34,176 nt of DNA, taken from contig PTLN01000006.1 in the NCBI GenBank assembly GCA_002938125.1, positions 1 to 34,176 on the forward strand. The letters run 5' to 3'. Source of the DNA: Alphaproteobacteria bacterium MarineAlpha2_Bin1. GTDB lineage: Bacteria; Pseudomonadota; Alphaproteobacteria; SHVP01. Every line of letters starts with the position of its first letter. Positions within the stretch are counted from its first letter, which is position 1. The notes beneath the pieces were generated by a model. The model saw only the letters and a list, made by a program, of their open reading frames with translations. It ran no database searches and was not told the origin of the DNA. Below are positions 1-34,176 of the stretch, piece after piece. Both the position numbers and the translations under genes were made by a program.

Positions 1-160
1 TAAATATATTGGCAACCCCAGAATTTTTAATCAAAAATAAACCAAGAGTGGCAGTTACTATGATACTTGCTAAAATACCTAAAACTCCAATAAGACTGCC
101 AATTTTTACAAATAGCAATACTTCAAATACTGGAATTGCTATGAATAAAAGCTTTTTCAT
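1..160 (-). CDS. fxsA: FxsA family membrane protein (5' part; gene runs off the left edge)
   Basis: Reading the minus strand from an ATG at 160 gives 53 codons without a stop to the window edge. The product begins MKKLLFIAIPVFEVLLF, then a Lys-Ile-Gly turn, a second hydrophobic helix and an Ala-Thr-Leu-Gly segment ending Ile-Lys-Asn-Ser-Gly. That is the FxsA pattern: two N-terminal helices around a K-(I/V)-G turn, followed by an LG-x-x-L-(I/L)-(R/K) segment. FxsA is a small inner-membrane protein named for suppressing F exclusion of phage T7; its normal role is unclear. It diverges from timA, and in many alphaproteobacteria fxsA and secB sit just here, so secB may lie beyond the edge. The C-terminal half cannot be seen. 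Confidence 0.8.
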   Translation of the reverse strand, partial: MKKLLFIAIPVFEVLLFVKIGSLIGVLGILASIIVTATLGLFLIKNSGVANIF

Positions 161-290
161 TATCTTTTTCAACCTGTTGATCTTTATTTTTTTCCATTAT
201 ATACCCATATTATTATTACGTTGGACTTGTAAGCAATGAAGAGTTATCATTAGTATAATATTATTTTTCACTTAACTAAACGGTAAAAAA

Positions 291-950
291 ATGGGTAATA
301 ATTTTCAATTCCTAGAAATAATTTTTTTCGCAATGGTAGCAATCTTTATTATCTTAAGACTTAGAAATGTTTTAGGAAGAAGAACAGGAAATGAGCCAAG
401 TAATACTAATAATTTTAAAGACCATAAAACTAGTAAGTCCCGTGATGTAAGCAATGTGGTTTCTATCGGTGAAAAAAATTACGACGAGAGATCTACTGAA
501 CAAAAAAATAAAAATTCTGATATATATGAAATTGATCCAACCTTTAATGAAACTGAATTCCTTGAAGGTGCTTCCACAGCATATGAAATGATATTAACAT
601 CTTACGCAAATGCTGATTTTGATACCTTAAGAGCTCTCTTAGATGACGATGTTTACAACGACTTTTATAATGCTATTGAAGATAGAAATGAAAGAAAAGA
701 GCAACTGGAGACCACCATAGTGTCAATTAATTCAAAAGAAGTAATTGAAAAAAATATTAATGATAGTGTTATTGATCTAACTGTACAATTTTCAAGTGAA
801 ATTATTAATACTCTGCGTGACAAAGACGGAGATCTAATATCTGAAAAAAATCGTGTTCCGGACAAAATAATTGATATTTGGACTTTTTCACGTGACACTA
901 GATCTAACGATTTAAATTGGAAACTTATTGCAACACAAAGTGAAAATTGA
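291..950 (+). CDS. timA: Tim44-domain membrane-anchored protein
   Basis: 219 residues. One N-terminal membrane helix (about residues 6-23) is followed by the basic LRNVLGRRTG-type segment typical of bacterial Tim44-like proteins. A polar, low-complexity linker runs to about residue 83. A C-terminal Tim44/TimA domain (about 88-217) starts at FLEGA and contains the helix Tyr-Ala-Asn-Ala-Asp-Phe-Asp-x-Leu-Arg, which matches the usual 'ade-G-D-x-xx-L-k-x-L-L' pattern. Family knowledge: mitochondrial Tim44 tethers Hsp70 to the import channel, whereas bacterial TimA is an inner-membrane protein of uncertain role. It heads timA-mltA-smr, and its stop codon overlaps the mltA start. The start is ATG with a weak upstream ribosome site (cggt). 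Confidence 0.85.
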   Translation: MGNNFQFLEIIFFAMVAIFIILRLRNVLGRRTGNEPSNTNNFKDHKTSKSRDVSNVVSIGEKNYDERSTEQKNKNSDIYEIDPTFNETEFLEGASTAYEMILTSYANADFDTLRALLDDDVYNDFYNAIEDRNERKEQLETTIVSINSKEVIEKNINDSVIDLTVQFSSEIINTLRDKDGDLISEKNRVPDKIIDIWTFSRDTRSNDLNWKLIATQSEN

Positions 951-2215
951 ATAAATTAAAATTTTCTTTTTTATTTATACTTTTAATTTTATTATTCCTC
1001 TCCATAGTATATTTTTATTTTTTTTCATCCTCGAACAAAAAACAGATACTAGTGATAAGTCAAGTTCGTTACTCATCCTTAAATTCTTGGAACGAAGATG
1101 ATCATTTAAAGGCTTTTAATACTTTTAGGATATCTTGTAAAAAATTAATAAGATTAAATCCAGAAAAAAATATGGGAGCCTTTTTAAAAGGTAAACACAA
1201 TTCCTATCCCTTTGCAGGAAAGGTTTTAGATTGGGTTGAACCATGTAATGATTCTCTTATAAAAAATTTGCAAAATAATAAGGAAGCAAAGCTATATTTC
1301 CAAAAATGGTTTATTCCATTTTCTATTAGTTATAACTATTCAGAAAATGTATTTAGTAAAGGTGATGATTTAGGATTGTTTACTGGTTATTACGAACCGT
1401 TAATTGAGGGAAGCACAACATATACCAATGAATATAAATACCCAATTTATTCTTATCCAGAGAATTATATTAAAGTTCATTTGGGAGATTTCAATAAATC
1501 ACTAAAAGGGAAATTTATTACTGGTAAAATAACTGATAATAGTTTTATCCCAGCAGATAGCAGAAACGAAATCAATAAGGGTTATATAGACTTAAAATCC
1601 AAAGTTTTATATTGGTTAAAAGATGACGTGGAAGCTTTCTTTCTTCATATTCAAGGGTCAGGTATAATTGAACTTCCAAATGGAAAAAAAGAAAGAATTA
1701 TGTATGATGGAAATAACGGATATGATTATTTTGCAATCGGCAAAGAACTCATTAAAAAAAATTATATTTCAAAAGAAAATTTATCTATGCAGTCAATTAA
1801 AAAGTGGTTAAAAAATAACCAAGATAAAAAGGATGAAATTTTAGAACTAAATAAAAGATATATTTTTTTTAAAAAATCTAATGATTTATTTGCTAAAGGC
1901 TCTCAGAATACTGCACTTATAGCTCAAAGATCATTAGCTATTGATATTAATTGGATTCCACTGGGTATTCCACTCTGGATAGATATTGATAATTATGGTG
2001 ATCCAAATAAACTAAGGATAAAAAAACTAATGATTTCTCAAGATACAGGTTCAGCAATCAAAGGTATTATAAGAGGAGACATTTTTTTTGGAACGGGTAA
2101 TAAACCAGGCCTATTAGCAGGTAAATTTAAGCAATATGGAAAGTACTATGTTCTTTTACCTAGAAAACTTATTATAAAAAGAAATAAAGAAAATATTAAT
2201 GAAAAAGAAAAATAA
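947..2215 (+). CDS. mltA: Membrane-bound lytic murein transglycosylase A
   Basis: 422 residues. It cleaves the glycan strands of peptidoglycan, leaving 1,6-anhydro-muramyl ends, in the periplasm. An N-terminal hydrophobic segment (about 6-26) acts as signal or anchor; there is no lipobox cysteine, so unlike E. coli MltA it does not look like a lipoprotein. The MltA domain carries LFTGYYEP (144-151) and FFLHIQGSG (231-239). The C-terminal 3D domain has QDTGSAIKG (365-373) and the catalytic aspartate in RGDIFFG (D378), equivalent to E. coli D308. Translation starts at TTG 947, sharing a TTGA overlap with the timA stop, so the two are probably translationally coupled. The 3' end overlaps smr by 17 bases. 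Confidence 0.93.
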   Translation: MNKLKFSFLFILLILLFLSIVYFYFFSSSNKKQILVISQVRYSSLNSWNEDDHLKAFNTFRISCKKLIRLNPEKNMGAFLKGKHNSYPFAGKVLDWVEPCNDSLIKNLQNNKEAKLYFQKWFIPFSISYNYSENVFSKGDDLGLFTGYYEPLIEGSTTYTNEYKYPIYSYPENYIKVHLGDFNKSLKGKFITGKITDNSFIPADSRNEINKGYIDLKSKVLYWLKDDVEAFFLHIQGSGIIELPNGKKERIMYDGNNGYDYFAIGKELIKKNYISKENLSMQSIKKWLKNNQDKKDEILELNKRYIFFKKSNDLFAKGSQNTALIAQRSLAIDINWIPLGIPLWIDIDNYGDPNKLRIKKLMISQDTGSAIKGIIRGDIFFGTGNKPGLLAGKFKQYGKYYVLLPRKLIIKRNKENINEKEK

Positions 2216-2810
2216 AAAAATCTTAAGCGATTCCGATATATGGAATTACGCGATGAGTGAAACACAAATAATACCAAAAAAAAAATTATATAAAGAAAAT
2301 TATAAAAAAAATCACACTGACAATGAAAACAAAATTACTCTACATGTTTCTAGTAAAAAAAATAATAAAATTTCAAATATTGATAATATTAAGACTACCT
2401 TAGTTAAAAAAAAACACTTAAAAAACTTTGAGTATACTAGTGTTGATAAATCATTAATAAGAAAAATAAAAAAAGGTGAATTACTTATAAATGACACTCT
2501 AGACTTACATGGTTTAAATAAAGATGAAGCCTATAAAAAATTAAGTAAATTTGTTGACAAAAACTACTATTCTGGAAATCGGTATTTATTAGTTATTACT
2601 GGAAAAGGAAATAGGGGGGATTTAAATTCAAGTGAGCAAAAAAAATCCTCCATAGGTATCCTTAGAAAATCACTTCCAATATGGCTTGATGACGAAAAAT
2701 TTAAGAAAAAAATAATTAGTCACAAGGAAGCCTTTAGTCGACATGGCGGTAGAGGAGCTCGATATATAATTATAAGAAAAAATAAAAAAGAAAAGACTAT
2801 TATAAAATAA
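2199..2810 (+). CDS. smr: Smr/MutS2-type domain protein
   Basis: 203 residues. The first ~95 residues are lysine- and asparagine-rich with no recognisable fold. The Smr domain follows: LDLHG (101-105), helix [15 protein letters not shown] (133-140), [11 protein letters not shown] and a terminal GGRGARY strand. Family knowledge: Smr domains nick DNA or cleave RNA, and some bacterial members act in ribosome rescue; the LDxHG and TGxG motifs are both intact here. The ATG at 2199 lies inside the mltA 3' end. The N-terminal coding region contains A tracts of 9-10 bases (2276-2285, 2406-2414), possible slippage sites. The 3' end overlaps that of hslU by 11 bases, tail to tail. Confidence 0.88.
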
Positions 2811-4107
2811 ATTTTGATAAATCTTGATCTTTAGCTAGATCAGCAATATGGTTTTTAACGTATGTGGAATCTATTGTAATTTTTTCACCAGTCATATCTG
2901 TAGCAGTAAAACTTATTTCGTCTAAAACTCGTTCTAATACTGTATGAAGCCTTCTTGCTCCAATGTTCTCAACACTTGAATTAACTTCAGCCGCAATTTC
3001 TGCAATTTCGTCTATAGCGTCTTCAGTAAATACTAATTCGACTTTTTCTGTTCCTATCAAAGCAGTATATTGTTTGATTAAACTAACTTCAGGTTCGGTA
3101 AGAATATTACAAAAGTCATTTTTTGTTAGTGCTTTAAGTTCTACCCTAATTGGTAAACGGCCCTGAAGCTCTGGTAAAAGATCGGATGGCTTTGCTAACT
3201 GAAAAGCACCAGATGCTATAAAGAGAATAAAATCAGTTCTAACTGTTCCATATTTTGTTGCGACTTGTGTACCCTCAATTAATGGAAGGAGATCTCTTTG
3301 TACGCCCTCTCTGCTAACATCAGCACCACTTCTATCTGATCGGGCTGTAATTTTATCTATCTCATCTATAAAAACTATACCTTCTTGCTCAACTAAGTTT
3401 ATTGCTTCTTTAGTAATTTTTTCTTCATCAAGAAGCTTATCACTCTCTTCGTCCATCAAAAGGTCATACGATTCGATTATTTTTATTTTTCTACTTTTAG
3501 TTTTTTTATTGAATGCTTTTCCAAGCATATCATTTATATTCATCATTCCCATTTGTGCTCCTGGCATCCCTGGGATTTCAAAAAGAGGCATCCCTGAAGA
3601 ATTCTCATTTAAATCAATTTCAATTTCTTTGTTATCAAGTTCACCATCTCTTAACTTTTGTCTAAAGGACTGTCTTGTTTTCTCTGTTGCATTTTCTCCT
3701 ACTAAGGCGTCTATAACTCTCTCTTCTGCAGCTAGCTGAGCTTTAGCAGTAACTTCTTTTTTTCGTCTATCACGAATCATCTTTATACTTATTTCCACTA
3801 AATCTCTTATTATTTGCTCTACATCTCTTCCTACGTAACCAACTTCAGTAAATTTAGTTGCCTCTATTTTTAAGAAAGGAGCTCTTGCTAATTTAGCCAG
3901 CCTACGTGATATTTCTGTTTTACCTACGCCAGTAGGCCCTATCATAAGTATATTTTTTGGAACAACTTCTTCTCTAAGTTCTTCAGGTAATTGATGTCTT
4001 CTCCACCTATTTCTTAGAGCTATTGCAACAGCCCTTTTAGCATCTTTTTGTCCAACAATAAATCTATCTAGTTCTGAAACTATTTCTCTTGGGCTAAATT
4101 CAGTCAT
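2800..4107 (-). CDS. hslU: HslU, ATPase subunit of the HslVU protease
   Basis: 435 residues from the ATG at 4107 ([10 protein letters not shown]), chosen because this is where family members begin; an in-frame extension upstream would run into hslV. AAA+ unfoldase that feeds proteins into the HslV proteolytic chamber in the cytoplasm. Motifs: Walker A GPTGVGKT (57-64), pore loop GYVG (90-93), a variable I-domain (about 105-235) with a Met/Gly-rich loop, Walker B VFIDEID (245-251), and the C-terminal LSKFIL tail that inserts into HslV. It follows hslV with one base between stop and start (TAAAATG), hence a two-gene operon. The 3' end overlaps smr. Confidence 0.97.
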
Positions 4108-4108
4108 T

Positions 4109-4654
4109 TTATTCAATACTTTCAAAAGTTGTTTGCAGGTTTGTAAAAACACATATATCTGCAGCAATTTTCATAGCCCGGCTTGCAATTGTCTTAGCAT
4201 CGAGTTCTTCAATTTGATATAAAGCTCTTGCAGCAGCAAGTGCATAATTTCCCCCAGATCCTATTCCAATGAGACCATCATCTGGCTCTAAAACATCCCC
4301 TGAACCGGTTAGTAATAGGCTTTTCTCTTTATCCGCGACTGCCATCATTGCTTCTAATCTTCTGAGATAGCGATCGGTTCTCCAGTCCTTAGCCAATTCT
4401 ACGCATGCCCTTTCCAAATGGTTACTATGTTTTTCTAATTTTTCTTCTAGTCTTTCAAACAGGGTAAAGGCATCAGCTGTAGCACCAGCAAAACCAGCAA
4501 TAACATTACTTTTACCTAACTTACGAACTTTTCTAGCTGTGGACTTCATTACAGTATTTCCAACTGAAACCTGTCCGTCACCCATTATTATAACGCTTCC
4601 GTTTTTTCTTACAGATAAGATAGTAGTTCCATGCCAATTATTTTCTTTACTCAT
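4109..4654 (-). CDS. hslV: HslV, peptidase subunit of the HslVU protease
   Basis: 181 residues. Threonine protease forming double-hexamer rings, activated by HslU, degrading misfolded and regulatory proteins in the cytoplasm. HG-TTILSV places the catalytic Thr at residue 10, so a nine-residue propeptide must be removed; E. coli removes only Met, while longer leaders are common in alphaproteobacteria. GDGQVS (26-31), the ARKVRKLG segment and GFAGATADA are intact, and the C-terminal helix ends FESIE. A GAGG ribosome site lies 11 bases before the ATG (4666-4669). A heat-shock-type promoter lies about 50 bases upstream. Confidence 0.97.
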
Positions 4655-4704
4655 TTCACATAATGCCTCGAAAAATTTAATAAAAAGGTCATTTTATACT
4701 TAAG

Positions 4705-4731
4705 ATATGGTGTTAATGTTTAAATTTTCAA
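4705..4731 (-). promoter_or_regulatory. Candidate RpoH (sigma-32) promoter of hslVU
   Basis: On the minus strand TTGAAA (4731-4726) is followed after 13 bases by CACCATAT (4712-4705). This resembles the sigma-32 consensus (CTTGAAA ... CCCCATNT). Against the alphaproteobacterial form CTTG-N17-CYTATNT it matches TTG-N17-ACCATAT, with mismatches. The predicted transcript starts near 4697, about 43 bases before the hslV ATG. Heat-shock control of hslVU is well established in proteobacteria. This is a pattern match only. Confidence 0.5.
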
Positions 4732-4853
4732 TATATTATAATCTAACACAATTTTCATATAAATATATTATTAACTAACTTTACTATTTCAAGCATGATA
4801 TTCCTAATATATTCAATGGTCCCTAACTTAACTAATTAGATACGGAGATTAAA

Positions 4854-5447
4854 ATGCGTGAAGCAAATGTTGAGAGAAAAACCAAAGAAACTTCTGTTAA
4901 AGTCTCTGTAAAAATAGATGGAAAAGGCTCTTATAACATCAGTACTGGCATAGGGTTTTTAGATCATATGATAGAACAATTATCTCGTCATTCGCTTATT
5001 GATATAGAATTAATTGCAAAAGGCGATCTTCATATTGACCAACATCATACAAATGAAGATGTAGGAATTGTATTGGGAGATGCAATTTCTAAATCGCTGG
5101 GAAAAAAAGAAGGTATTACAAGATATGGAACTTCTTACGTTCCCTTTGACGAAACTTTAACAAGAGTTTCCTTGGATTTTTCTGGAAGGCCCATGTTAAT
5201 ATGGAATGTTAACTTTCCAACCTCAAAAGTTGGTGAAATGGATACAGAGTTATTTAAAGAATGGTTTCAGGCTTTTTCTCAATCTGCAGGTTTAACATTA
5301 CATATTGAAAATTTATATGGAAAGAATAGTCATCATATAGCAGAGTCATGTTTTAAGGCTTTAGCAAAAAGTATAAGACAAGCGATAGAAATTGATCATA
5401 AGTTAATGGGTGAAATACCATCTACAAAAGGAACTTTAGGGGGTTAA
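4854..5447 (+). CDS. hisB: Imidazoleglycerol-phosphate dehydratase
   Basis: 197 residues. Dehydrates imidazoleglycerol phosphate to imidazole acetol phosphate, the sixth step of histidine synthesis; a manganese enzyme. The start [18 protein letters not shown] (35-39), HHTNEDVG (64-71) and the second metal motif HHIAES (160-165) are present. The protein ends in GTLGG, as family members do. It is the monofunctional form without the phosphatase domain of enteric HisB. First gene of the histidine cluster, with a good GGAG ribosome site at 4844-4847. No histidine-rich leader peptide or attenuator was visible upstream. Confidence 0.97.
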
Positions 5448-5456
5448 CTAAGTCAA

Positions 5457-5852
5457 ATGAGATTTTACAGTATTTTTGAAAATCCAAATGTTTTATCTCA
5501 AGATATTCATATTTTTCATAAAGAAGGGTTTAGTTTTTTTGCTCTTATTTTACCCCTATTATTTTCTATTTTTAATGGACTGTGGATGGTTTCAGCATTT
5601 TTAATTTTATATTTTTTTATTCTTTTTTCAATCTTAGTTTATTTTGAAAATTTCAATTCAATAATTTTTATAATTATTTTATTTCCTCATATTATTTTTT
5701 CTTTTGAAGCTAGAGATTTGCGAAAAAAAAGTCTTATAAAAAAGGGTTGGAGAAAAGTTGGTTTTGTTATGGGTAGAAATGAGTCAGAAGCTGAAATGAG
5801 ATTTTATAATTTTAAAAATAAAATAATAAATCAAGAAAAAGAATATCATTAA
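5457..5852 (+). CDS. DUF2628 small membrane protein in the his cluster
   Basis: 131 residues. It opens MRFYSIFENP, followed by an Asp-Ile-His-Ile-Phe-Lys-Glu-Gly-Phe-Ser-type stretch typical of DUF2628. Two or three hydrophobic segments follow (about 27-60 and 65-80). The C-terminal part is soluble with FEARDLRKKSL, a Lys-Lys-Gly-Trp segment and a final Glu-Ala-Glu-Met-Arg-Phe motif. No function is known. A DUF2628 gene between hisB and hisH is a recurring alphaproteobacterial arrangement, so it is co-transcribed with histidine genes, but the sequence shows no catalytic link to them. Nine bases separate it from hisB and two from hisH. Confidence 0.8.
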   Translation: MRFYSIFENPNVLSQDIHIFHKEGFSFFALILPLLFSIFNGLWMVSAFLILYFFILFSILVYFENFNSIIFIIILFPHIIFSFEARDLRKKSLIKKGWRKVGFVMGRNESEAEMRFYNFKNKIINQEKEYH

Positions 5853-5854
5853 AA

Positions 5855-6490
5855 ATGAAAGTAACAATTATAGATTGTGGAAGTGGTAATTTAAGATCTG
5901 CTCAAAAAGCTTTTGAGAAAGTATCTTCTAATCTTTATAAAAACACTAAAATAATAATTACATCCATAGTAGAAGATTTAGAAGAAAGTGATTTTATTGT
6001 TTTACCAGGAGTTGGATCTTTTTCAGATTTTATTAATGGAATGAAAAAAATTAATGGTATGCAGGAAGCATTAAATTATTATGTAATAAAAAAAGGAATT
6101 CCATTTTTGGGTATTTGCGTTGGTATGCAGGTGTTAGCTACTAAAGGCTACGAAAATGAGGAAACCGAAGGTTTAAATTGGATAAGTGGATCTGTGCGTA
6201 AGATAAAAACAAATGCTAATCTACCAATACCTCAAATGGGTTGGAATAATCTTAAAATAAAAAAAAATCATCCAATCGTAAATAATATTTCAGAAAAGGA
6301 TCATACTTATTTTGTTCATTCCTATCTTTTTGATGTAAATGATGAAACTCAAATTATAGCTAGTGTTGATTATGGAGTAGATATTACTTCTATTGTTGCA
6401 AAAGATAATGTTATTGGTATGCAATTTCATCCAGAAAAAAGCCAAAAAGTTGGACTCGATTTAATTTATAATTTTATAAGCATGGAATAA
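5855..6490 (+). CDS. hisH: Imidazole glycerol phosphate synthase, glutamine amidotransferase subunit
   Basis: 211 residues. Hydrolyses glutamine and channels ammonia to HisF, which makes imidazoleglycerol phosphate and AICAR. The class I amidotransferase triad is visible: nucleophile Cys88 in FLGICVGMQ, His192 and Glu194 in FHPEKSQ. The oxyanion strand PGVGSF lies at 51-56. The start MKVTIIDCGSGNL is typical, and the length is normal. Its partner HisF is encoded two genes downstream in the same cluster. Confidence 0.97.
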   Translation: MKVTIIDCGSGNLRSAQKAFEKVSSNLYKNTKIIITSIVEDLEESDFIVLPGVGSFSDFINGMKKINGMQEALNYYVIKKGIPFLGICVGMQVLATKGYENEETEGLNWISGSVRKIKTNANLPIPQMGWNNLKIKKNHPIVNNISEKDHTYFVHSYLFDVNDETQIIASVDYGVDITSIVAKDNVIGMQFHPEKSQKVGLDLIYNFISME

Positions 6491-6494
6491 ATAA

Positions 6495-7022
6495 ATGTCT
6501 TCAATTTCAATTCATATTGAGTGGTTAAAGTCCTTCAGACCAGGTGATTTAGATACTTTGTGTGAAGCAACTGAAAAAGCAATTGAAGTTGGTTTGGGCT
6601 TTGATTGGATAAAGACACCAAAAAGAGTGGTTATTGAGAGATATTGGCAAGGGGTTTTGCTCGTTCCAGAGAGAGATCTTCTTATTGGTAGATTAAATGG
6701 AATTGTTGCCGGAGCAGCCCAAATGGTTAAACCCACGACAAATAATGAATCTGGATTCTTCAATGTGGTAATGACCAGTTTTTTTGTAGCCCCTTGGGCT
6801 CGTGGACATGGTATGGCTAGAGGAATGTTAGTAGAATTTGAAAAACAAGCCAAGAAGCTAGGTTTTACTCAAATAAGTTTGGATGTAAGAGAAACTCAAG
6901 ATGCAGCTATAGCTCTGTATGAAAGAGAAGGTTACCTAAGGTGGGGCTTTAAAGATAATTATGCTCGTATTAATGGCAAATATATTAGGGGATACTTCTA
7001 CACGAAAGACTTATCATTATGA
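6495..7022 (+). CDS. GNAT family N-acetyltransferase in the his cluster
   Basis: 175 residues. The GNAT fold shows motif A with FFVAPWARGHGMARGML (about residues 95-111), an acetyl-CoA binding loop of the R/Q-x-x-G-x-G/A type, and motif B ISLDVRETQDAAIALYEREGY (about 127-147). The substrate is unknown. A GNAT gene between hisH and hisA is common in alphaproteobacteria; no step in histidine synthesis needs acetyl transfer, so it may act on a side metabolite or simply share the promoter. Its stop overlaps the hisA start by four bases (ATGA). GC content looks slightly higher than in the neighbouring his genes. Confidence 0.88.
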   Translation: MSSISIHIEWLKSFRPGDLDTLCEATEKAIEVGLGFDWIKTPKRVVIERYWQGVLLVPERDLLIGRLNGIVAGAAQMVKPTTNNESGFFNVVMTSFFVAPWARGHGMARGMLVEFEKQAKKLGFTQISLDVRETQDAAIALYEREGYLRWGFKDNYARINGKYIRGYFYTKDLSL

Positions 7023-7741
7023 TTCTTTATCCAGCTATAGATATTAAAGACGGAAAATGTGTGAGATTAAGGCAAGGAAATCTAAATGATGAGGAAATTT
7101 TTAATACTGATCCTGTGAATCAGGCAAAGATATTTGAAAATTTTGGCTTTAGAAATATACATATTGTTGATCTTAATGGTGCTGTTCAGGGAAAATCTGT
7201 AAATACAGAAATAATAAAATCTATTAGAAAAAATATTTCTATTCCTATTCAATTAGGAGGTGGGATAAGAGATATGAAAAGTGTAGAGGAGTGGTTTAAT
7301 ATTGGTATAAATAGAATAATTCTTGGAACCGCTGCTGTCAATAAACCTGATTTATTAAGAGAGTCATGTAACATTTATCCCAAAAAAATAATACTAGGTA
7401 TAGACTCTCGATTAGGAAAAGTTGCTACAGACGGTTGGACTAAAACTACTAAAGAGGATTATATTAAATTTGCATTAAAATTTAGAGATCTCTCTCTTTA
7501 TGCGATAATTTTTACTGATATTAGTCGTGATGGAATGATGCAGGGAATAAATATTAAGGAGACTATAAAACTAGCAGACTCTATTGATATACCTATAATT
7601 GCATCAGGAGGAATAAAAGATATTGATGATATAAAGTTGATTGCAGAAAATAAAAATAGAGGAATCATGGGAGCAATTTTAGGTAAAGCATATTATAGTG
7701 GAAGTATTGACCCCTATGAAGTATTAAAAATAACGAGCTAA
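7019..7741 (+). CDS. hisA: ProFAR isomerase (phosphoribosylformimino-5-aminoimidazole carboxamide ribotide isomerase)
   Basis: 240 residues. Amadori isomerisation of ProFAR to PRFAR in histidine synthesis; a (beta/alpha)8 barrel related to HisF. The start [13 protein letters not shown] carries the catalytic base Asp8; the second acid Asp167 lies in FTDISRDGM. Phosphate-binding loops QLGGGIRD (about 78-85) and ASGGIKD are intact. It begins inside the end of the GNAT gene and is followed directly by hisF. The length is standard. Confidence 0.97.
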
Positions 7742-7742
7742 A

Positions 7743-8501
7743 ATGTTAAAAAAAAGAATTATACCGTGTTTGGATGTAAAAGATGGTTATGTTGTTAAAG
7801 GTATAAATTTCGTTAAGTTAAAAAAAATTTCTGATCCTGTTGAACAAGCTCAAATTTATCAGGATCAAGGAGCTGATGAACTCTGTTTTCTAGATATTTC
7901 TGCTAGCCATGAAAAAAGAAGTATTATGATAGATATAGTTAAGAAAACGGCTGATAGATGTTTTATGCCCCTTACTGTAGGAGGTGGTATTAAAGGCTTA
8001 GAAGACATAAGAAGTTTACTGAAAGCTGGAGCTGATAAAATATCTCTTAATACTTTTGCTGTAAATAATCCAATTTTAGTAAAAAAAGCTGCAGAGAAAT
8101 TTGGAACTCAATGTATAGTAGTTGCAATAGATGTTAAAAAAACAGCTAATGGAAATTATACTGTCTTTACTCATGGTGGAAGAAAAGAAACTAAATTAGA
8201 AGCTTTATCATGGGCAAAAAAAGTTGAAGAATTTGGAGCAGGTGAAATTTTGCTTACATCCATGGATAGAGATGGAACTGGTAAAGGTTTTGATATAGAG
8301 ATTACAAAAAAAATCAGTGATAGTGTATCTATACCTGTAATTGCATCTGGAGGTGTTGGAAAATTACAGCATTTAGTTGATGGTATAGTAAAAGGAAATG
8401 CATCCGGAGTTCTAGCAGCATCAATTTTTCATTATGGTACTTTTTCAATTAGTGAAGCTAAAAAATATATGAATGATTCAGGCGTTTTAGTTAGATTATG
8501 A
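7743..8501 (+). CDS. hisF: Imidazole glycerol phosphate synthase, cyclase subunit
   Basis: 252 residues. Uses ammonia from HisH to convert PRFAR to imidazoleglycerol phosphate and AICAR. The two catalytic aspartates fall at canonical positions: Asp11 in [11 protein letters not shown] and Asp130 in VVAIDVK. Phosphate loops TVGGGIK (78-84) and ASGGVGK are present, as is the MDRDGTGKG turn. One base separates it from hisA, and it overlaps hisE by four bases (ATGA). Confidence 0.98.
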
Positions 8502-8818
8502 CAAATAGAGAAAAAATATTATTGAATTTATATGATGTTATTAAAGAAAGGATCATTAATAATGCCAATGATTCGTATGTAAATAGTTTACATAAAAGTG
8601 GGATTAATAAAATTTCTGAAAAAATAGGAGAAGAAGCTGTTGAAACAATAGTTGCTATTATTTCAAAAGAAAAAAAGGATATTATTCATGAAAGTGCCGA
8701 TTTAATGTTTATGCTTTTAATAGCTTGGGCAGAAAAAGGAATACACCCTAATGAAATTTATGATGAGTTGATTAGAAGAGAAGGTATTTCCGGCATTAAA
8801 GAAAAGGAGAATAGGTAA
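8498..8818 (+). CDS. hisE: Phosphoribosyl-ATP pyrophosphatase
   Basis: 106 residues. All-alpha MazG-like enzyme hydrolysing phosphoribosyl-ATP to phosphoribosyl-AMP. The motif [12 protein letters not shown] (about residues 40-51) and the [12 protein letters not shown] helix provide the acidic metal ligands. It is separate from HisI, the usual alphaproteobacterial state; hisI is not in this window. The cluster order is hisB-H-A-F-E. The 3' end carries AAGGAGA, which serves as the ribosome site of hinT. Confidence 0.95.
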
Positions 8819-9202
8819 TTGCAGAAAATTTTAAATAATTACGATAAAGAAAATATTTTTGCCAAGATACTCAGAAGTGAAATACCTTGCTCTAAGGTTT
8901 ATGAAGATAAATATGCTCTTGCGTTTAATGATATTAACCCACAGTCTGAAATTCATATTCTTGTAATTCCTAAAGGAGAGTATATTTCTTTTAATGATTT
9001 TTCTGACAAAGCAAGCTCAGAGGAGATTAATTCTTTTTTTAAAACAGTTAGAAAGGTTGCTAAACAAGTAGGTATTGATACTTCAGGTTATAGGATCATT
9101 TCGAATCATGGACCAGACTCTCATCAAGAAGTTCCACATTTTCATGTTCATATACTAGGAGGAAATCCTTTAGGAACATTATTAGTGAAAGGTGGTAAAT
9201 AA
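8819..9202 (+). CDS. hinT: HIT-family nucleotide phosphoramidase / hydrolase
   Basis: 127 residues. Hydrolyses AMP linked through P-N or P-S bonds (aminoacyl adenylates, AMP-lysine type substrates). The HIT triad HFHVHIL is at 107-113, with His109 the expected nucleophile. IFAKILRSEIPCSKVYED near the N-terminus and PKGEY are family hallmarks. Translation starts at a TTG directly after the hisE stop, with AAGGAGA eight bases upstream, inside hisE. HinT after hisE is a common alphaproteobacterial arrangement. One base separates its stop from that of the convergent cyclase gene. Confidence 0.93.
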   Translation: MQKILNNYDKENIFAKILRSEIPCSKVYEDKYALAFNDINPQSEIHILVIPKGEYISFNDFSDKASSEEINSFFKTVRKVAKQVGIDTSGYRIISNHGPDSHQEVPHFHVHILGGNPLGTLLVKGGK

Positions 9203-9203
9203 A

Positions 9204-10862
9204 TTATACAGAGGGAATATTTATATTTGTTGCTTTTTCAATAACGCAAATTGATAACGGCTCTTTTCTTCCCTTGATGTTAACTTCTTTTGATATGAAA
9301 TTTTTTAGTTCTAATTCGGCAATATCTAAAACTTTTTTACTTACGAGTAGTTCTGATTGAAAGTCTTTATTCAAACTTTCTAAACGACTAGCGGTATTTA
9401 CCGAATCACCAATTGCTGTAATAGACTTAGATTGAGCATAACCCATATCTCCCAAAATGACTTTTCCAATATGAATACCAATCCCAATTTTAATTGGTCT
9501 GTCAAGATCTTCTTTAAGGTGAAAGTTTAGATCTTCAATTCCTTCAGACATAAATCTTGCTGCTCTTAAAGCTGACAGACAAGCTTCTTTTGGTGTTTTT
9601 TGAATACCAAATAAAGCCATAACTCCATCCCCTATAAATTTATCTATTTTGCCACCTGAAATTTCCACAGCTTTACCCATAGTTTTAAAATATTGATTTA
9701 AAACAAACACTACATCATAAGGAAGCTTCTTTTCAGCTATAGAAGTGAAAGCTCGAATATCCGCAAAAAGTATGGCAATTTCTTGTTCTGCTCCATCATA
9801 ATATGAGGGTAAATTTCTTGAAGATTTTATTGATGAGTCAGGAGGTAATAAAGGAGTTACAGTTAAATCATGCGTAGGCGTTATTTGACAAGCTAGCCTT
9901 GTATTAAAATTTAAGCCCACTCTTTCAAGAACCTTTTTTTCTTCGTAAGAGGGTTCTTCTAAAAATTCTTTTCCATAAGTTACTCTTACTCTACATGTTG
10001 AACACCTTCCTTTTCCACCGCAAACTGAAGCATGAGGTTTTCCAGCAATTCTGCTTGCTTCGAGAACAGTAGTTCCTTTTTCAACAGAGACTATTGTTCC
10101 ATCTGGATAACTAATTTTTATTAATTTATACCTTTTTCTATTTACCCATTTAATTATTCTGAAAATAAATACTGTTACAATTAAAATTAAATAAACTATC
10201 AAAGCGATAAAAATATATTTTAAAACTGTATCAACCATTTCATGAGATAATTTAGGAGGCACATAATACCCCTCCTCATATAGTTTTTTTATTTCCCTTC
10301 CACCACTAACAAAACCTAAAAAAGCAGTTACTGGTAAAATTACTACTAAGGCATAAAGGTAAGATATTTTTCTTTGAAACCAACCCTTAAATCTAAGCCA
10401 AAAATATAAACCGATAGTTCCATGGACCCATACCAGAACAATTAATATAGAATTCATTACACCAAACTGAATTTGATCTACCCACAGCGTATATAATTCA
10501 TTTTGATATGTATCATCAAAATTAAATAACTCATGAGCCCCTCTAGTTCCCATTACATGCAAAATTAAACCAAATGGAAAAATTAGAGCAAAAATTGTTT
10601 GAGTAGATTCACCAAAGGACATTCTCAAAGTTTTTCTATTTGCTAATGTAATTAATACTAGAGATAAGTGGGCGAAGAATGATGAGTATAAAAGAAAAGT
10701 TCCAAATGGATTTCTCCAAATAAGAACAAATACAGCTCTTCCCCTCTCCATTGCATCTATAGAAATTAAACCCAAAGAATGATTTAGGAGATGCATACAT
10801 ACAAATGTATAAACAACTACTCCAGACCAAAGTCTAATCTTAGAGTAAAAACCAGCTTTCAT
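9204..10862 (-). CDS. Membrane class III adenylate cyclase with cytochrome-b-like anchor and 2Fe-2S ferredoxin domain
   Basis: 552 residues in three parts. Residues 1-240: about six hydrophobic segments resembling a fumarate reductase/succinate dehydrogenase cytochrome b anchor, with in-membrane histidines (H24, H28, H65, H102, H110, H147) that could ligate haem. Residues 245-340: plant-type ferredoxin domain with C281, C287, C290 and C325 in the C-x5-C-x2-C-x34-C spacing. Residues 358-545: class III cyclase with metal aspartates D368 (FADIRAFTS) and D412 (FIGDGVMALFG), adenine-selecting K408 and D486, and N489/R493 in GDSVNTASRLE. All catalytic positions look intact, so I predict cAMP synthesis tuned by redox state; the control is inference. 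It is two bases downstream of the adenosine kinase gene. Confidence 0.92.
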   Translation of the reverse strand: MKAGFYSKIRLWSGVVVYTFVCMHLLNHSLGLISIDAMERGRAVFVLIWRNPFGTFLLYSSFFAHLSLVLITLANRKTLRMSFGESTQTIFALIFPFGLILHVMGTRGAHELFNFDDTYQNELYTLWVDQIQFGVMNSILIVLVWVHGTIGLYFWLRFKGWFQRKISYLYALVVILPVTAFLGFVSGGREIKKLYEEGYYVPPKLSHEMVDTVLKYIFIALIVYLILIVTVFIFRIIKWVNRKRYKLIKISYPDGTIVSVEKGTTVLEASRIAGKPHASVCGGKGRCSTCRVRVTYGKEFLEEPSYEEKKVLERVGLNFNTRLACQITPTHDLTVTPLLPPDSSIKSSRNLPSYYDGAEQEIAILFADIRAFTSIAEKKLPYDVVFVLNQYFKTMGKAVEISGGKIDKFIGDGVMALFGIQKTPKEACLSALRAARFMSEGIEDLNFHLKEDLDRPIKIGIGIHIGKVILGDMGYAQSKSITAIGDSVNTASRLESLNKDFQSELLVSKKVLDIAELELKNFISKEVNIKGRKEPLSICVIEKATNINIPSV

Positions 10863-10864
10863 AA

Positions 10865-11863
10865 TTATAATTTAATTTTATAGTCAGATAACAAGTCTGA
10901 AAATTTCTTCTGAGGTCTTGCCCCATAATGTGTTATCATTTCTGTTGCCGCAATATTACCTAATTCACCACATTGATTAATTTCAAAATTATTTGATAAA
11001 CCAAACAAAAAACCAGCAGCGAATGCATCTCCAGCACCATTTTTATCAATGACTTTGTTAACCTGTATAGCTGGTATAATAAAATTTTTATCTTTTGAAA
11101 TAATTTCTGAACCCTTATTACCTTTAGTTATCACTAGAATTTTACAATATTTAATAATATTATTAATTGAATTATTTATACTATCTGAATGGTATAGCGC
11201 TTTAATTTCATCCTCATTACAAAAAAGAACGTCTACATCATTCTTTATTAAGTCAATAAACTCATCTCTATATCTATCAACACAAAATGAATCTGATAGA
11301 GTAAATGAAACCAATATATCTTCTTTTTTAGCTATACTTATAGCTTTTTTAAAAGCTTTTTTTGCCTCTGGAGGATCCCATAAATAACCCTCCAAGTAGC
11401 AAATATTAGTATTAGCAATAATTTTTTCATCTATATCAGATTCGATCAAATCTAGACATGCGCCTAAACATGTACACATAGTTCTCTCACCATCTGGAGT
11501 TACAGAAATTATAGAGGTAGCTGTAGGTGGTCCTTCTGAGGATTTAATTGATTTAAACATCACCCCGGAATTATTAAGAGATTTAGAAAATATATTTCCA
11601 TATTTATCATTTTTTACTTTACCAATAAATACAGGTTTACCACCAAAAGATGCTATTCCAACTGCTGTATTTGCTGCTGACCCACCAGATATAATTTCTT
11701 TTGGTTCACATTGCGATAGAAGGTTTTTTGACTCACTCTGACTGACTAAATTCATGCTCCCAGGTACTAAAGAATTTTTTTGTAAAAAATTAAAGCCTGT
11801 TGGGTTAATAATATCTACTATTGCATTTCCAATAGTAACAACATCAAAAGTTTTATTTTTCAT
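10865..11863 (-). CDS. PfkB family carbohydrate kinase, probable adenosine kinase
   Basis: 332 residues from the ATG at 11863, which has GAGAT seven bases upstream; a TTG at 11875 would add four residues. Ribokinase fold: N-terminal VVTIGNAIVDII, SGGSAANTAVG (about 59-69) for substrate binding, the mid-region LEGYLWDPPEA, and DKNGAGDAFAAGFLFG with the anion hole and catalytic base Asp279. The LEGYL-W and NT-A pattern is that of the alphaproteobacterial adenosine kinase-like branch, which phosphorylates adenosine to AMP. Another nucleoside or sugar cannot be excluded. It heads a two-gene operon with the adenylate cyclase, so an adenine-nucleotide theme is plausible. Confidence 0.85.
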   Translation of the reverse strand: MKNKTFDVVTIGNAIVDIINPTGFNFLQKNSLVPGSMNLVSQSESKNLLSQCEPKEIISGGSAANTAVGIASFGGKPVFIGKVKNDKYGNIFSKSLNNSGVMFKSIKSSEGPPTATSIISVTPDGERTMCTCLGACLDLIESDIDEKIIANTNICYLEGYLWDPPEAKKAFKKAISIAKKEDILVSFTLSDSFCVDRYRDEFIDLIKNDVDVLFCNEDEIKALYHSDSINNSINNIIKYCKILVITKGNKGSEIISKDKNFIIPAIQVNKVIDKNGAGDAFAAGFLFGLSNNFEINQCGELGNIAATEMITHYGARPQKKFSDLLSDYKIKL

Positions 11864-11914
11864 TAAATATCTCAAAATTGTGTATAAATTTATTTAATTT
11901 TAGTATAGCTTATC

Positions 11915-11942
11915 TTGAATTTCATATAGCAAATTATATAAT
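11915..11942 (+). promoter_or_regulatory. Sigma-70-type promoter before the EI24/lipoprotein genes
   Basis: TTGAAT (11915-11920), a 16-base spacer and a perfect TATAAT (11937-11942) predict a start near 11949, about 20 bases before the ATG at 11969. A TATACT on the minus strand (11907-11902) may be the -10 box of the divergent kinase-cyclase operon, but its TTGCTA partner is at a long 19-base spacing. Confidence 0.5.
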
Positions 11943-11968
11943 TAATTTAAAGGTACATAGCCCTAAAA

Positions 11969-12619
11969 ATGATAGTTAGTGCATTAGGAAAATCAATAAA
12001 TCAGCTATCTGACCCACAATTTAAAAAAGTATTTTTAAAAAGTGCTTTATTAAGCACTACTTGCATTATATGTTTTTCTACTGTTTTTGCGTATTTTTTT
12101 TCATATTTATGGTCATCATTTGGACTTCCATTTGGCTCGATATTCTCGACCATTGGCGGTGTATTTCTCTTTTTTATAGGTATGTGGGTATTTGGACCAA
12201 TTTTAGCAATTATTTTTAGTGGTTTATTTCAGGATGAAATAATTTCGGCAGTTGAGAAAAAATACTACAGCTTAAATAAAATAGAAACCAGTAATAAGCT
12301 ATTTAAAGAAATAAAGTTTAATCTAAATTTATTTTTAAAAATATTTTTATTTAATCTATTCATAATTCCATTTATTTTTATACCTCCTATATATTTTATT
12401 TTATATTGGGTAGTTAATGGGTACTTAATTAGTTATGAGTATTTTAACATTGTCAAAATTAGATATAATAATCATAATCATAACCAAAACAAATATTTAT
12501 TATTAATATTTGGAATTGTAATTTCAATTTTATTTACCATACCTGTAATCAATTTTTTTGTTCCTGCTATTGGAATTGCATCAACAGTACATATATATAA
12601 TTCACTAGAAGAAAATTGA
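11969..12619 (+). CDS. EI24/CysZ-like integral membrane protein
   Basis: 216 residues. Starts with an amphipathic stretch, Ala-Leu-Gly-Lys-Ser-Ile-Asn-Gln-Leu-x-Asp-Pro-x-Phe, the hallmark opening of bacterial EI24-domain proteins. Membrane segments fall at about 25-50, 57-90, 115-150 and 175-208. VFGPILAIIFSGLFQDEI and the final TVHIYN element also fit. The EI24 family includes the CysZ sulfate permease, but alphaproteobacterial members of this branch are uncharacterised, so I do not assign sulfate transport. It overlaps the next gene at TGATG. Confidence 0.75.
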   Translation: MIVSALGKSINQLSDPQFKKVFLKSALLSTTCIICFSTVFAYFFSYLWSSFGLPFGSIFSTIGGVFLFFIGMWVFGPILAIIFSGLFQDEIISAVEKKYYSLNKIETSNKLFKEIKFNLNLFLKIFLFNLFIIPFIFIPPIYFILYWVVNGYLISYEYFNIVKIRYNNHNHNQNKYLLLIFGIVISILFTIPVINFFVPAIGIASTVHIYNSLEEN

Positions 12620-13137
12620 TGAAAATTTCTTTCAATAAAATAATTTTATTATTAGTAATACTCCTTTTAATTTCAGGATGTTCTGATGACATAGTTAATT
12701 TTTTTGAAATTGAAAATAATCAAAAAATATCAAAAAAAGATGAATTATCAAGTTCAATTAAAAAAAGCAAATCTCAAAAAAATAAAAACAATAAAGTAAA
12801 TCCAATCTTAAAGGAGACAGACAAAAAATTTGTAAATAAGAAAATTTATAATTTAGAAAAAAAAGATAAAACTGATAAAATTAAAAAAACAATTTCAGAC
12901 CATTCTTTTATTGGAATGGAATATACTGAGCTTATTAAATTAATTGGTGATCCATATATATATAGAAAGGATTACCCTGAAGAGGTTGCAGTATACAAAA
13001 ATGATTTATGTATTATGCATTTTTTTCTTTCTGAATATAGTAGTAAAATTTATAAAAAAATAAATTTCGTTTATATAGATACAAAAAAAAATAAAAAAAA
13101 TACTTGTATTGAATCTTTTTTAAAGTCAAATAAATGA
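12619..13137 (+). CDS. Uncharacterised lipoprotein
   Basis: 172 residues from ATG 12619, which overlaps the previous stop (TGATG); a TTG three bases earlier would add one residue. A hydrophobic signal peptide ends in the lipobox LISGC (Cys at about residue 21), so a lipid-anchored envelope protein is expected. A long Lys/Asn/Ser-rich linker leads to a C-terminal domain of about 75 residues: GMEYTELIKLIGDP, Arg-Lys-Asp-Tyr-Pro-Glu-Glu-Val-Ala-Val-Tyr, LCIMHFFLSE and a late Cys. That domain resembles a conserved alphaproteobacterial pattern (G-L-x-LLG-P-x-xRrEGpa-WQY-x-C-LdlFL), distantly SmpA/OmlA-like. The function is unknown. Confidence 0.75.
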   Translation: MKISFNKIILLLVILLLISGCSDDIVNFFEIENNQKISKKDELSSSIKKSKSQKNKNNKVNPILKETDKKFVNKKIYNLEKKDKTDKIKKTISDHSFIGMEYTELIKLIGDPYIYRKDYPEEVAVYKNDLCIMHFFLSEYSSKIYKKINFVYIDTKKNKKNTCIESFLKSNK

Positions 13138-13183
13138 ATAAAATAATTTAAAATGAATATTAATAAAAAGAATAGTGCGAGTC

Positions 13184-13666
13184 ATGACTAAAAGTAATAT
13201 TTATAATAATGCCATTTTAAACATAGTTCTTAATCCTAACAGGTCATTAACAAAATCAACCTTTTATTTAATTATTATTTTGTTATTAATTATTAGTATG
13301 TCTGTAGGAATTTTTTTTTACTCTATAGGGGCATGGCCAGTAATAGGTTTCTTTGGTTTAGATGTAACAGTTTTTGCATTAATTTTTTATTTTCATAATA
13401 AGTCATTAAAAATCTCTGAAAGAATAATACTTACAAAGAACGAAATGATAATTGAAAAGGTTAAACCATTTAGAAAAAATTTAACTGTAAAATTCTCTCC
13501 ACCAAATTGGATAAATATTACTCTAAAAAAATCTATCTATAACAAGACAAGGTTAATTATACATTCTCACGGTTCAGCAATATTTGTTGGTGATTTTTTA
13601 ACGAAAGTTGAAAAAATTAAACTAGCAAATTCTCTCAGAGACGAAATAAATAAATTTAAAATTTAA
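13184..13666 (+). CDS. DUF2244 membrane protein
   Basis: 160 residues from ATG 13184; an in-frame GTG at 13175 has no better ribosome site. It fits DUF2244: an N-terminal LNPNRSLTKSTF segment (family 'l.PhrSLs'), two membrane helices joined by the GAWPVIGFFGLD signature (about 52-63), then a soluble beta-rich part with SPPNWINITLKK and VGDFLTKVEKIKLA. No biochemical role is established. In other alphaproteobacteria DUF2244 genes sit near cytochrome oxidase or nth/dapB genes; here it is convergent with dapB, overlapping by four bases. Confidence 0.85.
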   Translation: MTKSNIYNNAILNIVLNPNRSLTKSTFYLIIILLLIISMSVGIFFYSIGAWPVIGFFGLDVTVFALIFYFHNKSLKISERIILTKNEMIIEKVKPFRKNLTVKFSPPNWINITLKKSIYNKTRLIIHSHGSAIFVGDFLTKVEKIKLANSLRDEINKFKI

Positions 13667-14478
13667 ATCTCTAAATTTAAAACATCTCTCATAGAATATA
13701 GACCACTATTTTTTTTCGAAAGCCAAATTGCTGCCTTTATTGCTCCGGCTGCGAAAAGGCTTCTATTTTCTGCCTTATGCTTAAGTTCAATAATCTCATG
13801 GTCACTTGCAAATAAAACAGAGTGTTCCCCGGTTACACTTCCTCCTCTAAGTGAAGCAAATCCAATATTTCCAACCTTTCTCTTCGAATTTATCCCATCA
13901 CGACTAACTTCAAAATTATTTAATAAATCAATTTTTCTTCCTATAGCAGCAGCTTTTCCTAATGCTAGAGCTGTTCCAGAAGGTGCATCGACTTTATGTT
14001 TATGATGCATTTCAAAAACCTCAATATCAAACTCTTCCTTACTTAATGTGCCAGATAATTTTTTCACCAATTCAATAAGAATATTAATACCAATACTCAT
14101 ATTTGCAGAATAAACAATTGGCACATATTGTGCAGCTATTTCTATATCTCTTTCAATCTCTTTATTGAGTCCAGTTGTACCTATTACAAGGCCTTTTGCA
14201 TACTTTTTTGCAAATTTAATATTTTCAAATGTTGAATCAGGAGTGCTAAAATCGATTATAATATCACAACATTCAAAAAATTTTTTCCTATTTGAAGTAG
14301 CAACAGCACTTATATTTTCTGAATTAATCAATTTCCCTAAATTTTTACCTACATCTGGATTGTTTTCAGCTTCCAAGCCACTAGCAATATTACAATCATT
14401 ATGGTCTGAAACGAGTTTAATTAGTGTTTTACCCATTTTGCCCGAACAACCAGAGACACCAATATTCAATAGAGACAT
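13663..14478 (-). CDS. dapB: 4-hydroxy-tetrahydrodipicolinate reductase
   Basis: 271 residues. NAD(P)H reduction of hydroxy-tetrahydrodipicolinate on the way to meso-diaminopimelate and lysine. Nucleotide-binding loop VSGCSGKMGK (8-17), IIDFSTP (74-80), GTTG (100-103). Catalytic HHKHKVDAPSGTA has His158 and Lys162, matching E. coli His159 and Lys163. The length is standard. In many alphaproteobacteria dapB sits directly downstream of dnaJ; here two methyltransferase genes separate them. Confidence 0.97.
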   Translation of the reverse strand: MSLLNIGVSGCSGKMGKTLIKLVSDHNDCNIASGLEAENNPDVGKNLGKLINSENISAVATSNRKKFFECCDIIIDFSTPDSTFENIKFAKKYAKGLVIGTTGLNKEIERDIEIAAQYVPIVYSANMSIGINILIELVKKLSGTLSKEEFDIEVFEMHHKHKVDAPSGTALALGKAAAIGRKIDLLNNFEVSRDGINSKRKVGNIGFASLRGGSVTGEHSVLFASDHEIIELKHKAENRSLFAAGAIKAAIWLSKKNSGLYSMRDVLNLEI

Positions 14479-14626
14479 TTTTTAACCTTTATTTCAAACA
14501 AATAGAAATTATAAGTATCATATTTAAAATTATTCTTAAATATTAATTATAAAAATATTGAATTTATATTTTGTATATTAGTTTTTATCTTGTTATTATA
14601 AACACGAATTTTAGGATATATTTAAT

Positions 14627-15811
14627 ATGGCCTCAACTGATATTGCTACTCAAAAAACTTCCATAAGAGGGCTCGGAAAACACGCAATTATGCCTGAATT
14701 AAGGTCTGATGACGAATACTTACTTAATTATCAAATGGCACTATCTAAGTTTTTAAGAGAAAAAATACAATCCGAAAACATTAATATATATAGAAAAAAA
14801 GTAGAACCGGTTTTCAAAAAAAAATACGGACGACTTCCAAAATCACGCCACGAGATTAGAAAAGAAATGCTTAAGCAACCAGCATATCAATGGTGGGCAT
14901 GTCTTAGGCGCCATTTACAAGAGCAAAGCTCGTCATTTAAATTTCCTATTGTCGAGAGACAAGCTGATAATTTATCAGCGATAGCAAAAAAATATCGTAA
15001 AAAAAAGGATTTTGGCTCTCTGAAGCTAAATAACAAAATAAAATATCCAAAATATCAAACTGCAATGGATATGCACTGGATGCCTGGAAGTTATTATACT
15101 GAAGTAACTGATTATGACGTTTTTTCAGGGGCAATGTATGACCTAGGAGGGTTATATATTGGTACAGGAGGAAAGATGGGCCCATATAATGATGGACCTG
15201 GGTGGGCTGCAATAAATTGGCTAAATAATAACTATCCTAAGTTCTATCCAAAAAAAGTTCTTGATCAAGGATGTACAGTTGGTCACTCAACGTTAGCCTA
15301 TGCTGCTGCTTGGCCCAAATCTAGTATAACAGGCATTGATTTTGCTGCACCAGTATTACGTTATGGTCACGCAAGAGCTCAATCTCTAAATAAAAAGATA
15401 AATTTTGTTCAGTCCTTAGCTGAAAAGACTAAATTTAAAAATAATACTTTTGATTTAGTTGTTTCATCAATGTTCCTTCATGAGACTTCCACGAGGGCTA
15501 TAAAAGATTTATTTACTGAAACATATAGAATATTAAAACCAGGAGGTCTTATGCTTCATGTAGAACAACCTCCATTTCATTTAATGAAAACTGTTTTTGA
15601 ACAATTTGAGATGGATTGGGATACTCACAATAATAATGAACCATTTTGGGGTCCTATGCATGATTTAGATTTAATAAAGATTTCTTCAGAATCAGGTTTC
15701 AAAAAATCAAAAACTTTTGAAAAGTTCTGTCCTTTTGTTATTCCACAAGAAGACAATTCTATTAAAGAAGCTAAAGCTGGTAATTGGTTTTTATTTGGAT
15801 CGTGGAAATAG
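14627..15811 (+). CDS. SAM-dependent methyltransferase with conserved N-terminal extension (paralogue 1)
   Basis: 394 residues. A class I (UbiE-like) methyltransferase core occupies about 205-350: motif I VLDQGCTVGHST (211-222), ITGIDFAAPVLRYG, SSMFLHET, and LKPGGLMLHVEQPP. Upstream is a ~200-residue extension: SIRGLGKHAI near the start, a basic patch YGRLPKSRHEIRKEM (67-81), and the block DMHWMPGSYYTE to LYIGTGGKMGPYNDG-GWA (about 148-194). The convergent neighbour shares all of these, so they form a family of their own that I cannot name. The substrate is unknown. It has AGGA ten bases before the ATG. It ends seven bases from the convergent paralogue. Confidence 0.8.
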   Translation: MASTDIATQKTSIRGLGKHAIMPELRSDDEYLLNYQMALSKFLREKIQSENINIYRKKVEPVFKKKYGRLPKSRHEIRKEMLKQPAYQWWACLRRHLQEQSSSFKFPIVERQADNLSAIAKKYRKKKDFGSLKLNNKIKYPKYQTAMDMHWMPGSYYTEVTDYDVFSGAMYDLGGLYIGTGGKMGPYNDGPGWAAINWLNNNYPKFYPKKVLDQGCTVGHSTLAYAAAWPKSSITGIDFAAPVLRYGHARAQSLNKKINFVQSLAEKTKFKNNTFDLVVSSMFLHETSTRAIKDLFTETYRILKPGGLMLHVEQPPFHLMKTVFEQFEMDWDTHNNNEPFWGPMHDLDLIKISSESGFKKSKTFEKFCPFVIPQEDNSIKEAKAGNWFLFGSWK

Positions 15812-15818
15812 TTTTTAT

Positions 15819-16994
15819 CTAATTTTTGATAGAACTAAATATAAACCAATAGCCGCCACCAAAATTTTCTAATTTCCCTTTAATATATGATGCACCTGGT
15901 GCAATTTTTTGAACTATGTTTTGTCTTTTAAATCCAGAATTTTCAGCCCATCTAATTAAGTTCATATCTCTAAATGCACATCGCATAGGCTCATTATTAT
16001 ACCAAGTATCCCACTCTCTAAAAAATTGTTCAGCAGGTTTTACCCCATGATATTGAGGTTGCTCGTTATGTAACATAATTCCATTTGGTTTTAGTAGTCT
16101 AAATATTTCTTTACCAATATTTTTTATATTTTTTTGAGGAATTTCATGCATAAACATTGATGAAGTTATGAGGTCAAAAGTTTTTGATTTAAAACCAGTT
16201 TCCTCAGCATTTTTTTGGTAGTAGTTTATAGCTGTATTCAAATAATTAGATCTACTAAATGCATATCTTAAAAGAGGTGCACAAGCATCTATTGCATATA
16301 TTTCTGAATTTGGCCAATATGTTTTTAAAGGAAGAGTTGAGTGTCCAATTGTGCAACCAAGATCTAAAATTTTTTTAGGATTAAAGTTAGGAAAATTTTT
16401 TTTTATAAAAGCAATATTAGCCCACCCTGCACCATCACTGTATTTACCTAATTCCCCTCCTGTTGCTAAATATAGACTTGCAGTATCATAATTTGAACCA
16501 GCATAAATCCCTTCTCCATCATCAGAGTTATAGCCGTGTGGCATACAATGAATATCTATTTTTGTTATATAATTAGGTATCTGAAGTTTTGAGTCCAAAT
16601 AAATATTCCCCAGTTTTTTTTTCTGATTTGTATATTTCTCGTTGATATTCATCTCTTCTCTATTAATTATATCGCCGCGATTATAATAGCTCATTTCCTG
16701 ATTGTTTCTTTTTAGTGAGCTCCAGATTTTCCAAAGGAAATCTTTCATCATAAAACTTCTTACTTCTTTACGATTTTTGGGTAATCGTTTATAGGTTTTA
16801 AAAAATTTAGGTTGCTGTTTATATCTCCAACTAGATTTAGCAGCTGGAAGTATTTTTTGTGATACAAAAAAATTGGAAGTCATTTGGAAGTCTAAACGGG
16901 ACACGTCATCGTGTAATAGATTTGGAGAAAGACCATGTCTTCCCTCATGCCTTATTGATGGAGGTTGCTCTCTATTTATTCTCTCAGGATGCAA
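15819..16994 (-). CDS. SAM-dependent methyltransferase with conserved N-terminal extension (paralogue 2)
   Basis: 391 residues from a TTG at 16994 with AAGG eight bases upstream. Same architecture as the convergent gene: SIRHEGRHGL near the start, YKRLPKNRKEVRSFM (68-82), the mid-block from IDIHCMPHGYNSDD to LYLATGGELGKYSDGAGWA, then motif I ILDLGCTIGHST (209-220), YAIDACAPLLRYA, SSMFMHEI and LKPNGIMLHNEQP. It lies 36 bases downstream of dnaJ in the same direction, where dapB would often be, so it may be read from the dnaK-dnaJ transcript. The two copies are clearly homologous but well diverged, so the duplication is old. Substrate unknown. Confidence 0.8.
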   Translation of the reverse strand: MHPERINREQPPSIRHEGRHGLSPNLLHDDVSRLDFQMTSNFFVSQKILPAAKSSWRYKQQPKFFKTYKRLPKNRKEVRSFMMKDFLWKIWSSLKRNNQEMSYYNRGDIINREEMNINEKYTNQKKKLGNIYLDSKLQIPNYITKIDIHCMPHGYNSDDGEGIYAGSNYDTASLYLATGGELGKYSDGAGWANIAFIKKNFPNFNPKKILDLGCTIGHSTLPLKTYWPNSEIYAIDACAPLLRYAFSRSNYLNTAINYYQKNAEETGFKSKTFDLITSSMFMHEIPQKNIKNIGKEIFRLLKPNGIMLHNEQPQYHGVKPAEQFFREWDTWYNNEPMRCAFRDMNLIRWAENSGFKRQNIVQKIAPGASYIKGKLENFGGGYWFIFSSIKN

Positions 16995-17030
16995 AACATT
17001 AACCTTATTTATAATTTAATTTATTTTACA

Positions 17031-18164
17031 TCAGTCTTTTAATTCATCCCACAATTCTTTTGCTTTAGAAAAAAACCCTTCTGATTGAGGGTTTTGTGAA
17101 GATCCTTTTCCCTCATTTTCAAATTCTTTTAAAAGATCTTTTTGCTTTTTACTTAAATTAACAGGGGTTTCAACATGTGTTTCTATATGTAAGTCACCAC
17201 CCAAATTATGACCCTTTAGAGCAGGCATACCCTTCCCTCTTAGCCTAAACTGTTTTCCTGACTGAGTGCCAGCAGGTATGCTTATTTTACCCCTTTTACC
17301 TTCCAATGTAGGAACCTCTACATTTCCACCTAATGCAGCGGTAGTAATCGAAATTGGGACTTTACAAAATAAATGAGGACCTTCTCTTTGAAATAAATTA
17401 TGTTGTTTAACAGAAACAAAAATATACAGATCTCCAGGTGGCCCACCTCTCATACCTGCCTCTCCCTCACCGGAAAGTCTAATTCTAACTCCGCTTTCAA
17501 TTCCTGCTGGTATACTGACCGAAAGAGCTTTATCTTTTCTCAATCTACCATTACCAGAACATTTTTTGCATGGGTTAGTAATTTGATATCCGGCCCCTTG
17601 GCACTGTGGACATGTTCTTTCAATTGTAAAGAAACCTTGTTGAGCCCTTACTTTTCCAGCTCCATTACACATTCGACACGCTTGAGGAGAGCTTTTTCCC
17701 TCGGAACCTGTCCCATTACAGCTTGAGCAACCAACAGATGTTGGAATTTTAATGGTGGCTTTTTTTCCCTTATAAGCCTCTTCAAGTGTTACCTCCATAT
17801 TATATCTTAGATCTGCTCCTCTGCCAGAAGACTGTTGGCCACCTCCCATAAAATCTCCAAAAATATCTCCAAAAATATCTGAAAATGATGAGGCAAAATC
17901 AAAAGCTGAATTACCTCCAGGGCTTTGTCCCATACCCTGTTCAAATGCAGCGTGACCATAACGATCATATGCTGACCTTTTATTTTCGTCTCTCAAAACA
18001 TCATATGCTTCTGAAAGTTCTTTGAATTTAGCCTCAGCTGATGGATTATTTGGGTTTTTATCGGGATGATATTGCATTGCCTTTTTTCTATAGGCTTTTT
18101 TAATCTCAGCATCAGAGCTGTCCCGGCTAACTCCAAGCAATTCATAATAATCGCTTTTAGACAT
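17031..18164 (-). CDS. dnaJ: Chaperone DnaJ (Hsp40)
   Basis: 377 residues. Type I J-protein that delivers unfolded clients to DnaK and stimulates its ATPase. J domain with HPD at 33-35; a Gly/Phe-rich region (about 75-115) with the repeat Asp-Ile-Phe-Gly-Asp; four zinc-binding repeats [24 protein letters not shown] and CKKCSGNG; C-terminal beta domains with [11 protein letters not shown] and GGDLHIE. Everything needed for function is present. It lies 65 bases downstream of dnaK in the same direction, and GGA about ten bases before the ATG serves as ribosome site. Confidence 0.98.
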
Positions 18165-18229
18165 GAAAGTATTTTCCAGTTATTTAAGATTTAGAGTTCA
18201 GATAAAAGTAACACAGAAAGTATCAAATT

Positions 18230-20167
18230 TTAATCTTTTTTATCATCATCTACTTCTTCAAAATCAGCATCGACTACATCTTCGTTTTCATTTGATGAAT
18301 CGCTAGAACTTGTCTCATCAAAATTCTGACCAGAACCGGGCTGTGATCCTGAATTTTGTTCAGCTTGTGCTTTATAGATAGCTTCACCCAATTTCATTGA
18401 AGCTTGAACTAAGGCTTCCGTTTTATTTTTAATTTCATCAAGATTATCAGATTCTTTTGCAACTTTGAGTTCTTCGATAGCAACTTCTATAGCACTTTTT
18501 TCTTCTTCAGAAATTTTATCGCCATGTTCCTTTAGATTTTGTTCAGTACTGTGAAGCAGACCTTCAGCCTGGTTTTTCGCTTCAACTTTTTCTTTTTTAG
18601 CTTCATCTTCACTTTTATTAGCTTCTGCATCTTTAACCATTTTTTCTATTTCATCATCGCTCAAGCCACCAGAAGCTTGGATTTTAATTTGTTGCTCTTT
18701 ACCTGTACCTTTATCTTTTGCAGAAACATTAACAATACCGTTGGCGTCTATATCAAAAGTAACTTCAATTTGAGGCATTCCTCTTGGAGCTGGAGGTATT
18801 CCAATTAGATCAAACTGACCAAGAATTTTGTTATCAGCAGCCATTTCTCTTTCACCTTGATGAACTCTAATAGTTACTGCAGATTGATTATCGTCAGCTG
18901 TAGAAAAAACTTGTGATTTTCTTGTAGGAATTGTTGTATTCCTCTCTATAAGTCTAGTAAAAACTCCACCTAATGTTTCTATTCCAAGTGACAATGGTGT
19001 AACATCTAAAAGTAATACGTCCTTGACATCACCCTGTAAAACCCCTGCTTGGATAGCTGCTCCCATAGCTACAACTTCATCCGGGTTTACACCTTTGTGG
19101 GGCTCTCTTCCAAAAAAATTTTTTACTCTCTCTACAACTTTGGGCATACGAGTCATTCCACCAACTAATACGACTTCATCAACTTCACCAGCTGTTAGGC
19201 CAGCATCTTTAAGAGCTTTCTCACATGGAATTATTGTACGATTTATTAAATCTTCTACTAAAGCTTCAAGTTTAGCTCTTGTTAATTTCATAGTTAAATG
19301 TTTAGGACCTGTTTTGTCAGCTGTTATGAATGGAAGGTTTATTTCTGTTTGCATAGAACTTGATAATTCAATTTTAGCTTTTTCAGCAGATTCTTTTAGT
19401 CTTTGCAATGCAAGTTTATCTTTTCTAAGGTCAATCCCATTTTCTTTTTTAAATTCATTTGCTAAATAATTAAGAAGGGAAATGTCAAAATCTTCTCCAC
19501 CTAGAAAAGTATCTCCATTTGTGGACTTAACTTCAAATACACCGTCACCAATCTCTAGAACTGATACATCAAATGTTCCACCTCCTAAATCATACACTGC
19601 AATGGTTTTTCCGTCTTTTTTATCAAGACCATATGCTAGCGAAGCAGCAGTTGGTTCATTGATTATTCTTAAAACTTCAAGTCCTGCGATTTTACCTGCA
19701 TCTTTTGTTGCTTGTCTTTGTGCATCATTGAAATAAGCAGGTACCGTAATTACAGCTTTTTCTACCGGTTCACCCAAGTAGCTCTCAGCGGTTTCTTTCA
19801 TTTTTTGGAGTATAAAGGCTGAAATCTGGCTTGGTGAATATTTTTCACCTCTTGCCTCGACCCAAGCATCTCCGCTATCTGACTTAATTATTGAATATGG
19901 AACCATATCAATATCTTTTTTTGTCATAGGGTCGTCGAATGTCCTTCCAATTAGCCGTTTGATTGCAAAAAGTGTTGCTTCCGGATTTGTAACGGCTTGC
20001 CTCTTTGCGCTCTGACCTACAAGTTTCTCTTTGTCTTCTGAGAATGCAACCATAGAAGGAGTTGTTCTCCCACCTTCGGTATTTTCAATTACTTTTGGCT
20101 CATTCCCTTCCATAACAGCGACACAGGAATTTGTTGTTCCCAAGTCTATACCTATAACCCTACTCAT
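18230..20167 (-). CDS. dnaK: Chaperone DnaK (Hsp70)
   Basis: 645 residues from the ATG at 20167, chosen because family members start [14 protein letters not shown] and AGGAGA lies seven bases upstream (20175-20180). ATP-driven chaperone of the cytoplasm, working with DnaJ and GrpE, both in this window. Phosphate loop [21 protein letters not shown], the adenosine motif [12 protein letters not shown], the interdomain linker [13 protein letters not shown], the substrate-binding beta domain and a helical lid are all present. The acidic tail has the form [12 protein letters not shown]. Codon and base use look richer in G+C than in neighbouring genes, as expected for a highly expressed gene. Confidence 0.99.
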
Positions 20168-20223
20168 AATGATATCTCCTGTATCCCAAAATTGATGCTT
20201 CATGAATAAAGCACTGTTACTGT

Positions 20224-20251
20224 ATATAGTGTTGATATTTTTACCTGCAAG
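20224..20251 (-). promoter_or_regulatory. Candidate RpoH-type promoter of dnaK-dnaJ
   Basis: On the minus strand CTTG (20251-20248), exactly 17 bases, then ACTATAT (20230-20224). This fits the alphaproteobacterial RpoH pattern CTTG-N17-CYTATNT except for the first -10 base. The predicted start is near 20217, about 50 bases before the dnaK ATG. No CIRCE (HrcA) inverted repeat lies in this interval. Pattern match only. Confidence 0.5.
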
Positions 20252-20334
20252 ATTAATTAGGTATGATTTTTAAGTTATTGTAAAATACTGATAAATTTGG
20301 ATAAAATTCTTAATAATTGGTATATTTCTAGGTT

Positions 20335-21285
20335 TTATTGATATTTAACAGCTCTTTCTATGCAATTCCAAATATCAATCTCACATCGCTTTTTATCAAA
20401 TCTATTTATTTCTTGTAACCCAGTGGGTGATGTAACATTTATTTCCGTTAGATAACTTCCACCTATGACATCTATTCCTGCTAATAAAAGATTGTTTCTC
20501 TTTAATTCTGGACCAACAATATTACAAATTTCGATTTCACTTTTAGATAATTTAGTTTTTTTGGGCTTAGCTCCAACGTGCATATTTGCTCTTATTTCCC
20601 CTTTAGCTGGGATTCTATTTATAGCCCCAAGAATTTCTCCATTTAAAAGAACTATTCTTTTGTCGCCTTTAGAAACTTCCTTAACAAACTTTTGAACCAT
20701 CAAGGGTTCATCATACATTTTTTTAAAAATTTCAATCATAGAAGAAAAGTTTTGATCATTACTCTTAATTCTAATTATACTTTCTCCTCCATTTCCAAAT
20801 AATGGTTTAATAATGATGTCTTTATATTTTTTTCTAAAATTTAATATTTCTCTTTGACTAGAAGATATTAGTGTTGGTGGCATTAATTTATTAAAATTTG
20901 TAACTAATAACTTTTCTGGTGAATTTCTTACACTTCGTGGGTTGTTTAAAATAAATACTGACCGTTCTAGTTTTTCTAGCAGATGAGTAGCAGTTATATA
21001 AGTCATATTAAATGGAGGATCTTGTCTCATTAAAATTATATCTACATTAGAAAGTTTAGTTTTCTTGACTGGTAAAAGTTGAAAAAATTTTTCTCTATTT
21101 TTTTTTAAAATTAACTTTTGTGTATTTGCATATACCACATTATTTTCTAGAAATAGATCTTTTACTTCATAGTGAAGAATTGTATGGCCTCTCCTTTGGG
21201 CTTCAAGTGCCAGTAAGTAAGTTGAGTCAGTTTTAATATCAATAGAAGATATATGGTTCATTTGTATTGCAACAACACATTCCAT
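20335..21285 (-). CDS. gshB: Glutathione synthetase
   Basis: 316 residues. ATP-dependent ligation of gamma-glutamylcysteine and glycine in the cytoplasm. The N-terminus VVAIQMNHISSIDIKTDSTY matches the prokaryotic GshB opening (M-D-P-I-x-x-I-x-x-K-D-S-T). ILMRQDPPFNMTYI, the flexible ATP loop IKPLFGNGGESI (about 158-169), RIVLLNGEILGAINRIP and the metal-binding end EINVTSPTGLQEI are characteristic. AGGA nine bases before the ATG supports the start. It lies upstream of dnaK on the same strand, 167 bases away. No yraN homologue lies between it and rsmI, as one often finds. Confidence 0.96.
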   Translation of the reverse strand: MECVVAIQMNHISSIDIKTDSTYLLALEAQRRGHTILHYEVKDLFLENNVVYANTQKLILKKNREKFFQLLPVKKTKLSNVDIILMRQDPPFNMTYITATHLLEKLERSVFILNNPRSVRNSPEKLLVTNFNKLMPPTLISSSQREILNFRKKYKDIIIKPLFGNGGESIIRIKSNDQNFSSMIEIFKKMYDEPLMVQKFVKEVSKGDKRIVLLNGEILGAINRIPAKGEIRANMHVGAKPKKTKLSKSEIEICNIVGPELKRNNLLLAGIDVIGGSYLTEINVTSPTGLQEINRFDKKRCEIDIWNCIERAVKYQ

Positions 21286-21321
21286 CGAAATTTTCCTAAA
21301 TTTTAATTAAATTATTAAATA

Positions 21322-21930
21322 CTATTTTCTTCTTTCATCATTTTTTAATATTACAAAGCTAAGAACTTTTTCTACGCCTCTTATATTTCTGGCCTGATCC
21401 ATAACAAGAGATAATTCGTTATTACTATCAGCTATACCCATTATGTAGACAACTTGATTAACAGTTTCAATATTATAATTTAAAGCAGAAATATTTTTTT
21501 CTTTCAAAATTCTTAGTCGTAATTCATTTGATATTAAAATATCTTTAAAGTAATTTTTTATATTTGATCGATCCCGAACATTTATCTCGTTATAGACCTC
21601 TTTAACACCCTTAGTATTCCAAGCTATTTTTGAAGCTTCAATTCTATGCTCAGTCTTAGCAACATTTCCTGTAAGAAGGACTCTGCCTTCAGAAGACTTT
21701 ATACTTACTCTAAGAAAAACATCATCACTAAGTGAAAACAGTTTGTCTTTTATACTCACAATGATGGCAGTATCGTCAATAACATCACCTAAGGTTCTTT
21801 CTTGGGCTATTGCTACTCCAGTAGTAGCCCCAGCAGTTAGTATTGCTTGCGCACAACCTCCAGCATTAATACTGATTAACAACAGGGAAAAATATATAAT
21901 TAATTCTCTAATTGAAACTTTTTTTTGCAA
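21322..21930 (-). CDS. Lipoprotein with two BON domains (DolP/YraP-like)
   Basis: 202 residues. The signal peptide ends Ala-Gly-Gly-Cys at about residue 26; the lipobox is imperfect because Leu is missing at -3, but a lipid-anchored periplasmic protein fits. Two BON domains follow: about 48-115, ending in GVKEVYNEI, and about 122-200, ending in GVEKVLSFV. E. coli DolP (YraP) has this two-BON lipoprotein layout and helps keep the outer membrane intact. The neighbourhood of rsmI and lppC mirrors the enteric rsmI-lpoA-yraP cluster. Start TTG 21930 is supported by a strong AAGGAGAA at 21936-21943. Confidence 0.88.
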   Translation of the reverse strand: MQKKVSIRELIIYFSLLLISINAGGCAQAILTAGATTGVAIAQERTLGDVIDDTAIIVSIKDKLFSLSDDVFLRVSIKSSEGRVLLTGNVAKTEHRIEASKIAWNTKGVKEVYNEINVRDRSNIKNYFKDILISNELRLRILKEKNISALNYNIETVNQVVYIMGIADSNNELSLVMDQARNIRGVEKVLSFVILKNDERRK

Positions 21931-21935
21931 TTAAA

Positions 21936-21943
21936 TTCTCCTT
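21936..21943 (-). promoter_or_regulatory. Strong ribosome-binding site deciding a TTG start
   Basis: AAGGAGAA on the minus strand, five bases before the TTG at 21930. It is among the best Shine-Dalgarno matches in the window and there is no ATG near the signal peptide start, which fixes the unusual start codon of the BON lipoprotein. Confidence 0.7.
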
Positions 21944-21995
21944 GCTAAGAAAAATTGATATAGTACCATACCATAATTATTTAAATAAAAAACAA

Positions 21996-22919
21996 TCAAG
22001 ATAAACTTTTTTTATGTTGGATAATTTTTTTTAAGTTTAGCGCTTTATTATAAAGTTCTTTCTTTTTGGTACCCGTTAGTGCTGATACTTGATTAACTGC
22101 TTCAGAAACTTTCATCAAATTTAATGCTTCAAATAACAAGGTATCTATATCTTGAATATCTGTATTATCATTTAACTGAGGTCCTAAAATCAATACGTAT
22201 TCCCCTTTTGGGTTTTTAAGTTCAGGGTTAGATAAGATATTTGATATTTTATCAAAGTAAATTTTTTCATGAAGTTTTGTTAATTCCTTACAAATAGATA
22301 CATTTCTTTCAGGAAAATAATTTCTTAAGTAATCTAATGTCTTAATTAATCTCTTGGGAGTTTCAAAAAATACTATACTTCCTTTAAAAATATTAATCAA
22401 AGATATTAATTTTTTCTTTTCATTTAATTTTGTTGGAAAAAAACCTAAAAAAACAAATTTATTTGTCGGAACTCCTGAAACAGATAAAGCTGTAACAATA
22501 GAGCATGCTCCTGGAATAGGGATTACTGATATTCCTTTTTTTATACATTTAGAAACTAACTTAAATCCAGGGTCATTTATTAGAGGTGTTCCGGAATCAG
22601 AAATCAATGCTATGGATTTACCATCAAGTAAAATTGACAATAATTTGGGTAAAACTTTTTCTTCATTATGATCGTGATAAGAAATTAAATTATTTTTTAT
22701 ATTATAGAAATTAAGTAGTTTTCTACTTCTTCTAGTATCCTCACAGGCTATAATATCTACATGATGTAGTATTTCTATCCCCCTTATTGTAAAGTCTTTT
22801 AAATTTCCAATGGGGGTTGATGTAACATATAGCCCAGCTTCTAATTTACTTGTTACGTTTGGGTTGATATTCTTATAAAAATTATAATTTTTTATAGCAG
22901 GTGATTTTCTTGAGAGCAT
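21996..22919 (-). CDS. rsmI: 16S rRNA 2'-O-methyltransferase of C1402
   Basis: 307 residues. Tetrapyrrole-methylase fold enzyme that methylates the ribose of C1402 in 16S rRNA. GLYVTSTPIGNLKDFTIRG (about 28-46), ACEDTRRSRKLL, ISYHDHNE, ALISDSGTPLINDPGF (about 104-119), PIPGACSIVTALSVSG and the late GEYVLILG are all diagnostic. The N-terminus is about 15 residues longer than in E. coli, and no other start codon is available before the core. Its ATG lies inside the 5' end of the divergent lppC gene. Confidence 0.96.
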   Translation of the reverse strand: MLSRKSPAIKNYNFYKNINPNVTSKLEAGLYVTSTPIGNLKDFTIRGIEILHHVDIIACEDTRRSRKLLNFYNIKNNLISYHDHNEEKVLPKLLSILLDGKSIALISDSGTPLINDPGFKLVSKCIKKGISVIPIPGACSIVTALSVSGVPTNKFVFLGFFPTKLNEKKKLISLINIFKGSIVFFETPKRLIKTLDYLRNYFPERNVSICKELTKLHEKIYFDKISNILSNPELKNPKGEYVLILGPQLNDNTDIQDIDTLLFEALNLMKVSEAVNQVSALTGTKKKELYNKALNLKKIIQHKKSLS

Positions 22920-24562
22920 TAGGTTTTAACACTTTCTTTATTTTAAAGAAGATATTTTATAACGTAATTTTACTGATGTTAATCTTTTTAAGCTCCTGTG
23001 CTGAAAAACAGATCGAAAAACTATCATCTAATGATCTAAATGAAAACTTTAAACCACGAGTACTTGAAAATTCATCTAATACTCCCTTAAACACATCAAT
23101 CAATACAAAAAAAACATCAGATTCTAAACTTATATCGGATGAAGAAGAAACTAACAGAAAAAGAGTAACAAAAATTTATCAAAGTAGCTCTTTAAATGAT
23201 AACCAATTTTCAGATAGATTTTTAAAGCCAGAAGTTAAATTAAAAAAACAACACAAGAATTCCATTTTTCAAAAAGATATTGAAAATTTAGATTATAATA
23301 AAGACCAAGGTGAATCATTAAATTCTAAAAACGATAATGATGCTTTAACCTATAATAAAAATCAGGAGGAAGAACCATCTATTTCAAAAAACGAACCCAA
23401 CCTAAAATTAACCCCAGAGATATCAAATAGTAAAATTAAAGTAGGTTTACTGCTGCCTCTTTCTGGGTCTAATGCAGAATTGGGTACAGCAATGCTAAAT
23501 GCTGCAACTTTGGCAATTTTTGATTTGTCTGACGAAAATTTTGAATTATTACCAAGAGATACCGGGGGAACTCCGGCGGGATCCATCAATGCAATTAATG
23601 AATTAATTTCTAATGGAGCTGAAATGATTTTAGGACCTGTTTTTAGCAATTCCGTAAAAGCTATATCTCCGATTGTTCAATCAGCAAATATTACTGTTAT
23701 TGCATTTTCAAATGATAGCTCTATATCTGAAAAAAACATTTATTTATTAGGTTTCTCACCAGAACAGCAAATAGAAAGAATTGTAAGTTTTGCAAATACA
23801 CAAGGTATAATAAATTATGCCGCAGTTGTGCCTGAAAGTGCATATGGGGAAAAAATTATTAAAGCTATAGAAAAATATATTCCAATGTATGGAGGTAGAT
23901 TAAATAAACTTGAAAAATATGATATTAAGCAAGGTGATTACAGAGACGTGATTAAAAAAATAACTGATTATGAAGAAAGAAAAAAACTTCTAATAGATAG
24001 TAGAGAAAAACTATTAACTCAAGGTGATCCTGTTGCATTAAAAGCTCTTGAGCGCCTTGAGGAAAAGGAAACAATGGGTGAGGTCAATTTTGAAGCTATA
24101 TTGATACCCGAAGGTGGTGCAAGGTTAAGATCCATTGCTCCATTGTTAGCTTTTTATGATGTGGATCCAAGATCAATTAAAATTCTTGGAACAGGTTTAT
24201 GGGATGAACCAGGTATTGGTTTGGAACCTGCCTTAGTTGGTGGATGGTTTGCTGGACCATCACCAGAAGTTGGAGAAAGTTTTAGAAAAAAATACAGAAA
24301 GGTATATTCAACAGATCCTCACAGACTTGCGAGTCTAAGTTACGATGCTACTGCATTAGCAATTGTTTTATCAAGAAATAGTAATCAAAATTCAATCAAT
24401 TTATCTATTTTACAAAATTCATCTGGTTTTACGGGAGTGGATGGCTTGTTTAGATTTAATAAAGAAGGTTTGGCTGAGAGAGGCTTAGCAGTTTTAGAAA
24501 TAAATAAAAAAGGATTAAAAATAATCAACCCTTCACCTCAGGTTTTTAATGTTTTGAATTAA
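22910..24562 (+). CDS. LppC/LpoA-like periplasmic-binding-fold lipoprotein
   Basis: 550 residues from TTG 22910 (AGGTGA five bases upstream); GTG 22901 is a possible longer start. The signal peptide ends LIFLSSC (Cys about residue 30-33). A polar linker of roughly 140 residues contains a loose repeat of Tyr-Asn-Lys-(D/N)-Gln. From KVGLLLPLSG onward comes a type 1 periplasmic-binding fold: GTAMLNAATLAIFD, GGTPAGSINAINELISNGAEMILGP in pieces, VPESAYGEKI, and GTGLWDEPG. The family includes LpoA, the outer-membrane activator of PBP1A; in alphaproteobacteria it is annotated as a penicillin-binding protein activator without direct proof. The 3' end overlaps hemW by 17 bases. Confidence 0.88.
   Translation: MRALGFNTFFILKKIFYNVILLMLIFLSSCAEKQIEKLSSNDLNENFKPRVLENSSNTPLNTSINTKKTSDSKLISDEEETNRKRVTKIYQSSSLNDNQFSDRFLKPEVKLKKQHKNSIFQKDIENLDYNKDQGESLNSKNDNDALTYNKNQEEEPSISKNEPNLKLTPEISNSKIKVGLLLPLSGSNAELGTAMLNAATLAIFDLSDENFELLPRDTGGTPAGSINAINELISNGAEMILGPVFSNSVKAISPIVQSANITVIAFSNDSSISEKNIYLLGFSPEQQIERIVSFANTQGIINYAAVVPESAYGEKIIKAIEKYIPMYGGRLNKLEKYDIKQGDYRDVIKKITDYEERKKLLIDSREKLLTQGDPVALKALERLEEKETMGEVNFEAILIPEGGARLRSIAPLLAFYDVDPRSIKILGTGLWDEPGIGLEPALVGGWFAGPSPEVGESFRKKYRKVYSTDPHRLASLSYDATALAIVLSRNSNQNSINLSILQNSSGFTGVDGLFRFNKEGLAERGLAVLEINKKGLKIINPSPQVFNVLN
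22954..22982 (-). promoter_or_regulatory. Sigma-70-type promoter of rsmI inside lppC
   Basis: On the minus strand TTAACA (22982-22977), exactly 17 bases, then TAAAAT (22959-22954); each box differs from consensus at one base. The predicted start is near 22947, about 28 bases before the rsmI ATG. It lies in codons of the lppC signal peptide, as it must because the two genes overlap at their 5' ends. Confidence 0.4.
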
Positions 24563-25718
24563 TTACCTGATCAAACCTATACAATATACTATCTAATACA
24601 GCTTTACCTTCTGAAGACGTCCTTATTTTTGATTCTTTTCTCTCAATTAGTCCTTCTTTTATAAGATCTTTGATTAAAGGTATTTCTATTATTTCTTCTA
24701 GTTTTAATTTTGAAAATTTATTAAACCTTTTAGCAGGTAAAAATTCTTTTAATCTTAGTCCAGTTATAAGAACTTCCATAGCTGTTTCATTTGTAGATAA
24801 TATTTCTCTATGTTCTATACCATTAGTATTTTTTAAAATTGCTTCTAGCCATTTTCTGGGAGATTTTATTTGAACTAAAGACATTCTATTTAAATTTTTT
24901 GAAACTCTACTGTGCGCTCCCGGTCCAATGCCTAGATATTGGTTATACCTCCAATAACCAAGATTATGAATACTTTCATTACCAATAGTTGAATGATTTG
25001 AAATTTCATATTGTGGTAATTTATATTTTTCTGACATTTCTTGAATTATAAAATACATCTCACTCAATTTTTCATCAGAAGGTAGATTTAATTTCCCTGA
25101 TTTTAATTGTTTAAAGAAAGGGGTTTTTGGTTCAATTGTAAGTTGGTAAATGGATAAATGACCAAGTGTTTGAGCAAAATCCATTATTTCCCTCAAATCT
25201 TGTTTAAAAGTTAATATTTTTTGGTCAGGCATTCCATAAATAATATCCAAATTTGCTTTAAAAAATAACTTTTCAATATATTTAATTGCTTTTTTAGCTT
25301 GGTCAGAGTCATGGTCTCTTCCAAGAAATTTGAGTTCAGTATCTTTAAAAGACTGAACACCAAGAGATACTCGGTTTATGCCAGCTAATTTATAGTTATA
25401 TAAATTTTCATACTTTAATGAAGAAGGATTAGCCTCAATAGTAATTTCTACATTCGAGGACAGAGAGAAATTATTATTTATAAAATTAATAATTTTTTCA
25501 ATAAAGTCAGCACTGATAAGGGAAGGTGTCCCTCCACCAAAATAAATACTTTTTACTTCCTTTAAATTAGTAAAAAAAGAAATATTCTCTATTTCTTTTT
25601 CATAAGCCTTTCGCCAAGTAGACGTATCGATATCTTCAAGTTTTCTTACGTTAAAGTCACAATAAGGACATATAGTTTTACACCAAGGCCAATGAATATA
25701 AATTCCTAGTGATTTCAA
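24546..25718 (-). CDS. hemW: HemW, radical-SAM haem chaperone
   Basis: 390 residues. Radical SAM protein related to coproporphyrinogen dehydrogenase HemN; HemW binds haem and inserts it into respiratory enzymes. The cluster motif C13-x3-C17-x2-C20-x-F22 is the HemW form. FGGGTPS (about 61-67), EANPSS, NRVSLGVQSF and the substrate-domain YEISNHS and LGYWRYNQYLGIGPGAHS elements are intact. It lacks HemN's N-terminal extension. It is the last gene of rph-rdgB-hemW, one base after the rdgB stop. Confidence 0.94.
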   Translation of the reverse strand: MKSLGIYIHWPWCKTICPYCDFNVRKLEDIDTSTWRKAYEKEIENISFFTNLKEVKSIYFGGGTPSLISADFIEKIINFINNNFSLSSNVEITIEANPSSLKYENLYNYKLAGINRVSLGVQSFKDTELKFLGRDHDSDQAKKAIKYIEKLFFKANLDIIYGMPDQKILTFKQDLREIMDFAQTLGHLSIYQLTIEPKTPFFKQLKSGKLNLPSDEKLSEMYFIIQEMSEKYKLPQYEISNHSTIGNESIHNLGYWRYNQYLGIGPGAHSRVSKNLNRMSLVQIKSPRKWLEAILKNTNGIEHREILSTNETAMEVLITGLRLKEFLPAKRFNKFSKLKLEEIIEIPLIKDLIKEGLIERKESKIRTSSEGKAVLDSILYRFDQVINSKH

Positions 25719-25719
25719 T

Positions 25720-26313
25720 TTAAAAAAATTTTATAATTTCAAAAAATTGATTAAATGCTATGGATCTATGACTTATATTTTCTTTAAATTCTTTTTTCAT
25801 TTCTCCAAAAGTTTTTTTATACCCTAATGGAATAAATATAGGATCATAGCCAAATCCATATTTACCTCTAGGAGGCCACGTCAAGTTGCCATACACTCTG
25901 CCTTCAAAAATGTTATATCTATTATTTGGAAAAACTATTGCTATGCTGCAAACAAACCAAGCAAAGTTATTTTTACCCATGAGTTTTTTATTAACCTTTT
26001 TCATTGCAAGATTGAAATCCTTCTTTGGCCCTCCCCACCTTGCTGAGAAAATTCCAGGTTTCCCGTTAAGGGCAGGTATTACTAGACCAGAATCATCTCC
26101 TAGAGATGGTAAGTTAGTTAATTTTGCGGTATGAGATGCCTTTAATAATGCATTACCTTTAAAGGTTTTTTCAGTTTCTTCTGGTTCTGGAATATTAAGC
26201 TCATAAGAAGGGATTGTCTTCACACTTATTCTGCTAAGATATCCCTTGATTTCTTCGACTTTATCTTTGTTATTACTAGCAATTACAACTTTATTTCTTA
26301 TATTTTTTTTCAT
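25720..26313 (-). CDS. rdgB: dITP/XTP pyrophosphatase
   Basis: 197 residues from ATG 26313; a TTG at 26316 would add one residue. Removes non-canonical purine triphosphates (dITP, XTP) before they enter DNA. VVIASNNKDKVEEI opens the fold, LGDDSGLVIPALNGKPG (about 71-87) holds the metal and base pocket, and GFGYDPIF plus ISHRSIAF close the active site. Between rph and hemW with gaps of only a few bases, so co-transcribed; the order rph-rdgB-hemW is conserved in alphaproteobacteria. Confidence 0.95.
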   Translation of the reverse strand: MKKNIRNKVVIASNNKDKVEEIKGYLSRISVKTIPSYELNIPEPEETEKTFKGNALLKASHTAKLTNLPSLGDDSGLVIPALNGKPGIFSARWGGPKKDFNLAMKKVNKKLMGKNNFAWFVCSIAIVFPNNRYNIFEGRVYGNLTWPPRGKYGFGYDPIFIPLGYKKTFGEMKKEFKENISHRSIAFNQFFEIIKFF

Positions 26314-26318
26314 CAATT

Positions 26319-27059
26319 TTATTTCTTTAGAATTTGAGATTGCAATAAAATTAATTCGCTAATACCCTTTTTAGCAAGAGTAAATAAACTTAAAAAATCT
26401 TTCTCTGATAAAGGTTTAGTTTCTGCTGTGCTCTGTATTTCTATAATTTTTTTGTTTGAGGTTATAATAAAATTTGCATCAACTTCTGCCTCTGAGTCTT
26501 CTTTATAATCAAGATCAAGAATTGGTACTCCTTGATACATCCCACATGATACTGCTGCAACTTGGTTTATCATTGGTGTTTTAGAAATTTTCTTTTGACT
26601 TATGAGCCAATTGATTGATTCATGGAGAGCAACAAAAGAACCTGTTATTGCTGCAGTTCTTGTGCCTCCATCAGCTTGAATTACATCACAATCAATTATT
26701 ATTTGCCTCTCTCCTAATTTTGTAAGATCTACTACTGATCGTAATGATCTACCAATTAATCTTTGAATTTCTTGTGTTCTACCAGTCTGTTTGCCTCTTA
26801 CTGATTCTCTATTTATTCTAGAATTAGTTGATCTAGGTAACATGCCATATTCTGCGGTAACCCAACCTTTTCCAGAGTTTCTTAACCAAGGAGGTATTTT
26901 TTCTTCTACAGAGGCCGAGCAAATTACTTCTGTATTTCCAAATTTTACTAAGCAGGAACCTTCAGCATTTTTTAAAACATTTTTTTTAAGAGAAACCTCT
27001 CTTAATTCATTAAAACTTCTTCCGGAGGGTCTAGAAATCGCCTTATTTTTTGTTAACAT
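26319..27059 (-). CDS. rph: Ribonuclease PH
   Basis: 246 residues from ATG 27059, preceded by GGGA at suitable spacing; an upstream in-frame start would add eight residues not usual in the family. Phosphate-dependent 3' exoribonuclease that trims tRNA and rRNA precursors. RPSGR near the N-terminus, [14 protein letters not shown] (about 64-77), [15 protein letters not shown] and [17 protein letters not shown] (about 120-136) are the RNase PH signature stretches. It heads rph-rdgB-hemW and diverges from hrcA, the classic alphaproteobacterial arrangement. Confidence 0.97.
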
Positions 27060-27112
27060 CAAAAATCCCAGTTTTATAAACATAAGATGAATTTATATTA
27101 TTACAGTTAACA

Positions 27113-27140
27113 TCATAAGATTGACGAGCATTCTTTCAAG
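27113..27140 (-). promoter_or_regulatory. Candidate RpoH-type promoter of rph-rdgB-hemW
   Basis: On the minus strand CTTG (27140-27137, continuing AAAG), exactly 17 bases, then CTTATGA (27119-27113). It matches CTTG-N17-CYTATNT at all but the last base and includes the CTTGAAA form of the -35 box. The predicted start is near 27106, some 47 bases before the rph ATG. It overlaps the presumed hrcA promoter on the other strand. Confidence 0.45.
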
Positions 27141-27155
27141 GTCTAATTGTATAAT
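27121..27155 (+). promoter_or_regulatory. Presumed hrcA-grpE promoter region
   Basis: TTGACG (27121-27126) is 17 bases before TAATTG (27144-27149), which abuts a perfect TATAAT (27150-27155). Only the weak TAATTG has correct spacing to the -35 box; the good TATAAT would need a 23-base spacer. One of these probably serves the TTG start at 27183. No CIRCE repeat is present. Confidence 0.35.
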
Positions 27156-27170
27156 CTATTAATATGGTCA

Positions 27171-27178
27171 AAGGAAAA
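27171..27178 (+). promoter_or_regulatory. Ribosome-binding site deciding the hrcA TTG start
   Basis: AAGGAAAA with its GGA about seven bases before TTG 27183. The upstream in-frame TTG at 27147 overlaps the putative -10 region and has no such site, so translation most likely begins at 27183, giving the usual HrcA N-terminus. Confidence 0.65.
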
Positions 27179-27182
27179 TTTA

Positions 27183-28250
27183 TTGACAAATATTCAAGAA
27201 CTTAGTGAGAGAAATCTAGAAATTTTTAAAAAACTAGTTGAAGCCTACATTGAAACGGGAGATCCGATAGGTTCAGTATCTTTGGCACAAAGGCTAAATA
27301 TAAATCTATCTCCTTCAACTATCAGGTCAGTTATGGCTGAACTAGTAGACAATGGGCTACTATATTCCCCTCATATTTCCTCAGGTAGAGTTCCTACAAC
27401 CAAAGGGCTAAAGTTTTTTCTTGATGGTTTGTTAGAAATTGGTGATGTTTCTAAGAGTGATAGAGATAAAATTGATTCAATTGCCGCTGGTTCAGCTAAT
27501 CGAATTGATGATATTTTATCAGAGGCGATTGAGAGCTTATCTGGTTTATCTAATTGTGCAGGTTTAGTTTTTGCCCCTAAAACTGATGTGCCTTTTAAAC
27601 ATATTGAGTTTATAGGTCTCTCACCAGATAGAGTTTTGGTAATTTTAGTGACGGATGATGGAGTGGTAGAGAACAGAATAATAGAAACGCCTCAGGGCTG
27701 GACTATTTCAGTCTTGAACGAAGCTTCAAATTATCTTAATAAACAGTTAGTAGGGATGAGATTTAACGAAATTACTAAAGAAATCGAAAGAGAGAAAAAA
27801 CTACTAGATAAAGAATTAGACTCGTTATCAAGTAGTTTTGTAAGAGCAGGTATAGCTGTTTGGACAGGAATTCAAGAAAAAGAAAAACTTATTATTCGCG
27901 GTCACTCTAAACTTTTAGATGATGTTCAAGAAATTGAAAAACTTGAAAAAATTAAGGAACTTTTTGATGCTTTAGAGAAAAAAAAGGGTTTAATTAAATT
28001 ACTTAATATGGCAAAAAAAGCTGAAGGTGTGAGAATTTTTTTAGGTTCAGAAAATGAGCTTTTCAGTAATACTGGTTGTTCAGCAATTATTTCTCCCTAT
28101 ATTAATAGTAAGGGACAAATAATTGGGGCTGTAGGAGTGATTGGACCTTCTCATATTAACTACGCAAAAATAGTTCCAATGGTTGATTACACAGCCAGGA
28201 CAGTTAGCCACTTTCTACAAAGTAGAATTTCTAAACTTAGGAAAACATAA
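27183..28250 (+). CDS. hrcA: Heat-shock repressor HrcA
   Basis: 355 residues from TTG 27183. Repressor that binds CIRCE operators, usually before groESL, and depends on GroEL for folding. The N-terminal winged-helix domain reads ELSERNLEIFKKLVEAYIETG, then GSVSLAQRL, SPSTIRSVMAEL and GLLYSPHISSGRVPTTKG. A GAF-like middle domain and the conserved end GAVGVIGPSHINYAKIVPMVDYTA follow. No CIRCE element was found in the window, so its targets lie elsewhere, probably groESL. The stop overlaps the grpE start (TAATG). Confidence 0.96.
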   Translation: MTNIQELSERNLEIFKKLVEAYIETGDPIGSVSLAQRLNINLSPSTIRSVMAELVDNGLLYSPHISSGRVPTTKGLKFFLDGLLEIGDVSKSDRDKIDSIAAGSANRIDDILSEAIESLSGLSNCAGLVFAPKTDVPFKHIEFIGLSPDRVLVILVTDDGVVENRIIETPQGWTISVLNEASNYLNKQLVGMRFNEITKEIEREKKLLDKELDSLSSSFVRAGIAVWTGIQEKEKLIIRGHSKLLDDVQEIEKLEKIKELFDALEKKKGLIKLLNMAKKAEGVRIFLGSENELFSNTGCSAIISPYINSKGQIIGAVGVIGPSHINYAKIVPMVDYTARTVSHFLQSRISKLRKT

Positions 28251-28906
28251 TGGTAGATAATAAGGAAAATAAAACTGACAAAAATAATCATAAAAATTTC
28301 AACAAAGATTTGCTTAAAGAAGAAGTAACTAATGACGATTCGCTTAAAGATGAATTATCAAATGGTGATAAAGAGAAAATTGATAATGAAAATCAAGAAT
28401 CAATTGATGATAAAGATAGAGATTTATTAAGTGAGGTTTCTGATCTCAAAGATCAATTACTAAGGTCAATGGCGGAAGTTGAAAATATAAGAAAGAGAAG
28501 CAAAAAGGAACTAGAGGATACAAATAAATATGCAATTACTGGTTTTGCCAGAGATATATTATCTATTTCTGATAATTTAAGGAGGGCACTTGAAAGTATA
28601 GATAACAATGATGATACGGAAAAATCTGAGTCATTTAAAAATCTAATAGAAGGTGTCGAGCTAACTGAAAGAGAATTAATATCCGTCCTTAATAGATATG
28701 GAATAAATAAAGTAGATCCTATCGGTGAGAGATTTGATGTAAAATTTCATCAAGCTATGTTTGAAGAAGAGACTAGTGAACATGATTCAGGTACAGTTAT
28801 TCAAGTAATGCAATTCGGTTATGTTATTCAGGATAGATTATTAAGACCAGCAATGGTCGGTGTTGCAAAAAAGCCCAAAGATAATGATACAAATGGTGAA
28901 AATTAA
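28250..28906 (+). CDS. grpE: Nucleotide-exchange factor GrpE
   Basis: 218 residues. Releases ADP from DnaK. The first ~65 residues are highly charged and low in complexity. A long dimer helix (about 60-125) contains LKDQLLRSMAEVENIRKRS and KYAITGFARDILSISDNLRRAL. The C-terminal beta domain has the motif RYGINKVDPIGERFDVKFHQAMFE, then GTVIQVMQFGYVIQDRLLRPAMVGVAK. It is coupled to hrcA through a one-base overlap. The client DnaK is encoded about 8 kb away in this window. Confidence 0.97.
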   Translation: MVDNKENKTDKNNHKNFNKDLLKEEVTNDDSLKDELSNGDKEKIDNENQESIDDKDRDLLSEVSDLKDQLLRSMAEVENIRKRSKKELEDTNKYAITGFARDILSISDNLRRALESIDNNDDTEKSESFKNLIEGVELTERELISVLNRYGINKVDPIGERFDVKFHQAMFEEETSEHDSGTVIQVMQFGYVIQDRLLRPAMVGVAKKPKDNDTNGEN

Positions 28907-28953
28907 AAAAAATTACTTAATATAATAATTTTTTTTATTCTGTTTGCCAATTA

Positions 28954-28976
28954 GCTGTATAATTCTTGATTACAGC
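28954..28976. repeat. Short inverted repeat over a -10 box before the tandem membrane genes
   Basis: GCTGTA (28954-28959) and TACAGC (28971-28976) are perfect six-base arms around an 11-base loop. A TATAAT (28958-28963) sits across the left arm. It could be an operator controlling the operon that starts at 29008, or a chance palindrome. There is no T-run after it, so it is not an intrinsic terminator for grpE. Confidence 0.3.
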
Positions 28977-29007
28977 AGTTTCTCTTTATTTTTGGGGGGT
29001 TTATACG

Positions 29008-29676
29008 ATGTTTTTGGAATCAGTAATTTTGTGGTTACATATATTATTGTTTGTTTACTGGTTGGGAGGTGATTTAGGAGTATTTTATTCCTCAAGATTT
29101 AGAAATTCTCCGAAATACGACATTAAAACCAGACAGCTCATAGCCAAAATTACATCAAATATTGATATGGCCCCAAAGACAACTATGGTTTTAATGATTC
29201 CGATTGGATTTTCTCTTGTTGCTATCAATAACCTCTGGATATTTCCAAATTGGATAATCATATTTTTTTGGATCTTTGGAATAGCGTGGTTAATTTTAGT
29301 ATGGTTTTTACATCTTACAAAAAATGCAGAAAAAAAAGCTCCCTGGACAAAGTTTGATTTAATACTAAGATATTGTTTATGTTCTGTTTTAGTTATTATT
29401 TCAGTCACATCTTTTTTTAATAATTATCCATTACTTGAAAATTGGTTAGCTTTAAAAGTCTTATTATTTGCATTGACAATATTTTGCGGAATTATGATAA
29501 GAATTTCTGCAAAACCCTATATTTTAGCATTTGGTAAAATGACTCTAGAGGGCTCTTCGCCAGAAATTGAAAAGGTAATAACCGAGTCAGCAGCAAAAGC
29601 AAGAAGGTGGGTTAAAGCTATTTGGTTTTTAATTTCCATCGCAGCATTTATAGGAATCTGGAAACCCATAATTTAA
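29008..29676 (+). CDS. Six-helix membrane protein, tandem paralogue 1
   Basis: 222 residues from ATG 29008, chosen because it aligns without gaps to the third copy; a run of six G (28994-28999) lies upstream. Six hydrophobic segments are expected. Conserved positions in all three copies: His11, Val16-Tyr17-Trp18, Gly20, Asp22, Phe26-Tyr27, Thr41-Arg42, Lys47, Pro56 and a PIG/PVG turn near 65-67. The His in helix 1 and W-x-G-x-D pattern recall CopD/DUF2269-type membrane proteins, but I do not recognise the family firmly. No catalytic domain. First gene of a four-gene operon ending in a peptide-binding protein. Confidence 0.75.
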   Translation: MFLESVILWLHILLFVYWLGGDLGVFYSSRFRNSPKYDIKTRQLIAKITSNIDMAPKTTMVLMIPIGFSLVAINNLWIFPNWIIIFFWIFGIAWLILVWFLHLTKNAEKKAPWTKFDLILRYCLCSVLVIISVTSFFNNYPLLENWLALKVLLFALTIFCGIMIRISAKPYILAFGKMTLEGSSPEIEKVITESAAKARRWVKAIWFLISIAAFIGIWKPII

Positions 29677-29690
29677 TTTTTACTTTAGTA

Positions 29691-29714
29691 AAAAGGACAA
29701 AGTTAATTTTTATA
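29691..29714 (+). promoter_or_regulatory. Ribosome site and non-canonical start region of tandem paralogue 2
   Basis: AAAAGGA (29691-29697) lies just after the stop of paralogue 1. The in-frame codons at suitable distance are TTA (29703), ATT (29706, eight bases from GGA) and ATA (29712, fourteen bases). ATA 29712 is the exact column where both paralogues have ATG. The only in-frame TTG is at 29622, inside paralogue 1, without a good ribosome site. Confidence 0.45.
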
Positions 29715-30380
29715 GATACTCAAATTTTTTGGTTAACTTTTCATGTATTTATACTAGTTTACTGGTTGGGTGCTGATATATCTGTTTTTTACGGATCTAC
29801 TCAATTAACTAATACCAAAAATAGTATAGAAACAAGATTAGTTATAGTTAAAATAATCAGTTTTGTTAATTGGTTTCCAAATATAGCTAATATCTTGATA
29901 TTTCCAGTTGGTATTATGCTTCTTGCTGGGCTGGGATATTTTACAGAAGTTGGTAAATTAATTTATTTAGTTTGGTTTCCTTTCTTATTTTGGTTTTTTT
30001 TTATAGCAGGATCTATTACACAACGTGGTACGTCTATGGGAAAAGTATATTTATATCTTGATAGTTTGATGCGTATACTACTAATAAGTTTTGTTTACAT
30101 AGGTATCTCATTTTTATATTTCTCCGATGTAATTTTTATAGAAGACTGGGTCCTATTAAAATTTTATTTGTATGGTTATATTTTAATTTGCGGTTTTGGA
30201 ATTAAGTATTCGTATTCAGGTTTTGCTCCTGCATTTAAAAATTTAATTGAAAACGGACCTTCGATCGAAATAGAAAAAAAACTTAGTGCATCTAGAAAAA
30301 TGGTTAAGCCATGGGTTCTTGCACTTTGGTTAGGATTAGTTTTATTATCCTACATAGGAATATCCAAACCAGATTTTTAG
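29712..30380 (+). CDS. Six-helix membrane protein, tandem paralogue 2 (non-canonical start)
   Basis: 222 residues if read from the ATA at 29712. From there it aligns without gaps to its neighbours: His11, Tyr17-Trp18, Gly20, Asp22, Phe26-Tyr27, Thr41-Arg42, Lys47, Pro56. It has lost features the others keep: Arg30 is Thr and the Asp-Met of the 'IDM' motif is Asn-Trp, so it may be specialising or decaying, although the reading frame is open to a normal C-terminus (IGISKPDF). The alternative start TTG 29622 would add 30 residues overlapping paralogue 1. ATG is absent, so initiation is uncertain. It ends at a TAG that overlaps the strong ribosome site of paralogue 3. Confidence 0.65.
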   Translation: MDTQIFWLTFHVFILVYWLGADISVFYGSTQLTNTKNSIETRLVIVKIISFVNWFPNIANILIFPVGIMLLAGLGYFTEVGKLIYLVWFPFLFWFFFIAGSITQRGTSMGKVYLYLDSLMRILLISFVYIGISFLYFSDVIFIEDWVLLKFYLYGYILICGFGIKYSYSGFAPAFKNLIENGPSIEIEKKLSASRKMVKPWVLALWLGLVLLSYIGISKPDF

Positions 30381-30391
30381 GAGGGTAATAA

Positions 30392-31063
30392 ATGGATTGG
30401 CATAGTTTTTGGGTCCTACTCCACTTGCTTACTTTTGTATACTGGGTTGGAGCAGACCTAGGGGTGTTTTATTCAGCAAGACTCGTTGTAAATCCAAATT
30501 ATTCGTTTGAGACTAGATTACAGATTTTAAAATTGTTAGGTTGGATCGATATGATCCCAAGGTATATGCTACTATTGACCTTTCCTATAGGTTTAACACT
30601 ATCATATTCAATAAATATTGGTCCTCAAAGTGTTGCGTTACTTTTAATAGTTCATTTAATCTTTGTTTTATGGGTATTTTTGGTTTTTAAAATCCATAAA
30701 GAAGAGGGAAGTTTATTAGGTTCAAAGTTGGCTGGAATTGATCTTTACCTTAGATTAGTATTTATTATTTTGCTTATTAGTCTATGTTTATATTCTATAA
30801 TTATGCAGTACCCATTCAAGACAGATTGGTTAATTATTAAAATTATTTTATTTTCTTGTACTATCATTTGTGGAGTTGGAATTCGGATTACATTCAAACC
30901 ATTTATGATAGCATTTATGGAATTAAGTAAGAATGGTTCTTCTGTAAAAATAGAAGATAAAATGAGAAGGTCTCTTAACCATGCAGTCCCTTTTGTTATT
31001 GGGATATGGATTTTTGCAGGTTTAGCCGCCTTTATAGGTTTATCTCATGAGAGGTTATTTTAA
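30392..31063 (+). CDS. Six-helix membrane protein, tandem paralogue 3
   Basis: 223 residues with an excellent AGGAGGG site before the ATG. It opens MDWHSFWVLLHLLTFVYW, then Gly-Ala-Asp-Leu-Gly-Val-Phe-Tyr-Ser-Ala-Arg. Six membrane segments are expected, with a conserved Arg-(I/L)-(S/T)-x-K-P after helix 5 shared with paralogue 1 and the closing Ala-Ala-Phe-Ile-Gly. Function unknown, possibly distant from CopD/DUF2269 proteins. Two bases separate its stop from the start of the peptide-binding protein gene, so these belong to one transcript. Confidence 0.75.
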   Translation: MDWHSFWVLLHLLTFVYWVGADLGVFYSARLVVNPNYSFETRLQILKLLGWIDMIPRYMLLLTFPIGLTLSYSINIGPQSVALLLIVHLIFVLWVFLVFKIHKEEGSLLGSKLAGIDLYLRLVFIILLISLCLYSIIMQYPFKTDWLIIKIILFSCTIICGVGIRITFKPFMIAFMELSKNGSSVKIEDKMRRSLNHAVPFVIGIWIFAGLAAFIGLSHERLF

Positions 31064-31065
31064 TT

Positions 31066-32868
31066 ATGAAAAAAAAATTAAATTCAATAATAGTTATTTT
31101 TGTTTTACTTGTTTCTTTTTCTCTTACAGTTAAATCTGAACCGATGCACGGCATTGCTATGCATGGGGATACTAAGTATCCTAGAGGTTTTAAACATTTA
31201 GATTATGCTAACCCTAATGCTCCTAAAGGTGGGAATCTAAGGCTCGCTGTTACAGGTTCTTTCGACTCTATTAATTCATTTATTATTAAAGGATCACCAG
31301 CTGCAGGGAGGCAATACGTTTTTGAGAGTTTATTGGGCAGAGTTTGGGATGAACCATTTTCATTATATGGTTTGATTGCAGAGAGCATAGAAGTACCTCT
31401 CGATAGATCTTGGGTGAAGTTTTATATCAGATCTAAAGCAAGGTTTCACGATGGGACAAAAATTTCGGCTGATGATGTTATTTTTTCATGGGAATTGCTC
31501 CGGAAAGAAGGTAGGGCAAATATGCGTTTATTCTACAACAAAGTTTCTGAAGTAGAAAAAATTAGTAATAGCATCGTAAAATTCACATTTAAAGAGGAAG
31601 CTCAAGATAGAGAGCTACCATTGTTAATGGGTCTTATGCCTATTTTATCTAAGAACTTTTTTAGTGAAAATGAATTTAATAAAACTACGCTTGAACCAAT
31701 AGTTGGAAGTGGGCCATATAAAGTAAAAGAAATAATTCCGGGAAGAAAAATTGTCTATAAAAGAATCAAAAACTATTGGGGAAACAAACTACCAATAAGA
31801 ATTGGCCATAATAATTTTGATACGATAAGTTATGAATATTTCAGAGATTCAAATGTTTTAATGGAAGCATTTAAATCTGGTGAATTTGATCTTAAGGCTG
31901 AATATTCTGCTAGTAGATGGAGAACTGCATATAATTTTCCATCAGCAAAAAATGGTATGGTTAAGCTAGAGGAGATTCAGAATAGCAGACCGTCAGGAAT
32001 GAAGGCGTTTGTATTCAACTCAAGGAAAGAGATATTTAAAGATTTGAATGTAAGAAAGGCGATTGGTTACGCATTTGATTTTGAGTGGATAAATAAAAAT
32101 TTATTTAATAATGTATATACAAGAACAGATAGTTTTTTTGCAAACTCTGACCTTGCATCATCTGATTTACCCACAATTGAAGAAAAAGAACTTCTAGTTC
32201 CAATTAAGGATTTTATTCCTAAAACTATTTTTACACAAAAATATAGACCTCAGTCATCGGAAACAAATAATGAAATTCGTATTGGTTTAAAAAAAGCAAA
32301 TGAACTTTTAGAAAAATCTGGTTGGGTTATAGAAAAAGGTAAAAGATTAAAGATATTAAATAATGGAAAAAAATTATTACTAAAATTTGAAATACTTTTA
32401 GTTAATCCAGATAATGAGAGGATAGCAATAATTTTTTCTAAAAATTTAAAAAAATTAGGAATTGATGCTAGTATTAGAACTGTGGACTCTGCACAATATC
32501 AGAAAAGAAGGCAGAATTATGATTTTGATATGATTATTAATAAGTGGAGAGTTACATTGTCTCCAGGAAATGAACAAGCTTATTATTGGGGTTCTAAGGC
32601 TGCAACGGATAAAGGAACAAGAAATTATATTGGTATTAAAAACAAAGGTATAGACAAGTTAATTGAAAAAATAACAAAAACTACTGAAAGAAAAGAATTA
32701 GTCACTGCTATTAGAGCTCTTGATAGAGTATTACTACATAACTTTTTTGTAATACCCATGTATCATATTAAATTTGATAGAGTTGCATATTGGAATAAAA
32801 TTACTCGACCTAACAAAACACCAATTTATGGATATGTCCTTGAGACATGGTGGGAAAAAAATAATTAA
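31066..32868 (+). CDS. YejA-like extracellular solute-binding protein, family 5
   Basis: 600 residues. A Sec signal peptide (about 1-24, ending near Val-Lys-Ser-Glu) and then the YejA-type opening HGIAMHGDTKYPRGFKHLDY and NAPKGGNLRL. The SBP_bac_5 body contains YIRSKARFHDGTKISADDV (about 112-130), the VGSGPYKV turn and VRKAIGYAFDFEW. This family delivers oligopeptides, including microcin C, to ABC permeases. The cognate permease and ATPase genes (yejB, yejE, yejF) do not follow: the next gene is on the other strand. It is the last gene of the tandem membrane-protein operon. Confidence 0.88.
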   Translation: MKKKLNSIIVIFVLLVSFSLTVKSEPMHGIAMHGDTKYPRGFKHLDYANPNAPKGGNLRLAVTGSFDSINSFIIKGSPAAGRQYVFESLLGRVWDEPFSLYGLIAESIEVPLDRSWVKFYIRSKARFHDGTKISADDVIFSWELLRKEGRANMRLFYNKVSEVEKISNSIVKFTFKEEAQDRELPLLMGLMPILSKNFFSENEFNKTTLEPIVGSGPYKVKEIIPGRKIVYKRIKNYWGNKLPIRIGHNNFDTISYEYFRDSNVLMEAFKSGEFDLKAEYSASRWRTAYNFPSAKNGMVKLEEIQNSRPSGMKAFVFNSRKEIFKDLNVRKAIGYAFDFEWINKNLFNNVYTRTDSFFANSDLASSDLPTIEEKELLVPIKDFIPKTIFTQKYRPQSSETNNEIRIGLKKANELLEKSGWVIEKGKRLKILNNGKKLLLKFEILLVNPDNERIAIIFSKNLKKLGIDASIRTVDSAQYQKRRQNYDFDMIINKWRVTLSPGNEQAYYWGSKAATDKGTRNYIGIKNKGIDKLIEKITKTTERKELVTAIRALDRVLLHNFFVIPMYHIKFDRVAYWNKITRPNKTPIYGYVLETWWEKNN

Positions 32869-32879
32869 TTTCAAAAAAT

Positions 32880-33617
32880 TTATATATGTTTAGCTATAAT
32901 CTTTATTCCAGGTTTAAAGGCAATCATTCTTTTTATTATCTTCAGATTGAATTTCAACAATAATCTTGATAATGAATTATTATCAAAATATAAACAGTGA
33001 TCAGGGGGACAGTATGCATCCCATAATTTTAAGTCTTTTGGTCTTCTCCAGTGTTTTATATCAGGGGTAGTTAAAAAGACTATTCCGTTTGTATCAAGTA
33101 TTTTTTTAATTAATAAAATAAAACTATTAATATCTATTAGGTGTTCTATAACCTCGGAACAATAGATAATATCAAATTTTTTTTGAGGATTATTTTTATA
33201 ATATGACTCAAGATCTCCTTCAAAAAAAGTATTTTTTGCATAATGTTCTCTTGCATATTTAATTGAGTATGGATCTATTTCTATACCAGTTGCTTTATGT
33301 CCACGTAACCTTGCAGCTTCTACCATAAAACCACCATTAGATCCAATATCAAGAAATTTAATATTACTATTTTTTTTTATATATTTTTCTAAAAATTTTG
33401 ATCTTCTTTTTGATCTATTCATTTTCTTTTCTACTTTTGTGTAATAACTACTTGAAGCATTTTGGTAAGCATTATTATAAATTTTTTTGATATCTTCATG
33501 CTCAGGTAAGGGATTTAACCATATAAATCCACATTCTGAACATTCTACTAATACAGAATCTTCATTTTTATTAAAAGTTGTAAAGGTTTTACAATCGCAT
33601 ACCTGGCATTTTTCCAT
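32880..33617 (-). CDS. Class I methyltransferase with N-terminal zinc ribbon
   Basis: 245 residues. Cys4-x2-Cys7 and Cys26-x2-Cys29 form a zinc ribbon with the usual CGFIWLNPLP ending. A Methyltransf_23-type domain follows: FLDIGSNGGFMVEAA (about 88-102) for SAM, TGIEIDPYSI, and IIYCSEVIEHL. HWRRPKDLKLWDAYCPPDHCLYF near 185-207 resembles the late motif of sugar or lipid-linked methyltransferases. Such proteins often act on polysaccharide or glycolipid precursors, but the substrate here is unknown. It diverges from the OlsB-like gene and converges on the solute-binding protein with an 11-base gap. Confidence 0.82.
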   Translation of the reverse strand: MEKCQVCDCKTFTTFNKNEDSVLVECSECGFIWLNPLPEHEDIKKIYNNAYQNASSSYYTKVEKKMNRSKRRSKFLEKYIKKNSNIKFLDIGSNGGFMVEAARLRGHKATGIEIDPYSIKYAREHYAKNTFFEGDLESYYKNNPQKKFDIIYCSEVIEHLIDINSFILLIKKILDTNGIVFLTTPDIKHWRRPKDLKLWDAYCPPDHCLYFDNNSLSRLLLKFNLKIIKRMIAFKPGIKIIAKHI

Positions 33618-33758
33618 ATCTCAATCCATATTTTAAAAATTTTTACAATTATAATCTTTTTCATTAAAACATACGGGTATATATTTTAAAATAATTTATA
33701 TTATAGCAAAATATGTTAAGTCGAGTATAAGAGTTGCAAAATAATTAAGAGGAAAAAT

Positions 33759-34176
33759 ATGAAAGTTTTATCTCCAGATAAAAGATTTGAAGTAAGACTT
33801 GCTCACTCTACGGAAGAGATTTTGTTAGCCCAAAAGCTACGTTTCTCGGTTTTTTATGAAGAAATGGGGGCAAGACCTAGTGAGGAAATGATCAAAGATA
33901 GAATAGATTTTGATAAATTTGATGAATATTGTGATCATATGCTTGTAATTGATCATAAAAAAGAAACAAAAAATCCAGTTGTTGGCGCATATAGAATGTT
34001 GCTTGATAATATAGCTATGAAAAATGACGGTTTTTATTCTTCATCTGAATATAATCTCAAAAATTTGGTTAATAATATTAAAGGTCACAAAGCATGTGAA
34101 ATTGGAAGGTCCTGTGTACATATAAATTATCGCAATAACCAAACGATTCAACTTCTATGGAAAGGTTTAGCACATT
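33759..34176 (+). CDS. OlsB-like acyl-ACP N-acyltransferase (GNAT fold; 3' end beyond the window)
   Basis: The first 139 codons are visible, starting at ATG 33759 with GAGG seven bases upstream (33749-33752). The opening RFEVRLAHSTEEILLAQKLR, then FSVFYEEMGA, DFDKFDEYCDHMLVID, VVGAYRML and the ACEIGRSCVHINYR block with LLWKGLA are those of the hemolysin-like GNAT family that includes OlsB, which acylates ornithine to lyso-ornithine lipid. Ornithine lipids replace phospholipids under phosphate starvation, which suits an ocean bacterium. Other members of the family are siderophore-type acyltransferases, so the assignment is probable. olsA may follow beyond the edge. Confidence 0.8.
   Translation, partial: MKVLSPDKRFEVRLAHSTEEILLAQKLRFSVFYEEMGARPSEEMIKDRIDFDKFDEYCDHMLVIDHKKETKNPVVGAYRMLLDNIAMKNDGFYSSSEYNLKNLVNNIKGHKACEIGRSCVHINYRNNQTIQLLWKGLAH

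Follow-up and report, generated by a model that had tools for sequence, protein, structure and literature searches.

A putative class I methyltransferase family with its own N-terminal extension and a linked helical protein, multiplied in an aquatic alphaproteobacterial lineage

Class I methyltransferases of the Methyltransf_25 and Methyltransf_11 type are built on a common core domain and fold, with a GxGxxG-type motif I and an acidic residue after strand 2. Among the described enzymes nearest to the proteins considered here are the plant and Plasmodium phosphoethanolamine N-methyltransferases (PMT), the plant members of which possess an ILH motif after core strand 5, whose histidine is catalytic. 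In several O- and N-methyltransferases a histidine at the equivalent position acts as the base. A two-domain design, with a helical domain preceding the core, is found in O-methyltransferases such as 2r3s, DnrK, RedM and DsyB.

We analyzed a window of 34,176 nucleotides from Alphaproteobacteria bacterium MarineAlpha2_Bin1, belonging to a draft genome of 1.87 Mb that is 84% complete. The original prediction described a convergent pair of diverged paralogous methyltransferases lying tail to tail between dapB and dnaJ, and the coordinates, lengths and gene order (dnaK-dnaJ-MT2 / MT1-dapB) were all found to be correct:

13663..14478, minus strand: dapB, flanking gene, name recognized from sequence
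14627..15811, plus strand: MT1, SAM-dependent methyltransferase of 394 aa, assigned from the open frame, the Methyltransf_25 match, orthologues and dN/dS
14627..15241, plus strand: N-terminal extension of MT1, residues 1-205, helical, with no Pfam match
15242..15808, plus strand: class I methyltransferase core of MT1, with motif I DQGCTVG (213-219), D238, H285-E286, W331 and E338
15812..15818, no strand: gap of 7 bases between the convergent MT1 and MT2
15819..16994, minus strand: MT2, SAM-dependent methyltransferase of 391 aa with a TTG start
16386..16994, minus strand: N-terminal extension of MT2, about residues 1-203
17031..18164, minus strand: dnaJ, flanking gene on the strand of MT2 and 36 bases upstream of it, name recognized from sequence
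18230..20203, minus strand: dnaK, flanking gene, name recognized from sequence

The sequence TAAGG occurs 8 bases upstream of the TTG start of MT2. Over the whole window AGGAGG is present 19 times against 9.2 expected in shuffled sequences, a count reached by 0 of 100 shuffles. Elsewhere in the window, positions 9204-10862 of the minus strand encode a 552-aa protein in which a membrane N-terminus, a 2Fe-2S ferredoxin-like domain and an adenylate/guanylate cyclase domain were recognized by eye.

MT1 and MT2 are 41% identical over 386 residues (E = 4e-104). Both contain every motif named in the original prediction, namely SIR..G at 12-17, RLPK.R.E.R..M at 69-81, D[MI]H.MP at 148-153 and TGG..G.Y.DG.GWA at 180-194. 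The RxPxxRxExRxxM and DxHxxPG parts occur family-wide, and the SIR opening and the GWA ending do not. The core, which begins at about residue 207, matched Methyltransf_25 in Pfam with E-values of 3.5e-19 for MT1 and 9.7e-17 for MT2, the two scoring 62-70 against a cut-off of 27. Judged by the Pfam scores, motif I and the acidic residue, both proteins have the Rossmann-like, predicted SAM-binding core of a class I SAM-dependent methyltransferase.

In the predicted structure of MT1, extension and core fold together with high confidence (pLDDT 94.8, pTM 0.93). A profile made from the extension alone recovers the family with E-values down to 1e-83, whereas the same ~200 residues gave nothing convincing in Pfam (best E 0.14). 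The whole MT1 and MT2 sequences returned only sub-threshold matches in NCBIfam, and PDB sequence and fold searches likewise yielded no name for the extension. An unnamed family with a conserved extension of its own, as had been proposed, is therefore upheld by the lack of a Pfam or NCBIfam match, the confident fold and the specificity of the extension profile. No publication about the methyltransferase family, the small protein C1 described below or plasmid pJE1 came up in literature searches, and the one on strain TomTYG65 makes no mention of the methyltransferase and C1 genes. Phage records gave no match, leaving a phage origin unsupported.

Alignment of about 152 sequences showed P141, H150, G215, G219, D276, H285, E286, R301, G307, N336, E338 and G357 to be invariant; W331 is changed in a single sequence and D238 is nearly invariant. 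Orthologues of MT1 share 90% and 87% identity with it within the genus and 56-60% in other genera, the corresponding values for MT2 being 87% and 81%, and 47-51%. The dN/dS ratios between congeneric genomes were 0.06-0.07 for MT1 and 0.07-0.14 for MT2, so both genes are under strong purifying selection. These low ratios, together with the intact motifs in both proteins, reject decay of one copy and confirm the earlier expectation that both are maintained. In a tree of 153 sequences, whose deep joins are unsure because the search was quick and short and some branches are long, MT1 with its orthologues and MT2 with its orthologues each formed a clade with top support. The nearest relatives of the MT1 clade were 20 other copies of the lineage, and not MT2. 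MT1 and MT2 are probably old members of the family, each conserved separately.

Counts from sequence searches of genomes revealed that the pair is part of a larger set. The window genome encodes 13 family members spanning extension and core, of which one is truncated at the end of a contig. In genomes of the same genus and family there were from 9 to over 30 matches, a count that takes in weaker methyltransferase matches, while the extension-only profile returned 15 in G002, 39 in G008 and 40 in G005. The special standing given to the pair in the original prediction could therefore not be maintained, as MT1 and MT2 are two of 13 copies and not sisters in the tree. At locus L060 (G004:C1:70665-75532) four family members stand in direct tandem, which shows that the family grew in part by local duplication. 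Beyond the lineage the family is sparse: the extension was detected in 5 of 397 Pseudomonadota genomes, the window genome included, and in 5 of 247 genomes of G143's family. Matching public records include those of marine and lake MAGs, Stenotrophomonas, Alteromonas, Novosphingobium, Kordiimonas and Candidatus Binatia. A family found in about 1% of the sampled Pseudomonadota genomes and yet represented by 13-40 genes in small aquatic genomes points to a substantial, unstudied activity, perhaps aimed at dissolved organic matter.

When the neighbouring genes at the loci fetched first were clustered, a conserved helical protein of ~115 aa, here called C1, stood out as lying beside the methyltransferase in many taxa. 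Profile scoring placed C1 next to the methyltransferase gene and on the same strand in 53 of 53 assessable cases outside the lineage, which do not amount to 53 independent events because the loci were retrieved through their resemblance to MT1 and some belong to related strains. Two genome draws provided an independent test of this tie. The extension and C1 occurred in the identical 5 of the 397 Pseudomonadota genomes and, barring one weak match of 44 residues, in the identical 5 of the 247 genomes of G143's family; C1 was also present in all 15 other methyltransferase-bearing genomes. Inside the lineage an adjacent C1 accompanies 11 of 99 sampled copies, the remaining 88, MT1 and MT2 among them, having none. 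When both groups are pooled, C1 lies downstream of the methyltransferase in 59 of 64 adjacent cases. The window genome has four copies of C1, three of them next to methyltransferases of the family and the fourth at the end of a contig, and across the lineage there are 4-7 copies of C1 as against 13-40 methyltransferases. Adjacency in all assessable cases outside the lineage and co-occurrence in the same genomes indicate that the ancestral unit was probably a two-gene enzyme module of methyltransferase and C1.

The structure of C1 was predicted as helical with moderate confidence (pLDDT 76.9), and its conserved parts include a K/R-rich N-terminus (KAKGKRP) and a long helix with E39, V42, R46 and E51. 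No match to C1 was obtained in Pfam or NCBIfam, nor among solved folds at E < 0.001. A search for sites kept solely in C1-linked methyltransferases gave no sharp interface, since the linked copies are more conserved throughout. At locus L159 (G008:C5) the order is methyltransferase, C1, methyltransferase, as expected if two catalytic genes share one C1.

Genes recurring beside family members encode SDR enzymes (36 loci), PuuE-like deacetylases (21), acyl-CoA dehydrogenases (13), hydantoinase A (12) and B (13), CaiB (11), MmgE/PrpD (9) and HapK (7), followed by DUF1838, a nitrilase-like hydrolase, OYE-like enzymes, TonB and ABC or TRAP uptake genes. These neighbourhoods point to catabolism of organic compounds, as far as raw counts that include related strains, and several gene names read from sequence alone, can suggest. 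On plasmid pJE1 of Sphingomonas sp. JE1 the methyltransferase gene and C1, annotated as hypothetical, overlap by one base within a run comprising a TonB receptor, a GntR regulator, ADH, MmgE/PrpD, SDR, HapK, FAD oxidoreductases, hydantoinase A/B and a semialdehyde dehydrogenase; a related cluster on pTomTYG65b is truncated where the record stops. MT1 and MT2 themselves lie among housekeeping genes with no C1 beside them. At three loci (L038, L047 and L066) a paralogue is flanked on one side by genes for IPMD-like large and small subunits and for a PEP-mutase/methylisocitrate-lyase-like enzyme, and on the other by PuuE-like and isochorismatase genes, an arrangement possibly belonging to a branched dicarboxylate or cyclic imide pathway. 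Breakdown of a cyclic imide or of a tetrapyrrole-derived maleimide was considered as a candidate pathway, an idea suggested by the PuuE-like, isochorismatase, Amdase/EutA-like, IPMD-like and PEP-mutase neighbours.

The original prediction also held that the pair is retained together and may act as a heterodimer, and that MT2 may be co-transcribed under heat shock. Joint retention was borne out in part: MT1 and MT2 are directly convergent in the three genomes of g1 and convergent with a small gene between them in the three of g4, where an SDR gene adjoins MT1, but in G006 (g5) about 5 kb with OYE-like and ABC-binding-protein genes lies between the two, which still face each other, and their orthologues occupy different contigs in G004. 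A CBS-domain-like gene of 154-166 aa lies between MT1 and MT2 at L141, L057 and L058 (G008, G005 and G009), and none is present in the window. An obligate MT1-MT2 heterodimer serving a single composite function would agree with this largely preserved facing arrangement, and is nevertheless very improbable, as each protein retains the full set of invariant residues, the two belong to different clades with MT1 closer to other copies of its genome, the G004 orthologues are apart and convergent genes are not co-transcribed; no evidence for the heterodimer emerged, and the family's travelling partner is C1. As for heat shock, MT2 shares the strand of dnaJ, no terminator-like site was found on that strand in the 36-base gap, and the same neighbourhood recurs in g4, so that read-through from dnaJ into MT2 is possible. 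A role in methylating proteins or RNA as part of a dnaK-dnaJ operon is doubtful, because the dnaJ link is limited to g1 and g4. In G006 dnaJ was not found beside MT1 or MT2, in G004 the MT2 orthologue is on another contig than MT1, paralogues reside in unrelated catabolic neighbourhoods and promoter-like sites are no commoner than chance, all of which makes this role distinctly improbable. dapB is near MT1 also in G004 and G006 (both with GST and SDR between), G009 (with SDR between) and G008. In G004, MT1 is one of four family members in a tandem array; dapB, GST and SDR come before this array, and ABC-binding-protein and OYE-like genes after it. From the surroundings of MT1 in g4, G006 and G004 its older setting looks catabolic, the dnaJ neighbour being particular to g1 and g4.

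Two further explanations concern what the enzymes do. Strict co-occurrence and adjacency, and the conserved K/R-rich N-terminus of C1, would suit a family of dedicated protein methyltransferases acting on C1 at its basic stretch KAKGKRP. The excess of methyltransferases over C1 in the lineage, neighbourhoods that vary among copies as though the substrates vary, and conservation extending into the long helix of C1 make this rather unlikely. Alternatively, the fold may be intact while the enzyme performs other SAM-assisted chemistry, such as that of a lyase or hydrolase, in ring-opening catabolism. It is not obvious where methyl transfer would fit into the catabolic clusters, and the invariant H150 and H285-E286 could bind a metal; yet the SAM motifs are complete in all copies and the nearest PDB matches are ordinary methyltransferases, so we regard such chemistry as unlikely.

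The best reading is that the family consists of small-molecule SAM-dependent methyltransferases diversified by substrate. With a probability of roughly 60%, we propose that MT1 and MT2 are such enzymes, derived from an ancestral methyltransferase-C1 module whose methyltransferase multiplied while C1 remained in few copies. The class I core would bind SAM, and the family-specific helical N-terminal domain, which carries the invariant P141 and H150, most likely closes off the active site and determines the choice of substrate; as H150 lies in the extension, this domain is a probable contributor to the active site. H285, which follows core strand 5, most likely acts with E286 and E/D313 to position a hydroxyl or carboxyl group and remove its proton for methyl transfer, a base-assisted mechanism that we infer from one alignment, in which H285 falls on a histidine at a base position. 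C1 would have been the ~115-aa helical subunit of the ancestral two-gene module. In the window lineage the methyltransferase gene would have multiplied and spread into many catabolic neighbourhoods with C1 staying at a few copies, and the present numbers suggest that the majority of copies work either with no C1 or with one shared in trans. A more specific picture, tentative and on balance doubtful, is an undescribed two-component methyltransferase system, with C1 as its dedicated helical subunit, that takes part in degrading heterocycles or other complex organic molecules. In a planktonic alphaproteobacterial family the catalytic subunit would have expanded to ~40 paralogues sharing few C1 copies; if true, this would amount to a modular collection of methylating enzymes directed at dissolved organic matter.

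The tie to C1 is newly reported here. Of wider interest are the probable module of methyltransferase and C1 and the extent to which its catalytic half has expanded in one aquatic lineage. Current annotation conceals both under the labels "class I SAM-dependent methyltransferase" and "hypothetical protein". The strict tie to C1 offers a concrete handle on the family, and the plasmid-borne and Stenotrophomonas clusters provide culturable hosts for a substrate search.

Comparison with known systems confined the likeness to the core. PMT was the top PDB profile match (AtPMT2, 5wp5, E 6.5e-21), and H285 of MT1 aligns with the histidine of its ILH motif. The alignment covers a core of ~125 residues (profile positions 186-310 of 375), leaving the extension with no PMT counterpart, and the whole-model TM-score is below 0.45; since the core alone aligns, full-length similarity to PMT was rejected. 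2r3s, DnrK, RedM and DsyB were among the best Foldseek matches by E-value and have the two-domain design in common with the family, but query-normalized TM-scores of 0.37-0.41 imply that little beyond the core is shared. Assignment to the plant-type O-methyltransferases was discarded, PF00891 reaching 13.3 bits for MT1 against a cut-off of 22.3 and MT2 having no listed match. The BioC, UbiE and trans-aconitate methyltransferase models gave weak core matches and nothing in the extension, and were rejected at 21-56 bits against NCBIfam cut-offs of 158-378. The family thus resembles Methyltransf_25 and Methyltransf_11 enzymes in its core, and differs from them in its own ~200-residue N-terminal domain, in the universal H150, H285-E286 and E338, and in the linked C1.
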